Below, in pieces: positions 1-64,000 of a stretch of 64,000 bases of DNA. The notes under the pieces are model-generated. The model was not told the origin of the DNA and did not search any database. It was given only the letters and a program-made list of their open reading frames with translations. Where the stretch lies: assembly GCF_014610845.1 (NCBI RefSeq), contig NZ_JABTCG010000004.1, positions 434,001 through 498,000 on the forward strand, read 5' to 3'. The first letter of the stretch is position 1. Every line of letters starts with the position of its first letter. Source of the DNA: Maribacter arenosus. GTDB taxonomy: Bacteria > Bacteroidota > Bacteroidia > Flavobacteriales > Flavobacteriaceae. The position numbers were made by a program, and so were the translations under genes.

Positions 1-80
1 CCAGTTTTGGTAAAACGCCCTCCTACCCATTTTCTGTTCAAATTCACGGAATATTTAGGTTTTGTTGACTTCATAGTCAT
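1..80 (-). CDS. N-terminal fragment of an unidentified protein, cut by the window edge
   Basis: Reading leftwards from an ATG at 78-80 (a second in-frame ATG lies at 72-74), there are 26 codons without a stop before the window ends. The start is 17 bases after the stop codon of the DUF885-like gene on the same strand, which is the spacing expected of a second gene in an operon. The visible peptide is basic and has no signal peptide or recognisable motif. No function can be given. It could also be a chance open frame. Confidence 0.4.
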   Translation of the reverse strand, partial: MTMKSTKPKYSVNLNRKWVGGRFTKT

Positions 81-97
81 CAGGAAAATATTTGGCA

Positions 98-1750
98 TTA
101 TTTCATTCCCTTTAGTAAGTGATCGGTATTGCCCGTCATTTCCCAATGTCCCATTGATATGGGAATGTTGCCTATGGCATTCAACCGATCGAAAAAATCT
201 TTCATTAAAAATGGTTCTTTTTTCGATTCCTTGAATTTGGCATAATCGGCCATCGCACTTTCCAGTAGATATTTTCCTGTAATGTAACTGCTTCCATATC
301 CAGGTTGGCGCAAATACAGATGCTGTTCAAAAAGTAGTAATTCCTTCTCGGTTTTCATCCATCCTCTTGGGGTATATTCTGAATGAATGCCCCCTGCCTC
401 TTCCATGGTCATTTCATTGGCGTGGGCATAAAGGGAACCCAAACCTCTAGCTGCGCGCTGGGCGATCATGATATAGACCAATTCCCTCGCCCGAGGGTTG
501 TCCTCATACAATCCAGCATGCATAAACATTTCTTCTACAGCTGTAGCTGTACCTTCATTTCGGGAATCAAAAATATTGTAGAGCAAAGGCCCACGGCGAA
601 TCTCACTCTTATGAGGCTCACTATCCATACGTGCTAATTCAAACCAATGGTAAAAATGGGAATACAAAGGGCGTTGGTCATAGTGGGCAACTATCCAGAA
701 AAAATTCCGTTTTTCCTTAGGGATGTATTGCCCCAAATGAGGCTCGAGGGCTGGGGCAAAATAATCCTTAACGGTCACCATTTCCCCTTTGTCCAAGAAA
801 GTAAGCAGGCTTTGGGCCGATTTTTCGGCCATCTCAGTGTACATCTCTGGTGAGCTGGCATCCATGAGTTCAGGCAGGTTTCTATTTCTATGTTCCTCCA
901 ATTTTAAGGAAGACCAGGCTCTTGCGAGCTCACGTTTTAAAATCATTACCTCATTGTCCCAGGTCAATGGGACCAAATGTACATTTTGCAAGTACCAAGT
1001 ATAGTTTTCCTTACCTATGCCTGAAGGTCCCGTTTTTGTTCCACTTTCTTTTTCCAGCCAAGCAATCAAACTATCGGTAGATATGAGAGCGGACTTTACA
1101 GCAGTTGTCAACTCTTTATTATTTTTAATATCGGGCCAATCCAGTATTTTTTTAAGGTTTTCACTCTGGAATTCGATTTCACGAATACCCGCAATCCAGA
1201 GCTCTTTGGCATTTCCGTTCAAGTTTAATTTTGCTTGTTCGTTCAAAGGCGGAATGACTTTGAGGTCACCCAATAATCTTATTTTTTCAGACTTACTCAA
1301 TGGGAAGTCATAGGTCCATATTTCGGTTGTGGTATGGTGCGTAGGGCCTTCATGTGCAGGCACATCGCTACGAGCCATCCAGAGTGATTTGTAAAAGGCA
1401 GGATCCCTGGCCCAAGGACGAAGTATACGATGGTTAAAGTCGTACCCGTTCATTTCGGCCTTCACAAGGTTCCAATCGACCTGTTCTGCCACCGTCCATC
1501 CCGTGATGTCCATTGCGAGCAATTTAGACTGAAGTTTTTTAAACGTTGGCCACCGATTTTCAAAAGTGGTCATCGTATAATCCGGGGCTCCTTCTCGAAG
1601 CGGGGGTGCCTCAAAAGCACGCCACTCCTTGAATAACCGCAAAAAAGCCTCATAGGTATCGGTGGATTGTATTTGTGTCATACCTGTTTGACCTATTAAA
1701 AAGATAAAAATAAGTAAAGGAATTCTAAGAACGGTATTTGAGTTTTTCAT
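98..1750 (-). CDS. Exported DUF885-like protein (peptidase-like helical family)
   Basis: Protein of about 550 residues with an N-terminal signal peptide (Lys-Asn start, hydrophobic core, cleavage probably after about residue 25). The C-terminal half has the layout of DUF885 proteins: an [10 protein letters not shown] stretch where the family has EGWALYAE, an Arg-rich helix ([13 protein letters not shown]), then [11 protein letters not shown] and a final [15 protein letters not shown] segment like the family's lL..G.vPl ending. The HExxGH-like zinc site of the peptidase-like members was not found; the corresponding region reads [10 protein letters not shown], so catalysis is doubtful. An upstream in-frame ATG at 1759 exists, but the ATG at 1750 gives the cleaner signal peptide. 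The substrate is unknown. Confidence 0.6.
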
Positions 1751-1908
1751 AAGGGTCATTTCGTATTTCTATTGGTATGCTGTGATAATGCATATGGCTC
1801 AACCAAATATAAGGTTTTAAGGTTTTCCGCCTATTAAAATAGGCGTTGTAATTCCCTATCTTTTGTTGCCCCTTTTGGTTTTATACCAAGAATATGAACA
1901 GTGGCCAC

Positions 1909-2394
1909 TTAGAGTGTTTCGGTCATTTTCCCTATGTTGATTTTTTCGCCTTTATGAAAGTTGATTTCCCTAACTACGGTCATATCACCCCATAAATAGC
2001 GATGCCCCTTAAGGCTTCGTGTACTTTTTAATCTTTTTTTCAAGGCGCGGAGTTCCGTTTCGGTGGCGTCCCTTCTTTTACCTAAGGTGCCCCATAATCT
2101 AAAGGCGGGATATCTGTCAAATCGACCCTGAAAGAGCGATTTCAGCCAAAAAAGTTTACTGCTGTTCACGGCGAGGATGCAAATGGAATTGTTTCTTTTT
2201 GCATGTCTGGGCAAGGTGGAAACGAATTTTTCGAAATAAAAACCTGTCCGGTCCTTGTTCAGGAATACCGTGCCTACCGGGGTTACTGTTGGTGTGTTAT
2301 CCTCATCGACAGATGCTATCGAAACATGCAGGCTTGAACCAAAACTCTGGCTAAAATGCCTCCTTATTGAAGTCCAATTTTCAATCAGATCCAT
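1909..2394 (-). CDS. Pyridoxamine-5'-phosphate-oxidase-like FMN-binding split-barrel protein
   Basis: 161 residues with no signal peptide. The pattern of short strands (LHVSIASVDEDNTPTVTPVG, then FEKFVSTLPRHAKRN, then ICILAVNSS) is typical of the split-barrel flavin-binding superfamily that includes PNPOx-like proteins. The second half (residues about 100-161) is basic and contains a WGDM motif. No substrate can be inferred. The gene lies 10 bases downstream of the alcohol dehydrogenase gene on the same strand, so the two are probably co-transcribed, which would fit a flavin-dependent redox partner or a stress protein. The family assignment rests on pattern only. Confidence 0.6.
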   Translation of the reverse strand: MDLIENWTSIRRHFSQSFGSSLHVSIASVDEDNTPTVTPVGTVFLNKDRTGFYFEKFVSTLPRHAKRNNSICILAVNSSKLFWLKSLFQGRFDRYPAFRLWGTLGKRRDATETELRALKKRLKSTRSLKGHRYLWGDMTVVREINFHKGEKINIGKMTETL

Positions 2395-2404
2395 TAATGA
2401 TCGA

Positions 2405-3415
2405 TTATGAAACCTTTAAAACAATACGATATCGTGCTTTCCCTTTTTCCAAATGTTCCATAGCCTTATTTACCTCTGCCAACGGAAATTCCTCTACCAT
2501 AGGATATATATTGTGGCGCACACAGAATTCCAACATGGTTCGCGTTAAGGCCGGACTTCCCAAGGGACTTCCACCAACCGTTTTTTCCCCCATGATGAGC
2601 GAGAAGGCAGGTATAGCCATGGGTTCCAATACCGCCCCAACCGTATGGAATTTACCTTGTGGACCAAGTGTGGTTAAATATGAATTCCAGTCTAACGTTA
2701 CGTTGGTAGTGTTCAGGATAAAATCTAAACTACCAGCAATACTTTCCAATTCTTTCGGATCCCTGGAATTTATGACCTTGGTCGCACCCATCGCCAGTAT
2801 CTGTTCTTTCTTATCAGGGTTAGAACTGAAAGCAATCACTTCACAGCCCCATTTGTTCAGGAATTTTAAGGCCATATGACCCAAGCCCCCAATACCGATG
2901 ACACCCACTCGGTCCGTGGCCTTTACTCCCGCCAATATAATGGGATTAAAAACAGTAATGCCCCCACAAAGTAAAGGCCCGGCTTTTTTAAGGTCAATGC
3001 CTTCTGGTAATGGAATGGCCCATGACCAGTGACCCCTAACCTTATCGGCAAAACCTCCATGGCGCCCAACGATGGTTCCTTCTACGGTATTGCACAAATG
3101 ATGACTACCATTCATACATTGATGACAATGCATACAGGAAGCGGAATTCCAGCCTAATCCCACTAAATTTCCTGGTTCCAGATTTTTTACTTCACTGCCG
3201 ACCGCAATAATTTCCCCAACAATTTCATGACCGGGAACAAGGGGATATTGTGTCATGCCCCATTCATTGTTGAGCATACTCAGGTCTGAGTGGCAAATGC
3301 CACAATAATGGATTTTGATATCTACCTCTTCGCTCCCTAATTCAGGAAGTTCATAAGTGAATGGTATTAATTTTCCACCTTGTTCCTGGGCAGCATAGGC
3401 TTGTACTGTTTTCAT
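2405..3415 (-). CDS. Zinc-dependent alcohol dehydrogenase, cinnamyl-alcohol/YahK-like
   Basis: 336-residue medium-chain dehydrogenase. Catalytic zinc ligands are visible as Cys41 in CGICHSD and His63-Glu64 in PGHE; the structural zinc site is Cys94, Cys97, Cys100 and Cys108 (SCMHCHQC...C). The nucleotide-binding fold carries GIGGLGHMA. Together these match the NADP-dependent aldehyde/alcohol reductases of the YahK/CAD group, which reduce a wide range of aldehydes. The longer frame starting at 3454 would add 13 residues with no family counterpart, so the ATG at 3415 is preferred. It is probably in an operon with the downstream FMN-barrel gene. It acts in the cytoplasm. Confidence 0.88.
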   Translation of the reverse strand: MKTVQAYAAQEQGGKLIPFTYELPELGSEEVDIKIHYCGICHSDLSMLNNEWGMTQYPLVPGHEIVGEIIAVGSEVKNLEPGNLVGLGWNSASCMHCHQCMNGSHHLCNTVEGTIVGRHGGFADKVRGHWSWAIPLPEGIDLKKAGPLLCGGITVFNPIILAGVKATDRVGVIGIGGLGHMALKFLNKWGCEVIAFSSNPDKKEQILAMGATKVINSRDPKELESIAGSLDFILNTTNVTLDWNSYLTTLGPQGKFHTVGAVLEPMAIPAFSLIMGEKTVGGSPLGSPALTRTMLEFCVRHNIYPMVEEFPLAEVNKAMEHLEKGKARYRIVLKVS

Positions 3416-3523
3416 GCTTTGATTTTTTATAGTTATTATATCGTTATGAAACAAGATAGTTGAATCTGATGACTAATCGTTTGTAAGGCTAAGTCAAATT
3501 CCTATATCCTTACAATAAGTGCA

Positions 3524-4309
3524 CTATAATTTTCGTATCCAGATATTCCGGAACTGGGTCTTGTTGCCATGGTCTTGCAAGGAAATCACATCATCGCCAT
3601 GGGCATCAGGATACATGTGCAAACCTATATAACTTGTTAAGCCATTGATAGTAACATTATTTTGGACCACCACTCCATTATGCATTACCGTAATTCGGGC
3701 CGGGTAATCCAATCGTCCATCTGCTTTAAAACGTGGTGCAGTATAGATAACATCATAGGTGTTCCATTCCAATGGACTTCGCATGGCATTGACCAAAGGA
3801 GCATGATCTTTGTAAATACTCCCTGCCTGCCCATTTCGGTATGTACGGCTGTTATAAGAATCCAAAATCTGAAGTTCATAGCGATCTTGAAAGAATACCC
3901 CGCTATTGCCTCTACCTTGGCCAACACTTTCCACTTTATCCGGTGCACTGAATTCTAAATGCAATTGGCAGTCCCCAAATTTCATTTTAGTCTGTATAAA
4001 ACCAGAACCGGGTACTACTTCCATATGATCGTTGTCAACGATTTTCCACGGGGCAGGTTGGTCGGGATCGTTTTTACTTACCCACTGGTCCAAGTTGGAA
4101 CCATCAAATAAGATAATAGCATCGGAGGGTGCATCTCCCAACACCTTGGCAGGGGTCACTACTGGTACCTCGGGCTCCCAAATCTCAGTCATTTCGGGTT
4201 TCATAGGCATGGGTGATACTTCTGGTGGGGTAGTCGGGTAATCCTGTGCTTTGATGGTTGAAGTCATGGCGATAGCCGTTAAACATAGCCAAAGTACTTT
4301 TGAATTCAT
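3524..4309 (-). CDS. Exported DUF1080 domain protein (3-keto-disaccharide hydrolase / concanavalin-like)
   Basis: 261 residues: a signal peptide (about residues 1-21, ending at IKAQ), a proline-rich linker of about 30 residues, then one DUF1080 domain (about 60-261). Family marks include IILFDGSNLDQW near the start, GRGNSGVFFQDRYELQILDS in the middle, WNTYDVIYTAP, and a final FRNIWIR. Some members of this family cleave 3-keto glycosides made by Gfo/Idh/MocA oxidoreductases; such an oxidoreductase is encoded 5 kb away at 9099, but not in the same operon. It is likely periplasmic. A TATCTTTG box on the minus strand lies about 29 bases upstream. Confidence 0.82.
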   Translation of the reverse strand: MNSKVLWLCLTAIAMTSTIKAQDYPTTPPEVSPMPMKPEMTEIWEPEVPVVTPAKVLGDAPSDAIILFDGSNLDQWVSKNDPDQPAPWKIVDNDHMEVVPGSGFIQTKMKFGDCQLHLEFSAPDKVESVGQGRGNSGVFFQDRYELQILDSYNSRTYRNGQAGSIYKDHAPLVNAMRSPLEWNTYDVIYTAPRFKADGRLDYPARITVMHNGVVVQNNVTINGLTSYIGLHMYPDAHGDDVISLQDHGNKTQFRNIWIRKL

Positions 4310-4338
4310 GTGTTTTTGGTATTTAAAACGTGTAATAT

Positions 4339-4346
4339 CAAAGATA
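4339..4346 (-). promoter_or_regulatory. Candidate -7 box for the DUF1080 gene
   Basis: Read on the minus strand the site is TATCTTTG, an exact match to the Bacteroidota -7 consensus TAnnTTTG. It ends 29 bases before the start codon at 4309. No convincing -33 TTTG is seen at the expected spacing. Confidence 0.45.
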
Positions 4347-4598
4347 TCATAAATTATAATAAGATAACATAGAACACTTTTTTAGTTGGTAAGTGGGCTG
4401 TTTCTAATCCCGGTATTCCATTGAAGAAACATATCCTTATCTAAGTTGTGGATTGTCCCCTACGTTCTGAAACTTGAATTTGCAAGGGAACGAAGTTGCT
4501 TATCTTTAACCCCTGTTAAGTTATAAGGTATTGCAACGACATAATCCTGGACATGCGTGTCCTTGATCATTGTGTAACCTAGCATTATATTTAATCCT

Positions 4599-5165
4599 AT
4601 GAAAATGAAAAAGCCCAGTCTAAGTACTATATTCTTTTCGATCTTCATCATTTTGATGATTGTTCCACAGACCCGGATGCCCATTCAAGAGGGTATAAGC
4701 AAGATACGGGTCGCCTTATTTTCACCTTCGGCATTGGACGAAGACCAACAAACCCAATTGGAACCCTTTACATATCGATTGATTGCCTTGGATGGTACCC
4801 CGGCCGATGTGGAAATAGGAAAGGGAAAAGTGACATTTATAAGTTATTGGGCTACGTGGTGTCCCCCATGTCGGGCTGAACTGCCAAGCATTCAAGAATT
4901 GTATACCGATTATGGGCAAATGGTCGATTTTGTGTTGATCACCAATGAGAATCCCGATGTTATTCGGAAGTTTTTAAATAAAAAACAGTTCACCCTTCCG
5001 GTGGTACTACCCCAAATGGAAACGCCGGCCGCCTTGTTGGAGCGCACCATACCCACCAATTATGTTATTGATAAAACAGGCAAGGTGGTAATCAAGGAAC
5101 AAGGTGCTACGGATTGGAGCAGCGATAAAATACGCGAAACCTTGAACCTTTTGATCGGGGCATAG
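4599..5165 (+). CDS. TlpA-like membrane-anchored thioredoxin-fold protein
   Basis: 188 residues. Residues 8-23 form a hydrophobic N-terminal anchor or uncleaved signal; residues about 55-188 form a thioredoxin-like domain of the TlpA/ResA type. The redox motif is WATWCPPC (Cys88 and Cys91), and the cis-proline loop is TIPTNYVID. These periplasm-facing proteins reduce or exchange disulfides, often in cytochrome maturation, but no cytochrome gene is nearby. The gene stands alone, with DUF1080 divergent on its left and a small secreted protein 225 bases to its right. A second ATG two codons in is an equally possible start. Confidence 0.85.
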   Translation: MKMKKPSLSTIFFSIFIILMIVPQTRMPIQEGISKIRVALFSPSALDEDQQTQLEPFTYRLIALDGTPADVEIGKGKVTFISYWATWCPPCRAELPSIQELYTDYGQMVDFVLITNENPDVIRKFLNKKQFTLPVVLPQMETPAALLERTIPTNYVIDKTGKVVIKEQGATDWSSDKIRETLNLLIGA

Positions 5166-5362
5166 ATATTTCGTAAATAAAATGGATCTTCGCAAGCTAG
5201 TCGGCTAAGTTTTACTCCGATAAAATGCACATACTTTCGGTAAGGTGTTCTTGGTATTTGTTTCGTTTATCGAGCATTTTTTACACTTTATCCCGATTTC
5301 TGTCAGTTATCGAAAAATAAGGGTTTTTGAACGTTTTACAACCCTTGGGGATACGCTCTGCT

Positions 5363-5385
5363 GCGTTTTTATTATATAAAAACGC
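5363..5385 (+). promoter_or_regulatory. Perfect inverted repeat just upstream of a start codon
   Basis: GCGTTTTTAT at 5363-5372, loop TAT, then ATAAAAACGC at 5376-5385: a perfect 10-bp stem ending 5 bases before the ATG at 5391. It could be an operator for a dimeric regulator, or an mRNA hairpin limiting ribosome access. It is unlikely to be a terminator for the upstream gene, since no T tract follows and that gene ends about 200 bases earlier. Confidence 0.5.
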
Positions 5386-5390
5386 AAGTC

Positions 5391-5609
5391 ATGAAAACAA
5401 TCTTTACTTTACTATTTGTTCTTACGATCGGAGTAACGGCCCAAGCCCAGGATACTAAGTCTGATATTAAGGTAGAAACTGTTGAAATGACAATCGTTGC
5501 CTCCACTGCCAATGAGAACAGCGTTGCCCGTTTGTACAAGTTCAAAAATTCCAAAATAAAAAAAGCGTTGTCTTTTACAACAAAAAGAAACAAAGCTAAA
5601 TTGGCTTAA
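5391..5609 (+). CDS. Small secreted protein of unknown function
   Basis: 72 residues with a clear signal peptide (MKTIFTLLFVLTIGVTAQAQ, cleavage after AQA). The mature part is only about 52 residues: a short acidic segment (DTKSDIKVETVEMT) and then a strongly basic tail rich in Lys and Arg (KNSKIKKALSFTTKRNKAKL). No domain is recognised. Initiation at the ATG right after the palindrome at 5363-5385 is well supported by the signal peptide. It could be a small periplasmic or surface peptide. A coding role is likely given the intact signal peptide, but the function is unknown. Confidence 0.75.
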   Translation: MKTIFTLLFVLTIGVTAQAQDTKSDIKVETVEMTIVASTANENSVARLYKFKNSKIKKALSFTTKRNKAKLA

Positions 5610-5743
5610 TAGATGATAGGGCTGCCAAAGAAGAAAATAACACGCATCATTTTTTATTGCCTAAGAACAATGACAGGTCTATAAGACCCAACCAGAACCT
5701 AGCTATGTTCTTAATTACCTAAGTGATGCTACCTTGATTTGAA

Positions 5744-5751
5744 TATCTTTG
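5744..5751 (+). promoter_or_regulatory. Candidate -7 box for the DUF481 gene
   Basis: TATCTTTG, an exact match to TAnnTTTG, ends 19 bases before the ATG at 5771. No clear -33 element is seen. Confidence 0.45.
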
Positions 5752-5770
5752 CAGGGAGATATTAAGATCT

Positions 5771-6538
5771 ATGAAATTCCGAAGTATACTAACATTACCC
5801 ATTTTCCTTTTTTTTCATTTTGCATCGTATGCACAATTGGTGAATATCGAAGCGAAGCGCATGCAAACCGATTCCGTCCGTTTTGTTCTAAAAAGTGATA
5901 TTCTTTTTAATTATACCGATACGAACGAGGCCTACGTACTGAAGTTTGGGTCGAATATCACGACCCAAATTAAATCGAAGGATTTGAACAAAATCTATTT
6001 TTTGGTATGGAATTACGATTTGGTGCGTACAGATGAAAAGGATGTTCAAAATTCTTGGTTTCTCCATGCACGGTATAATCAAGAATTATCCGATTTCTTC
6101 CGATTGGAGGCCTTCTTACAGAACCAGAACAATACCCAATTGACCATAATCAGCCGAAATCTCATTGGTGCGGGCATTCGCTTTAAACTCATCAACAAAG
6201 AAAGAACCAAAGCCTATTTCGGAAATTCGTACATGTACGAGATAGAAAAGTTAAACGGAATCGATCAATGGTTTTACAATCATAGGAACAGTAGTTACCT
6301 GTCATTGACCCAATCATTTGAAAAGGCACATCTAGACCTTATTGCTACCCTTTATTTCCAGCCCCTTTACCGTGATCTTGAAAACCATAGGGTCCTGGGT
6401 CAATTCAAGGCCGAATTACCTTTAACCAATCATATTGGTCTTACCGCTCTGTATAATTACTTCTATACCGGTTTTTCATCCGATCTACAAAATGATCGTT
6501 CCTCAACGATCAACGTAGGTCTTACCTTTAGCATTTAA
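5771..6538 (+). CDS. DUF481-type outer-membrane beta-barrel protein
   Basis: 255 residues with a signal peptide (about 1-21, ending SYAQ). The rest is a series of amphipathic strands with alternating aromatic residues, including FLVWNYDLVRT, SWFLHARYNQELSDFFRLEAF, RNLIGAGIRFKL and a C-terminal INVGLTFSI ending in a hydrophobic residue as barrel proteins do. The central block LSDFFRLEAFLQNQNN resembles the DUF481 family of small salt- or stress-linked outer-membrane proteins. There are no co-directional neighbours within 200 bases. The function is unknown beyond probable insertion in the outer membrane. Confidence 0.75.
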   Translation: MKFRSILTLPIFLFFHFASYAQLVNIEAKRMQTDSVRFVLKSDILFNYTDTNEAYVLKFGSNITTQIKSKDLNKIYFLVWNYDLVRTDEKDVQNSWFLHARYNQELSDFFRLEAFLQNQNNTQLTIISRNLIGAGIRFKLINKERTKAYFGNSYMYEIEKLNGIDQWFYNHRNSSYLSLTQSFEKAHLDLIATLYFQPLYRDLENHRVLGQFKAELPLTNHIGLTALYNYFYTGFSSDLQNDRSSTINVGLTFSI

Positions 6539-6718
6539 TGGTCCTTGGAATACATGGTTGTTTTTAATACCCAAGAGTTTTGAAGTACACCTCGAATCTT
6601 GGTATTTTGCTCTTGGTGTTACGTTTGGTAATATGCGTGATCGTTTTAAGAACCCGTTATACAAGAGGGTGATAAAAAGCATACTGTTTCTTACATTCCA
6701 AGAAATGACCAAAAGTCT

Positions 6719-7366
6719 TTAACTGCCCAATTCAGTAATCTTCTTTTCATATAGTTTTTTACTTTCGACAACAGCTATATTCAGTTCTTGCATAATACCA
6801 TCGACCCGGCCTTCGATGCTCTTCATTTGGTCGTTGATGTTGTCGAACGAATTCAGGGCGGCAGCTACCTCTAAGGCCTTCACGACTTCTACGGCATCGC
6901 CATGCAACAATTTTAATTTATCGATGGCTTTTGACGTATTGGCCAAAGTACCATTATATTTCGTGCGGGCCTTATTGATGGCCTTTGACAACGTTTTTTT
7001 TGCCGTTTCATCGCTAAGACTATTGGTTTGGGTTTCCATGGCCGTAAAAAGGTTAGCGGCCTTTTCCTTCAGATCTTCATATTCTTTATTCAGGTTTTCG
7101 ACACGTTTGTTTACCCGTTCCCAATCTCCATAGACCTTGGCAAATTCCTTATCCTCGTTCTTGGTGTCTTCCAGGGCACTTTTAAGGGCATTGAGTGTTT
7201 CCAACCCTTTGTTTACATTCTTATTCGCATTCTCTTTCTTTTTCTCAAAAGACTTTACCTGTGATTTAAACTGTTCTTTTAAACGAATCAGGTCCTCTGG
7301 GCTTTTATCCTTCCAACAAGAAATAAACAATAGGGCCATAAGGGCCAATAGGGAAACTTTTTTCAT
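6719..7366 (-). CDS. Coiled-coil lipoprotein of unknown function
   Basis: 215 residues. The lipobox LFISC places the lipidated Cys at residue 17. From about residue 28 to 215 the protein is almost entirely charged helix with heptad-like spacing (KEQFKSQVKSFEKKKENANK, NLNKEYEDLKEKAANLF) and a nearly Cys-free composition, so an elongated coiled-coil bundle is expected. It is likely anchored in the inner or outer membrane and facing the periplasm. No family was recognised. It is transcribed alone, convergent with the DUF481 gene. Confidence 0.78.
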   Translation of the reverse strand: MKKVSLLALMALLFISCWKDKSPEDLIRLKEQFKSQVKSFEKKKENANKNVNKGLETLNALKSALEDTKNEDKEFAKVYGDWERVNKRVENLNKEYEDLKEKAANLFTAMETQTNSLSDETAKKTLSKAINKARTKYNGTLANTSKAIDKLKLLHGDAVEVVKALEVAAALNSFDNINDQMKSIEGRVDGIMQELNIAVVESKKLYEKKITELGS

Positions 7367-7631
7367 GGTTTAGTGTAACATTGAATTAACGCTAAAATAA
7401 CGATTTTAGGCAAACCACTATCAAATTTAAAAACACAACGGAATTTATTAGGACAATTTTTACCCGCTTTGGGACAGAAATAACAGGGCTTTATCCTTCG
7501 CTACGATTTAAATTGATCGGTATAAGGTAAATTATAGGGAATAAGAAATACAAGGTAATAGGAGGGGTCTTGCCAATCATACTTCGATGCTTTGAATTCT
7601 AAACTTTATATCTAATCTTAAATCAACAACA

Positions 7632-8336
7632 ATGAAAAAAGTATTTTTTGGCGTACTCGTATGTATTGCCTGCGCACTCAACGCACAAGAGAGTTATTGG
7701 ACCAATTACCAAGTAGTGGTAGAACCACAAAATGTGGATGCATTTTATAAATTGACTAATGACTATTTTTCGACCCATAAAACAGAGGGTGTAACCGTCA
7801 CATTATACGAAAACCATTTTAATGATCCTGGTAATAACTTTACCCATGTCATCGGTTTTTCAGGGTCATTAGATGCCTTGGGTAATATGTACGCGAATGA
7901 TGGTGGTGATACCTGGGAATTGTACTTGGTTAAATTGAACCAACAAATTAAATCGGGCTTTAGTGCACGCATGGGAACTCGCAAGGCACACACAGGTGAC
8001 CTAAACCAAAACTACCCTATACAGAAGTATTATATAGTTCATGCGGAGGACGGTGATGCCTGGGACAAAGCATTTACTAAATATATGAATGAAAATACGC
8101 CCGGTGGTATGCTAAATATGATGGGCAATATTACGGCTGGAGTATCTTCCGATGGAGAAAATCGTTGGGTGCTTAATGGGTTCAAGGATTTTAAAGGTGC
8201 TATGGGAGGCGCCAGTATTCTACGGACTGATGCCCAAAATGCGGCCAATGACAAAGCCTGGAAGACTTTTTTAGAAACCAATGGCGAGTCCCATTTGGTT
8301 CGTTCAGGGTTACGTGTGCTCATGGGAAAATGGTAA
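7632..8336 (+). CDS. Secreted protein with two similar halves, unknown function
   Basis: 234 residues with a signal peptide (about 1-19, ending LNAQ). The mature protein seems to be two related halves: residues about 24-120 (YQVVVEPQNVDAFYKLTNDY ... WELYLVKLNQQIKSGFSARM) and about 128-234 (YYIVHAEDGDAWDKAFTKYM ... WKTFLETNGESHLVRSGLRV). Each begins with a strand and a helix and ends with a Trp-led helix and a Gly/Ser-led strand, a layout like ferredoxin-fold ABM-type repeats. No catalytic motif is seen. A good terminator follows at 8360, so the gene is a single transcription unit. Confidence 0.75.
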   Translation: MKKVFFGVLVCIACALNAQESYWTNYQVVVEPQNVDAFYKLTNDYFSTHKTEGVTVTLYENHFNDPGNNFTHVIGFSGSLDALGNMYANDGGDTWELYLVKLNQQIKSGFSARMGTRKAHTGDLNQNYPIQKYYIVHAEDGDAWDKAFTKYMNENTPGGMLNMMGNITAGVSSDGENRWVLNGFKDFKGAMGGASILRTDAQNAANDKAWKTFLETNGESHLVRSGLRVLMGKW

Positions 8337-8359
8337 TATCCCCAAAGCTATATCATAGG

Positions 8360-8384
8360 ACCCTTCCAAACGGAGGGGTTTTTT
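8360..8384 (+). terminator. Rho-independent terminator after the secreted two-half protein
   Basis: ACCCTTCC, loop AAAC, then GGAGGGGT and a T tract. The 8-bp stem pairs fully with one G-T pair. It begins 24 bases after the stop codon at 8336. Confidence 0.8.
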
Positions 8385-8515
8385 ATTTCCAGACCTGTTT
8401 CAAACCTGATAAAAATCATATTAATTAGTGGTATGCTGCGGTAATTTCGATATTTTTAAGATTTTATTTCCCATTAGGGTCCAACCAAAATTATAATCTA
8501 AAAGAACATTTGGAT

Positions 8516-9004
8516 ATGGTAGCAATTAGAAATGAAAAATGTTTGGTCAATAGTATGGTACTACTACGGCTATTTATTGGCTGGCATTTTCTCTATGAAG
8601 GCATCATTAAGCTATACAATCCCGACTGGACTTCCTACGGGTATCTTGCTTCGGCCCAAGGCCCTTTCCGTCCCTTTTTTATTTGGATGACCAACGATTC
8701 AATGATCGGTATGGCCGACTGGGGCAATAAGATCGCTTTGGTTTTCGTAGGACTAACCTTATTGTTGGGCATTTTTGAAAAGTGGGGCGCCATTGTCGGG
8801 GCCTTATTACTGGCCTTGTATTACTTGGCACACCCTTCCTTTCCTTGGGTTGACCAACTCAATGTAGAGGGTAGCTACTGGTTTGTAAACAAAAACTTAA
8901 TCGAACTTGTTGCTTGTGTGGTCATCTATCAAATGCCTACTTCTCGTTATTTTGGGCTTCAACGCATATTCAGCAAGAAAGAAGTAATGACCCATACAAA
9001 ATAA
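8516..9004 (+). CDS. DoxX-family membrane protein
   Basis: 162 residues from the ATG at 8516; a TTG two codons earlier is the only alternative. Four hydrophobic segments fit the DoxX/quinol-oxidase-subunit-like family: about 14-33 with the family's RLFIGWHFLYEGIIKL, about 62-85, 90-108 and 120-138. A SYGYLASAQGPF loop and a FPWVDQLNVEGSYWFVNKNL segment are also seen in the versions found beside sugar oxidoreductases. The 94-base gap to the Gfo/Idh/MocA gene and shared orientation suggest a functional pair, perhaps passing electrons from a periplasmic sugar oxidation to quinone. That is inference. Confidence 0.8.
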   Translation: MVAIRNEKCLVNSMVLLRLFIGWHFLYEGIIKLYNPDWTSYGYLASAQGPFRPFFIWMTNDSMIGMADWGNKIALVFVGLTLLLGIFEKWGAIVGALLLALYYLAHPSFPWVDQLNVEGSYWFVNKNLIELVACVVIYQMPTSRYFGLQRIFSKKEVMTHTK

Positions 9005-9018
9005 AATAGATGAAATGG

Positions 9019-9053
9019 GACCTTTTCCAATGACAAGTTGAAACGAAAAGGTC
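9019..9053 (+). repeat. Inverted repeat between the DoxX and oxidoreductase genes
   Basis: GACCTTTTC at 9019-9027 and GAAAAGGTC at 9045-9053 form a perfect 9-bp stem with a 17-base loop. No T tract follows, so termination is unlikely; it may be an operator or an mRNA processing or stability element. Confidence 0.45.
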
Positions 9054-9098
9054 ACATGTTGAAATACCTTTCACCCTTAAAGCAATAATAATCCACAA

Positions 9099-10685
9099 AT
9101 GAAATTTACAAGAAGAGATGCATTAAAAGGTTTAGGTGGTATACCCCTTATGGGAGCCGTTTGGTGGGCGGGGGCCGCCAATACCGTAGCCGAGAAAAAG
9201 GAACGTTCCGCTATTTTGGAACAATTGAACATACAACCTTCTTTACCATCGGCCGTTCCCGGTATTGGGGGCAACCCGATACGCATAGGCATCATAGGTT
9301 TTGGTATTCGAGGTGAACAGCTCTGCCGTGCCTTAGGTTTTGCCACCAACGAATGGAAAGAGGAAATGCGTTTGGCCGCTGAGGAAGATCCCAAGCATAC
9401 CGCCTTGGCCGATTTTGAGGCTCAAGACAAGCTCAATGTACAATTAGCAGGGATCTGCGACATATTCGATTATCAGGCGAACAAGGCATTAAATTCTTTC
9501 AACACTCCCGATAACAAAATGGAGCGCTTTAGAACTTTTCAGGAGATGAATCGTTCGGGTAAGGTCGATGCGGTGGTCATTGCGACACCGGATCATTGGC
9601 ATGCCCCAATGGCCATCGATGCCTTAGAAAACAATATTCATGTGTATCTTGAAAAGCCAATGACACATACTGTGGAGGAAACCTATCGTTTACGGGAAGC
9701 GGCCCGAAATTCAAAAGCTGTTTTTCAGTTAGGGCACCAACACCGACAGACCTTGAGTTTTCAAACGGCCAAGGATATTATTCAAAAAGGGACGATTGGC
9801 CATGTGTCCCTGATACAGACCAATACCAATAGAAATGACGATAATGGGGCCTGGATGTATGATATTCACCCCGATGCGAGCCCTCAAACCATAGATTGGG
9901 ATATGTTCTTAGGTTCGGCACCCAAAGTGCCTTTCAATAAAAACCATTTCTTTAGATGGCGAAAATGGTGGTCTTATGGTTCCGGACTTTCAGGTGATCT
10001 GCTATCCCATGATTACGACCGTTTAAACTGTGTCTTGAATATGGGGATCCCCGATTCGGTAATGGCTTCTGGCGGTATTTATACCCACAGGGATGGACGC
10101 AATGTACCCGATGTTTTGCAAGTGAATATGGAGTACCCCAATTTTAATACCGGAAGCAGTCAGCCCAAAGGAAAGGAAAAAGGGATGACCTTTGTCTATA
10201 GTGCTACCTTGGGCAACGGTTTTAACCGCCCAACCATATTAATGGGTCATGATGGAACCCTTGAATTGGGGAACCAATTGACAATATGGCCCGATGGCGG
10301 TTCAACACGCTATACCGATATGATCGAAGCCAAAAAAATGAATCCTGGAGTACCCATATACCAGTACAATCCTGGAGCTTCAACCCCAGATGGAGTTGCC
10401 TCGGCCACATCCCAGTACTTTGCCGATAAGGGTTTAATGTGGACGTATATTAACGGTGCCCGTGTAGATTCAACATTCCTGCATATGCGCGAATGGTTAA
10501 GTAGTGCGCGTAATGGGGGCAAGGTGAGTTGTGGAATACAAGAAGGTTTTGAAGAAGCAATTTCATCGCATATGGCGGGACTTTCCTATAAATTGGGAAG
10601 ACGTATCGAATGGGATTCCGAGCAGGAACAACTAAAACCTATTGAAGGTATTGATTTTGATGAAGCGTTACTTGCTTCGATGTAG
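9099..10685 (+). CDS. Exported Gfo/Idh/MocA family oxidoreductase
   Basis: 528 residues. The N-terminus has a twin-arginine-like signal (TRRDALKG at 4-11, then a hydrophobic stretch ending AGAA), so export of a folded, cofactor-loaded enzyme is expected. The dinucleotide-binding motif GFGIRG (67-72) and the family's catalytic EKP (Glu185-Lys186-Pro187 in HVYLEKPMTH) are intact, as is the ATPDHWHAPM strand. Members oxidise or reduce sugars, inositols or their glycosides, some using a tightly bound NAD. The DoxX gene upstream and a terminator downstream define a two-gene unit. The substrate cannot be told from sequence. Confidence 0.87.
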   Translation: MKFTRRDALKGLGGIPLMGAVWWAGAANTVAEKKERSAILEQLNIQPSLPSAVPGIGGNPIRIGIIGFGIRGEQLCRALGFATNEWKEEMRLAAEEDPKHTALADFEAQDKLNVQLAGICDIFDYQANKALNSFNTPDNKMERFRTFQEMNRSGKVDAVVIATPDHWHAPMAIDALENNIHVYLEKPMTHTVEETYRLREAARNSKAVFQLGHQHRQTLSFQTAKDIIQKGTIGHVSLIQTNTNRNDDNGAWMYDIHPDASPQTIDWDMFLGSAPKVPFNKNHFFRWRKWWSYGSGLSGDLLSHDYDRLNCVLNMGIPDSVMASGGIYTHRDGRNVPDVLQVNMEYPNFNTGSSQPKGKEKGMTFVYSATLGNGFNRPTILMGHDGTLELGNQLTIWPDGGSTRYTDMIEAKKMNPGVPIYQYNPGASTPDGVASATSQYFADKGLMWTYINGARVDSTFLHMREWLSSARNGGKVSCGIQEGFEEAISSHMAGLSYKLGRRIEWDSEQEQLKPIEGIDFDEALLASM

Positions 10686-10724
10686 AAGGCAGGTAAATTT
10701 ATTATGATTTTTGTTAGATTGAAT

Positions 10725-10755
10725 AATGGCGGGCCTTTGTGCCCGCTATTGTTTT
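10725..10755 (+). terminator. Rho-independent terminator after the Gfo/Idh/MocA gene
   Basis: Core stem GCGGGC (10729-10734) with GCCCGC (10741-10746), extended outward by A-T and G-T pairs, loop CTTTGT, followed by a T-rich tract. It lies about 40 bases after the stop codon. Confidence 0.8.
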
Positions 10756-11072
10756 ACTGGTATAAGGTGGCGGTTGCCAATACAGCAAGCCAAGTGTTAC
10801 TTACCTATTCGATTGTTATGACTGTATTCATGATTCATAATTAATCGAATTGATTCGGGTACCTGATATTCTTAATTATATCGTTGTTTGTTTGTTTTGT
10901 AGCATTTCCTTAGGTAACCTAATACTATTGACCAATTACAAAGGGCTGGCTTCCCACCCTATTATCCCATCATGAATTTAGGCATCCTTAATAAAATCGA
11001 TTTAGATTATGAATTTAAAAAATATAGAGCCTAAAACTGATAAATATCATATTTAAACCTAGCAATCAAACG

Positions 11073-11080
11073 TACTTTTG
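11073..11080 (+). promoter_or_regulatory. Candidate -7 box for tonB
   Basis: TACTTTTG fits TAnnTTTG and ends 22 bases before the ATG at 11103. A TTTA 17 bases further upstream could be a weak -33 element. Confidence 0.45.
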
Positions 11081-11102
11081 AGTAATTTATAATACTAACG
11101 TC

Positions 11103-11831
11103 ATGCAAGTCAAGAAGAACCCAAGTGCAGATTTAAATCGAAATAGTGGCCTCTACTTCGTCATTGGCTTAACCCTTGTCCTTTTTCTTACCTGGAGGGC
11201 TTTGGAATATAAATCCTATCCTAAACAGGATAAGATTGTGGAAATGATGAATGTAGTTGAGGATCTGAAAGAAGATGTGCCCATTACAGAACAGATCAAA
11301 ACCCCACCACCACCACCACCTCCATCAGCACCTGAGATAATAGAAATCGTCGAGGATGCCGCGGAAATCGAGGAGACAGTCATCGAGAGCACCGAATCTA
11401 GCCAAGAACAAATCATCGAAGAGGTTGTTGAGGTCGATGATGTTGAGGTTGGAGAAGAAGAGGAAGAGATTTCAGTGCCTTTTGCGATTATCGAAAATGT
11501 ACCAATTTTTCCTGGTTGTGAAAGCGCAAAGGGAAATGCAGAACGCAAGGCATGTTTCCAACAAAAAATACAGGATCATATTATAAAGGAGTTCAGATAT
11601 CCGCAAATAGCCGCAGAAATGGGTATTCAAGGTAGGGTATTTGTGCAATTTGCCATAAACTCCAAAGGGCTTATAGATGGTATTAGAACCCGGGGTCCAG
11701 ACCCAGGATTGGAAAAAGAAGCCGCAAGAATCGTAGCTTCCTTGCCAAAAATGACCCCTGGAATGCAGCGGGGTAGAGCGGTTACCGTTCCTTACAGCAT
11801 TCCTGTAAACTTTAAATTGGCAAGTCAGTAA
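11103..11831 (+). CDS. tonB: TonB-type energy transducer
   Basis: 242 residues. A single N-terminal membrane helix (about 18-36, after a short basic cytoplasmic tail), a proline run (TPPPPPPPSAPE, about 63-74), a long acidic spacer rich in Glu and Val (to about 125), and a C-terminal TonB domain (about 155-242: YPQIAAEMGIQGRVFVQFAI, then SIPVNFKL). It would couple the proton-motive force through ExbB/ExbD to TonB-dependent receptors such as the SusC protein at 36701-39664. ExbB/ExbD genes are not in the window. The PEIIEIVEDAAEIEET spacer is unusually acidic compared with the basic Lys-Pro spacer of enterobacterial TonB. Single-gene unit with its own -7 box. Confidence 0.9.
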   Translation: MQVKKNPSADLNRNSGLYFVIGLTLVLFLTWRALEYKSYPKQDKIVEMMNVVEDLKEDVPITEQIKTPPPPPPPSAPEIIEIVEDAAEIEETVIESTESSQEQIIEEVVEVDDVEVGEEEEEISVPFAIIENVPIFPGCESAKGNAERKACFQQKIQDHIIKEFRYPQIAAEMGIQGRVFVQFAINSKGLIDGIRTRGPDPGLEKEAARIVASLPKMTPGMQRGRAVTVPYSIPVNFKLASQ

Positions 11832-11882
11832 GAAATAAATTATTAAAAGTTCCCCCTAAACAATACGGACCTGTTGGAAGTG

Positions 11883-12788
11883 TCAATGGTCGACAGCTTT
11901 TTTATACTCGATTAATTTTTGAGGCCCTTCCAGCAGTATTCGTACAATTTGCAAAGTGCCATCATCCTTGGTGGCAATTTGCCATTTAATAAGGGAGATG
12001 GTTCCATTTTCTATTTCAATCCCCGTAATGCTACGTGGATGTACACAGCTACCATCATTGAAAAAAGGAATATCACCCGGCTCTGGAAAGCGGGGTCTGT
12101 GGGTGTGACCCACAATGGTGATAATCAACTCGTTGTTTAGAATCCACTTTTTAATTCGCCTTTCGACCTTTATCAATTCTTTATAGTTCTTTGCCGGACT
12201 CGTAGGGTCCGCAATTCCCCAAACCTGGAGGGGTTGCCATAAAACGCGAACCAGAAAACGGCCCCAACGCCAGAATGTATAATTCCACCAATCGGCCTGG
12301 TGCCCATGGGTTAAAAAGAGTTCTTGTTGGGTGTCTTTATGCTTTAAGATCAGGCCTTCATGATAGGTAATTCCCTCAAAAAGTTCTTTATCCTTATTGT
12401 CTATGGGCTCAAAGTAACTTGAAAGATGTTTTTTGACATAAGCTTCGTCTTTGTAGACCATATCATGGTTACCCCATAGCATGTGCAATCGATTTTCAAG
12501 ATGGAATTGTCGAAGCAATTGAAAAACATTTTTATGCGCTTCAAAAATGGGTTCAAAGGATCGGTTCTCCCATAGCTCATCCCCATCACCGATCTCGCAA
12601 TATTCGAAACCGTTGTTGTAATAGTGCTTTAAAGCATGGAAATATATATTTCTATTGTTGGCGAAATCATCGGCAAAACTATTATCGCCCCTATGGCAAT
12701 CGCTAAATAGGATAAACTTTGAACTATCGTCAAATGCAACCACTTTGGCATTCTCATATGCTCTTGATAACCTGAAATTCGACGACAT
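11883..12788 (-). CDS. Calcineurin-like metallophosphoesterase, LpxH-like
   Basis: 301 residues from the ATG at 12788; the frame can be extended two codons to a TTG. All metal-binding motifs are present in order: SDCHRGD (with D-x-H), GDGDELW, WGNHD, LTHGHQADWW and VGHTHRP. The spacing resembles UDP-2,3-diacylglucosamine hydrolase-like proteins, although the GDGDE variant differs from classic LpxH GDxFD. There is no signal peptide, so it is cytoplasmic. It is divergent from the GAF gene across 115 bases. The substrate is not certain; a nucleotide or lipid-A precursor phosphoanhydride is possible. Confidence 0.85.
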   Translation of the reverse strand: MSSNFRLSRAYENAKVVAFDDSSKFILFSDCHRGDNSFADDFANNRNIYFHALKHYYNNGFEYCEIGDGDELWENRSFEPIFEAHKNVFQLLRQFHLENRLHMLWGNHDMVYKDEAYVKKHLSSYFEPIDNKDKELFEGITYHEGLILKHKDTQQELFLTHGHQADWWNYTFWRWGRFLVRVLWQPLQVWGIADPTSPAKNYKELIKVERRIKKWILNNELIITIVGHTHRPRFPEPGDIPFFNDGSCVHPRSITGIEIENGTISLIKWQIATKDDGTLQIVRILLEGPQKLIEYKKAVDH

Positions 12789-12903
12789 ATCCAAAATTTC
12801 TATAAATATCTTTAAAAAACAGGGAATACCAAGGATAGGGGATGATAAAAAGTTTTGAAGTATTTTGTAATTTTATAGGTTCAATAGAGACTAAAGCCTG
12901 CGT

Positions 12904-15276
12904 ATGGAACAACATTACCAAGATGAATTTCCCTTAGACCGCCTGATAAGCTTTCATAAAGTGCTGGAAGTTTATGATCGCATGGCCAAAAGTGAAGATA
13001 AGTTTGTTGCCCAAAAAGCGAAATATGTCTTGGAGGCCCAAGCACCTTATCCAGAGCTAAGGGATGGTTTTAAAGACCTTACCCTACTAAAAAAGCATGA
13101 GGGCGTTATTAATATCATTTTGCAGGATTCGTTCTCCGAAGTATTAACCAACAACGAGATCAAAGTTGGTTCCTTACCTTATTATGATGTTATTTTCAAT
13201 GCTTCAGAGCGGTTTAAGAGAATACTTGCAGCCGCTGGTGATGATTTCGAGTTGAAGGTACGGGGAGGCACAGATGACCTTACCTATATTATGGGTTGTA
13301 CCATAATCCTAAGTTTTTATTATGGTTTCAATCTGGATTTTAAACGTCCACTTTTTTACGATATCCCTGATGAAAATGGGGTAATGAAGCATTATCGCAT
13401 TCTTTATAATGCCGATTTCATGGAATTGATCCCTACCGATAAGGCTAAGGATTTGACTCAAGAAGATGTAGATGAGTTGCTCGAGAATTTTGATGATATC
13501 GAAGTTTGGAAAGAAAAAATCCCTCCCGCAAGTTTTATCGCCAAAGGATTTGTAATATCGAATATGTTCGACGCCACAACCGAACATGCCATATCAGAGA
13601 TTAAATCGAGCCTTATTTCCAATGATAAAAGGTCAAGTGACAGTTTTATCACGAATCTGCAAGATGTTTTCAGGTCTTTCTTTAATATTAAGGATATCAA
13701 GGTAGGTTTTGTGACCTATAATTCTGACAAGGACAAGTTTGAAAGGGTACATGGAAAAGAAATGGCAAGTTACCTACTTCAGGATAAGGAAATGGAATCC
13801 TGTAACGAGACCCTTTGCCCACGTTCGTATAGCAAATTACTGGATCAACACCATTATTTTGCGATTGCGAATGTGGAGAAGTTTTATAATTTATGTGAAG
13901 GGCAACCACCCTATAAAGGCCTAAAGAAGCAGGGGATTAAAAGTGCCATTTTCGCACCAATTTCCACAGATGGAAAACTTTTGGGTATTTTGGAGTTGGT
14001 TTCCACAAAGGTGAATGCCTTAAACAGTGTAAATGCCCAAAAACTGGAGCATATAATGCCGTATATCGTTTCTGCCGTATTGCGTTCAGCAGCTGAAGAG
14101 GCAAATTTAATAGATGCTATAATCCAAAATGAATGTACCACGGTACATTCATCGGTTTATTGGAAATTCAAAGAAGAGGCGAAACGTTTTATTGGGGATG
14201 GATTGGATGGGAAACAGGCTTCCTTTAATGAAATAGTATTCAAGGATGTACACCCCTTATATGGGCAAATAGACATCAAGGATTCTTCAAAGGCTAGGAA
14301 TTCAGCCATACAAAAGGATCTCATTGTTCAACTATCGACCATCCGTAAGATAATCACAATGGCTTTGGAAAAGCAAGAATTACCCATATATGAAGAGTTG
14401 GCTTTCCGGGTAAACAATCTACTTGAAGAAATCGAAGAAACCTTGAACACCAATAGCGAACAGGCGATATTTGATTTTGTAAAGGAAGAAGTTCTACCGG
14501 TTTTTGAACACTTAAAAAGTTTAGATGGGCGTCTAAAAAAGATGATTATGGCCTATGAGGAGATGATTGATAGCACAACCGAATCGCATTACAACCATCG
14601 TAGAAATTATGATGACAGCGTAATGGCCATTAACAAAAAGCTAGCGGCGGTCATCGATAAGAAACAGGAAGATGCCCAAGCGATGTTCCCACATTATTTT
14701 GAGCGTTATAAAACCGATGGGGTTGAACATAACATGTATATAGGCCAATCTATTGCTGGTGCATTGCCTTTCAATACCTTGTATTTGAACAATCTGCGAT
14801 TATGGCAATTGCAGGTAATGTGCGAGATGGAAAATGCCCACTACGGGCTAAAATCAAGATTACCCATTGCCTTGGATGTGGCTTCGCTTTTATTGGTTTA
14901 TAGTACTTCATTATCCATACGTTTCCGTATGGACGAAAAACGGTTTGATGTAGACGGGACCTATAATGCCCGCTATGAGGTGATTAAAAAACGCATCGAT
15001 AAATCCTTTATCAAAGGTACCAATGAACGTTTGACCCAAACGGGAAAACTTTCCATCGTATATTCACAAAAGAAGGAAGAATTGGAATATCTTAGGTATA
15101 TCAGCTTTCTAAAATCAAAAGGTTATTTTACAAATAATATTGAAATCGTTGAATTGGAGGGATTACAAGGTGTCACCGGGCTTAAAGCAATTCGGGCTGA
15201 AATACTTTACAAAAAAGATGAGGAACCCCAAAAAACTTTTACTTACGATGATTTAATGGAGGAGCTAAACGCTTAA
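12904..15276 (+). CDS. Large GAF-domain protein of unknown function
   Basis: 790 residues with no signal peptide or membrane helix. A GAF-like domain is seen at about residues 246-405: a GFVTYNSDKDKFERVHG strand pair, KKQGIKSAIFAPISTDGKLL and GILELVSTK, the usual GAF core. Flanking regions are unfamiliar: an N-terminal mixed region (1-240) and a long helical C-terminal half (about 440-790) with charged helices such as EEIEETLNTNSEQAIFDFVK. No kinase, cyclase or HD output domain is visible. It ends 10 bases from the convergent HD/Pycsar-effector-like gene. A sensor or scaffold role is the best inference; a ligand cannot be named. Confidence 0.75.
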   Translation: MEQHYQDEFPLDRLISFHKVLEVYDRMAKSEDKFVAQKAKYVLEAQAPYPELRDGFKDLTLLKKHEGVINIILQDSFSEVLTNNEIKVGSLPYYDVIFNASERFKRILAAAGDDFELKVRGGTDDLTYIMGCTIILSFYYGFNLDFKRPLFYDIPDENGVMKHYRILYNADFMELIPTDKAKDLTQEDVDELLENFDDIEVWKEKIPPASFIAKGFVISNMFDATTEHAISEIKSSLISNDKRSSDSFITNLQDVFRSFFNIKDIKVGFVTYNSDKDKFERVHGKEMASYLLQDKEMESCNETLCPRSYSKLLDQHHYFAIANVEKFYNLCEGQPPYKGLKKQGIKSAIFAPISTDGKLLGILELVSTKVNALNSVNAQKLEHIMPYIVSAVLRSAAEEANLIDAIIQNECTTVHSSVYWKFKEEAKRFIGDGLDGKQASFNEIVFKDVHPLYGQIDIKDSSKARNSAIQKDLIVQLSTIRKIITMALEKQELPIYEELAFRVNNLLEEIEETLNTNSEQAIFDFVKEEVLPVFEHLKSLDGRLKKMIMAYEEMIDSTTESHYNHRRNYDDSVMAINKKLAAVIDKKQEDAQAMFPHYFERYKTDGVEHNMYIGQSIAGALPFNTLYLNNLRLWQLQVMCEMENAHYGLKSRLPIALDVASLLLVYSTSLSIRFRMDEKRFDVDGTYNARYEVIKKRIDKSFIKGTNERLTQTGKLSIVYSQKKEELEYLRYISFLKSKGYFTNNIEIVELEGLQGVTGLKAIRAEILYKKDEEPQKTFTYDDLMEELNA

Positions 15277-15286
15277 TCCTTATTAT

Positions 15287-16471
15287 TTATTTGTGCAGGC
15301 CATACATTTGAAAAGCGACAGCAAAGGCTATGACCGAAAGAACGGTACCTATAATAAAAATGGTGTAGGTCCATCGCAATATCTTGTATTTTCGGTTCAA
15401 GACCAATCCTAAGTAATACAAATCCTTGGTTAAGCTCGAGTAGATATAATCCTTATCTTTTACGAGTTCATTGATGGCCCATTCGTATTCCGATAATTTC
15501 ATTTTATGGAAATTTCCAAAGAACAAGAGGTTCACTTTTTTGTTCTTTACATCTTCCTTGGTGAATTCACCACTGGTAACATTAGGTCTTGTAGCCAATA
15601 CCGCCAGAATCATAGATACTACCGCGAAGATGACAAAAATGATCGTGGGCACGATCAAATATTGATTAGAAGGGTTGTCGAGTTTGGGAATAAGGTTCGA
15701 TAACGCCAAGGAAATAATGATGGCATTGACCGATAGTAGAATATTCGCTTTGGTATCGGCAATATCACTCAAGGTCAAATGGTTCCTTAAAGTCACCCTA
15801 AATAGGGTTTGAATACCACGATCTGGACTTTCACTTTTATATTTCGCTTTAAGGGCTTCTTTTTTAGTAATGGTCTTTATCGATTTATACTCTTTTTTAA
15901 GTTTTTTTAGGTTTTTATCCTTCCCAGGTTGCCAGTGTTCTTTGGCGTATTCGGTCTTATAATCATGTTCTACTTCAAACATTTTGATATTGGTCCTTAA
16001 CCAATCTTTCTGTGAATATTTGGCAATGTTCAATAGTGCGAGTTCCTCCCGCAATAATTCACAGGTTTCCATATAACTGTTTTGGGCGAAATGGGAGGCA
16101 TCGGCATCCCGAAGAATTTCTTCCTTTAAGTTTGTAGGCTTATGGTATCTTTTTGTGGCCAGAATAAGGTCAAGGACTTCTTGGGTTCGCTTCTTGTCGT
16201 ACCCTTCTTTTGAAAGGAATTCCTTGGCAATTGAGACACTCTTTTCCTCATGGTCGGTACTTCCTTGGGTATAGCCGGTATCATGCAACCAAGCCGCTAA
16301 AATCAAAGGCTCACTCTCCTGGACTTCAAGGTGAAGGGAATCTAGGATTTCTTTAGTACTTTTAACTACACGTCGGGTATGTGTCAGATTATGGTATAAA
16401 TATTTATTGTCCAATGATTGGGACAGTAATTCAGTAACAAAAGATTTAGTTTTCTCTATTATTTCCGACAT
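15287..16471 (-). CDS. HD-domain protein fused to a Pycsar-effector-like (PycTM/DUF5706) membrane domain
   Basis: 394 residues. The N-terminal HD phosphohydrolase domain (about 1-190) has its metal ligands: His31 in YHNLTHT, His63-Asp64 in AAWLHDTGY and Asp122 in RDADAS. The C-terminal part (about 225-394) begins LSDIADTKANILLSVNAII, matching the start of the DUF5706/PycTM membrane effector family, and has three hydrophobic segments (about 240-262, 272-296 and 368-390). In Pycsar defence, PycTM effectors respond to cCMP or cUMP made by a cyclase; no cyclase gene is in this window. HD domains often hydrolyse nucleotides. The gene is divergent from the 1237-residue lipoprotein with a 56-base gap. 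Confidence 0.8.
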   Translation of the reverse strand: MSEIIEKTKSFVTELLSQSLDNKYLYHNLTHTRRVVKSTKEILDSLHLEVQESEPLILAAWLHDTGYTQGSTDHEEKSVSIAKEFLSKEGYDKKRTQEVLDLILATKRYHKPTNLKEEILRDADASHFAQNSYMETCELLREELALLNIAKYSQKDWLRTNIKMFEVEHDYKTEYAKEHWQPGKDKNLKKLKKEYKSIKTITKKEALKAKYKSESPDRGIQTLFRVTLRNHLTLSDIADTKANILLSVNAIIISLALSNLIPKLDNPSNQYLIVPTIIFVIFAVVSMILAVLATRPNVTSGEFTKEDVKNKKVNLLFFGNFHKMKLSEYEWAINELVKDKDYIYSSLTKDLYYLGLVLNRKYKILRWTYTIFIIGTVLSVIAFAVAFQMYGLHK

Positions 16472-16527
16472 ATATAATGTTTTACATATACACCAAATTA
16501 CAAAATTTAGATTTTACTTGATTCCAT

Positions 16528-19500
16528 ATGCGCGAATATTACTTACTGATTTTATTATTATTGTTTTTAACTAGCAGTTGCGCTACGTACAAGTCCAAAT
16601 ATGCAGATGAAACTGCTAGTAAGGATATACCCACAACAAAATCAGTTTCCCATACTTTTTATTTGATAGGGGATGCCGGAAAGTCACCCATGGGTGAAAT
16701 GAACCAAGCTTTAAAGGCCTTTAAGAAAAGACTGGATCAAGCAAAAGAAAATAGTACGGCCATATTCTTGGGTGACAATATCTACCCTGCAGGGATGCCG
16801 GATAAGAAAGATTCTACAGCCGCCTATTTGGAGGCCAAGAATAATATTATGGCCCAGTTGAATACTCTTGGGAATTTTAAGGGGAATCCCATTTTTATTC
16901 CAGGTAATCATGATTGGTATAATGAAGGTATTTTAGGCTTGGAAAGACAACAAAAGTTTATTGAAAAGAATCTTGATAGTAAGAAGGTATTCTTTCCAAA
17001 AAATGGTTGTGCCCTACAAAAAATAGAAATTAATGATCATGTTGTGGTCATTGCCATTGATACTAAATGGTACCTTGCCAATTGGGACAAAAACCCTACG
17101 ATAAACGATGATTGCGAAATAAAGGATAGGGAAAAGTTTTTTGAGGAGTTGGAAGGGTTGATAAAAAAGAATACAGATAAGACCACCCTCATCGCCTTAC
17201 ACCATCCAATGTTCAGTTATGGTCAACATGGCGGACAGTTCTCCATGAAAAGACAATTGTACCCAACTGGTCGTAAATTGCCATTACCCATCATTGGCAG
17301 TTTGATCAATGTTTTACGCAAAACAACGGGAGCTTCGCCCGAAGACTTGAACAATAAGAAGTATCGCGAATTAAGAAAACGAATCGTTACACTGGCACAA
17401 AACTCTGAGAAAGTGATTTTGGCTTCTGGGCACGAGCATACGCTTCAATACATCGTCGAAGATAATACACCTCAAATCGTTAGTGGCGCGGGGGCCAAGG
17501 AAGGTGCCACCAGATTAATTAACGGGAGTAAATTCTCTTCAGGTAGAATGGGCTATGCCATTTTAGAGGTCTATACCGATGGTTCCTCAAGGATTAGATT
17601 TTATGGTATTGGAGCTAATGGGGAAGAAGAGTTTATTTTTACCACCAAGGTGTTGTCTGGGCAAAAAGACATCTCGTCAATAGAATACCCCAAAACGTTT
17701 CCAGCGGAGGTAAAAGCTTCGGTCTATACCGATGAAGAGGTTGATAAAAGCAAATTTTTCAAAACCATATGGGGCGATAGGTACCGAGATATTTACGCAA
17801 AAAAAGTAAGTGCATTAACCGTAGATCTAGATACGCTGTTAGGGGGCCTAAAGGTAGTTCGTAAAGGGGGAGGACACCAATCTAGGTCACTGAGGTTGGT
17901 CGACAGTGAAGGTAGGGAATTTGTAATGCGGGCCCTCAGGAAGAGTGCCGAGATATATTTGCAAGCCATGGCTTTTAAAGAGCAATATATTGTCGGTGAA
18001 TTTAAGGATACCTATACCGAAAACCTATTGGAAGATTTTTATACCGGATCCCATCCATACGCTGCCTTGACCGTTGGAACCATGTCAGATGCCGTAGGTA
18101 TTTACCATACAAATCCGAAACTTTATTACATTCCCAAACAGAACGCGCTTTTGGGCTTTGATGATGAGTTTGGGGATGAACTCTATATGATTGAAGAACG
18201 CACCGATAGTGGACATGGAAATCAAAAAAGTTTTGGTTATTCGAATACCATGGATAGTACGGATGACATGCTTACAAAACTTAGAAAGGACGAAAAATAT
18301 AAAGTAGATCAGGAAGCTTATATCAAAGCGCGTTTGTTCGATATGATGATTGGGGATTGGGATCGGCATACCGACCAATGGCGTTGGGCCCAGTTCGAAG
18401 ATATTGAAAAGGGAAAGATTATTTATAGACCAGTACCGAGAGATAGAGACCAGGTGTTTTCGATTATGGGCGATGGCCCCTTAATGGATATCCTTACACG
18501 GATTATTCCAGGACTCACGTTATTGGAAGGCTTTAACGAGGAAATACGAAGTATAAAAGGATTTAACGGATCCCCAAGGACCTATGCTCTCGATATGACT
18601 CTTTTGACTGAGACCACTTGGGATCAATGGCAGCAACAGGCCTTAGCCATTCAAAATAATATAACCGAAGCGGTAATAGATGAGGCCTTCAAGGCTTTGC
18701 CAGAAGAGGTTCGTGATGAGACTATGGCGAATATTAAAAAGGTGTTATTAATGCGAAAGGATGATCTACAAAAAACCGCAAAGGAATATTATAGGCTACT
18801 TAATAAATATGCCATAGTAACCGGTACCGATAAAGATGATTTCTTCTCCATTTCCCAAATGTCGAATGGTGACCTCCAAGTTGTTGGGCAGCGAATAAAA
18901 AAAGGGGATAAGGCCGATGAATTTTTCAAAAAGACCTTTGACCCCAAAATTACCAAAGAGATTTGGATTTATGGCTTAGATGATGATGACCAATTTGAGG
19001 TGCAAGGAAAAAAGGGACAAATAAGATTGCGATTGTTGGGAGGCCAAAATAATGATATATACGATGTGCAAAATAGCAAAGGCGTATTCATTTATGACCA
19101 AAAAGCAAAAAAGAACACGGTTAAAAAGCTTTCATCCGCGAAATTACGGTTATCCAATGAGTATGAGACCAATACGTATCAACCCATAAAATATAAGTCG
19201 AGTTCCAATCAGATAATACCTTCTATAGGATCTAATCCCGATGACGGATTTAAAATCGGGTTTACTGATGTATACACCTTTAATGGGTTCCGTCAGCATC
19301 CATTCACAAGCCAACATACCATAGCTGCTGCTTATTACTTTGCAACCAATGGATTTGATTTAGGATATAGGGGCGAGTTTTCCGGAGCTGTTGGTAAAGC
19401 CAATTTTCTCTTGGATACACGATTTACAAGCCCTAATTACAGCATTAATTTCTTTGGCTGGGGCAATGAAACCGAAAATTTAGATGCTACTTTGGGCAAG

Positions 19501-20241
19501 GATTACAACCGTGTAAAACTGCAGACGATAACACTGAACCCTTCTCTGATTTGGCGCGGTGATCTGGGGGCAAGATTGCGAATAGGATTGAATTTTGAAA
19601 GCGTTGAGGTCGAAGAAACGGATGCAAGGTTTATCAATACTTTCTATGTGGCCAGTGGTGAAGAGAATCAAAAAAGTTTTATTGGAGCCGATATCGCATA
19701 TTCCTTTTCAAATAGCGATAACATAGCCTACCCCACAATGGGCATGGCTACCTCTTTACATATTGGCTATAAAACCAATATGGGTGATGGGAAACAAAAC
19801 TATGGTTATATCATTCCTAGTTTGTCTTTTGATTATCAGTTGGTGCCCAGCGGTAAATTGGTGCTTGGGACAAAATGGAAGGCACATTTTAATTTAGGCG
19901 ATGGTTACGAATTTTACCAAGCTGCTAGCATTGGTGGATTGGATGGTTTGCGTGGTTATAGGAACCAACGGTTTTCAGGCAAAAAATCGTTTTACCAAAA
20001 CACGGATTTAAGGTATAGTTTTAAACGGGTGAAAACAGGATTTTTGCCAGTTAACATGGGTATTTATGGGGGTTATGATTATGGTCGGGTTTGGACACCG
20101 GAAATGGATTCCGATACATGGCACACTTCCTATGGCGGCGGCTTTTTCTTAAATGCGGCCGATTTGATGTCGTTGAACTTCGCTTTATTTGATAGTGTGG
20201 ATGGACTCCGTTTTACTTTTGGAATGGGCTTCGGATTTTAA
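16528..20241 (+). CDS. Lipoprotein joining metallophosphatase, kinase-like segment and outer-membrane barrel
   Basis: 1237 residues. Signal peptide and lipobox LTSSC (Cys18). Metallophosphatase domain, about 42-370: Asp49, GDN 82-84, GNHD 126-129, His225-226, GHEH 301-304. Middle region, about 430-700: a Gly-rich strand turn (RKGGGHQSRSL), FVMRAL with Arg468, then GDWDRHTDQW (Asp612) and PVPRDRDQVF (Asp639, Asp641), resembling the catalytic and metal loops of CotH/HipA/Fam20-like kinases. C-terminal region, about 870-1237: a beta-barrel with the BamA/TpsB-like GLRGYRNQRF and terminal GMGFGF. The kinase assignment is my inference. No POTRA repeats were recognised. Confidence 0.78.
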   Translation: MREYYLLILLLLFLTSSCATYKSKYADETASKDIPTTKSVSHTFYLIGDAGKSPMGEMNQALKAFKKRLDQAKENSTAIFLGDNIYPAGMPDKKDSTAAYLEAKNNIMAQLNTLGNFKGNPIFIPGNHDWYNEGILGLERQQKFIEKNLDSKKVFFPKNGCALQKIEINDHVVVIAIDTKWYLANWDKNPTINDDCEIKDREKFFEELEGLIKKNTDKTTLIALHHPMFSYGQHGGQFSMKRQLYPTGRKLPLPIIGSLINVLRKTTGASPEDLNNKKYRELRKRIVTLAQNSEKVILASGHEHTLQYIVEDNTPQIVSGAGAKEGATRLINGSKFSSGRMGYAILEVYTDGSSRIRFYGIGANGEEEFIFTTKVLSGQKDISSIEYPKTFPAEVKASVYTDEEVDKSKFFKTIWGDRYRDIYAKKVSALTVDLDTLLGGLKVVRKGGGHQSRSLRLVDSEGREFVMRALRKSAEIYLQAMAFKEQYIVGEFKDTYTENLLEDFYTGSHPYAALTVGTMSDAVGIYHTNPKLYYIPKQNALLGFDDEFGDELYMIEERTDSGHGNQKSFGYSNTMDSTDDMLTKLRKDEKYKVDQEAYIKARLFDMMIGDWDRHTDQWRWAQFEDIEKGKIIYRPVPRDRDQVFSIMGDGPLMDILTRIIPGLTLLEGFNEEIRSIKGFNGSPRTYALDMTLLTETTWDQWQQQALAIQNNITEAVIDEAFKALPEEVRDETMANIKKVLLMRKDDLQKTAKEYYRLLNKYAIVTGTDKDDFFSISQMSNGDLQVVGQRIKKGDKADEFFKKTFDPKITKEIWIYGLDDDDQFEVQGKKGQIRLRLLGGQNNDIYDVQNSKGVFIYDQKAKKNTVKKLSSAKLRLSNEYETNTYQPIKYKSSSNQIIPSIGSNPDDGFKIGFTDVYTFNGFRQHPFTSQHTIAAAYYFATNGFDLGYRGEFSGAVGKANFLLDTRFTSPNYSINFFGWGNETENLDATLGKDYNRVKLQTITLNPSLIWRGDLGARLRIGLNFESVEVEETDARFINTFYVASGEENQKSFIGADIAYSFSNSDNIAYPTMGMATSLHIGYKTNMGDGKQNYGYIIPSLSFDYQLVPSGKLVLGTKWKAHFNLGDGYEFYQAASIGGLDGLRGYRNQRFSGKKSFYQNTDLRYSFKRVKTGFLPVNMGIYGGYDYGRVWTPEMDSDTWHTSYGGGFFLNAADLMSLNFALFDSVDGLRFTFGMGFGF

Positions 20242-20314
20242 CATCCTATATTGAGATATTATAAATAAAGGTTTATACGGTGCTGTTAGTATCTCCTATA
20301 AGGATAAAATAGTA

Positions 20315-21172
20315 TTACTTTGGTATTTTTAAGGAATAGAGATTGCCTCCCGTATTCGCACGTTTCTCATCAGAAAGCAATAAGGTGTTTTCATCCAAAA
20401 AACAAACAGATTCCAATTGCGTACGTACTCCTAGATCTATTTCTTTCATTTTCCCTTTTGTAAAATCATCGAATGTGAAATTTTCAATGACCCATAGTTT
20501 TCCATAACTTAAAAGTACGATGGTCTTACCGTCGGGGGATATGTCGGCGGATGTGATCTGACAGGTTTCCCAATCCCCACAAGTCTTGATGTTTCCAATG
20601 AATTCGGCATTAAATTCCCCTTTTTGGGCGGGTACTTTGTAGAGCAAGGCATTTCCGGGAAACGGATTGGCCCTATTCTTTGTAATGATGTACAGGAATT
20701 CGGAATGATAAAAAAAAGCTTCTGCATCGTAAAATAACTTTTCCCTCCCAGGAGGAAACTCTTTTTGCTCAGGGTAGTTGAATCGGATTTGTTCGGCTTC
20801 TATCTTGTTACCCAAATCATTTTGAGGGTTAGGAACCTTATAGATAACCAGGTTTTTTCTATCGTTCACATTATTTCCGAAATCCCCAATATATAGGTTG
20901 CCATTTTCATCCTTGGTCAAATCCTCCCAATCACCATTTTTGGCATTTTTTACTTTTATTTCTTTTAATAGGTTGCCCTTAAAGTCAACTTGGTATAATT
21001 CGTCAGGGTTGCCATTGTCCTCAATGAACCATGCTGTTGAATCGGCATAGTATACGATTCCGGAGTTTTCGTCCAACTTTTTTGGAAGTTTGGTGACATA
21101 GGATAGTTGGCCAAAATTTGAACATGATGAAAGTAAAAAGAATGTGAGTATGACTACCGCAAAATTTTTCAT
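20315..21172 (-). CDS. Lipoprotein, probable beta-propeller, unknown function
   Basis: 285 residues with lipobox LLSSC (Cys17). The rest has repeated short strands with turns such as DEDLTK/DENGNLYIGDFGNN, LYKVPAQKG, ADISPDGKTIVLLSYGKLWV and FLDENTLLLSDEKR, like NHL- or SdiA-regulated-type propellers. The motif ENSGIVYYADSTAWFIEDNG near the N-terminus recalls esterase-like phytase/propeller proteins. No catalytic site is clear. Its ATG overlaps the TGA of the haloperoxidase-like gene upstream (ATGA), so the two are translationally coupled. It is the last gene of the minus-strand run that starts with susC. Confidence 0.75.
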   Translation of the reverse strand: MKNFAVVILTFFLLSSCSNFGQLSYVTKLPKKLDENSGIVYYADSTAWFIEDNGNPDELYQVDFKGNLLKEIKVKNAKNGDWEDLTKDENGNLYIGDFGNNVNDRKNLVIYKVPNPQNDLGNKIEAEQIRFNYPEQKEFPPGREKLFYDAEAFFYHSEFLYIITKNRANPFPGNALLYKVPAQKGEFNAEFIGNIKTCGDWETCQITSADISPDGKTIVLLSYGKLWVIENFTFDDFTKGKMKEIDLGVRTQLESVCFLDENTLLLSDEKRANTGGNLYSLKIPK

Positions 21173-22530
21173 TCCGTTTGGTTCGAAACCAAGTCCTTGT
21201 TCTTGGTCATTTTTACATTTTGAATAATAAAATTACCGAGATTTCGACCTTGGGTGATGCCCACTTCAACTGCTGACCGATAATGTATTCCACCATAGAC
21301 CCGGCTAATAGCTGCTTCTTGGGCCGCCTCATTAAACGAATTAAAGCTTCTGACAGGCAGACCGTAAGGGACTTCAACGTCATCATCAAAAGAGAAATTG
21401 TCCCCAAAAACATCGGTCAATGCTATGGCTGCTGCACCCGAGACCACACTATGTCCGCTTGTATATTCAGGAAAGGGAGGGGTCTGTAGAACGGGCAGCC
21501 AATCTTCATCGATATGTTGATTGATCAATGTTTCCGGACGAATCAGGTTACTTCTATATTTTTCTGCCCAACAACTGATAAAGGCATCCGCTATGGCAAT
21601 TGACGTTTTGGTAAGCCCATATACGGTTTTGTCAAAATCACTTTTAGATTTTTTACTAGCTACTTGGGCAATACCGATCCAATGTGCACCAGGGCTTATT
21701 TTTTTTGTAGCGAACATTAAATGCCCCCTGCTAACAGAAACATATGGATTGCAGTCCCAAAATTGGGCAATCTTAATTTCTTCCGAATCATCGCCTTTTT
21801 TTGTGATGTCGTTGCTTATATCATAAACCTCTTTCAGCTCCTTATAGAAATCAGAGTTCTCGTCTAAGGAGAAGTCTGGAGGAGGAGCGGGTTTAAATTG
21901 ATTGGCGGAATCTATGACAAATGGCCGTATTTTGTCCCAGTGGGGTTCAATACCATCCATATAGGCTGGGGGTGTTGGTTGCCATCTTCCTGGATCATAC
22001 GTGTCTACAGTATATTTCGGCATCGTCCGGGTCTGGTTATAATTATCCTCTTTCATCCAATTACCGATATGTTCGGCCACTTTTAACCCATAGTCTTTCG
22101 AGGCATTGAATAAAGTGTGGTTTTTACTATCCCATCGTCCGTAAAGACTATCCCTGAATGCCTCTAATTTATTTTCTGAAAAAATCAATTTCTTACTCAA
22201 CTCCATATGGGCCACAAGGGCTGCCAGTTGATAGTTTATGGGCCGGGAAGCATCTGGTTCAGGTATGGCCGTAAGTCCATGTACCTGCCCTGCCAAGGAT
22301 AGGTAATCATCGTTGTTTAATGCAACGATCTCATAGGCGGCTATATTGGGATACACAAAGACCCTGCTGGCCACCGGGGGCGAGAAAATATCATGTATCA
22401 TGATTTCAGTGACCTTGTCAACCGATGCGTGCAGTTCTTCGGGACTTATCACCAAAGGTTCTTCTATCGTTTTATCACCGCAAGACGAAAGTAGTATGAT
22501 CACGCATAGTGAGGATATGATTTTCTTCAT
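21169..22530 (-). CDS. Vanadium-dependent haloperoxidase / PAP2-type lipoprotein
   Basis: 453 residues from the ATG at 22530, which gives the lipobox LLSSC (Cys17); the longer frame to 22563 adds an unlikely 11-residue leader. The vanadate/phosphate pocket motif set is visible: KYRSNLIRP (Lys324, Arg331), TSGH (Ser358, Gly359, His360) and SRVYGGIH (Arg410, His416), matching the K-x6-RP / PSGH / SR-x5-H pattern. The Pro of PSGH is Thr here. Such proteins are either haloperoxidases or acid phosphatases; sequence alone does not decide. Coupled with the downstream propeller lipoprotein, and in the same direction as the SSS transporter. Confidence 0.85.
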   Translation of the reverse strand: MKKIISSLCVIILLSSCGDKTIEEPLVISPEELHASVDKVTEIMIHDIFSPPVASRVFVYPNIAAYEIVALNNDDYLSLAGQVHGLTAIPEPDASRPINYQLAALVAHMELSKKLIFSENKLEAFRDSLYGRWDSKNHTLFNASKDYGLKVAEHIGNWMKEDNYNQTRTMPKYTVDTYDPGRWQPTPPAYMDGIEPHWDKIRPFVIDSANQFKPAPPPDFSLDENSDFYKELKEVYDISNDITKKGDDSEEIKIAQFWDCNPYVSVSRGHLMFATKKISPGAHWIGIAQVASKKSKSDFDKTVYGLTKTSIAIADAFISCWAEKYRSNLIRPETLINQHIDEDWLPVLQTPPFPEYTSGHSVVSGAAAIALTDVFGDNFSFDDDVEVPYGLPVRSFNSFNEAAQEAAISRVYGGIHYRSAVEVGITQGRNLGNFIIQNVKMTKNKDLVSNQTE

Positions 22531-22760
22531 TTTATATATAATTTCCAATAACATGCCTACCAATATAAAAGTGTTCAGGAATAGGTTGGCAATTTAAAAA
22601 AACCAAAGGGACTGGATTAAAAGAAAGTGTTAATATTTTTATTCAACACCTCCTGTAAGAATTCCCAGAGGCACAAAATTATTAACATAAATATGTTTTG
22701 AAACAATAAGGATAGATTGGTAAGGACACAAAAAGGCCAATACAAATTCTATATTTCTTA

Positions 22761-24413
22761 TTATTTCCAGAATAGGCTGTACAAGACTACTAAAATCAGC
22801 ATTACCGCAAAGGAACCAATGTTGAACACCGCATTGGTTTTGAACAATGCCTTGGTTAATGGGATGCCTTTTTGGTCATCTTTTCCTTTCAGCTGAAGAA
22901 GACTTACCACTATGATGACGATCATGGTCAAAATAAGCGTATATCCCATTTGATCCATAAAGGGTACATCGACGAATAGCGGACTTGTCGACCATCCTTT
23001 GGGAGCTATTTTAAAATACATGGCAATGGGTATGGATACCAAAGCGCCTATGATGGCCCCTTTGTTGGTGGTTTTTTTCCAAAAAAGCCCCAATAAGAAG
23101 ACAGCTAAAATACCTGGACTTACAACGCCGGTATACTCTTGTATAAATTGAAAGGCCTGATCGATACCCCCTAATAATGGCGCCATAATACCTGCAATCA
23201 CCAAGGCAACTCCAGCGGAAATCCTTCCTGTGGTCACGGTCGCTTTGTCGCTGGCATTTTTGTTAATATATTGACGATATATATCCATGGTAAAAATAGT
23301 CGAAGTGGAGTTAAGCATCGAGGCCAAAGACGATACAATGGCGGCGGCCAACGCAGCAAATGCAATACCTTTTAAGCCTGTGGGTAAAAATTGCAGTAAC
23401 CATGGATAGGCCTTGTCCGCTTGTTCAAGGGAAGGAAGGTTTTTCAGGCCTACCTCACCAAGGCTGGCCATGACCTCAGGGTCGTTAATGATGACATAGG
23501 CGGCGATTCCTGGAACGACCACAATCACTGGGAGTATCAATTTTAAGAAAGCGGCCAATAATATTCCTTTCTGAGCTTCTTTCAATGATTTGGCAGCAAG
23601 GGTTCGTTGTATGATATATTGATTAAATCCCCAATAATAAAGGTTGGCTACCCAAAGGCCTCCTACTAGAACTGCAATTCCAGGTAAATTCCTGTACTCT
23701 GGATGGGATTCATCCAAAATCATAACAAATCGATCCGGGGCGGTCTCATAAACCTTTTTAAAACCGGCGATAATACCTTCCCCTCCTGAAACCGTATTGA
23801 GGGCCAAATAAGTGGTGACCAAGCCACCAAGAATTAAAAAGACCACCTGTATAACATCGGTCCAGGCAACGGCCGAAAGCCCTCCATAAAGAGAATATGC
23901 CGCTGCGAACAACGCAAGACCGATCACTCCATAGAGCATGGGAATACCCATAATCGTTTCGAGTGCCAAGGCTCCCAGATAGAGTACCGAGGCTAGATTT
24001 ACAAAGACATAAAGTCCTATCCAAAAGACGGCCAAAATAGTTTTTAAATTGGTGGAAAATCTTTTTTCGACGAACTCTGGGATGGTATATAACCCTTTTT
24101 CAATAAAAATAGGAAGGAAATATTTACCGACAATGATCAAGGTGAGTGCCCCCATCCATTCATAAGAGGCTATGGCCAAACCAGAAGCAAAACCAGAACC
24201 GGACATGCCTATGAACTGCTCGGCGGAAATATTGGCAGCAATCAATGAGGCCCCGATTGCCCACCAGGGTAGGGATTTACTGGCTAGAAAATAATCTTCC
24301 GCATTTTTTTGATGCCCTTTCTTATCCCTTGACACCCATAAGCCAACACCCAAGATTAAAAAGGCGTACGTAATGAAAATAAAATAATCCCAAAATCCGA
24401 AGGCTGCTGTCAT
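22761..24413 (-). CDS. Sodium/solute symporter (SSS family, SGLT-like)
   Basis: 550 residues, about 14 hydrophobic segments. Family marks: an N-terminal helix, then EDYFLASKSLPWWAIGASLIAANISAEQFIG, which contains the conserved SLPWW and AANISAEQF of the SGLT branch; YTIPEFVEKRF; SLYGGLSAVAWTDVIQ; GWNQY-like WGFNQYIIQRTLAAKS. The closest named type is the vSGLT sodium/galactose transporter. As the only inner-membrane transporter within the run that begins with SusC/SusD, it is the likely importer of the sugar released in the periplasm. It lies 170 bases after the VCBS gene, so it may have its own promoter. Confidence 0.88.
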   Translation of the reverse strand: MTAAFGFWDYFIFITYAFLILGVGLWVSRDKKGHQKNAEDYFLASKSLPWWAIGASLIAANISAEQFIGMSGSGFASGLAIASYEWMGALTLIIVGKYFLPIFIEKGLYTIPEFVEKRFSTNLKTILAVFWIGLYVFVNLASVLYLGALALETIMGIPMLYGVIGLALFAAAYSLYGGLSAVAWTDVIQVVFLILGGLVTTYLALNTVSGGEGIIAGFKKVYETAPDRFVMILDESHPEYRNLPGIAVLVGGLWVANLYYWGFNQYIIQRTLAAKSLKEAQKGILLAAFLKLILPVIVVVPGIAAYVIINDPEVMASLGEVGLKNLPSLEQADKAYPWLLQFLPTGLKGIAFAALAAAIVSSLASMLNSTSTIFTMDIYRQYINKNASDKATVTTGRISAGVALVIAGIMAPLLGGIDQAFQFIQEYTGVVSPGILAVFLLGLFWKKTTNKGAIIGALVSIPIAMYFKIAPKGWSTSPLFVDVPFMDQMGYTLILTMIVIIVVSLLQLKGKDDQKGIPLTKALFKTNAVFNIGSFAVMLILVVLYSLFWK

Positions 24414-24583
24414 GTTGATAGTGGTTGGTAGTTAGGATATGTTTATAAACTACGAAACTGGGCTAAAGTAACCGATTTATTTTATTTTTTGGCATAAGAC
24501 TGGGAATATTCCATTGGACTAAAAAGGTTTGGTAATGGTCATATTAGAGGATATTTAGGCTAGTGAAAAACCCATTTGCCGGT

Positions 24584-27500
24584 TCATTGTAAATCGATTA
24601 CTAGGGCATCATCATTGTTGGCAATCACCAAAAACTTTTTATCCCCCAGTTTAATTAATTTTCGAGCACTTAAATCCTTGGGCAAGCCCAAAGAATGGTA
24701 CCCTTTAAAGTCCGTTCCATTAAAATCGGTTAGAACGCCCCCGGGATTGGCATCGCTTCGGCCTAATTCATTTACATAATCCATATAATTACCAACAAAG
24801 TACAATTGCCTTTGAGTGCCCTCCATATCCAAAAGAATATCCTCAATACTACTCATCTGCGCCTCCTTTGGCAATGCAATCCCCTTAAATGAAAATCCAT
24901 CATTTAAATACACCATGGAACGTAATTCGTGAATTTCAGCCAATACGGGAATGTCCTGTTCAGACCTGCCGGTCAGATCTTCAATGCCCTTTATTTTGGA
25001 AAAATCGGAATAACTTAAAAACCGTTTTTTTAAATAAGGCAATTGACCCATTAGGTTGTCTTTGGAGGCAAATGGGACATAATGATCAAAGAAGTCATAG
25101 AAAATCAGGGGATCGGGCTGGCCATTCCCATCAAAATCATCAATATAGAGTTTTATAGGTTTTTCTTTAGAAGCTTTCCATTTTAAATTAAGGCCTGCAT
25201 TGCCCGCAATTATATCCTTAAAGCCATTCCCATCCAAATCTTCGATAATGATGGTATTCCACATCCCATTGGTCTTATGGAGTCCGTATTTTTCGGTTTG
25301 GTCCTCAAAATGGTTATTACCGGTATTGATCATAAGGGTAACCGGCATCCAATCACCAACTATGATCAAATCGAGTTGCCCATCATTATTGATGTCTGAC
25401 CATTGGCTATCGGTAACCATTCCATATCTTTCACTAGCAATAGCTTCAAAATTACCTTTTGAAGTGTTTTTTAAGATCATACTCGTTGGGGGTAATCCAT
25501 AAACCCCGGGCATGGACCGGCTACCAATGAACAGATCGGCAAATCCATCTGAATTGAAGTCCCCTGAAGATATACTGCCACCATTCGTCATAGGCAATAC
25601 CGCATTCAACCGTTCAAAATTCCCTTGGCCGTCATTGAGATATACCCGATCTTCCAGATTTGGATTTCCTTCCATAAGGTCATTACCACCACTTATCACA
25701 TAAAGGTCAAGGTCACCATCATTTTCAAGATCGAATACTTCGGCATCTACATCCTCAAAGACCTGATCCTTTTCGAAAGGTTCGGTTTTTTTAAGTTGGT
25801 AATCCCCATTTTTATCTTTAAGGTAGAGGGCTGCGGACTGGTATTTGGCACCACCAATAAAAATATCGATAAGGTCATCCCCATTAAAATCACCTGTTAC
25901 GACAGCAGGGCCTTCAACAGATAGTTTTTCAGGGATCAAGCTTTCCCGCTCATAGTCCAAATAGCTGTTTTCTGTGTGCCTATATCCAAATTTGGACAAC
26001 TTATTGGATGCAGTGGTAATTGAATACGCATATGATGGTAAATCTGTTTTTTTGGAAATCTTATGAAATTTATTGACGGCCAAGTCTTTTTGGGTCTGAA
26101 AGGTGTTATCGGGCCAAATGACCAAGATGGAATCTATTTTCGAAACTCCTCCTAGACCAAAATGCAACTTTCGCGTTGAAGCCGATTGAAATCCCCGGGT
26201 AACTGTCAATTCCTTTACCATAACTTGGTCTTTGGCATATACCATTATTTTAGAGCCCGTGGTACTTCTAGGATGATCTTCGAGATTAAAAGCAATGAAG
26301 TTATGCTGAGGGTCAACGATACTTTTATTTTCCAAAAGAAATGCCTTCTGATTGATATTATTCACTACAACATCCAAATCCCCATCAAGGTCCAAATCGC
26401 TATATGCAGACCCATTTGAAAAGGAGGGCTCTAAACCGGCTTCGGTGGTCAATCTGTCAAATTCAAAATCCCCCTTGTTCCTGAAAATAATATTCGAGAG
26501 TTTGAGGGTAGGCATTTGTTCAATTAATTTTTTTTCGATTTCATTAGCCTGATTTTGGTTATAATCGCTGAAATTGGTGTTGCTGAGATAATTGATGTAG
26601 TCTAGGTCGTTAGGTCTTTTATAAATACCATTGGTAATATAAAGGTCATTCAGCCCGTCATTATCATAATCCTCGATCAATACCGACCAGCTCCAATCGG
26701 TGGCATGGGTATTGGTCATTGGGGCAATGTCAGAAAAAGTGCCATGGCCAGTGTTGAGCTGAAAATTATTACGGGCATATTGTAAGCCATATCCGAAATT
26801 TTCCTTGATAAGGCTTACCTTATCAGAATCCTCACCTCCTGATTTCAAAAATACCTCGTGGTTAAAGGGCATCATATCCAAGGTGAACACATCTTGAAGG
26901 CCATCATTGTTCAAATCACCGATATCGGCCCCCATCGTAAAGCGGGTGGTATGGTTGAACCACTCCGAACCTACTTCCTTAAAAGTTTTATCTCCTTGAT
27001 TGATATAGAGGTAATCATTTTCATGAAAATCATTGCCGACATAAAGATCTAAATATCCGTCTTGATTGATGTCCGAGGTAACCAAGGCCAAACCATAGCC
27101 TAAAGGACTACTGTAGATGCCGGATGCCTCAGTGACATCGACAAACGAAAGTGTACCTTCTTCCAATTTATTTTCAAAAAAGCGATCGCCAGCCAACGAA
27201 TCCTGATCCTTTCTTTTGTCTACCCTGCCATAACTCCTTGGCGTATGTATTGAGCAGTTCATAAGATACATGTCCATATCGCCATCCTTGTCATAGTCTA
27301 AAAATGCGGCTTGTGTCGAAAATCCTGAAAAAGCTAGACCAACACCTTTTGAAACTTCTTCAAAGGTCTCATCACCTTTATTGAGATAAAGTAGGTTATG
27401 CGCTTTTAATCCTTTGTAATTCCCAACTTTGGAGACATATATGTCCAGAAGACCATCGTTGTTTACATCTTCCATAGTTACCCCGGAAGACCAAGTGGAG

Positions 27501-27841
27501 TCTATAGCTATACCGGCCGATTCGGTGATGTCCTTGAACTTTAGGTCTCCAAGATTCAAATAGAGCCTGTCGGGAGATTGGTTCGCAGTGAAATATACAT
27601 CATCTAACCCATCATTATTAATATCACCAACGGCAACCCCACCACCATTGTAGTAGTAGAGATACTCAATGATATTCAAATTATCTTTAGGATGCAGGGT
27701 ATTCGAAAAATCCAATCCACTTTTTTCTGGGGAGATCGAATCAAAATAGATAGCTGCTTTTTCGATCGAAATGTCTTTTTTTTCCGAACAAGCTGTCAAT
27801 GAAATGACCAACAGTAGTACTAATTCTTTTAAATATCTCAT
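24584..27841 (-). CDS. VCBS/FG-GAP repeat lipoprotein with ASPIC/UnbV domain (paralog 1)
   Basis: 1085 residues. Lipobox SLTAC (Cys18). About thirteen calcium-loop repeats of the type D-x-N-x-D-G-x-x-D (for example GDINNDGLDDVYF, EDVNNDGLLDIYV, SDLDLDGDLDVVV) are spread over the whole length, as in integrin-like propellers. An ASPIC/UnbV domain lies in the middle (about 526-595, TGSKIMVYAKDQ, then RGFQSASTRKLHFGLG). A NGIYKRPNDLDYINYLSN block is shared with the two paralogs. It is likely on the cell surface. Its ATG overlaps the upstream paralog's TGA. Surface binding is inference. Confidence 0.88.
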   Translation of the reverse strand: MRYLKELVLLLVISLTACSEKKDISIEKAAIYFDSISPEKSGLDFSNTLHPKDNLNIIEYLYYYNGGGVAVGDINNDGLDDVYFTANQSPDRLYLNLGDLKFKDITESAGIAIDSTWSSGVTMEDVNNDGLLDIYVSKVGNYKGLKAHNLLYLNKGDETFEEVSKGVGLAFSGFSTQAAFLDYDKDGDMDMYLMNCSIHTPRSYGRVDKRKDQDSLAGDRFFENKLEEGTLSFVDVTEASGIYSSPLGYGLALVTSDINQDGYLDLYVGNDFHENDYLYINQGDKTFKEVGSEWFNHTTRFTMGADIGDLNNDGLQDVFTLDMMPFNHEVFLKSGGEDSDKVSLIKENFGYGLQYARNNFQLNTGHGTFSDIAPMTNTHATDWSWSVLIEDYDNDGLNDLYITNGIYKRPNDLDYINYLSNTNFSDYNQNQANEIEKKLIEQMPTLKLSNIIFRNKGDFEFDRLTTEAGLEPSFSNGSAYSDLDLDGDLDVVVNNINQKAFLLENKSIVDPQHNFIAFNLEDHPRSTTGSKIMVYAKDQVMVKELTVTRGFQSASTRKLHFGLGGVSKIDSILVIWPDNTFQTQKDLAVNKFHKISKKTDLPSYAYSITTASNKLSKFGYRHTENSYLDYERESLIPEKLSVEGPAVVTGDFNGDDLIDIFIGGAKYQSAALYLKDKNGDYQLKKTEPFEKDQVFEDVDAEVFDLENDGDLDLYVISGGNDLMEGNPNLEDRVYLNDGQGNFERLNAVLPMTNGGSISSGDFNSDGFADLFIGSRSMPGVYGLPPTSMILKNTSKGNFEAIASERYGMVTDSQWSDINNDGQLDLIIVGDWMPVTLMINTGNNHFEDQTEKYGLHKTNGMWNTIIIEDLDGNGFKDIIAGNAGLNLKWKASKEKPIKLYIDDFDGNGQPDPLIFYDFFDHYVPFASKDNLMGQLPYLKKRFLSYSDFSKIKGIEDLTGRSEQDIPVLAEIHELRSMVYLNDGFSFKGIALPKEAQMSSIEDILLDMEGTQRQLYFVGNYMDYVNELGRSDANPGGVLTDFNGTDFKGYHSLGLPKDLSARKLIKLGDKKFLVIANNDDALVIDLQ

Positions 27842-30800
27842 TGACTTTTGTAGTTAAAGATTGCCAGTGAATCATTGTTCCTGGAAACAATCAATCCCTG
27901 CTTACTTATTTTTATATCGCGTATTTCACCTAAAAGTGAAAAACCGGCGCCCCCATTGCGATATTTAAAATTTGAACCGTCGATGTTTTCCAGATATATA
28001 CCAAAAGAAGCATCGTAACGCCCTACCTCGGGTTTAGTATTATAGAGGTTACCACCCATGACCAGATCCATATCCCCGTCTTGATCAAAATCCCCGGAAC
28101 CTATGGCATAAATGGGGGTGAACTGTGCCTCTATGGGAAGTTTTACCGGTTTAAAATTAAGATTCCCTTCATTGATGAGTATCATGGAGGAAAGTGTAGT
28201 CGCCTGTAATTTTTGTGCTCCCTCTAATTCCGTTTCCGTAAACATATCCTTGATACCGGCATCTTTAAATGAATTGAAATCGGGGTATTTCTTTTTAAGG
28301 TCTTTAAGTTGTTCAATCAGATTATGTCTTAGATTGTATGGATATTGTTTCCCATTTTCGGCCGTAAAGGTCATAATGGGGTCAATAAATCCATTTTGGT
28401 CAAAATCCTTGACATAAAGACTGATAGGTCGTTCGACGCTAGCCCGAAAGCGGGAATTCTCACCGTGGTTTCCTAAGACCAAATCCAGGTCTCCATCATT
28501 ATCAAGGTCCACAGGATGTACTACTCTCCACCAACCTTTTAGATCGGCCAAGGCGGCATTGGTGACCTTGACAAATCTACCGTTCTCGTTCCGGAAAATT
28601 TCTATGCCCATAAATTCGCCCACTACAATCAATTCCTTCTTACCATCAGCATCGAGATTTTCAAACCTTGCATCGGTGATCATTCCCAAATCTTGAAGTT
28701 CAGGGGCTACTTTGGCTGTAATATCTGTGAAATTACCTTGGCCATCATTTTGTAGAATAAAACCGGATCCAGGCATTCCATATTGTGTTGGAACGCTTCG
28801 CTCACCTACGAAGAGGTCCAAATCCCCATCGCCATCGATATCTTCCGCAAGTACGGTAGAGGTGCTATGATTTCCGGTAGCCGAGGGTAATTGTTGTGGG
28901 GAAAGTGAAAAATTACCTTGCCCATCATTAAAATATAATCGGTCTTTCAAATAACTTGAAAATTGGGAGAATTCAACACCGCCACTACAAACATACAGAT
29001 CTTGGTCGCCATCATTATCTGCATCAAAAAATAGGCTGCCACCATCCTCGGAGTTGCTATTTTTTTGAAAGTCTGGGATTGAACTTTCAATAAAACCCTC
29101 TTCCTTGCCTAACAATAGGGTTGAAGGATGGCCTTTTGAGCCTCCGATAAAAAGATCTTCCCAGCCATCGTTGTTTATATCCGCTACGGATATTTTTGGA
29201 CCTTCGGTACTGAGCATATGTGGCAATAAACGATCCCGATCAAAATCAACGAATCGATTTTCAATATGCTTGAAAGGAATATTTAATTTGCTTCTGGTAA
29301 ACTGGACTGGTGGTGCTGATTCCGGGATTTTGATAAATTCAACACCGTCGATTTCTTTGAGCTCTAGGGTTTGGTTCGCTTTTACGTTTTCAATACGGGT
29401 GATTTTACCAGATGGCCATAGCACTTGCACATTCACGGAATCATTGTTTGAAAGTCCAAAATTGGGTCGAAGATCCATACTCGATTGAAAGCCTCGAATA
29501 GGTTGTTGCTCTTGATATAATGATTGTTCCTTGGTCTCTACTTTTATTTTGGCGCCTATGGCGTAGGTATTCTTACCTTGGCCATGAAGCACTAATTTGA
29601 GATAATTGTGGTTCAAGTTTGAATCGGCATTATTGCGATAGACAAAAGAAGACATATTCACATTATTCACTACCAAGTCATAATCCCCATCATTATCCAG
29701 ATCACCATAGGCCGAACCGTTTGAGAAACTAGGTGTATCCAGACCAGAATTCCAATTGCGTTCGAATTTTAGGTCCCCCATATTCTTGTAGGCGTGGTTG
29801 CGAACTTTGTTCGAAGGAATGATAGCTATCAATTTATCGTAATCGACTTGATTGCCCGAAACAATCGATTGAATGGCCGCATCGCTTGAAACGTATTGTA
29901 GGTAATCCTGATTGGTTAAATCCTTATAAATACCATTGGCAATAAATAGATCCTTGAGGCCATCATTATCCATGTCGAAAAACAGGGCGCCCCAACTCCA
30001 ATCAGAAGCTTCGACACCGCTAAACCTACCTATTTCACTAAAGGTGGAATTGCCATTGTTCAATTGCAACATATTCCTAGTGAATTGATGGTAATAGCCA
30101 TTCTTGAGATTATGTTGGTATTTGTTCCAATCCTCAAACGTGGTCACGGTTTTCAACCTATCATACTCAGATGGCAGCATTTCTGTAACGAAAAGGTCGA
30201 TTTGTCCATCATTGTTGATATCGGCCACATCGGCTCCCATCGATGCACCGCTTAAAGATTGGATTTGTTCGGTCAAGGTCTCTTTAAAGGTGCCATCTTT
30301 TTGATTGATGTAGATATAATCGCGTTCAAAAAAGTCGTTAGAGACATAAATATCTTCCCAGTCGTCGTTATTGAGGTCACCTACGGTAACCCCTAGGCCG
30401 AAACCTATTACACTGCCATATATGCCGGCTTCTTCACTGACATCAACAAAGGATTCCCCATCATTTCGTAATAACTTGTCACCTCCTAGGACGTCACGTT
30501 CAAATCGTTCATTACGCTGTAAATTGAAGCTACCTATGGATCGGTAGGAATTGTTCAATAAGTAAACGTCAAGATCACCATCTTTATCATAATCAAAAAA
30601 TGAGGCATGTGTTGAAAATCCCTGATCATCAAGACCATATTTTTCTGCGGCCTCTGTGAATGTTACCTGGCCCGTATCGTCAGGGCCATTATTGATGAAC
30701 AATTCGTTCTGTTTATTGTCACCTGCAATATCCCCGGAATTACAGACATAAATATCCAAATAGCCATCGGCATTGATATCGGCCATAGTAACTCCTGTAG

Positions 30801-31158
30801 ACCAAGCTTTGGTACCTCCTACTTTGGCTTTGTCGGTAATATCCTCAAATTTGAAGCCTCCTTTGTTGAGGTAAAGTCGATTCGATTTTAAATTTGACGA
30901 AAAATAGATATCGACAAGTCCATCATTATTGATGTCGCCCAGCGCTACCCCTCCTCCGTTATAAAAATTGCGGTACTTATACACATTGAAATCATGGTTG
31001 TAATTCAGGTCGTTGACAAAATTTACACCGGTCTCGGTACTATCCAATAATTCAAATAAGGCGATAGAATCTTTATGTTCGGCATCTTTGCCTGTACATG
31101 AGGAAATCAGGATGCTAATTAGTATCGAGAGGATTATGGGATAATTATTTTTGAACAT
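27838..31158 (-). CDS. VCBS/FG-GAP repeat lipoprotein with ASPIC/UnbV domain (paralog 2)
   Basis: 1106 residues. Lipobox ILISSC (Cys21). The layout matches paralog 1: N-terminal FYNGGGVALGDINNDGLVDI, repeated D-x-N/D-x-D-G loops, NGIYKDLTNQDYLQYV, then an ASPIC/UnbV domain (about 520-600, IGAKIKVETKEQ, then RGFQSSMDLRPNFGLS) and a second propeller half to the C-terminus. It is closer to paralog 3 than to paralog 1, sharing RNFYNGGG and the FERDY(I/L)YIN segment. The stop overlaps the ATG of paralog 1, and the start is 5 bases after the small lipoprotein's stop, so all are one operon. Confidence 0.88.
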   Translation of the reverse strand: MFKNNYPIILSILISILISSCTGKDAEHKDSIALFELLDSTETGVNFVNDLNYNHDFNVYKYRNFYNGGGVALGDINNDGLVDIYFSSNLKSNRLYLNKGGFKFEDITDKAKVGGTKAWSTGVTMADINADGYLDIYVCNSGDIAGDNKQNELFINNGPDDTGQVTFTEAAEKYGLDDQGFSTHASFFDYDKDGDLDVYLLNNSYRSIGSFNLQRNERFERDVLGGDKLLRNDGESFVDVSEEAGIYGSVIGFGLGVTVGDLNNDDWEDIYVSNDFFERDYIYINQKDGTFKETLTEQIQSLSGASMGADVADINNDGQIDLFVTEMLPSEYDRLKTVTTFEDWNKYQHNLKNGYYHQFTRNMLQLNNGNSTFSEIGRFSGVEASDWSWGALFFDMDNDGLKDLFIANGIYKDLTNQDYLQYVSSDAAIQSIVSGNQVDYDKLIAIIPSNKVRNHAYKNMGDLKFERNWNSGLDTPSFSNGSAYGDLDNDGDYDLVVNNVNMSSFVYRNNADSNLNHNYLKLVLHGQGKNTYAIGAKIKVETKEQSLYQEQQPIRGFQSSMDLRPNFGLSNNDSVNVQVLWPSGKITRIENVKANQTLELKEIDGVEFIKIPESAPPVQFTRSKLNIPFKHIENRFVDFDRDRLLPHMLSTEGPKISVADINNDGWEDLFIGGSKGHPSTLLLGKEEGFIESSIPDFQKNSNSEDGGSLFFDADNDGDQDLYVCSGGVEFSQFSSYLKDRLYFNDGQGNFSLSPQQLPSATGNHSTSTVLAEDIDGDGDLDLFVGERSVPTQYGMPGSGFILQNDGQGNFTDITAKVAPELQDLGMITDARFENLDADGKKELIVVGEFMGIEIFRNENGRFVKVTNAALADLKGWWRVVHPVDLDNDGDLDLVLGNHGENSRFRASVERPISLYVKDFDQNGFIDPIMTFTAENGKQYPYNLRHNLIEQLKDLKKKYPDFNSFKDAGIKDMFTETELEGAQKLQATTLSSMILINEGNLNFKPVKLPIEAQFTPIYAIGSGDFDQDGDMDLVMGGNLYNTKPEVGRYDASFGIYLENIDGSNFKYRNGGAGFSLLGEIRDIKISKQGLIVSRNNDSLAIFNYKSQ

Positions 31159-31163
31159 ATAGT

Positions 31164-31775
31164 TTATTTGAATTTTTCAGGGTATTTGTATTTCAGATCT
31201 TCGATTTTTACAACAACGTCTTTCGTGTCTTTGTGATAAACTACAATTTGTCGGTTACCATCTACCTTTACATGGGTTTCCTTATTTAATTTACTGGATT
31301 TGACAGGGATAAAACTGTTCCCTGGAAACCAATTCATCAAGGTATCCTTTATTGCAGGGAGAAGCTGCTTACTGGTAAGATTTTCATTCCAGGGCGCCCA
31401 AGCCTTATAAGAAAACTCCAGGTCCATACCGGTCATGATATTATTTTCATTGAAATCGCCATAAAATAGCATGTTTATCGCGGTAAGGTTTTGGTCCTCA
31501 TCGTTGGAGCTAAGCAAATATTGAACCGACCTATTGTTCGGGCCTTGGGTAACCAATCCCTTATTGTTCAATTGCCAGCATTTATCAAAAAAGGATTGCT
31601 TGGTATCCCCAAAGGACATCCCTAAAATCATATTATCATTCGATATCCCTTTTTCGGCTTCTCTTTTTACCGTTTTGGTATATTCCGATTCGCAGGAGAT
31701 AATCGTTATAGTTAACACTGTTAAAAGGAAAAGTAAGTGTAATTTATTGTATTTCACGAAATATGATTTCTTCAT
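31164..31775 (-). CDS. Small lipoprotein of unknown function between two VCBS genes
   Basis: 203 residues. A long N-terminus precedes the lipobox (ITIISC, Cys28). The mature domain of about 175 residues has no motif I recognise; it contains MILGMSFGDTKQSFFDKCWQ and LPAIKDTLMNWFPGN, suggesting a compact alpha/beta domain with one further Cys. The start overlaps the end of VCBS paralog 3 by 32 bases, and the stop is 5 bases before paralog 2, so it is made together with them. It may be an accessory surface or periplasmic subunit. Confidence 0.78.
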   Translation of the reverse strand: MKKSYFVKYNKLHLLFLLTVLTITIISCESEYTKTVKREAEKGISNDNMILGMSFGDTKQSFFDKCWQLNNKGLVTQGPNNRSVQYLLSSNDEDQNLTAINMLFYGDFNENNIMTGMDLEFSYKAWAPWNENLTSKQLLPAIKDTLMNWFPGNSFIPVKSSKLNKETHVKVDGNRQIVVYHKDTKDVVVKIEDLKYKYPEKFK

Positions 31776-34700
31776 TGTTTATTGCTGTTAGCAGAATCGT
31801 TTTATTCTTAAAAGGAAGTAGGGCAAAGTTCCGAATCTGGCCTTGAATTCCAAGACTTTTAACGTTTTTAGTACTATATTTTTGCGCCTGGTCCAATTGG
31901 CCTAAGACCAACCATCCCTTAGAGGCATCCTGTCTTCCGAATTGTGGTTTTATGAGATATTGATTGCCGCCCAAAATAAAATCTTTTACCCCGTCATGGT
32001 CGGCATCTAAAATTTCAATTGCCGAAATATTCGAATATTGCACCTCAGAGGGAAGGTGATGCTTGATAAACTTTCCATTTGTATTTATGAACAAGGTGGT
32101 CTCTACCAAATCCACATCCAAAACCTTGGCATCCATGAGTTCATCCTTTGTAAAAAGATCTTCTATTGTTGCGGTTGCATAATCTTTAAAATAGAGGAAT
32201 TTGTTTTTTAGAGCCGGTAGTTGTGAAATGAGTTCGTCCCGATCAACTATGGGATAATATTTACCATCGATGTTATGGCAAATGATCTGTTCGGCAAATC
32301 CGTTACCATCAAAATCCTTTAGGTACATTCGAAGGCCTGACTTATAATAAGTGTTTTTTCCTATGTTGCCCCCGAGAATATCCAAATCCCCATCATTGTC
32401 CAGGTCTGATACGATCAAGGAAGACCACATACCGTTTGTATTGTCAAGATCAAAGGATGCTGTTTCGTCGAACAAGGTTCCTAGTTTGTTGATGAAAATC
32501 TTTATAGGCATCCATTCACCCAACACGATCAAATCTTGCCATCCATCCCCATTGATATCACCCCATGTGGCATCGGTAACCATACCTAAGTCGATAAGTT
32601 CCTTTTGGTCCGCTATTTCAAAACGGTTTTCGCCTTTATTTAAAAGTAAATAACTAGAAACGGCAGTTCCATAGAGTTCGGGATCGAATCGGCCACCAAC
32701 AAATAGATCCACATCCCCATCCTTGTCGAAGTCGGACGCGGCCACAGTTGCTGAACTTAATGGCGCCGAAAAGGGCAATGGTTCTTCCGCCTTTGAAAAA
32801 ACACCATGGTTATTTATGTATAGCCGATCATTTAACAAGGCATCGTATTTTGAGAATGCCTTTCCGCCACTACAAACATAAAGGTCGAGGTCCCCATCAT
32901 TGTCACTGTCAAAAAATAGCGCATCGGTATCCTCGGATCTCGAATCAGCCTCAAAGGGAATTCTCACCTCATTATACCCATTGTCTCCGGACATAAAAAG
33001 GCTTCCTGATTGGTTTTTGGCTCCGCCCACATAAACATCCTTGAAGCCATCATTATTCACATCCCCAACCGCCAAAGCCGGACCTTCATTGTTCGACATA
33101 TAGGGCAAGAGGCGTTCACGATTAAAATCCACATAGGTGTTTTCTTTGTGTTTAAAATGAAATAAGGGCGCTAATTCCTGAAAAACCATATTTGAAATTT
33201 TGCGGTTGTTTTTCAACGAAACTGTACCTGATTTCTCTGGTTCACCAAACGTATAGGTCTGATTGGCAGATAGGTTTTGTTCCTTGGAAATGGCTCCATT
33301 GGGCCATACAATAATCAAGCTATCGATCACATCGGTGGTACCTAAACCAAAATGGATGCCATCGCTAACGGAACTTTGAAACCCCCTACTTGTATAATTC
33401 TCCGCCATGGCAGTCTGACTATCACCATAGAATATGGTTGCTTTGGTACCAATAGCCTGCGTATTTTTTGAAGTTGAAGTAAATTTGACGAACAAACTCT
33501 TTTGCTTTAGCGTATCGGTTTTGTTCTCATAAATGAAGGAAGGCATATTTACATTGTTCACTACCAAATCGAGGTCGCCATCATTATCGAGGTCACCGTA
33601 GGCACTTCCGTTACTAAAACTCGGTGTGGCTAAGCCAAAATCGGTTGTTTTGTTTTCAAAGTTGAATTCCCCTTTGTTCTTATAGGCGACATTGGGTATC
33701 GCTTGGGAAGGCATAAGATCTATGAGTTTCATGATAACCTCATCTTGGGTCTTCATCATATTCCTGACCTTTTCCTCATTGGCCATATAGGTTAGATAAT
33801 CCCGATCTAATAGGTCTTTAAATATTCCGTTGCTGATAAAAATATCGCGTAGGCCATCATTGTCCATATCAAAAATCAGAGAGGCCCAGCTCCATTCCGT
33901 GGCGTATATGCCAGAAAAACGGCCGATTTCCAAAAACCCGTTCTCACCCATATTACGTTGCAATACGTTCCTTGGGAACTGATGTGCATACCCTTGTCTG
34001 ACCCCGAGGCTGTATTTGTCCCAGGATTCATAGAGCGCCTTGGTACGTTGGCGTTCTATGTTGGTGGGCAACATTTCGGTTACCATTAGGTCGGGCCTAA
34101 GGTCGTTGTCCAGATCTGCCGCATCGGCACCCATAGATCCCATTGAAAATGAGGAAATTGTATTTTCGGCAGTTTCTTCGAAACCACCTTTTTGATTGTT
34201 GATATAGAGATAGTCGCGCTCAAAAAAATCATTGGAGATGAATAGATCGGGCCACGAATCGTCGTTGAAATCACTCAGTGTTATACCAAGACCAAAACCT
34301 ATATTACTGGTATATATGCCGACTTCAGAGGAGAAGTCAATAAATTTATCGTTTTCATTTTTTAAAAATTTGTTCCCACTTTCACTAGGTATATTCCGTT
34401 GATCCTTGATCAAATCATAAGCCCCTACCGAGCGTATCGAATTATTAAGAAGGTAGCAATCCAGATCGCCATCCTTGTCATAATCGAAAAATGCCGCTTG
34501 TACCGACAAGCCCGTGATGTCTAAACCATATTCCTTGGATTTTTCGGTAAACGTTAAATCACCATTATTGATAAAAAGCTCATTATGCCGGTTCTCACCT
34601 TCAGGTTTCCCTGATTTACAGACGTAAAGATCAATATACCCATCATAGTTGATGTCTACGAAGGTTGCCCCGGAAGACCAAATATTTGAACAGGCCACCC

Positions 34701-35022
34701 CGGCTTTATCAGTTATGTCTTCGAACTGCCAATTGCCCTTGTTCAAATACAAGCGATTGTCTACAATATTACCAGTAAAGTAAAGGTCTAGAAGTCCATC
34801 ATTATTAACGTCCCCAATGGCGATACCCCCCCCATTGTAAAAATTGCGATACGTGTAGGGATTGAAATCCTCGGTGTATGTAAGGTGGTTCTGAAAATCG
34901 ACTCCACAGTCTTCCTTAAGTTCAAATAAGGTGGTTTTGTTACGGGCTGTCTCGTTCTTTATTTCCCGATTACATGAAGAGATAATGACTAGGCTTACAA
35001 TCAATAAAATATAAGCTTTCAT
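31744..35022 (-). CDS. VCBS/FG-GAP repeat lipoprotein with ASPIC/UnbV domain (paralog 3)
   Basis: 1092 residues. Lipobox VIISSC (Cys17). Same domain order as its two neighbours: RNFYNGGGIAIGDVNNDGLL at about 60-80, many D-x-D-x-D-G loops, NGIFKDLLDRDYLTYM, an ASPIC/UnbV domain (about 507-585, IGTKATIFYGD, then RGFQSSVSDGIHFGLG) and C-terminal repeats. It is the first gene after SusD, separated by a hairpin terminator (35039-35069). Its position directly after SusCD, where starch-type loci carry SusE/SusF, suggests a glycan-binding surface lipoprotein; that is inference. Confidence 0.88.
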   Translation of the reverse strand: MKAYILLIVSLVIISSCNREIKNETARNKTTLFELKEDCGVDFQNHLTYTEDFNPYTYRNFYNGGGIAIGDVNNDGLLDLYFTGNIVDNRLYLNKGNWQFEDITDKAGVACSNIWSSGATFVDINYDGYIDLYVCKSGKPEGENRHNELFINNGDLTFTEKSKEYGLDITGLSVQAAFFDYDKDGDLDCYLLNNSIRSVGAYDLIKDQRNIPSESGNKFLKNENDKFIDFSSEVGIYTSNIGFGLGITLSDFNDDSWPDLFISNDFFERDYLYINNQKGGFEETAENTISSFSMGSMGADAADLDNDLRPDLMVTEMLPTNIERQRTKALYESWDKYSLGVRQGYAHQFPRNVLQRNMGENGFLEIGRFSGIYATEWSWASLIFDMDNDGLRDIFISNGIFKDLLDRDYLTYMANEEKVRNMMKTQDEVIMKLIDLMPSQAIPNVAYKNKGEFNFENKTTDFGLATPSFSNGSAYGDLDNDGDLDLVVNNVNMPSFIYENKTDTLKQKSLFVKFTSTSKNTQAIGTKATIFYGDSQTAMAENYTSRGFQSSVSDGIHFGLGTTDVIDSLIIVWPNGAISKEQNLSANQTYTFGEPEKSGTVSLKNNRKISNMVFQELAPLFHFKHKENTYVDFNRERLLPYMSNNEGPALAVGDVNNDGFKDVYVGGAKNQSGSLFMSGDNGYNEVRIPFEADSRSEDTDALFFDSDNDGDLDLYVCSGGKAFSKYDALLNDRLYINNHGVFSKAEEPLPFSAPLSSATVAASDFDKDGDVDLFVGGRFDPELYGTAVSSYLLLNKGENRFEIADQKELIDLGMVTDATWGDINGDGWQDLIVLGEWMPIKIFINKLGTLFDETASFDLDNTNGMWSSLIVSDLDNDGDLDILGGNIGKNTYYKSGLRMYLKDFDGNGFAEQIICHNIDGKYYPIVDRDELISQLPALKNKFLYFKDYATATIEDLFTKDELMDAKVLDVDLVETTLFINTNGKFIKHHLPSEVQYSNISAIEILDADHDGVKDFILGGNQYLIKPQFGRQDASKGWLVLGQLDQAQKYSTKNVKSLGIQGQIRNFALLPFKNKTILLTAINNEEIIFREIQ

Positions 35023-35038
35023 GCGGTTTACCTAAATT

Positions 35039-35069
35039 AAAAAAGGGTTACCAAAAGTAACCCTTTTTT
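35039..35069 (-). terminator. Hairpin with U tract between susD and the VCBS genes
   Basis: GGGTTAC (35045-35051) pairs with GTAACCC (35057-35063) around a 5-base loop, flanked by six A on one side and six T on the other. On the minus strand it reads as a strong Rho-independent terminator just after susD. Because the following genes lack another obvious promoter, it probably attenuates, so that SusC/SusD are made in excess of the VCBS proteins. Confidence 0.8.
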
Positions 35070-35084
35070 CAAAATGTATATGGT

Positions 35085-36689
35085 TTAGTACCCAGGATTT
35101 TGTGTTAAAGTACCGTTCGCAGCATCAATTTGAGGCTGTGGAATCGGGAACAATGATTTATAGGCATCATTATTTGTTTTTTCCCACCATGGGTCATCAA
35201 ATTTACCAAAACGAATCAAATCTTGTCTTCTAGTCGCTTCCATGAACATTTCACGTCCGCGTTCTGCCAAGAAAGAATCGGCATCTAAAGTAGGCATGGC
35301 ACCAAGACCTGCTCTGGCGCGAATAGTATTCACATCAGGACCGGCCAATGACCAATCGCCTGCTGCCCTTGCCAATCCTTCGGCACGAATCAAGTACATT
35401 TCACCCAAACGGATAATCGGCATATCATTGTCCATTTCAGATCTTTGGAAAAGACGATGGCTGAATTTACCTAAACGGGCCCCACCTTTTCTTGAGGCAT
35501 TGGGCTCTAACTCATTAATTTCAGGTGTGTAATTCAATTCCAATTGTCCGTCGGTAGCGGCGTAATCCAAAATGGCCGATCCATTATAATCAAATTGTGG
35601 ACCTACAATAAAACTGGCCTCTTTTCTCGCATCGGCATTGTCATACGAATTGTAAAAATCCTCAAGAGCCGAATATCCGTTCCATGGTTGATCTACAAAA
35701 TTCCAAGTGAACTGACTTGAATAGTGTAAGGACATTACATGGAAATTCATTCCGCCTCCAGTTACCCCATCATAGGCAACTGACCAAATAATTTCCGGGT
35801 TATCTTGATTGTTCGGTGCAAAAACGGCTGCATAGCCTTCCAAGGTTTCTGGATCAGTATCAACAGCTGGTCTTTTTCCAGGGTTAGGTACACTACAACC
35901 AACTCCACAAAGTACATAACCGGAATTATCGATCACATAGGAAGCCGCATTGGCAGCCTCCAAGTATCTAGGCGTACCTGTATAAACTTCGGCATTCAAA
36001 TATAATTTAGCCAATAACCCTAATGCTGCATATTGGTTAACCCGATATGGATTGACCTCAACACCAAGTGGACTTGCTGACAAGTCCATAGCACCGGTTA
36101 CTGCAGGTATGCCCAAAGCGGTTAACAACTCGGTTTCAACAAAGTTGAACACTTGCTGTCTTGTTGATTGGGGTGCATCGGTACCTGTTGCGGTAATCAA
36201 TTTTACCCTACCATAAAGATCCAATAACCTAAAATAGAACAAAGCCCGTAAGACCTTGACCTGTGCAGTCTGGTTGGCATCCAAGGAAGTGGCCAATAAA
36301 TCGTTACAGGCTGCAATAGCTGTATATTGCTGATTCCAAGTGCCTTCAATCGGGCCATTGGATGGACCAAAAGTATGGCGGTGCATATCGATCCAAATAC
36401 CACCATCGTACCAGTCCCCCCCTTTTTGGGTTACGGCCATTTCATCCGTTGAAACGGATTGTACGGACCAGTAACCGCCGTGGTTGGCACTTCCCGCGTC
36501 ACGCAATTGGCTAAAGGCCACGCTCAAGGCGTCATTACCTCCGTTACCACCGCCTGCAAAATTAGTGCTTGGTTCATCGATACTTACGGCCTGATCGATC
36601 TCCCCGATCAGATCTTCTTCCAAATCGGTACAGGAAGCCAAAAAGACCCCGCTGCACATCATGAGTAGTTTAAATATATTTTTTTTCAT
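35085..36689 (-). CDS. SusD/RagB-family glycan-binding lipoprotein
   Basis: 534 residues. Lipobox FLASC (Cys20). Family marks: FSQLRDAGSANHGGYWSVQS near the N-terminus, the TPR-like helices (about 110-250, including LRALFYFRLLDLYGRV), and the C-terminal EMYLIRAEGLARA, then RARAGL and ERGREMFMEATRRQDLIRFG. It sits on the extracellular face and forms a lid on its SusC partner, whose gene ends 11 bases upstream. A long disordered Gly/Asn segment (FAGGGNGGND) follows the anchor. The ligand is not readable from sequence; the neighbouring GH65/GH13 genes suggest an alpha-glucan. Confidence 0.93.
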   Translation of the reverse strand: MKKNIFKLLMMCSGVFLASCTDLEEDLIGEIDQAVSIDEPSTNFAGGGNGGNDALSVAFSQLRDAGSANHGGYWSVQSVSTDEMAVTQKGGDWYDGGIWIDMHRHTFGPSNGPIEGTWNQQYTAIAACNDLLATSLDANQTAQVKVLRALFYFRLLDLYGRVKLITATGTDAPQSTRQQVFNFVETELLTALGIPAVTGAMDLSASPLGVEVNPYRVNQYAALGLLAKLYLNAEVYTGTPRYLEAANAASYVIDNSGYVLCGVGCSVPNPGKRPAVDTDPETLEGYAAVFAPNNQDNPEIIWSVAYDGVTGGGMNFHVMSLHYSSQFTWNFVDQPWNGYSALEDFYNSYDNADARKEASFIVGPQFDYNGSAILDYAATDGQLELNYTPEINELEPNASRKGGARLGKFSHRLFQRSEMDNDMPIIRLGEMYLIRAEGLARAAGDWSLAGPDVNTIRARAGLGAMPTLDADSFLAERGREMFMEATRRQDLIRFGKFDDPWWEKTNNDAYKSLFPIPQPQIDAANGTLTQNPGY

Positions 36690-36700
36690 TGCTTATTTTT

Positions 36701-39664
36701 TTAAAAGTTTATGTTTAGTCCCAGCGTGAACGTGGTGGCCGAAAAATAATTGCTTCTTCGGTCTATACCGGGAATAAGTGGGTCAGGGGAATCGGTGGTG
36801 GTAAAACCTGCATTATCCGCTTCCGAACCTCTATCCTGTAATGCAGGTTCAGGATCAGACCCTGTATAATTGGTAATGGTAAACAAGTTCTGTCCACTTG
36901 CGGTTACCCGTACGCCTTTTATGTATTTATTCTCCCCAAGGTCGAACGTATATCCTATAGACAGGTTGTCCAATTTAACGAAATCGGCTTTTTCAACATA
37001 TAGTGAGCTGAACTTTGCATTCGTGATGGCAGGATCGGCGAATTCGGTATTCACAAAGTTGTATGAACCCTGGCTACCTACACGTGGCTCGTAGAAGGCA
37101 CGGTATGTATTGATCAAACTATGACCAAAAGCTCCTCTGAAGAACGCATTTAAATCCCACCTTTTATAGGTGAGTCGGTTGGTCCATCCTAATTCAAAAT
37201 CAGGGGTACCTTTACCCAATACGGCAAAGTCCCCATCAGGATCTAATGCATTATTCTGTGCAGTCAGAAGTTGACCGTCTCCGTTAAGATCTTCCAGTAC
37301 TTGACTGCCATCTACCACTTCACCGGTAAAGACGGGCCCCCAAATCTGGCCGATTTCCTCACCTTCCCTAACAAGGATCATATCCGTATCGTTCTGACCA
37401 GGCGCTCCTAAAGAACCTCTCATTTCTTGGGGAATGGTGTATTTCTCTAACGTTGTCTTGTTTCGTGACAATACAATACCGGTATTGTAGTTCAAATCTT
37501 CGGATTTGACCACATCATAGTTTACGGCCAATTCAAAACCTGAAGATTTCATTTCCCCAGCATTTTCCCATCGTCGTCCAGTAGGGAATATAGTTACGTC
37601 TACATCCCGTTCCAGTATAAAATCGCTTATATTTCTGGTATAGATGTCAAGTGTGGCACCCAATCTACCGGAGGCGAATTCAAGACCAAAGTTGGTTTCG
37701 GCTTTTTCCTCCCATTTCAAGTCAGGATTGGCATCAGTAAGTTGGTTACTACTTAACTTACCATCTGCTGGTTCATATAAAGATCGAGAGAGCCCATTTG
37801 AACTAGGCAAAGCACCTGTTACCCCATACCCTACACGAACTTTCAATAGGTCCACATTGTTCAATTCCAAATAATGGTTCAAGTCGGCCCCGATACCTAC
37901 TGCAGGGAAGGTGGCCCATTGATTGTCCTTACCAAACTTGGTAGAACCCTCACGTCGAACTGAGGCATTAAAGAAAATGGCATTGTCAAAGGTGGCACTA
38001 GCCCTACCAAAGAAGGCTATAATGCGATCGTCTGGAGATGCACCACTGTTCGCATCGATAAAACCGGCATTTTCCAAATCCTGGGACCATTCCAACGCAT
38101 TGATATAATCAATGTTGTCATTCGGGAAATCGCCCAAGGACAAAAAGTAGTCATATCGATTGTTCTGTTGCCAGGAGTAACCTCCGGTAAAGGTTAAATC
38201 GGCTGCACCTATGCTTGCTTTATAGGTAGAATACAATTCGAACAATTTAAAATCTGTGTCTTCATTGTACAGTCGGGCCAAACCTTTACGGTTAGGGCTG
38301 GTGGCATTCCCTCTCCATAAAGAGGTAGTCCTATAGTATTCCTTATTGGTTAACTTGCTCGTCTGTTGCGAAACCAAAGCGTTCAAATCCCAATTGTCCA
38401 TGATCTTGTAATTGAAATTCGCGCTATAGGTAAATTCGCTTTTATCACCGTTGTTCGAATTCTGCTGTATTATGGATACCGGGTTGAAACTATCAAACAA
38501 TCCCAAGGTCTCAAAATACCCACCGAAGGTCGGGGAATCAAATTGGAAAGGAGAATCAACACCATATACGGGAGCTGTTGGGTTATACAACAACGCATAT
38601 CGCAATGCTTCGTTAAATCCGTACCTGCTCTTTCTTTTGGTATATGACATATTAAAATCGATTTTCAATTTGTCATTAAAGGTATAGGTGGTAACACTGG
38701 CCCGGGTATTGTATTGTTTAAAACCGGAGTTCTTCAATATACCTTGAGCATCTCTGAAGTTTCCGGAAATACGGTAGTTCGTGTTCTCATCCCCACCGGA
38801 AATGGCCACGTTATTTATTTTGGTAGAAGCATCCATGGTTACCAGATCCAACCAATCCGTACGTGAGCCCAAATCGACACCACCTGCAGCAGCAAATTCG
38901 TCTGGCGACATCACATCTACATTGTTAGCTATCGTAGATAACGCCAAAGAACCATTATAGTCGACACTGGTTTTGCCTGAAGTACCTCGTTTGGTAGTAA
39001 CTAGAATAACCCCAGATGAACCCCTTGTTCCGTAAATCGCAGCCGCCGAACCATCTTTAAGTACGTTGACACTTGCGATATCGTTAGGATCCACGTTGTT
39101 CAACGAAGCCCCAACGACCCCATCGATAACCACTAAGGGTTCGGAGTTCGCACCTACGGTAGAAATACCCCTTAAACGGATAACGGCATCTTCATTCGGG
39201 TTGCCCCCTTTATTGTAGATACTTAAACCCGCTACCTTACCTTGTAGCAATTGGGAGGCATCATTTACCGTACCTTGGTTGAATTCTTCCTCACCAACAA
39301 CGGTAACTGCGGAGGTAATCTCCTTTTTAGTGGAAGAACCATACCCCACGATGACCACTTCATCCAAGGCCTGAGCGTCTTCCGCTAAGGTAACTGTAAT
39401 ATTTGTTTGTCCGCCTACCGGAATCTCAGTTGTACTGTAGCCAATATAACTGATAACCAAAGTGGCATTTTCTCCAACGGTGATGGTAAAATTACCATCA
39501 AAATCGGTTTGTGTTCCATTCGTTGTCCCTTTTTCGACAACACTTGCCCCTGGTAAGGGACCATTGGCATCTGAAACAGTTCCAGATACCTCTTGAGCCT
39601 GTGCCCATCCAAAGCAAATAAATGCCCCGACAAGCAGGAAGCTTCTTAACAAAGTAATCTTCAT
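36701..39664 (-). CDS. SusC/RagA-family TonB-linked outer-membrane transporter
   Basis: 987 residues from the ATG at 39664; a longer frame begins with TTG at 39700 and adds 12 residues before the signal peptide, which is unlikely. Signal peptide (about 1-23, ending AQAQ), carboxypeptidase-D-like domain (about 25-105, GTVSDANGPLPGASVVEKGT), a TonB box region near EVVIVGYGSS, plug domain (about 115-225, with the SusC signature AAAIYGTRGSSGVILVTTK) and a 22-strand barrel to the C-terminal LGLNINF. It imports oligosaccharides with TonB energy. A -7 box and a LacI-type palindrome lie upstream. Confidence 0.94.
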   Translation of the reverse strand: MKITLLRSFLLVGAFICFGWAQAQEVSGTVSDANGPLPGASVVEKGTTNGTQTDFDGNFTITVGENATLVISYIGYSTTEIPVGGQTNITVTLAEDAQALDEVVIVGYGSSTKKEITSAVTVVGEEEFNQGTVNDASQLLQGKVAGLSIYNKGGNPNEDAVIRLRGISTVGANSEPLVVIDGVVGASLNNVDPNDIASVNVLKDGSAAAIYGTRGSSGVILVTTKRGTSGKTSVDYNGSLALSTIANNVDVMSPDEFAAAGGVDLGSRTDWLDLVTMDASTKINNVAISGGDENTNYRISGNFRDAQGILKNSGFKQYNTRASVTTYTFNDKLKIDFNMSYTKRKSRYGFNEALRYALLYNPTAPVYGVDSPFQFDSPTFGGYFETLGLFDSFNPVSIIQQNSNNGDKSEFTYSANFNYKIMDNWDLNALVSQQTSKLTNKEYYRTTSLWRGNATSPNRKGLARLYNEDTDFKLFELYSTYKASIGAADLTFTGGYSWQQNNRYDYFLSLGDFPNDNIDYINALEWSQDLENAGFIDANSGASPDDRIIAFFGRASATFDNAIFFNASVRREGSTKFGKDNQWATFPAVGIGADLNHYLELNNVDLLKVRVGYGVTGALPSSNGLSRSLYEPADGKLSSNQLTDANPDLKWEEKAETNFGLEFASGRLGATLDIYTRNISDFILERDVDVTIFPTGRRWENAGEMKSSGFELAVNYDVVKSEDLNYNTGIVLSRNKTTLEKYTIPQEMRGSLGAPGQNDTDMILVREGEEIGQIWGPVFTGEVVDGSQVLEDLNGDGQLLTAQNNALDPDGDFAVLGKGTPDFELGWTNRLTYKRWDLNAFFRGAFGHSLINTYRAFYEPRVGSQGSYNFVNTEFADPAITNAKFSSLYVEKADFVKLDNLSIGYTFDLGENKYIKGVRVTASGQNLFTITNYTGSDPEPALQDRGSEADNAGFTTTDSPDPLIPGIDRRSNYFSATTFTLGLNINF

Positions 39665-39756
39665 AAAGACTTGATTTAAGTTTGAGTTAATTTTATTCAA
39701 GGGTTAAAAATATATAAAATTTTGTTAATGTCCCATATTATAAGGTGTTAAATACT

Positions 39757-39772
39757 ACGAAAACGGTTTCGT
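39757..39772. promoter_or_regulatory. LacI-family operator palindrome
   Basis: ACGAAAACGGTTTCGT is a near-perfect inverted repeat (7 of 8 positions) with the central CG and flanking GAAA/TTTC typical of LacI-family and cre-type operators. It sits 14 to 29 bases downstream of the candidate susC -7 box on the minus strand, where a bound repressor would block elongation or promoter clearance. The regulator encoded 224 bases away is the natural candidate to bind it. Confidence 0.75.
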
Positions 39773-39785
39773 GTTGATAACTTCC

Positions 39786-39793
39786 CAAATTTA
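39786..39793 (-). promoter_or_regulatory. Candidate -7 box for susC
   Basis: On the minus strand it reads TAAATTTG, an exact fit to TAnnTTTG. The 5' leader to the ATG at 39664 would be about 115 bases and would include the LacI-type palindrome. No -33 TTTG is evident. Confidence 0.45.
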
Positions 39794-39911
39794 GGATACT
39801 GATAATTGAATGCTTGTTAAAATGGTTTTTTCATAAAATCTAAATGAAAAAAGTGGGGATGTGGAAATGGTCTACAAATATAAACTTTATATTTTTATTA
39901 TGAAGTACCTT

Positions 39912-39919
39912 TATTTTTG
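39912..39919 (+). promoter_or_regulatory. Candidate -7 box for the lacI operon
   Basis: TATTTTTG fits TAnnTTTG and ends 76 bases before the ATG at 39996. The surrounding sequence is T-rich, so the match could be by chance. Confidence 0.35.
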
Positions 39920-39995
39920 CCAAAATGTCTTAACATTCAATGAAGGAATATTACCTTCGTATTCAGTGGAAGAAACAAGATGTGAGAACTAGGTT

Positions 39996-41024
39996 ATGAA
40001 AAGGAAGATTACCTTAAAACAGATTGCGCGTGAGTTGGAAGTTTCGATATCTACCGTATCAAAAGCCTTGAAAGACAGCGCGGAAATAAGTGAGGATACC
40101 AAACAAAAAATCAAGGCTTTCGCGAAATTGTACCACTACAGGCCAAATAACCTGGCCATAAGCCTTAAAAACAGGCGTACCAAAAATATTGGGGTAATCA
40201 TTCCTGATATCGTACATTATTTTTTCACTACGGTTTTTAGGGGAATAGAGCATTACTCCCAGGAACATGGCTATAATATAATTGCCTGTGTTTCCGATGA
40301 ATCCCTGGAAAAAGAGATTATAAATATGGAGATGCTGGCAAATGGCAGTGTCGATGGCTTTATACTGGCCTTGTCTGCCGAAACCCAAAAAAAGAATGAG
40401 TTCGATCATTTAAGGGAAATATTGGATCAAGGTATCCCACTTGTATTATTCGATCGCGTAACCGATGAAATTGAATGCGACAAGGTTATGATCAATGATC
40501 AGGAGGCCGCGTTTCTAGGGGTTAAGAAATTTATTGACAATGGTAGAAAAAAAATTGCACTGATCACAACCGAGGATTACTTTAGCGTGAGTCGGGATCG
40601 AGAAGCAGGGTATCGGCAAGCCCTTCTACAATTTGGATTGCCCTTAGATGAAGATCTTATTTTAAAATTACCCTTTATGGCATTGGACGAAAGCGCCATC
40701 AATATGTTTTTTAGTACGCAGGAGGTTGACGCCGTTTTATGCGTCAATGAGATATTCGCCATACACTGTATGAACCTTGTGCAACAAAAGGGCATAAAGG
40801 TACCTGAAGAGATATCGTTTATTGGCTTTACAGACGGTATTTTATCAAAATATGCCAATCCGGGACTTACCTCAATAGCGCAACATGGTTTTCGAATGGG
40901 TGAGATAGCCGCCAAAATGCTGATCGGGAAAATTGAGGACGATTTGGGGGAGGAAGAAGAGGAAACCTACCATACAGAGATCATACGGTCCAATATCATC
41001 GAACGAGGCTCAACAATCAATTAA
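39996..41024 (+). CDS. LacI-family transcriptional regulator
   Basis: 342 residues. N-terminal helix-turn-helix (about 5-25: TLKQIARELEVSISTVSKAL) followed by the hinge helix (YRPNNLAISLKNRRT) and a periplasmic-binding-protein-like sensor domain (about 62-340: NIGVIIPDIVHYFFTTVFRG, then DGFILALS and PLVLFDRV). The HTH recognition helix with VSxSTVSKAL agrees with a CG-centred GAAA-CG-TTTC operator like the one at 39757. It is first in a run with pgmB, GH65 and GH13, 15 bases before pgmB, and is divergent from susC. The effector is probably a sugar or sugar phosphate of the pathway. Confidence 0.93.
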   Translation: MKRKITLKQIARELEVSISTVSKALKDSAEISEDTKQKIKAFAKLYHYRPNNLAISLKNRRTKNIGVIIPDIVHYFFTTVFRGIEHYSQEHGYNIIACVSDESLEKEIINMEMLANGSVDGFILALSAETQKKNEFDHLREILDQGIPLVLFDRVTDEIECDKVMINDQEAAFLGVKKFIDNGRKKIALITTEDYFSVSRDREAGYRQALLQFGLPLDEDLILKLPFMALDESAINMFFSTQEVDAVLCVNEIFAIHCMNLVQQKGIKVPEEISFIGFTDGILSKYANPGLTSIAQHGFRMGEIAAKMLIGKIEDDLGEEEEETYHTEIIRSNIIERGSTIN

Positions 41025-41039
41025 CATAATGAAGAATTA

Positions 41040-41699
41040 ATGAACAAAATTGGATTTATTTTCGATTTGGACGGCGTTATTGTAGACACTGCCAAATACC
41101 ATTATTTGGCATGGAAGAAACTCGCCAATGAATTGGGTTTTGATTTTACCGATGAGCAAAACGAACTGTTCAAAGGGGTAAGCCGAAAACGTTGTCTCGA
41201 AATTTTATTGGATATTGGCAAGGTAAAGGCCACACAAGAACAATTCGATGCTTGGATGGTCGAGAAAAATGAAGATTATCTTAGATATATCGAAAACATG
41301 GACGCTTCGGAAATATTACCGGATGTCACTAAGGTTTTGAAATATTTAAAATCTAAGGAAGTTCCGATAGCGTTGGGTTCTGCAAGTAAGAACGCCAAAC
41401 CCATTCTGGAAAAAGTGGGACTTTTGCCGTATTTTGACGCAATCGTAGATGGTAATAGTGTTACCAAAGCAAAACCAGATCCTGAGGTTTTTCTGATTGC
41501 AGCTCGTAAATTAGGAGTAAGAGCAAAGGATTGTGTTGTTTTTGAAGATGCGGTTGCTGGCATAGAAGCCGCAAACAATGCGGAAATGACGAGTATAGGT
41601 ATTGGTGATGCCCGTGTTTTGTCAGGTGCGGATTATAATTTTAAAGATTTCACCGAAATCGATTTGAGTTTTTTTGAAAATCTAATGAACACTAAATGA
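41040..41699 (+). CDS. pgmB: Beta-phosphoglucomutase (HAD superfamily)
   Basis: 219 residues. HAD motif I is FDLDGVIVDT (nucleophile Asp9, acid/base Asp11), with motif II LGSASKNAK, Lys in KAKPDPEVF and the acidic motif VFEDAVAGIEAA. The helical cap region KGVSRKRCLEILLDI is typical of beta-phosphoglucomutase. It converts beta-glucose-1-phosphate to glucose-6-phosphate in the cytoplasm. The inverting GH65 phosphorylase gene overlaps its stop (ATGA at 41696), which supplies exactly this substrate, so the assignment is firm. Confidence 0.93.
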   Translation: MNKIGFIFDLDGVIVDTAKYHYLAWKKLANELGFDFTDEQNELFKGVSRKRCLEILLDIGKVKATQEQFDAWMVEKNEDYLRYIENMDASEILPDVTKVLKYLKSKEVPIALGSASKNAKPILEKVGLLPYFDAIVDGNSVTKAKPDPEVFLIAARKLGVRAKDCVVFEDAVAGIEAANNAEMTSIGIGDARVLSGADYNFKDFTEIDLSFFENLMNTK

Positions 41700-44002
41700 A
41701 TCAAGAATATATAAAAGCGGACGTTTGGTCGATTATCGAAGAAGGTTATGACCAAGAAACAGTAAAATCATCAGAAAGCCTTTTCAGTTTGGGAAATGGG
41801 GCGATGGGGCAACGCGCCAACTTTGAGGAACGGTATACCGGACCTACTTTTCAAGGCAGTTATATCGCAGGGGTCTATTATCCCGATAAAACACGAGTAG
41901 GTTGGTGGAAAAACGGGTATCCCGAATATTTTGCCAAGGTGTTGAACGCACCTAACTGGATAGGTATTGATGTGCTAATCAATAACGAACCGCTAGATTT
42001 ATTTACCTGTTCCTCAGTGACCGATTTTCGTCGGGAATTGAATATGAAAGAAGGGTGGTATAAACGTAAGTTCAAGGCGACCTTACCCAATTCGATAAAA
42101 GTACAAGTTGAAATAACCCGATTTTTAAGCCTTGATCTAAATGAACTAGGGGCCATCGATTACAATATTACCTTATTGGATCAAGATGCCGAAGTCACTT
42201 TCATCCCTTACCTCGATAGTGGCATTACCAATGAGGATAGCAATTGGGACGACAAATTCTGGAATACCACTGCAGTTGATTCAAAAGGCAGTAGGGCCTA
42301 TATCGAAGCGCATACCATGAAGACGAATTTTAAGACTTGCACCTTCATGCATGCGGAATTATATCATGCAGGGAAAAAATTGAATGTTGCTCCCGGGCTT
42401 AGCAAGAAAGATACCTGGGTGGGCCATACCTATACCCAAAAGGTAAAGCAAGGTGAACCTATATCCTTACACAAGTTCGGTGGCTATACCGTATCCCGAT
42501 ACCATAAAACAGGTTCTTTGGTAGAAGCTGCCGATAGCGTATTAGACCAAGCCCTTGAATTAGGTTTTGATGTTTTGTTGGAAAAACAGAAAAAAGCTTG
42601 GGCATCCATTTGGCAAATGAGCGATATTACTATCGACGGGGATATAAAGGCCCAACAAGGAATCCGTTTCAATATATTCCAGTTGAATCAAACCTATTTG
42701 GGTACCGATTCCAGATTAAATATAGGTCCGAAGGGATTTACAGGGGAGAAATACGGCGGAAGCACCTATTGGGATACCGAGGCTTATTGCATCCCTTTTT
42801 ATATGGCAACAAAAGACCAAAAAGTGGCGAGGAATTTATTGAAGTATCGCTATGCACATTTAGAGAAAGCCATAGAGAATGCCCGGAAATTAGGTTTTAA
42901 GAACGGTGCAGCCCTTTATCCCATGGTTACGATGAACGGGGAGGAATGCCATAATGAATGGGAGATCACCTTTGAGGAAATCCATAGAAATGGGGCCATT
43001 GCATTTGCGATTTTTAATTACTACCGTTTTACTGGGGATTACTCTTACATTCCGGAAATGGGGCTTGAAGTCTTGATCGGAATCGCCCGTTTTTGGTATC
43101 AAAGGGCCAATTATTCAGAGGCCAAGAACAAGTATGTCATCCTAGGGGTAACAGGCCCAAATGAGTATGAGAACAATGTGAACAACAATTGGTATACGAA
43201 TTATTTGGCCAAATGGTGTATTGAATACACCTTGGAACAGTTGCAAAAGGTAAAGGATGGATATCCTGATGACTATCAACGTATCATCGGCCATACCCAG
43301 TTAACCTCGAACGAAACCGATAAATGGAAAGGAGTTGCCAAAAATATGTACTTCCCCTATTCTGAAAAGTATGGAGTTTATCTACAACAAGATGGCTTTT
43401 TGGATAAAGAACTGATTACGGTAGAGCATTTGGATAAATTGGACCGACCCATAAATCAGAAATGGAGCTGGGACCGTATTTTAAGGTCTCCATATATTAA
43501 GCAGGCCGATGTACTCCAATGTTTTTATTTCTTCGAAGATCATTTCCCCTTGGAGGATCTGCAGAAACATTTCGATTTTTATGAACCCTTCACTGTTCAT
43601 GAATCATCGCTCTCGCCTTGTGTACATAGCATACAGGCGGCCAAATTGGACCGTATGGACCAGGCGTATCGGTTCTACCTAAGAACATCAAGACTAGATC
43701 TTGATGATTATAATAAGGAAGTGGAGGAAGGCCTTCATATAACATCGATGGCAGGGACTTGGATGAGTATCGTTGAAGGTTTTGGTGGGTTACGGGTTAT
43801 TGATGATAAATTATCATTTACCCCTAGAATTCCTAAAAATTGGAAATCCTATTCCTTCAAGATAAACTTTAGGAATAGAATACTAAAAGTGACCGTTACG
43901 GCTACCGATACCCTATTTAATCTGGAAGGCAGGGAACAAATGTCAATACGCCTAAACGGTAAACGGCTGGAGTTGAATCCAAATGAAGAAATTTCAGCTT
44001 AA
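41696..44002 (+). CDS. GH65 inverting disaccharide phosphorylase, probably maltose phosphorylase
   Basis: 768 residues, in line with the family. An N-terminal beta-sandwich (about 1-270), an (alpha/alpha)6 barrel (about 320-690) and a small C-terminal sheet. The general acid is Glu490 in TGPNEYENNVNNNWYTN. The specificity loop reads HNEWEITFE (419-427), the same as in the well-studied lactobacillar maltose phosphorylases, whereas trehalose and kojibiose phosphorylases differ here. It would release glucose and beta-glucose-1-phosphate from maltose in the cytoplasm. Overlap with pgmB and immediate abutment to GH13 support co-translation. Other alpha-glucobioses cannot be excluded. Confidence 0.88.
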   Translation: MNQEYIKADVWSIIEEGYDQETVKSSESLFSLGNGAMGQRANFEERYTGPTFQGSYIAGVYYPDKTRVGWWKNGYPEYFAKVLNAPNWIGIDVLINNEPLDLFTCSSVTDFRRELNMKEGWYKRKFKATLPNSIKVQVEITRFLSLDLNELGAIDYNITLLDQDAEVTFIPYLDSGITNEDSNWDDKFWNTTAVDSKGSRAYIEAHTMKTNFKTCTFMHAELYHAGKKLNVAPGLSKKDTWVGHTYTQKVKQGEPISLHKFGGYTVSRYHKTGSLVEAADSVLDQALELGFDVLLEKQKKAWASIWQMSDITIDGDIKAQQGIRFNIFQLNQTYLGTDSRLNIGPKGFTGEKYGGSTYWDTEAYCIPFYMATKDQKVARNLLKYRYAHLEKAIENARKLGFKNGAALYPMVTMNGEECHNEWEITFEEIHRNGAIAFAIFNYYRFTGDYSYIPEMGLEVLIGIARFWYQRANYSEAKNKYVILGVTGPNEYENNVNNNWYTNYLAKWCIEYTLEQLQKVKDGYPDDYQRIIGHTQLTSNETDKWKGVAKNMYFPYSEKYGVYLQQDGFLDKELITVEHLDKLDRPINQKWSWDRILRSPYIKQADVLQCFYFFEDHFPLEDLQKHFDFYEPFTVHESSLSPCVHSIQAAKLDRMDQAYRFYLRTSRLDLDDYNKEVEEGLHITSMAGTWMSIVEGFGGLRVIDDKLSFTPRIPKNWKSYSFKINFRNRILKVTVTATDTLFNLEGREQMSIRLNGKRLELNPNEEISA

Positions 44003-45880
44003 ATGAACGGTTTTAGAATCATAGTGATATTGCTTATAATTTCGATGATTCAAGCGTGTACGAAACAAAAAGAAAATAACCCAATGGAATCCCGGATCAA
44101 AGCGAGAAAAGAAGTTGTCTTTCAGGTCTTCACCCGCCTTTTTGGCAATACGAATACGACCAATAAACCCTGGGGGACCCTAGAAGAGAATGGCGTGGGT
44201 AAGTTTTCTGATTTTTCAGATAAGGCCCTTAAGGAAATTAAGGATCTCGGCGTAACCTATATTTGGTATACAGGGGTGCCCCATCATGATGTCATCACTG
44301 ATTATAGCGTCTATGGCATTTCCAATGATGACCCTGATATTGTTAAAGGAAGGGCAGGGTCACCGTATGCGGTTAAGGATTATTATAATGTAAATCCTGA
44401 TTTGGCCGAGGACCCAAAGAATAGGTTGGCCGAGTTCAAGGATTTGATCTCCCGGACACACCGGACAGGTCTCAAGGTACTGATCGATATTGTTCCGAAT
44501 CATGTTGCCCGAAATTATGAAGGTGGATCCACTCCGGAAGGTCACGAACCATTTGGGGCTTCAGACGATAAAACAAATGAGTATAAGAGGGATAATAATT
44601 TCTATTACATTCCTTCCCAGACTTTCAAAGTCCCCGAATGGCGTAATGGTTATTTGCCTTTGGGTGGCGAAGATCATGTTTTGGCGGATGGCAAGTTCAT
44701 GGAAGACCCTGCAAAATGGACAGGCAATGGGTCTCGAATGGCACAACCCGATATGAATGATTGGTATGAGACCGTAAAGATAAATTATGGGGTGCGACCA
44801 GATGGGTCATATGATTTTGATAGGCTCCCGGAAGGCTTCGAGTTTAAGAAGTATCCTGAGCATTATGAGTTTTGGTCCACCAAATCGGTGCCTAGTTCTT
44901 GGGTCAAATTCAAGGATATCGCCTTGTACTGGATAGCAAAGGGTGTTGATGGCTTCCGTTTCGATATGGCCGAGATGGTTCCTGTGGAATTCTGGAGCTA
45001 TATGAATTCACATATTAAAATGAGCAATCCGGAAGCATTTCTTTTGGCTGAGGTTTATAATCCTGGATTGTATCGGGATTATATCTTCAAGGGTAAAATG
45101 GATTATCTCTACGACAAAGTGGAGATGTACGATTCTTTAAAACATATTATGCAGGGTCATGGGTGGACTGACCATATCCCTGTCGTAAAAAAGAATTTAA
45201 GCGATATTGAGCATCATATGCTCCATTTTCTTGAGAACCATGATGAGCAACGTATTGCAAGCCCTGATTTTGCTGGCGATGCCCAAAGAGGTAAACCGGC
45301 CATGGTGGTTTCTGCAACGATTAGCACGTCCCCTACCATGATCTATTTTGGTCAAGAAGTAGGCGAACCCGGAAAGGAAAACGCAGGGTTTGGACAACCT
45401 TCCCGAACTTCTATTTTTGACTATATCGGGGTGCCCCACCATCAGCGCTGGGTGAACGACAAAAAATTCGATGGCGGACAATTGTCTAACGAGGAAAAGG
45501 CACTTCGGAATTTTTATAAGACCTTGTTGAATTTTACCATAGGCAGCGAAGCCTTAATGGGCAATTATAAGGATATCCATTATTATAATCGAGAGCACAC
45601 CGAGAACTATAATCATAGGGTATTGTCATATGCGCGGTGGTCGGCCAAAGAAAAGTTGGTAATCGTCTCTAATTTTGATGCCAATGATACATACGGATTT
45701 GAATTAAAAATTCCGGAAGATCTTATTTCAATGTGGTTGCTCAAGGATGGGGTTTACCTTATGAGGGACCAATTGACCTCAAATAAGGAATTAAAACTTA
45801 TCGTAGAAGATGGTTTGGGGAAAATGGATGTCAAGATAAAATCCTTGGAGTCTTTCATATTTAAATTGGAACTTGATTAA
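44003..45880 (+). CDS. GH13 alpha-amylase-family lipoprotein
   Basis: 625 residues. Lipobox MIQAC puts the lipidated Cys at 19, so the enzyme sits in the envelope. GH13 region I is IDIVPNHVAR (161-170), region II FRFDMAEM with nucleophile Asp321, region III LLAEVYNP with acid/base Glu350, and region IV FLENHDEQR with Asp414. A C-terminal beta domain follows (about 540-625). Family members cleave or transfer alpha-1,4 glucans or, in some branches, isomerise. The ATG directly follows the GH65 stop. The likely task is to shorten malto-oligosaccharides before transport. Confidence 0.9.
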   Translation: MNGFRIIVILLIISMIQACTKQKENNPMESRIKARKEVVFQVFTRLFGNTNTTNKPWGTLEENGVGKFSDFSDKALKEIKDLGVTYIWYTGVPHHDVITDYSVYGISNDDPDIVKGRAGSPYAVKDYYNVNPDLAEDPKNRLAEFKDLISRTHRTGLKVLIDIVPNHVARNYEGGSTPEGHEPFGASDDKTNEYKRDNNFYYIPSQTFKVPEWRNGYLPLGGEDHVLADGKFMEDPAKWTGNGSRMAQPDMNDWYETVKINYGVRPDGSYDFDRLPEGFEFKKYPEHYEFWSTKSVPSSWVKFKDIALYWIAKGVDGFRFDMAEMVPVEFWSYMNSHIKMSNPEAFLLAEVYNPGLYRDYIFKGKMDYLYDKVEMYDSLKHIMQGHGWTDHIPVVKKNLSDIEHHMLHFLENHDEQRIASPDFAGDAQRGKPAMVVSATISTSPTMIYFGQEVGEPGKENAGFGQPSRTSIFDYIGVPHHQRWVNDKKFDGGQLSNEEKALRNFYKTLLNFTIGSEALMGNYKDIHYYNREHTENYNHRVLSYARWSAKEKLVIVSNFDANDTYGFELKIPEDLISMWLLKDGVYLMRDQLTSNKELKLIVEDGLGKMDVKIKSLESFIFKLELD

Positions 45881-45934
45881 AAGTTGGATCAATTGAAGTT
45901 CATACCTACAACACAAGTCGAGCGAATTCACAAT

Positions 45935-45942
45935 TATATTTG
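45935..45942 (+). promoter_or_regulatory. Candidate -7 box for the glycerophosphodiesterase operon
   Basis: TATATTTG matches TAnnTTTG and ends 17 bases before the ATG at 45960, marking a new transcription unit after the GH13 gene. Confidence 0.5.
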
Positions 45943-45959
45943 TTTTCATTAAACAAGAA

Positions 45960-46715
45960 ATGAGAAAACATACCATATACTTATTACTACTCTTATCTTT
46001 AGTTTTGGTTCAAAACTGCATTATGGATAAAAAACCTTTGGTCATTGGTCATCGTGGTGCGATGGGTCACGAAACTGAAAACACCTTAGCCTCTGTGCAA
46101 AAAGCTATGGATCTTGGCGTTGATATGATTGAAATCGATGTGTTTAAAATCAAAAGTGGTGAAATTGTTGTTTTCCATGACGTATATCTTGATAGATTGA
46201 CCGACACTACGGGTAAAATAGAGGAATTTGATTATCAGCAATTAAGGAACGTGAATGTCGAAGGGGGGCATGCAATTCCACTTTTGGTCGAGGTACTTAA
46301 CCTTATCGATAAAAAGGTCACGTTGAATATAGAATTGAAAGGGGCAGGCACAGCAACTGATGTCGACTCAATTGTAAGGAGGTATATTAATCAAAACGGA
46401 TGGTCAAAAGTTGACTTTCTTATTTCAAGTTTTAAATGGGATGAATTACGTACGATGAGAAAGCTCAATGCCGATATACCCATTGCCATTTTGACCGAAG
46501 ACGAACCTCTCGAAAGTCTGCCCATTGCCCAAGAACTCAATGCCGTGGCCATTAACCCCGATTTTGTAAAACTGGATAAGGAGAAGGTTCATAAAATAAA
46601 GGGGGCAGGGTTTAAAATCTATCCATGGACGATTGATGAACCGACCGATATCGAAATGGCCAAATCATGGGCTGTGGATGGTATCATAACCAACTACCCT
46701 GAAAGAATCAATTGA
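45960..46715 (+). CDS. Glycerophosphodiester phosphodiesterase, exported
   Basis: 251 residues. A hydrophobic N-terminus ends in LVQNC (Cys20), a possible lipoprotein signal. The GDPD TIM barrel has its motifs: GHRGAMGHETENT (His31, Glu40), DMIEIDVF (Glu58, Asp60), HDVYLDRLT (His73) and the late YPWTID. It hydrolyses glycerophosphodiesters to glycerol-3-phosphate and an alcohol. The TGA at 46713-46715 overlaps the ATG of the next gene by one base. It is likely periplasmic. Confidence 0.88.
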   Translation: MRKHTIYLLLLLSLVLVQNCIMDKKPLVIGHRGAMGHETENTLASVQKAMDLGVDMIEIDVFKIKSGEIVVFHDVYLDRLTDTTGKIEEFDYQQLRNVNVEGGHAIPLLVEVLNLIDKKVTLNIELKGAGTATDVDSIVRRYINQNGWSKVDFLISSFKWDELRTMRKLNADIPIAILTEDEPLESLPIAQELNAVAINPDFVKLDKEKVHKIKGAGFKIYPWTIDEPTDIEMAKSWAVDGIITNYPERIN

Positions 46716-48010
46716 TGTTCGATGTAATCATTATTGGAGGTGGGGCAGCTGGTTTCTACGCTGCGGTCCATTTGGCCGAAATAAATCCTGACCTTGAGAT
46801 TGCGATTTTGGAAAGGGGTAAAGAGGTTCTTAAGAAGGTGAGGATTTCTGGTGGAGGACGTTGCAATGTAACCAACAGCGAAACTGATCCAAGTGCATTG
46901 ACACGCAATTACCCCCGAGGTGCCAAAGAGTTGTTAGGGCCATTGTATACCCATGGCACGCAAGACACTATGCAATTCTTCATCGATAGGGGAGTTCCTC
47001 TAAAAGTTGAAGACGATGGCAGGGTGTTTCCCGTATCGAACTCTTCCCAAACCATTGTAGATTTTTTCTTAAATGAGATAGTGCGATTGGGAATTCAGGT
47101 CTTCAGACAGAGTTCTGTAGTTGCCATTGAAGCGATGCCAGAGGAAGATTCCGGTACTAAATGGAAAATAACCACAGTAAAAAACCATTATTTCTGCAAA
47201 AAGGTGTTGGTTGCGGCCGGCAGCAATCCGAAAGTCTGGAAACTTTTGGAAAACCTTGGACATACAATTGTACCACCAGTACCATCACTATTTACCTTTA
47301 ACATTACCGACGAACGAATTAAGGGGATACAAGGTGTAAGTACACCAGCCAGGGTTGAGGTACTTCCAAAACATACCTATAGGCCAGAGATTACTCTCAA
47401 TCTTAAAAGTAAGGGAAAGGAGAAAACCCTTTATAGCGCCGAGGGCCCATTGCTCGTTACGCATTGGGGACTAAGTGGTCCGGTTATATTAAGACTTTCC
47501 GCTTGGGGTGCCCTCACCTTGCACGACTATAATTATCGTTTTCCTATTCGTGTCAATTGGCTTCCTGAGTACCATCAAAGCTCCGTATTAGCTTTGTTGA
47601 TGGAAGTTAAGGAGGTGGAAGCCAAGAAAACGGTGCTACGGACCAAAGTCGTTGAAATCCCAAGACGACTTTGGACGAATTTGGTCAAGGCTTCGGGAAT
47701 TGCCAAAGATGAAAGGTGGGCAGATGTTACTAAGGAGCAATTACAAAACCTTTCCGCTCAATTGACAAATGGAAGATTTTTGGTGGAAGGCAAAAGCACC
47801 TTTAAAGATGAATTCGTTACCGCAGGCGGCCTTGACCTTAAGGAAATCAATTTCAAGACCTATGAAAGCAAAATCCATAAAAACCTTTATTTTGCTGGGG
47901 AAATTATCAATGTGGATGCGATTACTGGTGGGTTTAATTTTCAAAATGCCTGGACAAGCAGCTATATTGCCGCCCAGGCTATCGCAACAGAACTGACGAA
48001 GGAAAAATGA
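46715..48010 (+). CDS. HI0933-type (BaiN/RdsA-like) flavoprotein oxidoreductase
   Basis: 431 residues from the ATG at 46715, the alternative TTG being one codon earlier. N-terminal FAD site IIGGGAAGFYAAVHL, then the family hallmark RISGGGRCNVTNS, a YNRGAKELL-like NYPRGAKELLG segment and a C-terminal FAD loop GEIINVDAITGGFNFQNAW. The family's physiological reaction is mostly unknown; some members reduce steroid-like enones. It is cytoplasmic and sits between GDPD and DUF1697 with overlapping codons on both sides, so it is one operon, though no shared pathway is evident. Confidence 0.9.
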   Translation: MFDVIIIGGGAAGFYAAVHLAEINPDLEIAILERGKEVLKKVRISGGGRCNVTNSETDPSALTRNYPRGAKELLGPLYTHGTQDTMQFFIDRGVPLKVEDDGRVFPVSNSSQTIVDFFLNEIVRLGIQVFRQSSVVAIEAMPEEDSGTKWKITTVKNHYFCKKVLVAAGSNPKVWKLLENLGHTIVPPVPSLFTFNITDERIKGIQGVSTPARVEVLPKHTYRPEITLNLKSKGKEKTLYSAEGPLLVTHWGLSGPVILRLSAWGALTLHDYNYRFPIRVNWLPEYHQSSVLALLMEVKEVEAKKTVLRTKVVEIPRRLWTNLVKASGIAKDERWADVTKEQLQNLSAQLTNGRFLVEGKSTFKDEFVTAGGLDLKEINFKTYESKIHKNLYFAGEIINVDAITGGFNFQNAWTSSYIAAQAIATELTKEK

Positions 48011-48546
48011 TCTATATCGCTTTTTTAAGAGGTATTAATGTAAGTGGCCATAAGATAATAAAGATGGCCGACTTGCGAAGCCTATTGGAAGATGTGGGAT
48101 TCCAAGATGTTTTAACCTATATTCAAAGTGGGAATATAGTTTTTAAAAGCGCCGTTCAACTACCGACCAAACTAGAAAATATAATATCCAATACTATTTT
48201 GGACCAGTATGGTTTTGAAATTCCTGTCATTGTGAAGCAGAGAAGCGAAATAGAGGGTATTATGGCCAATAATCCTTTTACTGACCCAAAGGACATCGAT
48301 GAAAATAAGGTCTATTTTGTATTGCTGAAAACTGAACCCAAAGCTGAAAAGATAAAGGCCTTATCCGCTCTTAAATTTGAGAACGAAGAACTCGTAATTA
48401 CACCGAAATGTGTTTATTTAAAATGTGCTTTAGGTGCTGGTAAGGCAAAATGCGATAACAACCTTATTGAGCGCAAACTTCAAGTCGAAGCAACAACACG
48501 TAACCCTAAGACCCTATTGAAATTGTTGGATTTATCGTCGGATTAG
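48007..48546 (+). CDS. DUF1697 family protein
   Basis: 179 residues. Family start YIAFLRGINVSGHKIIKMAD, followed by YIQSGNIVF and, near the end, NLIERKLQVEATTRNPKTLL, all typical of DUF1697. It is a small cytoplasmic alpha/beta protein of unknown function. Its ATG overlaps the upstream stop (ATGA), and its 3' end overlaps the convergent TspO gene by four bases. Confidence 0.88.
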   Translation: MIYIAFLRGINVSGHKIIKMADLRSLLEDVGFQDVLTYIQSGNIVFKSAVQLPTKLENIISNTILDQYGFEIPVIVKQRSEIEGIMANNPFTDPKDIDENKVYFVLLKTEPKAEKIKALSALKFENEELVITPKCVYLKCALGAGKAKCDNNLIERKLQVEATTRNPKTLLKLLDLSSD

Positions 48547-49016
48547 TTCAGTTCCCATATGTTGTAATTCAAAACTGTTGCAAAACATACCCACAAAAAA
48601 TAAGGGACAAGTAACCAGGCCGCAATTTTGCTCACGATCCTGAACCAACGAAAGGTCAAGACAATTAGAATGAGTAAGGTTATAATGACGACAAGACCCC
48701 AAAAAGGTTCTCTAAAGCCAAAGAATACAATACTCCACGTAGCATTCAATAGCAATTGAAAAGCAAAATGGTACAAGGCGGTCTTTACCCATAAATGATG
48801 GAAACCTTTGGCCCAGACAAGCCCGGCAGCCACGCCCATCATTATGTATAGCACTGTCCATACGGGGGCAAATACCCAATTAGGAGGGTTGAAATCGGGT
48901 TTGTTCAAAGTCAGATACCAATCATTTACCGAACTCTGGGTGGCAAAACCGGATAAAAATCCAACGACCAGACAAACACCCACCGCAAGGGCAATATAGG
49001 TTAATTTTTTTTTCAC
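48543..49016 (-). CDS. tspO: TspO/MBR (translocator-protein-like) membrane protein
   Basis: 157 residues, five hydrophobic helices. The Trp- and Pro-rich signature of TspO is present: LNKPDFNPPNWVFAPVWTVL (the PPxWxFxPVWTxLY core), MMGVAAGLVW and NATWSIVFFGFREPFWGL. TspO proteins bind porphyrins and other hydrophobic ligands and affect stress and pigment regulation. The start codon is GTG at 49014-49016, since no ATG is in place near the expected N-terminus. Single gene, convergent with DUF1697 and divergent from mvaD. Confidence 0.9.
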   Translation of the reverse strand: MKKKLTYIALAVGVCLVVGFLSGFATQSSVNDWYLTLNKPDFNPPNWVFAPVWTVLYIMMGVAAGLVWAKGFHHLWVKTALYHFAFQLLLNATWSIVFFGFREPFWGLVVIITLLILIVLTFRWFRIVSKIAAWLLVPYFLWVCFATVLNYNIWELN

Positions 49017-49082
49017 TGGGTTGATTATTATCCTCTAAAATAAGGATTAAATCTATTGGTGGTGTACGATCTACATAAAAAC

Positions 49083-49090
49083 TATCTTTG
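49083..49090 (+). promoter_or_regulatory. Candidate -7 box for mvaD
   Basis: TATCTTTG matches TAnnTTTG and ends 16 bases before the ATG at 49107. It lies inside the longer reading frame that opens with TTG at 49056, arguing that translation begins at 49107. Confidence 0.5.
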
Positions 49091-49106
49091 CATAAATTTC
49101 AGTATA

Positions 49107-50198
49107 ATGACGCACTCTGAATTCCTTCCCTCAAAATATACCCGAATCGCAGAGGAAGGGAAGGTGACCTATAAAGCTCCAAGTAATATTGCTTTGGTAA
49201 AATATTGGGGTAAGAAAGAAAATCAGATTCCTGCAAATCCATCCATTAGTTTTACGTTGGATGCCTGTTCCACGACAACTTCATTAACCTATTCAAGGTT
49301 AAAGGAAAAAAGAATTGGATTCTCTTTTGAGTTGTTGTTCGAAGGAAAACCCAAACAAGATTTTAAACCTAAAATCGAGTCTTTTTTTAAGCGTATTGAT
49401 ACCTATCTTCCTTTTTTAAGGGAGTATCATTTAACGATCGAAACCTCGAATTCATTCCCCCATAGTAGTGGCATAGCTTCATCGGCAAGCAGCATGGCGG
49501 CTTTGGCGTTGGGACTTATGCATGTCGAAAAAGAATTGGACCCAACGATCACCCATGAGTTCTTTTTAAGAAAAGCCTCATTTTTGGCCCGTTTAGGTTC
49601 CGGCAGTGCATGTCGAAGCATCGAAGGTGACTTGATACAATGGGGGAGCCATAAGGATATTCCGGGTAGCTCAGACCTATTCGCCATCAAATATCCCTTT
49701 ACTGTACATGATGTATTCCATAAATATCATGATACTATTCTTTTGGTTGATAAAGGTCAAAAGCAGGTCAGTAGCACGGTGGGCCATGATCTTATGCATG
49801 GTCATCCTTTTGCGGAACGGCGTTTTATACAAGCCCATGATCATATTTCAAAACTTATCGATGTATTCGCCACAGGAAACTTAAAGGAGTTTATTCAGAT
49901 TGTTGAAAGTGAGGCATTGACCTTGCATGCCATGATGATGACCAGTATGCCTTATTATATTTTGATGAAACCGAATACGCTGAGCATAATTCAAAAGATT
50001 TGGGAATTTCGCGACACTTCTAATACCCATCTTTGCTTCACCTTGGATGCCGGCGCGAACGTACATATCCTGTATCCTGAAGATGAGAAAGAAAAAGTAT
50101 TCCAATTTATTAAGGATGAGTTGGTTGCATATTGCGAAAACGGACAGTATATTTGCGACAGAATTGGTTTCGGAGCTAAAAGATTAATACCTTCATAG
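49107..50198 (+). CDS. mvaD: Diphosphomevalonate decarboxylase
   Basis: 363 residues, GHMP superfamily. The N-terminus has APSNIALVKYWGKK and NPSISFTLDACSTTTSL, both diagnostic of mevalonate diphosphate decarboxylase; the phosphate loop is HSSGIASSASSMAALALG; the segment LGSGSACRSIEGDLIQWG carries the conserved SGSACRS. It makes isopentenyl diphosphate from mevalonate diphosphate with ATP, in the cytoplasm. It is followed after 228 bases by a mevalonate-kinase-like gene and a UbiA prenyltransferase, so an isoprenoid cluster. The start choice at 49107 rests on family alignment and on the promoter box. Confidence 0.93.
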   Translation: MTHSEFLPSKYTRIAEEGKVTYKAPSNIALVKYWGKKENQIPANPSISFTLDACSTTTSLTYSRLKEKRIGFSFELLFEGKPKQDFKPKIESFFKRIDTYLPFLREYHLTIETSNSFPHSSGIASSASSMAALALGLMHVEKELDPTITHEFFLRKASFLARLGSGSACRSIEGDLIQWGSHKDIPGSSDLFAIKYPFTVHDVFHKYHDTILLVDKGQKQVSSTVGHDLMHGHPFAERRFIQAHDHISKLIDVFATGNLKEFIQIVESEALTLHAMMMTSMPYYILMKPNTLSIIQKIWEFRDTSNTHLCFTLDAGANVHILYPEDEKEKVFQFIKDELVAYCENGQYICDRIGFGAKRLIPS

Positions 50199-50426
50199 GT
50201 ATAATTTATAGGGATAAAGTGACGTTTGATAGGTAGCACCTACAGGGTTAGGTAGAAGAGTTTTTGATAGGATTGAATATTTTGTTTATCTTTATAATTA
50301 TTTAATTGAACAAAAACAAGTTGTGATGTTAAATTCACATCCTTGTAATGAGTGACAAATTGAACTAAAACTTAAATGAGCATTGCGTAGTTTTTACGTC
50401 TTTGAGGTTAATACTTTAAAATTGCT

Positions 50427-51365
50427 ATGAAAGGACCATTGTTTTATTCTAAAATCCTACTTTTTGGGGAGTATGGGATCATTAAGGATTCCAAAGGACT
50501 TTCCATACCTTATAATTTTTTTAAGGGCGCTTTGAAAAAAGATGGAAATTTATCGGACGAGGCGCTTAAGTCAAATGGGTATTTAAAGAACTTTGTTTAT
50601 TATTTAGAAGAACTTGCGGCCAACGATTCGGAATTGGTCTCTTTTGACTTTAAAAAATTAAAGAACGATGTGGATGGAGGGATGTATTTTGACAGTTCAA
50701 TTCCACAAGGATACGGAGTAGGTAGTAGTGGTGCTTTGGTGGCCGCGGTCTATGATAAATATGCCCAGGATAAAATTACCGTTTTAGAGAATTTAACCCG
50801 TGAAAAACTATTGCATTTAAAAGCTGTTTTCGGGAAGATGGAATCTTTCTTTCATGGTAAATCCTCTGGTTTGGATCCGTTGAACAGTTATTTAAGCTTG
50901 CCGATCCTTATCAATTCCCAGGATAATATAGAATCTACCAGTATTCCTTCCCAAAACAAAGAGGGTAAAGGAGCAGTGTTTTTATTGGATAGTGGCGCAA
51001 CCGGGGAGACGGCACCTATGGTACACTTGTTTATGGAAAAAATGAAGCAGGAAGGTTTTCGGCAAATGTTGAAAAACCAGTTTATTAAACATACCGATGC
51101 CTGCGTTGAGGATTTTATCAATGGAAACATGAAATCCCTTTTTGGGAACTTAAAAGAGTTGTCCCATGTGGTTTTGGATAACTTCAAACCCATGATCCCT
51201 GCGAAATTCCATAAATTATGGAAACAAGGTATCGATACGAATGACTACTATTTAAAACTTTGTGGCTCTGGGGGCGGTGGTTATATCTTAGGGTTTACCC
51301 AAGATATTGACAAAGCCAAAAATATACTCAAGGATTACAAATTGGAAGTAGTTTACAACTTCTAA
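50427..51365 (+). CDS. GHMP kinase, probable mevalonate kinase
   Basis: 312 residues. GHMP motifs are all visible: KILLFGEYGII (motif 1, about 9-19), IPQGYGVGSSGALVAAV (motif 2, phosphate loop 92-108) and LCGSGGGGYILGFT (motif 3, near the C-terminus). The N-terminal FGEY and the SSGLDPLNSYLS segment fit mevalonate kinase better than homoserine or galactokinase. Together with mvaD upstream it would phosphorylate mevalonate. Phosphomevalonate kinase was not seen in the window. It is 10 bases upstream of the prenyltransferase gene, hence co-transcribed. Confidence 0.82.
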   Translation: MKGPLFYSKILLFGEYGIIKDSKGLSIPYNFFKGALKKDGNLSDEALKSNGYLKNFVYYLEELAANDSELVSFDFKKLKNDVDGGMYFDSSIPQGYGVGSSGALVAAVYDKYAQDKITVLENLTREKLLHLKAVFGKMESFFHGKSSGLDPLNSYLSLPILINSQDNIESTSIPSQNKEGKGAVFLLDSGATGETAPMVHLFMEKMKQEGFRQMLKNQFIKHTDACVEDFINGNMKSLFGNLKELSHVVLDNFKPMIPAKFHKLWKQGIDTNDYYLKLCGSGGGGYILGFTQDIDKAKNILKDYKLEVVYNF

Positions 51366-51375
51366 GATCCCTCAA

Positions 51376-52281
51376 ATGCTGAGCAGAAAAAACAAGCTCT
51401 TACTACTTAAGATGTTGAGCCTGTTCTCTATTGTGCGGGGTTATAATATCTTGGTAATTGCCCTCGCCCAATATTTGGCTTCCATTTATATTCTAGCCCC
51501 TGATTTACCATTGCGGAAAGTGGTTTTCGATCTCAATCTTTTTTGCATCGTACTCTCATCAACCTTGGTCATTGCAGGAGGTTACATCATTAATAGCTTT
51601 TATGATTCCGAAAAGGACCTGATCAATAAACCCAGGAAAAGTATGCTAGACCGCCTTGTGGGGCAACAGACAAAGCTTTCAGCTTATTTCACCATGAATT
51701 TTCTGGCCGCGTTTTTTGCAAGTTATGTTTCATTTAGGGCGGTTTTTTTCTTTTCGGCCTATATTTTTGGAATATGGTTTTATTCCCACAAACTGAAAAA
51801 AGTACCATTTCTTGGTAATTTTGTTTCAGCTACCTTGGCCATAGCTCCATTTTTTGCAGTTTTTGTTTATTACAAAAACTTTGACACGGTCATATTTGTT
51901 CATGCCCTTTTCCTTTTCCTATTGATCCTAGCTCGGGAAATGATCAAGGATTTAGAGAATATTGCCGGGGACATAGCCCAGAATTATAAGACAATCCCCA
52001 TTTTGTATGGTGCTAAAATTTCCAAAATAGGTATTACGGTATTGATAGCAACGACCCTTATACCCTCATTATTGCTTATTAATTATTTCGATGTTGGTTA
52101 TATGTACCTCTATTTCATCGCCTGTATCGCACTTTTGGGCATTTTTCTTGTCCTCCTGTGGAAATCGAGAACAAAGTTTCATTATGTCTGGCTGCACAAT
52201 ATCCTAAAATTGATTATTGTACTCGGAGTTTTTAGTATTTTATTGATCAATGTCGACCTTGTATTGAATCGTATTTTATAA
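51376..52281 (+). CDS. UbiA-family prenyltransferase
   Basis: 301 residues, eight or nine membrane helices. The two UbiA metal-binding motifs are NSFYDSEKD (Asn73, Asp77, Asp81) and KDLENIAGD (Asp192 to Asp199). It attaches a prenyl chain to an acceptor in the membrane. In this phylum such genes next to mevalonate genes are often labelled as geranylgeranylglycerol-phosphate transferases, but acceptor and chain length are not readable here; menaquinone or another quinone is possible. Likely the last gene of the mevalonate cluster. Confidence 0.85.
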   Translation: MLSRKNKLLLLKMLSLFSIVRGYNILVIALAQYLASIYILAPDLPLRKVVFDLNLFCIVLSSTLVIAGGYIINSFYDSEKDLINKPRKSMLDRLVGQQTKLSAYFTMNFLAAFFASYVSFRAVFFFSAYIFGIWFYSHKLKKVPFLGNFVSATLAIAPFFAVFVYYKNFDTVIFVHALFLFLLILAREMIKDLENIAGDIAQNYKTIPILYGAKISKIGITVLIATTLIPSLLLINYFDVGYMYLYFIACIALLGIFLVLLWKSRTKFHYVWLHNILKLIIVLGVFSILLINVDLVLNRIL

Positions 52282-52365
52282 GGAATAAGCAATCCCAGGG
52301 GTAAGGAAAAAAGTGTACTGCCAATATTTATAGGTTATTCCTATGAAGTCCGAAATTCATTTAGT

Positions 52366-52373
52366 TACCTTTG
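52366..52373 (+). promoter_or_regulatory. Candidate -7 box for the pseudouridine-synthase-like gene
   Basis: TACCTTTG matches TAnnTTTG and ends 16 bases before the ATG at 52390. An AAGGA-like sequence (52384-52388) also precedes the start codon. Confidence 0.5.
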
Positions 52374-52389
52374 CAAAAATTGGAAGGAT

Positions 52390-53232
52390 ATGGGTAGGTC
52401 AGATTCAAATAAGGGCAGCAAGGCATCAGGGCGACAAGGAGGCACATTTAGAAAGAAGAGTTACGCTAGGGGCAATGCACCTATTAGGGGGAAAAGTGAG
52501 CCCCAAAAGCAAGCGGATCCCAATCTGATACGTTTAAATAAATATGTAGCCAATTCGGGTGTGTGCTCGCGAAGGGATGCCGATATCTATATCGCTGCAG
52601 GGAATATTACCGTTAATGGGAAGCCCATCACCGAAATGGGATATAAGGTTAAAAAAACCGATGTTATAAAGTTCGATGGGCGTTTGCTGAATCCTGAAAA
52701 GAAGGAATATGTATTGTTGAACAAGCCTAAGGATTTTTCGACTACGATTCGTGATGAGAGTGGAAAACGCAATGTGAACGGTTTAATTTCTAGTGCTTCA
52801 AAATCAACATTGTTGCCTATAGATAAGATGGGTAAAGAGGCCACTGGCCTTTTATTATTCACCAATGATAGCGAGATGACCAGGCGATTGAAAAGTCCTA
52901 AAAATGGACTTCGTAAAATTTATCATGTGGTATTGAACCGGGAGCTTCGTAGCGCCGATCTAAAGAAAATACAAGAGGGGATAATTTTGGATGAAAAACC
53001 TGTACGTGTACAGGACATAAGTTTTATTGATAACGCACCCAAGCACGAAGTCGGGATTGAGATCTATAGTTCAAAGCATAGAATCGTTGAACGTCTTTTT
53101 GAACATTTGGAATATGAGGTTGTTAAAATAGACCGCGTTGCCTACGCCGGATTGACCAAGAAGGATCTACCACGAGGTCATTGGCGATATTTGACCGATC
53201 AAGAAGTGATCAACTTGGGGATGATTAAATAA
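52390..53232 (+). CDS. RsuA/RluB-like pseudouridine synthase with altered catalytic motif
   Basis: 280 residues. A basic, Gly/Ser/Lys-rich extension (1-45), an S4 RNA-binding domain (about 46-95: RLNKYVANSGVCSRRDAD, VNGKPI) and a pseudouridine-synthase domain (about 105-255) with YVLLNKPKDFSTT, GLLLFTNDSEMTRRL and RKIYHVVL. Where the family has GRLD before xxTxGLLL, this protein reads DKMG (145-148), so Gly148 occupies the catalytic aspartate position in an ungapped alignment. Either it is an inactive RNA-binding relative or the catalysis is displaced. The 3' end overlaps argH by eight bases on the other strand. Confidence 0.85.
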   Translation: MGRSDSNKGSKASGRQGGTFRKKSYARGNAPIRGKSEPQKQADPNLIRLNKYVANSGVCSRRDADIYIAAGNITVNGKPITEMGYKVKKTDVIKFDGRLLNPEKKEYVLLNKPKDFSTTIRDESGKRNVNGLISSASKSTLLPIDKMGKEATGLLLFTNDSEMTRRLKSPKNGLRKIYHVVLNRELRSADLKKIQEGIILDEKPVRVQDISFIDNAPKHEVGIEIYSSKHRIVERLFEHLEYEVVKIDRVAYAGLTKKDLPRGHWRYLTDQEVINLGMIK

Positions 53233-54505
53233 GTTTCTTCATCTTACCACGAATCTCCTTTAAACATAAATTGCCCAAACTTCCCTCGTGGGTATGCTGA
53301 ATATCGCGTTTGGGAGTGAAGGTACCCGCATTGATTTCCATTCCCATTTTTTTATAGGCATCACGGAATGGCATACCATTTTGAACCAATTCATTCAAAG
53401 TGTCTACGCTAAACAGGTAATCGTATTTGGGATCTTCAAGAATGTTCTTGTTCACACGGATTTCCTTTAAACTGAAAGTGAGGATTTCCAGACAAGCCTT
53501 CATGTCTTGAATGGCGGGAACAATGACTTCCTTAACCAATTGTAGGTCTCTATGGTACCCACTGGGCAGGTTGTTGGTGATCATCGTCAACTGGGTTGGT
53601 ACGGCCTGAAGTTTGTTGCATTTGGCACGGACCAATTCGAATACATCCGGATTCTTCTTATGGGGCATAATACTGCTGCCGGTGGTCAATTCATCGGGAA
53701 AGGAGATGAAATCGAAATTCTGGCTCATATAAAGGCAGATGTCCATAGCCATTTTGGATAGGGTAGCACCAATACTGGCCATACCAAAAGCAGTTGCTTT
53801 TTCAACCTTACCACGGCTCATTTGTGCGGCTACGACATTGTATTTTAGGGTCTCAAAGCCCATTTCCTTTGTAGAAAATTCCCTGTCGATGGGAAAGGAA
53901 CTTCCATAACCTGCAGCACTACCCAATGGATTTTGGTCAGCCACCTTATAAGCGGCGTCGATAAAGTATAGATCATCGATCATACTTTCTGCGTAGGCCG
54001 AAAACCATAGTCCGAATGAGGAAGGCATGGCAATCTGTAAGTGGGTGTACCCTGGTAATAGCACCTCTTTATGTTCTTCTGCCAAATCCATGAGCAGATC
54101 AAAAAGTGTAAGTGTCCCACTTTTGATCTCCAGCAATTCATTTTTCAAATATAGATGCATGGCCACCAATACTTGGTCATTTCTTGAACGTGCCGTGTGT
54201 ATCTTTTTTCCGGTATCTCCTAATTTCTCAATGAGTAAAAACTCGATTTTAGAATGCATGTCCTCAAAAGAATCTTCAATGGTAAATGAATTCTTTTCGA
54301 TGGTGTTGGATATATCGTTCAATGCATTGATCAACGCCGTGGTCTCCTCCTTGGTCAATAAGCCGATTTTACCCAGCATTTTGGCATGGGCTTTCGAGGC
54401 GATAACATCATATTTAACCAATTGTAGATCCAATTCCCGATCATTACCTACGGTAAAATGGTCTATTTTTTGGTCGGTGCTGAATCCTTTGTCCCAGAGT
54501 TTCAT
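53225..54505 (-). CDS. argH: Argininosuccinate lyase
   Basis: 426 residues, somewhat shorter than the usual 450-460. Fumarase/aspartase-superfamily motifs: the conserved TARSRNDQV, the signature GSSIMPHKKNPDVFEL, and HLQIAMPSSFGLWFSAYAES. It splits argininosuccinate into arginine and fumarate, the last step of the pathway. It lies 96 bases after argE, enough for its own promoter; TACCTTTA (minus strand, near 54560) is a seven-of-eight match to the -7 consensus. Converges on the pseudouridine-synthase-like gene with an eight-base overlap. Confidence 0.94.
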   Translation of the reverse strand: MKLWDKGFSTDQKIDHFTVGNDRELDLQLVKYDVIASKAHAKMLGKIGLLTKEETTALINALNDISNTIEKNSFTIEDSFEDMHSKIEFLLIEKLGDTGKKIHTARSRNDQVLVAMHLYLKNELLEIKSGTLTLFDLLMDLAEEHKEVLLPGYTHLQIAMPSSFGLWFSAYAESMIDDLYFIDAAYKVADQNPLGSAAGYGSSFPIDREFSTKEMGFETLKYNVVAAQMSRGKVEKATAFGMASIGATLSKMAMDICLYMSQNFDFISFPDELTTGSSIMPHKKNPDVFELVRAKCNKLQAVPTQLTMITNNLPSGYHRDLQLVKEVIVPAIQDMKACLEILTFSLKEIRVNKNILEDPKYDYLFSVDTLNELVQNGMPFRDAYKKMGMEINAGTFTPKRDIQHTHEGSLGNLCLKEIRGKMKKLI

Positions 54506-54601
54506 AATTCTTCGTTTTTGTCATTCCTGCCATAGCAGTAATCTATATTTATAAAGGTACTTTAGCCATCTTTTGTAAAACCTTGGATACCCAATGGTTT
54601 T

Positions 54602-55675
54602 TTATATCACCAAAAACCCGTTTAATATTTTAATATACAAATCAATCCCTTCTTCTATTTCGTGAATGTAAATATACTCATCCGCTGAATGGGAACGGGT
54701 GCTATCACCTGGTCCTATTTTCATCGATTGACATGTAAGTGCGGCCTGATCTGATAGGGTAGGTGAACCATAGGTTTTACGACCTAACTTAACACCTGAC
54801 TGTACGAGTGGATGGTTAATATCGATAGCGGAAGAATTCAATCTTAGGGAACGTTCCTGTAATTCGCAGGGCGCTTCGGCTTTCAATATATCGGCTATTT
54901 CCTTATTGCTGTAACAATCATTGACTCTGACGTCTATAACCAGATCGGTATGCGAAGGAACCACATTATGTTGATCTCCCGCATTGATCTGTGTTACTGT
55001 AAGTTTTACTTCACCTAAGGCTTTTGAAACATTTTTGAATTTATAATTTTTAAACCATTCCAATACCTTAATGGTGTTGTAGATCGAATTGTTATCGTTC
55101 GGATGGGCGGCATGCGAAGGCGTGCCCTTTACAACAGCATCAAAAACCAACAATCCTTTTTCGGCTATGGCCAAATTCATAAGGGTAGGTTCCCCGACAA
55201 TGGCAACATCTATTTTCGGCAAACTGGGGAGTAATCCCCTAAGACTTTTGGGACCGGCACTCTCTTCTTCTGCCGTGGCGGCAATCAATAGATTGTGACT
55301 CAGGTTTTCAGAATCATAGAAATGGGTGAATGTCGCCAACAAGGATACCAAGGCACCACCGGCATCATTACTGCCTAGACCATATAGTTTGCCATCATCG
55401 ACCTGCGGTTCAAAAGGATTCCGGGTATAGGCTTTGTTCGGTTGTACCGTATCATGGTGGGAGTTTAAAAGTAAAGTTGGCTTGGCTTTGTCCCAATGTT
55501 TGTTCTTGGCAAATACATTGTTGTTTTCTCGTTGGAACGGAATATCAAATGACTTGAACCAATTTTCAATGGCATCTGCCGTATGGTGCTCTTCCCCGGA
55601 AAATGACGGGATAGAAATTAGTTCCTTCAATAAATCGACGGCTTTTTTGGTAAGGGTTTCTTGATTTATTTTCAT
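54602..55675 (-). CDS. argE: M20 metallopeptidase, acyl-ornithine/acyl-citrulline deacetylase (ArgE-type)
   Basis: 357 residues, M20 fold. Metal ligands: His73/His74-x in NSHHDTVQPN, Asp104 in GLGSNDAGGAL, and Glu pair in ATAEEESAGP, with VGEPT following. A lid domain (about 175-280) and a late SDQAAL segment complete the family. In Bacteroidota the pathway carbamoylates an acyl-ornithine first, so this enzyme probably deacylates acetyl- or succinyl-citrulline rather than acyl-ornithine. Its ATG overlaps the argB stop (ATGA), so the gene is coupled to argB. Confidence 0.88.
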   Translation of the reverse strand: MKINQETLTKKAVDLLKELISIPSFSGEEHHTADAIENWFKSFDIPFQRENNNVFAKNKHWDKAKPTLLLNSHHDTVQPNKAYTRNPFEPQVDDGKLYGLGSNDAGGALVSLLATFTHFYDSENLSHNLLIAATAEEESAGPKSLRGLLPSLPKIDVAIVGEPTLMNLAIAEKGLLVFDAVVKGTPSHAAHPNDNNSIYNTIKVLEWFKNYKFKNVSKALGEVKLTVTQINAGDQHNVVPSHTDLVIDVRVNDCYSNKEIADILKAEAPCELQERSLRLNSSAIDINHPLVQSGVKLGRKTYGSPTLSDQAALTCQSMKIGPGDSTRSHSADEYIYIHEIEEGIDLYIKILNGFLVI

Positions 55676-56451
55676 AAAGTGAGGGTCGTAAAGAGTTTCG
55701 CATTGGGTTGGAGCATAGAAATATCACCGATACATACTTTGCCAACATTATTCTGGAGTGCATGAAAACAATTTTCCATTTTTGGTAGCATACCATCCGC
55801 AATGACCTCTTTTTCCAATAAATCGGAGTACGTTTTTGTATTGATATATTGTATAACCGACTCACCATCTTCCACATCCATTAAAACACCTTTCTTCTCA
55901 AAGCAATAGTATAAGGTGGTATCATAGATCGAACTCATTCCAATGGCTATTTCAGAGGCAATAGTATCTGCATTGGTATTTAAGAGCTGTCCTTTGCCAT
56001 CATGTGATATTGCACAGAATACCGGGGTGATTCCAGCTTGTAGTAAGGTATCTAAAAGTTTTGAATTTATACCGTCAATATCGCCGACAAATCCAAAATC
56101 AATATTCTTTACAGGTCTTTTATGGGCTTGAATGGCATTGCCGTCCGCTCCACTAAGTCCTAAAGCATTGGTATCCAAAGCCTGTAATTTTGCAACGATA
56201 TTCTTATTGGAGAGTCCACCATATACCATGGTTATGATCTCGAGGCTTTTAGCATCGGTAATGCGTCTTCCATTGGCCAATTGCGATTCGATTCCCAATC
56301 TCGAGGCTAACTTGGTAGCCAATTTTCCACCCCCATGGACTAAGATCTTAGGCCCTTCCAGTTGAGAGAAATTCAACAGAAATTGGTCAAGTTCATCTGC
56401 ATTTTCGATGACATTACCTCCAATTTTTACTATGGACAGGATTTCTTTCAT
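55672..56451 (-). CDS. argB: Acetylglutamate (or succinylglutamate) kinase
   Basis: 259 residues, amino-acid-kinase fold. N-terminal KIGGNVIENADELDQFL, then the GHGGG-like ILVHGGGKLATKLASRLG, NGRRITDAKSLEIITMVYGG, and the late LLNTNADTIASEIAIGM. It phosphorylates the acylated glutamate, the second step of arginine synthesis. The N-terminal helix for arginine feedback seen in longer forms is absent. Its ATG overlaps the stop of argF' (ATGA). It is cytoplasmic. Confidence 0.92.
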   Translation of the reverse strand: MKEILSIVKIGGNVIENADELDQFLLNFSQLEGPKILVHGGGKLATKLASRLGIESQLANGRRITDAKSLEIITMVYGGLSNKNIVAKLQALDTNALGLSGADGNAIQAHKRPVKNIDFGFVGDIDGINSKLLDTLLQAGITPVFCAISHDGKGQLLNTNADTIASEIAIGMSSIYDTTLYYCFEKKGVLMDVEDGESVIQYINTKTYSDLLEKEVIADGMLPKMENCFHALQNNVGKVCIGDISMLQPNAKLFTTLTL

Positions 56452-57389
56452 TTTAAATTTTCTAACATCTTTTTCAGAACCAATTGTGCTGCAAAGGTCC
56501 TGTTGTTGGCTTGTTCTATCACCAAAGATTGGTCACTATCCAGTACTTCATCTTCAACAATCACATTTCTACGTACGGGCAAGCAATGCATGAATTTGGC
56601 ATTTCCCAATTTTGCCTTGGTAATCATCCATTGGGGGTCTTGGTTTAAAACCATACCGTAATTGGAATAGCTGCTCCAATTTTTTACGTATATGAAATCA
56701 GCATTTTCGCATGCTTTCCTTTGATTATATTCTACTCGTACACCCTTGGTTATATTGGGGTCCAACTCATACCCCTTAGGGTGTGTAATAACAAAATCGA
56801 CTTCCTGCATTTGCATCATTTGAATAAACGAATTGGCGACCGCATGGGGCAAGGCTTTTGGATGGGGAGCCCATGACAGTACCACTTTCGGATTCACCTT
56901 GGACGTATTTTCAGCTAAGGTAATTGCATCTGTAAAAGCTTGTAACGGATGGCCTACCGAACTTTCCATATTCACGATTGGTACGGTGGCGTATTTTTTA
57001 AACCCGTTAAGTACCACTTCCGCTTCATCCTTCGCTTTGTCATTTAATGAGGCAAAGGCCCTTATTCCTATAATGTCGCAATATTGGGAAACCACCTGGG
57101 CTGCTTCTTTGATATGTTCGGAAGCACCTTGGTCCATGATGGTACCATCGGCATATTCCAATGCCCAACCTTCGTTGCCGAAGTTCATGACCATGACTTC
57201 CATTCCTAAGTTCATGGCCGCCTTTTGGGTGCTTAATCGGGTTCTTAAACTGTTATTAAAGAAAAGAAGTCCGATGGTCTTCTCAGCACCCAGGGCTTTA
57301 TGATTATGAGGATTCTTTTTCAGTGATCGGGCCTCATTCACCCAATTCGGTAGTGAGTCGATATCATTAATAGAGAGGAAGTGCTTCAT
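56448..57389 (-). CDS. argF': N-acetylornithine / N-succinylornithine carbamoyltransferase (ArgF'-type)
   Basis: 313 residues. Carbamoyl-phosphate site SLRTRLSTQKAAMNLG instead of the STRTR of true ornithine carbamoyltransferases, plus MESSVGHPLQAFTDAI and HCLPVRRN, assign it to the acyl-ornithine branch. Residue 90, which is Pro in the succinyl-specific Bacteroides enzyme and Glu in the acetyl-specific Xanthomonas enzyme as I recall, is Ser here (MDQGASEHI). The acyl group is therefore uncertain. The start lies 10 bases after the proB stop; the end overlaps argB. Confidence 0.9.
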   Translation of the reverse strand: MKHFLSINDIDSLPNWVNEARSLKKNPHNHKALGAEKTIGLLFFNNSLRTRLSTQKAAMNLGMEVMVMNFGNEGWALEYADGTIMDQGASEHIKEAAQVVSQYCDIIGIRAFASLNDKAKDEAEVVLNGFKKYATVPIVNMESSVGHPLQAFTDAITLAENTSKVNPKVVLSWAPHPKALPHAVANSFIQMMQMQEVDFVITHPKGYELDPNITKGVRVEYNQRKACENADFIYVKNWSSYSNYGMVLNQDPQWMITKAKLGNAKFMHCLPVRRNVIVEDEVLDSDQSLVIEQANNRTFAAQLVLKKMLENLK

Positions 57390-57399
57390 GGATGAATTT

Positions 57400-58164
57400 T
57401 CAATGTTTAATTTTGGTATGCTTGCTAATACCCTTTATTGCGTCTGTGATAAAATTATCCCTCAGACCATTCACGATCCAAGTTTCAATCCCTGCAGATT
57501 GGGCAATGGTAGCGGCTTCTATTTTAGATTGCATACCCCCTGTGCCATGGGAAGACTTTAAAGTGCTGATTTCTTGTTGTAAACTTTGGGTTCCTATGAC
57601 CGATTCAATCGTTTTAGGGGTATTCACAGCAAGGGATTCCTTGGTATAGATACCATCTGTATTCGTAGCGATAACCAATAGGTCTACTTGCAATAAAGCA
57701 GCGGTAAGGGCTGCCAATTTATCATTATCACCAAATTGGATCTCATCTGTCGCTACAGTGTCATTCTCATTGATAATAGGGATGAAATTATTGGCCACCA
57801 AAACATTGATGGTGTTTTTGATATTAGCCTTGGCATCTACATTTTCAAAATCGGAATAGGAGAGTAGACATTGGGAGGTGAGCAGCCCCAATTCCCTGAA
57901 ATTCTCTTGGTAGATACGCATTAAATGAGGTTGCCCTATGGCCGCGAGCGCTTGCTTTACATTGATTTCGGCTCCATGATGTTCTAATTTCACAAATTGT
58001 TTCGCAGCGGCAATGGCCCCGGAACTCACAATAATGAATTCGTAATCATCTTTCAGGGTCGCAATTTGTCTGGCAATATCCTCGATTTTACCCCTGGAAA
58101 TCTGATTGGTTTCCTTGGTCAAGGTATTGCTACCAATTTTTAATAAAATTCTTTTTTTAGTCAT
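57400..58164 (-). CDS. proB: Glutamate 5-kinase, short form without PUA domain
   Basis: 254 residues: only the amino-acid-kinase domain is present, and the C-terminal PUA domain of the roughly 370-residue enterobacterial enzyme is missing. Motifs: KRILLKIGSNTLT at the N-terminus, IIVSSGAIAAAKQF, INENDTVATDEIQFGDNDKL (the family's nucleotide/glutamate loop) and SSHGTGGMQSKIEAA. It makes glutamyl-5-phosphate, first step to proline. It is between proA and argF' in the same operon. Confidence 0.92.
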   Translation of the reverse strand: MTKKRILLKIGSNTLTKETNQISRGKIEDIARQIATLKDDYEFIIVSSGAIAAAKQFVKLEHHGAEINVKQALAAIGQPHLMRIYQENFRELGLLTSQCLLSYSDFENVDAKANIKNTINVLVANNFIPIINENDTVATDEIQFGDNDKLAALTAALLQVDLLVIATNTDGIYTKESLAVNTPKTIESVIGTQSLQQEISTLKSSHGTGGMQSKIEAATIAQSAGIETWIVNGLRDNFITDAIKGISKHTKIKH

Positions 58165-58212
58165 TATTGTTGTCCTTTAAGACCTAACAGTTTTCACACA
58201 CCTTGTAAAACT

Positions 58213-59412
58213 TTAGTAGCGAACTTGTCCATTTCCCTTTATATACCATTTATTGGTTACCAAATGTTGTAAACCAATTGGGCCCCTCTGGTGCAATTTA
58301 TCCGTACTTATGGCCAATTCACCCCCCAAGCCAAATTGGCCTCCATCTGTAAATCGGGTCGATGCATTATGGTAGACGGCTGCAGTATCCACTCGGTTCA
58401 TAAACTCATTGGCGGCAGCTTCATTTTTCGTTATTATGGCTGCAGAATGACCACCGCCATAGGTATTTATTTTCCCGATGGCTTCTTCCAAATGGTTTAC
58501 CGCACCTAATAGAATCTTATAATCCAAAAATTCTTCGTACCAAATGGCGTCATTTTTGATTTTGGTAGTGTTTTCAAAACCTTCCAAATGATCATCAACC
58601 CAAATAGTCACATTACTTTCCAATAATTTCGAGATCAGGTTCCCAATAAAATCGGATTTGTTTTTTAACCGATCATGGATCAGCACCTTGTCCAAAGCAT
58701 TGCATGCCGATATTTTAGTCGTCTTTGCGTTGATGATAATGTCCATGGCCATTTGTTGATCGGCATCAACATCAACAAACACAAAATTATTGCCCCTACC
58801 ACTTACGATTACGGGGCATGTTGCATGTTGCTTTACAAAGGCAATCAGTTTTTCGCCTCCCCGAGGTACGATCAGATCTAATTTCTGGGTCGGATTTTCC
58901 AAAAAATCTTGGGTTTCATTCCGGTCATATTCTAAATATTCGACCCATGCCGTTGAAACCTGGTTTTCTGATAAAGCTTTATGCCACATTTCTACCAGGA
59001 CCAAGTTGCTGTTCAAAGATTCCTTGCCTCCTTTCAATAGTATCTTATTGCCCGATTTAAAAGCGATTCCTGCTGCTTCGACTGTGACATCTGGTCGGGA
59101 TTCGTAAATGATCAGCACGGTACCAAAAGGGGCCGTTCTGTTACTGACCAACATTCCATTTTCATGTTCAAAATGAAATCGCTCAATGTTCAATGGGTCC
59201 TTTTGTTGTTCTAATTCCTGGAGGGACCGGATCATACCGTTTATTTTGGCGTCATCGACCTTAAGACGATCGTACATGGCAATGTCGTCGCCCAGGTAAC
59301 TTTCCATATCCTTTTTATTGGCATCTAAAAGGGCGACTTTGTCCTCTTTCAACCATTTTATCATGGACTTCAGTACTGCATTTCGATGCTTGATATTCAA
59401 GGGTGTACTCAT
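58213..59412 (-). CDS. proA: Glutamate-5-semialdehyde dehydrogenase
   Basis: 399 residues, aldehyde-dehydrogenase fold. ProA hallmarks: VSNRTAPFGTVLIIYESRPD, VTVEAAGIAFKSGNKILLKGGKE (NADP region), catalytic Cys in KISACNALDKVLIH, NASTRFTDGGQFGLGGELAIS. It reduces glutamyl phosphate to the semialdehyde. Its ATG overlaps the argD stop (ATGA), and proB follows 48 bases on. Cytoplasmic. Confidence 0.94.
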   Translation of the reverse strand: MSTPLNIKHRNAVLKSMIKWLKEDKVALLDANKKDMESYLGDDIAMYDRLKVDDAKINGMIRSLQELEQQKDPLNIERFHFEHENGMLVSNRTAPFGTVLIIYESRPDVTVEAAGIAFKSGNKILLKGGKESLNSNLVLVEMWHKALSENQVSTAWVEYLEYDRNETQDFLENPTQKLDLIVPRGGEKLIAFVKQHATCPVIVSGRGNNFVFVDVDADQQMAMDIIINAKTTKISACNALDKVLIHDRLKNKSDFIGNLISKLLESNVTIWVDDHLEGFENTTKIKNDAIWYEEFLDYKILLGAVNHLEEAIGKINTYGGGHSAAIITKNEAAANEFMNRVDTAAVYHNASTRFTDGGQFGLGGELAISTDKLHQRGPIGLQHLVTNKWYIKGNGQVRY

Positions 59413-60536
59413 GATAAGGCAATTTTCAATTTATCGAAAAACACATCCATTTGGGCTTTGGTAATATTCAAGGCAGGAAGAATGCGTAATATATGTTTGT
59501 TGCTGGCCCCACCTGTAAATAAATGGTGTTCGTAAATCAATTTCTTGCGTAGTTCGGCAACTTCAAAATCGAATTCCAGTCCCAGCATCAATCCCTTTCC
59601 TTTGGTTCTTTTTACTTGGGTGATTTCTTTGGCCTTCTCCATGAAATAGGCGCCTAACTGATTTACATTTTCCATGAGGTTTTCATTTTCCATAACTTCA
59701 AGCACGGCTAGGGTAGCCACACAAGCAAGATGATTACCCCCAAAGGTAGTACCCAACAGACCATAGGATGCTTTGATCTTTTCATGGATTAAAACACCTG
59801 CTACGGGAAAACCGTTCCCCATTCCTTTGGCGATGGTGATAATATCGGGTTGTATGTTATGGTGCTGAAAGGCAAAGAATTTACCACTTCGACCAAAACC
59901 TGACTGTACTTCATCGGCAATTAGGACAACCTTGTTTTCCTTACAGATTTTCGAAATTTGTTGGTAGAATTCAGTGGTCGGTTCGTCCAGACCACCCACG
60001 CCTTGAATGGATTCAATAATCACGGCACAGACATCCCCTTTTTCAATTTCAATTTTAAAAGCGGTGATATTATCGAACGGTAAAAAGGTAACTTTTTGCT
60101 GCTTGTTTAAAGGGGCATTTATTTTTTCATTATCGGTTGTTGCCACAGCGGCCGAGGTTCTTCCATGAAAGCTGTTTTTAAAGGCAATGACCCTTGACTT
60201 TCCCGTTTGGAAAGAGGCCAATTTCAAGGCATTTTCATTGGCTTCGGCCCCAGTATTGCATAGGAACAGATTATAGTCATCACAATGGGAAAGCTTACCG
60301 AGCTTTGTTGCCAATTTCACTTGTAACGGATTTTGTACGGCATTGCTGTAAAACCCGATATTATCCAACTGGTCTTTAAGTCGTTTAATATAATGGGGAT
60401 GTGAATGTCCAATGGATATTACAGCATGGCCCCCATAAAAATCGAGGTATTCCTGTCCTTTGTCATCGGTGACCACTATACCCTTTGCAGAAATGGGGGT
60501 CACATCATATAGGGGGTAGACGTCGAATAATTTCAT
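59409..60536 (-). CDS. argD: Acetylornithine (acylornithine) aminotransferase
   Basis: 375 residues, class-III PLP aminotransferase. Motifs: GGHAVISIGHSHPHYIKRL, LCNTGAEANENALKLA, AFKNSFHGRTSAAVATT, IADEVQSGFGRSGKFFAF and the PLP lysine in TIAKGMGNGFPVAGV. It makes acyl-ornithine from the acyl-glutamate semialdehyde. Its ATG overlaps the proC stop, and its stop overlaps the proA ATG, so it is tightly coupled to both proline genes. Confidence 0.93.
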   Translation of the reverse strand: MKLFDVYPLYDVTPISAKGIVVTDDKGQEYLDFYGGHAVISIGHSHPHYIKRLKDQLDNIGFYSNAVQNPLQVKLATKLGKLSHCDDYNLFLCNTGAEANENALKLASFQTGKSRVIAFKNSFHGRTSAAVATTDNEKINAPLNKQQKVTFLPFDNITAFKIEIEKGDVCAVIIESIQGVGGLDEPTTEFYQQISKICKENKVVLIADEVQSGFGRSGKFFAFQHHNIQPDIITIAKGMGNGFPVAGVLIHEKIKASYGLLGTTFGGNHLACVATLAVLEVMENENLMENVNQLGAYFMEKAKEITQVKRTKGKGLMLGLEFDFEVAELRKKLIYEHHLFTGGASNKHILRILPALNITKAQMDVFFDKLKIALS

Positions 60537-61333
60537 TGGTTTGTTTTTTTAAACTCACTTATTTTTTCGAACGAAGCAACAATGCCCTGAATGAGTGATG
60601 AACTCAACCCTTGGTGTTCCATTTCATTCAGTCCTTGTATGGTGCAACCCATGGGGGTGGTCACCTTATCTATTTCTTCCTCGGGATGCTGTCCAGATGC
60701 AATCAAGAGTTCTGCAGCCCCATCACAGGTGTACATGGCCAGTTCTTGTGCTTCCTTGGCATCAAAACCCAATTGAATGGCGCCTTGGGTTGTGGCCCTG
60801 ATCAAACGCATCCAAAAAGCGATACCACTGGCACAGATAACCGTTGCGGCTTGCATTTGCACTTCTGGGATTTCCATGGAATGCCCCATTCGATTAAAGA
60901 TAGCCTTGGCCAATGCTACACGTTTCTTGCCTTTTTCATTCGAACAAATGCAGGTCATGGATTTACCAACCGAGATTGCCGTATTGGGCATACTTCGAAT
61001 GATATTGTGATCTTTCCCCAAAATGCTTTCCATCTGTTCAATACTATAACCGGTAATGGTTGAGATGATCACATGTTTTTCTGTGAGCAGGGCTTTAAGA
61101 TCTTTCAATAATTCCGCGATGTGCAGAGGCTGAACTGCAAAAATCAAGATATCCGAATTTTTAACAGCTTCCTTGTTGTCGGGGGTAACCGTAACATTGC
61201 CGTATTTTTCAAAATGTTGGATATCTGTGGTATTTCTTTTTGTCAGGTACATTTTTGTGGCCCCATTGCTTTGCAAGATTCCCTTTGCAATGGATATTCC
61301 TAAATTCCCAGCTCCTATAATGGCTATTTTCAT
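60533..61333 (-). CDS. proC: Pyrroline-5-carboxylate reductase
   Basis: 266 residues. Rossmann motif IIGAGNLGISIAKGI at the N-terminus, RSMPNTAISVGKSMTCICSN (the family's MPN...g.g), and the late VTTPMGCTIQGLNEME (the TxPGGxT-like signature, here PMGCT). It completes proline synthesis using NAD(P)H. Located between argC (56-base gap) and argD (overlap). Confidence 0.92.
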   Translation of the reverse strand: MKIAIIGAGNLGISIAKGILQSNGATKMYLTKRNTTDIQHFEKYGNVTVTPDNKEAVKNSDILIFAVQPLHIAELLKDLKALLTEKHVIISTITGYSIEQMESILGKDHNIIRSMPNTAISVGKSMTCICSNEKGKKRVALAKAIFNRMGHSMEIPEVQMQAATVICASGIAFWMRLIRATTQGAIQLGFDAKEAQELAMYTCDGAAELLIASGQHPEEEIDKVTTPMGCTIQGLNEMEHQGLSSSLIQGIVASFEKISEFKKTNQ

Positions 61334-61389
61334 GATCTCTATTTACTAAGGGCTTAACGCCTTCATTTCACTTTTTCTAGTTCGTATTT

Positions 61390-62364
61390 TTAATAAACAC
61401 CGGCTTTTAATCGCAACCCTTCATTTTCCTTAAACCCGAACATCAGGTTCATATTCTGAATGGCTTGACCTGAGGCCCCCTTTAATAAATTGTCAATGGC
61501 CGAGGTAATCAATAGAACCTCGTCATGTTTGTGCAAATGGATATGGCATTGATTTGTATTGACAACTTGTTTCAGATTGATGGGCTCTGTGGCTATCTGT
61601 GTAAATTCTGCTTCCGAATAAAAATCTTGGTACAATTGTAGGGCATCTTCTATTGTACCCTTAAAATTAGTGTAAGCCGTTGCTAAAATACCCCTGGTAA
61701 AATTACCGCGCATGGGCAAGAATAGTATTTCTCCCGAATTCGCCTGAAGAGTTTTTACGCTCTCATTGATTTCGCCCAAATGCTGATGGGTAAAGGGCTT
61801 GTACCAGGAAACATTGCCATTTCGCCAACTAAAATGGGTGGTCGCAGATGGACTCACACCTGCTCCCGTGCTCCCTGTTACGGCATTCACGTGTACCTGT
61901 GAATGTAATAAATGGGCATTGGCCAATGGCAAAAGTGCCAATTCGATTGCCGTGGCAAAGCAACCGGGATTCGCTATATATCTAGCGGATGTTATTCTCT
62001 TTTTGTTCAATTCCGGGAGGCCATATACAAATTCCTTCCCATTATGGTCAGCATCCTTTTTCAATCTAAAATCATTGCTTAAATCGATGATTCCTGTAGC
62101 TTCTGAAAATTGATTATTGTTAAGGAATTTGGTCGAATTGCCATGTCCCAAGCAAAGAAAGACCACATCTACTTCCAAGTTCACCTCACCGGTAAATTGC
62201 AATTCCGTTACACCCAATAGATCAGGATGAGTCGCGGTGACCCGGGTACCGGCCCTTGTTGTGCTATAAACAAAATCAATTTCCACATTGGGGTGGTTCA
62301 ATAAGATTCGGATCAATTCGCCACCCGTATATCCAGAACCTCCAATAATCCCTGCCCTAATCAT
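61390..62364 (-). CDS. argC: N-acyl-gamma-glutamyl-phosphate reductase
   Basis: 324 residues. NADP motif GGSGYTGGELIRILLNHP, catalytic Cys in YIANPGCFATAIELALLPL, the segment NAVTGSTGAGVSPSATTHFS and PMRGNFTRGILATA. Third step of arginine synthesis, reducing the acyl-glutamyl phosphate. Its start overlaps the argG stop by eight bases, showing translational coupling. Confidence 0.94.
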   Translation of the reverse strand: MIRAGIIGGSGYTGGELIRILLNHPNVEIDFVYSTTRAGTRVTATHPDLLGVTELQFTGEVNLEVDVVFLCLGHGNSTKFLNNNQFSEATGIIDLSNDFRLKKDADHNGKEFVYGLPELNKKRITSARYIANPGCFATAIELALLPLANAHLLHSQVHVNAVTGSTGAGVSPSATTHFSWRNGNVSWYKPFTHQHLGEINESVKTLQANSGEILFLPMRGNFTRGILATAYTNFKGTIEDALQLYQDFYSEAEFTQIATEPINLKQVVNTNQCHIHLHKHDEVLLITSAIDNLLKGASGQAIQNMNLMFGFKENEGLRLKAGVY

Positions 62365-63547
62365 AATCGTGATTTACGTGATTATATATTTTTCCTGGAT
62401 TCGACATTATTTTGATGAATCCTTTGGCCTCATCGGCTGTCCATCCCTTATGCATTTCACCATAACTACCGAAGGATGCATTCATCAAATCGTGTTCAGA
62501 TGATATTCCATTCAATCTAAATTGGAAGGGGTACAGGCTCACGTACACATCGCCAGAAACGTTCTTTTGGGTGTCGGTCAAGAAAGCTTCGATATTCCGC
62601 ATTACCTCATCAAGATAATTGCCTTCGTGCAGCAACATGCCATAGAAGTTCCCCATTTGTTCTTTTTGATACTGCTGCCATTTACTCAGCGTATGTTTTT
62701 CCAATAAATGATGGGCTTTAATAATAATGAGGGCTGCGGGGGCCTCAAAACCAACCCTACCTTTTATCCCAATAATGGTATCCCCAACGTGGATATCCCT
62801 ACCAATTGCATATTTCGAGGCCATTGCCTCTAATTTTTCAATATTGGCCACAGGCTTGTCTTTTTTCCCATCAATGGCCACCAATTCCCCTTTTTCAAAG
62901 GTCAAGGTAACCTCAGAAGGTTTTTTTTCCTCCAATTGACTGGGATAGGCACTATCGGGTAAAGGTAAATTCGAGGTGAGGGTCTCCGCCCCTCCAACTG
63001 ATGTGCCCCATAGACCTTTGTTGATAGAATACTTGGCCTTTTCCCAAGGATAGTCGACCCCATTTTTTTGGAGATATCCAATTTCAAATTCCCGGGAGAG
63101 TTTATCATCTCTGATCGGGGTTATTATTTCAATATCCGGTGCGATGATTTGAAAGATCATATCGAAACGAACCTGATCGTTTCCCGCCCCAGTACTACCA
63201 TGGGCAATGTATTTGGCCCCTATTTTCTTGGCATGGCTTACAATCTCAAGGGCTTGTACTATACGTTCGGCACTAACGGATAGAGGGTAGGTGTTATTTT
63301 TTAGCACGTTGCCAAAAATCAAAAATTTAACCACCTTTTCATAAAAGGTCTGTACCGCATCTATCGAAGTGTAGGAGCAGGCCCCCAATGCCAATGCCTT
63401 CGTTTTTATGTTTGTAATTTCTTCATCGGAAAATCCACCGGTATTTACGCTTACCGCATGCACTTCATATCCTTCTTCCTTTGAAAGGTACTTTGCGCAA
63501 TAAGAAGTATCGAGTCCTCCACTATACGCTAAAACTAATTTTTCCAT
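62357..63547 (-). CDS. argG: Argininosuccinate synthase
   Basis: 396 residues. ATP-binding PP-loop AYSGGLDTSYCAKYL, a GSTGAGNDQVRFDMIF block (the family's citrulline/ATP site) and EYAHGSTGKGND-like AHGSTGAGND. It joins citrulline and aspartate. The C-terminal FNASFGSYGEMHKGW-like end is a little shorter than in Escherichia coli. First complete gene of the operon; only 34 bases separate it from the acetyltransferase gene at the window end. Confidence 0.94.
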   Translation of the reverse strand: MEKLVLAYSGGLDTSYCAKYLSKEEGYEVHAVSVNTGGFSDEEITNIKTKALALGACSYTSIDAVQTFYEKVVKFLIFGNVLKNNTYPLSVSAERIVQALEIVSHAKKIGAKYIAHGSTGAGNDQVRFDMIFQIIAPDIEIITPIRDDKLSREFEIGYLQKNGVDYPWEKAKYSINKGLWGTSVGGAETLTSNLPLPDSAYPSQLEEKKPSEVTLTFEKGELVAIDGKKDKPVANIEKLEAMASKYAIGRDIHVGDTIIGIKGRVGFEAPAALIIIKAHHLLEKHTLSKWQQYQKEQMGNFYGMLLHEGNYLDEVMRNIEAFLTDTQKNVSGDVYVSLYPFQFRLNGISSEHDLMNASFGSYGEMHKGWTADEAKGFIKIMSNPGKIYNHVNHDYD

Positions 63548-63581
63548 TATTGATTATTTTATATTTCCGTCGTTAGGAAAC

Positions 63582-64000
63582 CTATTTTTTTCCATTATTT
63601 TTCTTAAGGAATAATTGCTCCTTTATACTTTTTAATCTTTGGAAAGCCTTGCTGTTCACTTTCTCTTTCCCTGTGGGTTTTTGTTTTTTGGCAGGGTCAT
63701 ATAACATACCGGTACACAGGCACATCTTCTGTTCGGTACGTGTAAGAATATCGAAGTTTTTACAGGTTTGGCAACCTTTCCAGAACTGCGGGTCATCTGT
63801 TAGCTCTGAAAATGTTACGGGCTGGTAACCTAACTCGTAATTTATTTTCATTACAGCCAATCCTGTTGTAATACCAAAAATCTTTGCCGTCGGGAATTTT
63901 TTGGTTGAAAGCTCAAAAATGGCTTTTTTTATTTTTTTGGCTAGACCTTGATTTCTATAATCTGGATGTACGATCAAGCCCGAATTTGCCACGAACTTAT
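63582..64000 (-). CDS. GNAT-family N-acetyltransferase, 5' end cut by the window
   Basis: The frame stays open to the right-hand edge; the visible part is about 139 residues, and the GTG at 63990-63992 is internal. The acetyl-CoA site is SGLIVHPDYRNQGLAKKIKK (the V-x-P-x-x-R-x-x-G-x-G/A motif). The end carries a Cys pair set: GCQTC and MCLC within about 25 residues, possibly a metal site. Being upstream of argG in an arginine operon that shows no other first-step gene, it may be the missing glutamate acyltransferase; this is inference. Confidence 0.75.
   Translation of the reverse strand, partial: KFVANSGLIVHPDYRNQGLAKKIKKAIFELSTKKFPTAKIFGITTGLAVMKINYELGYQPVTFSELTDDPQFWKGCQTCKNFDILTRTEQKMCLCTGMLYDPAKKQKPTGKEKVNSKAFQRLKSIKEQLFLKKNNGKK

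Follow-up and report, generated by a model that had tools for sequence, protein, structure and literature searches.

A Maribacter lipoprotein linking a purple-acid-type phosphatase and an Omp85 barrel through a predicted kinase-like domain

The window, a stretch of 64,000 nucleotides of Maribacter arenosus DNA, carries on its forward strand an open frame for a lipoprotein of 1237 amino acids (16528..20241). Residues 1–18 are a signal peptide with the lipobox-like sequence LTSSC, ending in Cys18 (16528..16581, + strand). The domains are ordered as phosphatase, kinase-like domain, beta linker and Omp85 barrel. The full-chain model has a pLDDT of 85.3 and a pTM of 0.84. The first-pass annotation had described a lipoprotein combining a phosphatase, a kinase-like segment and a barrel. 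Signal peptide and lipobox bear out the lipoprotein, and the predicted folds confirm the three parts on a single chain; kinase activity is only inferred. Among the fusions with the start present, 110 of 134 have a Cys-terminated hydrophobic run under a looser lipobox pattern. The 24 that it missed include several with a cysteine visible by eye and others without. An earlier, over-strict pattern found 72 of the 134; neither pattern is a trained predictor.

The phosphatase occupies residues ~42–370 (16651..17637, + strand) and was assigned by Pfam, fold match and motif conservation. Pfam Metallophos covers residues 43–242 (E 2.4e-10). The closest folds are the pig and human purple acid phosphatases (Z 28.9, 19–20% identity). 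Purple acid phosphatases bind their metals by seven ligands in the pattern D, DxxY, N, H, HxH. All seven are present in the window protein; we take them to be Asp49, Asp83, Tyr86, Asn127, His225, His302 and His304. Conservation was read from alignment A3, which has 78 sequences including the window protein; its full-length set comprises 77 of the 80 homologues from named records, and three split or cut ones were excluded. The tested residues of GDAG, GDN, GNHD, HHP and GHEH are identical in 77–78 of the 78 sequences with two exceptions, Ala50 (71/78) and Glu303 (60/78, Asp in the remainder). Tyr86, a residue typical of purple acid phosphatases, is conserved in at least 90% of the A3 homologues, and the ligand tyrosine is retained in 117 of 130 fusions. 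The calcineurin-type metal motifs that had been read in residues 42–370 are thereby upheld by the Metallophos match and the conservation in A3. The class stands as metallophosphatase and is refined to the purple acid type by the fold match. The domain is nearest to purple acid phosphatases; its metal centre and activity are inferred from the model.

The C-terminal barrel spans residues ~890–1237 (19195..20238, + strand), as supported by the model, fold matches and the NCBIfam Omp85_fam. The full-chain model has 16 strands of at least 9 residues between residues 854 and 1198. Deinococcus radiodurans BamA (Z 25.4) and TamA (Z 24.6) are the barrel fold matches. Omp85_fam matched with E 5.4e-15 and 55.8 bits, below its cut-off of 200. 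The Omp85 motif (V/L)RG(F/Y) is present as GLRGY (residues 1140–1144). The BamA-like barrel with GLRGY at the chain end was predicted correctly, but it does not directly follow the kinase-like part. A beta-rich linker with GLDDDDQFEV and GGQNNDIYDV lies in between (residues ~768–878, 18829..19161, + strand), as seen from the strands of the full-chain model. This linker accompanies the kinase-like domain in eight barrel-less proteins. No POTRA family was among the Pfam and NCBIfam matches up to E 1; the linker was not fold-searched alone. Omp85 subfamilies without POTRA have already been published (PMC4104836).

The middle domain covers residues ~430–760 (17815..18807, + strand); evidence came from AlphaFold2, fold matches, hhalign and conservation. 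A kinase-like segment had been proposed for residues ~430–700. The start at ~430 holds and the end moves from 700 to ~760. The motifs GGGHQSRSL, FVMRALRK, GDWDRHTDQW and PVPRDRDQVF and the three aspartates lie where they had been placed. Modelled alone by AlphaFold2, the domain has a pLDDT of 88.5 and a pTM of 0.89. The elements of a two-lobed kinase fold (glycine loop, helix C, catalytic and metal loops) are present in order in the model, with the canonical succession of helix, Asp612 loop, two-strand hairpin and Asp639/Asp641 loop. The putative site consists of the glycine loop 447–449, Arg468 and Lys472 on strand 3, Asp503 on a helix in the place of helix C, the hinge residue Glu556, the catalytic loop 609–618 with Asp612 and Gln617, and the metal loop 638–641 with Asp639 and Asp641. 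Among the matches listed by VIA-align, 50 of 50 are kinase-like (Z 9.8–15.3); some entries were judged by title, others by what we take to be their identity. Foldseek placed CtkA on top (1.9e-4), with low TM-scores of 0.2–0.4 by query length and at most 0.54 by target length. Asp612, Asp639 and Asp641 are present in 78 of 78 sequences of A3. The triad is intact in 176 of 183 distinct homologous domains, in line with its expected conservation, and partly lost in the other seven; the family therefore includes pseudokinases. The kinase-like reading of the middle domain is supported and survived its main test; a shared pocket for the three aspartates, ATP binding and catalysis are inferred from model and sequence.

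Sequence comparisons were weaker. Pfam and NCBIfam gave no meaningful match in the kinase-like region of the window protein, and the sole NCBIfam match in the middle region, BT_3928_fam (E 0.14), is far below the cut-off. When the window protein alone was searched against PDB sequences, four weak matches to phosphatases (E 0.29–0.6) and one chance match came up, none of them for the kinase region. With a sequence profile, the top PDB match was CtkA, aligned on GNFDRHNGNW; its E value improved from 0.17 for 39 sequences to 0.015 when a more diverse set of 41 was used. By hhalign, CotH had E 0.0012 at a probability of only 18.9% and HipA E 0.0047 at only 7.5%; the best control values were 0.079 in 22 unrelated families and 0.017 in other controls. 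In the profile alignments, Asp612 coincides with the catalytic Asp of HipA, and Asp639 and Asp641 match the two acidic positions of the PWDxD-like motif of CotH; the catalytic and metal-binding roles of these sites are our assumption. Over the window's own genome, the Pfam models CotH (PF08757) and HipA_C (PF07804) matched two other places and one other place, respectively, and not this gene. In alignment A4 (41 members), CotH matched one member (best E 0.014) and HipA_C two (best E 0.19); CotH was not among the best 25 of 27 families in the Pfam scan of alignment A1. These weak matches, together with DUF4135 (0.042), were discounted; in these scans of 39 and 41 members noise scored as well or better, for example EnY2 with 0.0021. 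The PADLOC model PDC-M03A matches residues 591–752 (E 1.2e-4) and was given no weight.

Phosphatidylinositol 4-kinase (PI4K) type II is the top fold (Z 15.3, rmsd 4.3, 254 residues), tied with CotH (PDB 5jd9 and 5jda, Z 14.6 and 14.5 over 253 and 256 residues, 14% identity). Unlike PI4K-II, with which it shares 9% identity, the window protein belongs to the bacterial envelope, and a lipid substrate is not shown. It differs from the CotH spore-coat kinases by its GDWDRHxDQW catalytic loop, the phosphatase and the outer-membrane barrel. CtkA (Z 13.2) is a secreted effector, and the HipA proteins (Z 11.4) are toxin–antitoxin kinases, whose DDHxxN aligns with DRHxxQ here. Fam20 proteins (Z 10.7) are eukaryotic secretory pathway kinases with a GNxDRH-type loop, which we consider similar to that of the window protein; identities among the matches listed are 8–11%, and Fam20 has neither phosphatase nor barrel. 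The domain is probably a new family near CotH, PI4K-II, CtkA, HipA and Fam20, a placement judged jointly with the overall interpretation given below; its phosphotransferase function is inferred.

The classical strand-3 Lys, helix-C Glu and catalytic-loop Asn are absent; Arg468, Asp503 and Gln617 are found instead. That Arg468 and Asp503 take the strand-3 Lys and helix-C Glu positions is an inference from the model. SelO and SidJ are examples of the kinase fold that transfer AMP or glutamate. A kinase-like fold with a working nucleotide site may likewise serve such chemistry here, or nucleotide sensing only. The atypical loop with Gln617 for Asn, Arg468 for Lys and a middle domain only distantly similar to every known kinase branch would suit this. 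However, the Asp triad is kept as in phosphotransferases, and the closest fold matches come from lipid and protein kinases; we consider other chemistry unlikely. In the Legionella kinase Lani_1194, Arg38 is a comparable departure in another family of the kinase fold, and relatives of the Lani_1194-type kinases are reported from Flavobacteriales (PMC9758233). These were excluded as the family of our domain by architecture only; they are described there as kinase–methyltransferase fusions.

The kinase-like module was present in 142 of 395 sampled Bacteroidota genomes. From 188 frames with a kinase match, L024_1_1485 and L254_452_3112 were removed (fewer than 280 aligned residues), leaving 186 domains; removal of three duplicates left the 183 distinct ones. 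Among the 186, 32 lack the phosphatase, 8 lack the barrel and 7 stand alone. Loci L149–L168 and L229–L268 were hand-picked for length variety, so these counts are not frequencies. Six of 136 fusions, cut by a contig end or split, were left out of the retention analysis. Both sets of sites are kept in 116 of the remaining 130, whereas 11 keep the kinase sites only and have substituted phosphatase ligands. One fusion keeps only the phosphatase sites, one neither, and one (L158) is interrupted, its frame beginning within the phosphatase. Whether three or six kinase positions are scored against the six of the phosphatase makes no difference to this split; the counts are uncorrected for genome relatedness. 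Of the enzymes in this widespread family, the kinase-like one is retained best. In the tandem array L031, the kinase triad survives in the outer copies, whose phosphatase ligands are substituted; in the middle copy it is the other way round. A gene tree of 81 rows, with 28 of 78 inner branches open, requires at least nine changes of the phosphatase label and three of the barrel label. L038 lacks a phosphatase label only through a split frame, and therefore no single history was drawn from the tree.

The fusion of PF00149 to an Omp85-type barrel was catalogued in 2014 as the non-POTRA subfamily 'Metallo' (Heinz and Lithgow, PMC4104836), and the window protein shares it. In that paper PF00149 is called a metalloprotease domain, in contrast to the purple acid type found here, and the main text does not contain the word kinase. 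The window protein also differs by the kinase-like domain between phosphatase and barrel, which none of the papers listed in our literature searches describes. By inference, the 'noNterm' barrels of the same paper may be kinase–linker–barrel proteins. An older subfamily defined by its two ends, which are also all that Pfam and NCBIfam recognise, would fit a simple barrel-anchored envelope phosphatase with an inert spacer in the middle. The module, however, occurs without the phosphatase and is better kept than it; these distributions already largely refute a spacer, to which we give hardly any credence. An Omp85 assembly factor would be the default proposal of the paper (PMC4104836). The barrel would insert or export a client, and the enzyme-like domains would replace POTRA as client binders without any need for catalysis. 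The barrel is indeed near BamA and TamA, and certain copies no longer keep all residues of one or both enzymes. Retention of the tested residues of both enzymes in most fusions and the occurrence of the module without any barrel make this improbable.

We favour, with some reserve, an Omp85-barrel lipoprotein that displays a purple-acid-type phosphomonoesterase and an opposed kinase-like phosphotransferase; activity, donor, substrate and membrane side are inferred. The kinase-like site would hold a nucleotide together with Mg or Mn between the Gly447–449 loop, Arg468, the hinge residue Glu556 and Asp639/Asp641. Arg468, in the strand-3 Lys position, would pair with Asp503. Asp639 and Asp641 would bind the metal and Asp612 would be the catalytic base. 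The substrate to be phosphorylated would lie close to the membrane and may be a protein, a lipid or a glycan; the tethered phosphatase may then remove the mark or clear a product. The protein may thus be a switch that adds and removes phosphate at the outer membrane, its activity being inferred. No conserved partner gene indicating a substrate was found.

By analogy with PlpD, an Omp85 protein with a periplasmic patatin domain, both enzyme domains would most likely be periplasmic. ATP is generally considered absent from the periplasm; the phosphate donor is therefore a real problem for the kinase reading. Both enzymes could instead be at the cell surface, the N-terminal half being exported by the barrel or another system, with extracellular substrates and environmental nucleotide. 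Two CotH-domain proteins with lipoprotein-like starts are encoded elsewhere in the same genome, and therefore non-cytoplasmic kinase-fold proteins may not be unusual here. Bacteroidota own surface-exposed lipoproteins such as BamH and BamM (PMC12611786). However, Omp85 proteins that have been characterised have their N-terminal side in the periplasm. The enzyme domain of PlpD was shown to stay in the periplasm (PMC11116518). A surface location remains conceivable but rather unlikely. PlpD also carries its enzyme on the N-terminal side of the barrel; it differs in having a patatin-like domain and POTRA, in place of the phosphatase and kinase-like domain without visible POTRA (PMC11116518).

If the periplasmic phosphotransferase is right, a family so far identified only through the phosphoesterase at one end and the barrel at the other has a kinase-like enzyme as its best kept catalytic part. 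Kinase and phosphatase would oppose each other on the envelope side of Gram-negative bacteria where ATP is thought absent, which raises the question of phosphate donor and acceptor in the envelope. The 'Metallo' subfamily, possibly also 'noNterm', would be reinterpreted. Tentatively, we can imagine a widespread, unlabelled family of extracytoplasmic Bacteroidota kinases on Omp85 barrels, forming with the purple-acid-type phosphatase a self-contained outer-membrane phosphorylation switch with a donor new for the compartment. Pseudokinase/kinase pairs and activity-splitting arrays would be its variants. This wider picture is possible, with the balance somewhat against it.

A metallophosphoesterase of Riemerella anatipestifer (Niu 2021) is placed among type IX secretion (T9SS) effectors in a T9SS review and is therefore probably a different protein. 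Viral contigs gave 24 pattern matches and no relative, and phage records no match. Plasmid records gave five matches, from Hymenobacter (three), Persicobacter and Parabacteroides; four of these relatives are annotated as 'hypothetical protein' and one has no annotated feature.

The target gene (window:16528-20241, + strand) is a single open frame for a protein of 1237 amino acids with the N-terminal start MREYYLLILLLLFLTSSC. By sequence, the N-terminus is a signal peptide that closes with a lipobox-like stretch at Cys18. The first-pass annotation had seen a phosphatase, a kinase-like segment and an outer-membrane barrel in this one lipoprotein, and the observation of the three parts in one chain was confirmed. 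Pfam, searched at E up to 1, recognised Metallophos at residues 43-242 (E 2.4e-10) and, slightly below the cut-off, ShlB at 1133-1195, and nothing else in the whole protein. NCBIfam matched Omp85_fam (E 5.4e-15, under its curated score) and BT_3928_fam at chance level (E 0.14). The gene is present once in its genome, and 29 of the 40 genomes searched, including its own, had a match. Residues 591-752 also match the PADLOC phage-defence-candidate model PDC-M03A weakly (E 1.2e-4).

A full-chain model of residues 38-1237, built with 77 of 80 named homologues, reached a pLDDT of 85.3 and a pTM of 0.84; one stretch, positions 940-956 in the numbering of the model, has a pLDDT under 50. The N-terminal part superimposes on the purple acid phosphatases of pig and human with Z 28.9 over 268-269 residues (19-20% identity). 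All seven purple acid ligands are present: Asp49, Asp83, Tyr86, Asn127, His225, His302 and His304, with ligand roles assigned by analogy to purple acid phosphatases. Together with the Metallophos match, this upholds the phosphatase with its metal motifs proposed for residues 42-370. The predicted C-terminal part has 16 long strands and resembles Deinococcus radiodurans BamA (Z 25.4; Foldseek 3.1e-10) and TamA (Z 24.6), as expected of the barrel placed at this end.

No meaningful Pfam or NCBIfam match covers the middle region, and its assignment rests on the fold. Built from the middle regions of 39 homologues, a sequence profile had its best PDB match in Helicobacter CtkA (E 0.17), and the alignment covers the catalytic loop, GNFDRHNGNW in CtkA versus GDWDRHTDQW in the target. 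A more diverse profile of 41 sequences improved this match to E 0.015. AlphaFold2 modelled residues 400-775, with 80 homologues, at a pLDDT of 88.5 and a pTM of 0.89, and at a pLDDT of 87-97 for the ten-residue blocks containing the catalytic and metal loops. Foldseek against the PDB returned seven matches with E up to 0.001; CtkA is the best (1.9e-4), and the other kinase-fold entries among the best include Rio2, MSMEG_1954, ADCK3 and HipA. Normalised by query length, the TM-scores were a modest 0.2-0.4; normalised by target length, they reached 0.54 at most. In a VIA-align comparison with 999 chains, PI4K-II (Z 15.3, rmsd 4.3, 254 residues) and CotH (Z 14.6, rmsd 4.0, 253 residues, 14% identity) were tied near the top among the matches listed, with CtkA (Z 13.2), HipA (11.4) and Fam20 (10.7) close by. 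The 50 matches listed were all kinase-like; for a few, titled 'MDT protein' or a promoter complex, this rests on their presumed identity as HipA and not on the title. The suspected likeness to CotH, Fam20 and HipA kinases held in the VIA-align comparison, and a kinase-like fold of the modelled middle domain is well supported; its activity is unknown.

The order of the model elements fits the kinase plan. Predicted strands 442-446 and 452-458 flank Gly447-449, strand 464-472 bears Arg468 and Lys472, helix 496-507 bears Asp503 and strand 551-557 bears Glu556. Helix 595-608 is followed by a loop (609-617) with Asp612 and Gln617, by strands 618-625 and 630-637, and then by Asp639 and Asp641. Profile alignment with hhalign paired the PWDxD-like motif of CotH from Bacteroidota genomes with Asp639/Asp641 (E 0.0012, score 33.8, probability only 18.9%). 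HipA was aligned with Asp612 on the first Asp of its DDH motif and Gln617 on its Asn (E 0.0047, score 28.5, probability only 7.5%). Controls gave 0.017 for the protein's own phosphatase, 0.41 for its own barrel, at best 0.12 in 12 shuffled-column and 0.28 in four reversed comparisons, and at best 0.079 in 22 neighbour-gene families; the positive control, CotH against HipA, gave 5.2e-5. Because of the low probabilities, the sequence link alone is merely suggestive.

The three aspartates Asp612, Asp639 and Asp641, expected to be conserved in homologues, are kept in 176 of 183 distinct domains, and in 175 of 183 together with Gly447, Arg468 and Lys472. Fusions of phosphatase, kinase-like domain, linker and barrel, excluding cut or split copies, were scored on these six positions of the kinase and on six ligands of the phosphatase. 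Both sets are kept in 116 of 130; in 11 the kinase positions are intact but between one and five of the phosphatase ligands are replaced, one (L158) has a frame starting within the phosphatase, one keeps only the phosphatase and one neither. Three fusions form a tandem array (L031:2487-13553, genome G023). Its outer copies, one counted via the duplicate locus L024, have an intact kinase triad and substituted phosphatase ligands; the middle copy keeps the phosphatase, but its glycine loop, His614, Asp639 and Asp641 are gone. In one barrel-less family of kinase-linker proteins (L152:3936-7275, L260:3001-6351, L160:2129-7148), copies with Asp612 replaced by Ser (GDWSRR) stand head to head with intact copies. 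These are possibly pseudokinase/kinase pairs, an arrangement that resembles Fam20A/Fam20C. These patterns, uncorrected for genome relatedness, suggest that the inferred kinase-like activity is central and that the inferred phosphatase activity matters too.

With the 39-sequence profile (E up to 0.001), the kinase-like module was picked up in 142 genomes out of a Bacteroidota sample of 395. The fetched loci held 186 domains: 139 in phosphatase-kinase-linker-barrel, 32 in kinase-linker-barrel and eight in kinase-linker proteins, and seven alone. These counts are not frequencies, since later loci were hand-chosen for length variety. The kinase-like module is the part common to all architectures. 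Six of the seven lone domains are standalone frames of 416-433 aa (L036:4598-5869, L037:4323-5555, L154, L166, L234 and L267). The gene tree includes five of these, which form a single starred branch, and the five whose start was read (all but L267) open with one N-terminal membrane helix. The seventh, L160_2129, has a lipoprotein-like appearance.

The fusion of PF00149 with Omp85 has been described as the 'Metallo' subfamily, with PF00149 termed a metalloprotease domain; the word 'kinase' is absent from the main text of that paper (PMC4104836). By term counts, neither a paper on the Bacteroidota BAM (PMC12611786) nor one on TamL (PMC12045153) contains 'kinase', 'phosphatase' or 'phosphoesterase'. 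Among the titles and abstract starts listed in searches of open-licence papers, none describes this architecture with a kinase, which does not establish its absence in print. The protein is a known Omp85 architecture with a previously unlabelled kinase-like module.

With its activity inferred, the target may be a membrane-tethered phosphorylation switch on the periplasmic side. The phosphate donor is the main weakness of this proposal; ATP is generally not expected in the periplasm. The periplasmic facing is itself an inference, based on the Omp85 plan and on analogy to PlpD, whose enzyme domain was found solely in the periplasm (PMC11116518). The window's own genome encodes two CotH-kinase-domain proteins with lipoprotein-like N-termini (L169 and L194, contig C18), and the phylum may therefore use extracytoplasmic kinase-fold enzymes more widely.

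The gene neighbourhood is conserved, as counted in 80 named loci, some incomplete. A membrane protein with an HD domain and a Pycsar effector-like PycTM domain (15287-16471) is near the target in 60/80 loci, so its gene looks core chromosomal and not part of a defence island. The region 20315-22563 encodes an SdiA-regulated/phytase-like lipoprotein (60/80) and a PAP2-superfamily lipoprotein (34/80) weakly similar to vanadium chloroperoxidase. These three genes lie on the strand opposite to the target. A 790-aa protein without a Pfam match at E 0.001 (12904-15276) is encoded upstream in 50/80 loci, on the target's strand but past the HD-PycTM gene. Given these strands and positions, no operon partner names the substrate. 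The region 24584-31158 encodes two adjacent proteins, each about 1100 aa long and carrying FG-GAP repeats and UnbV_ASPIC domains.
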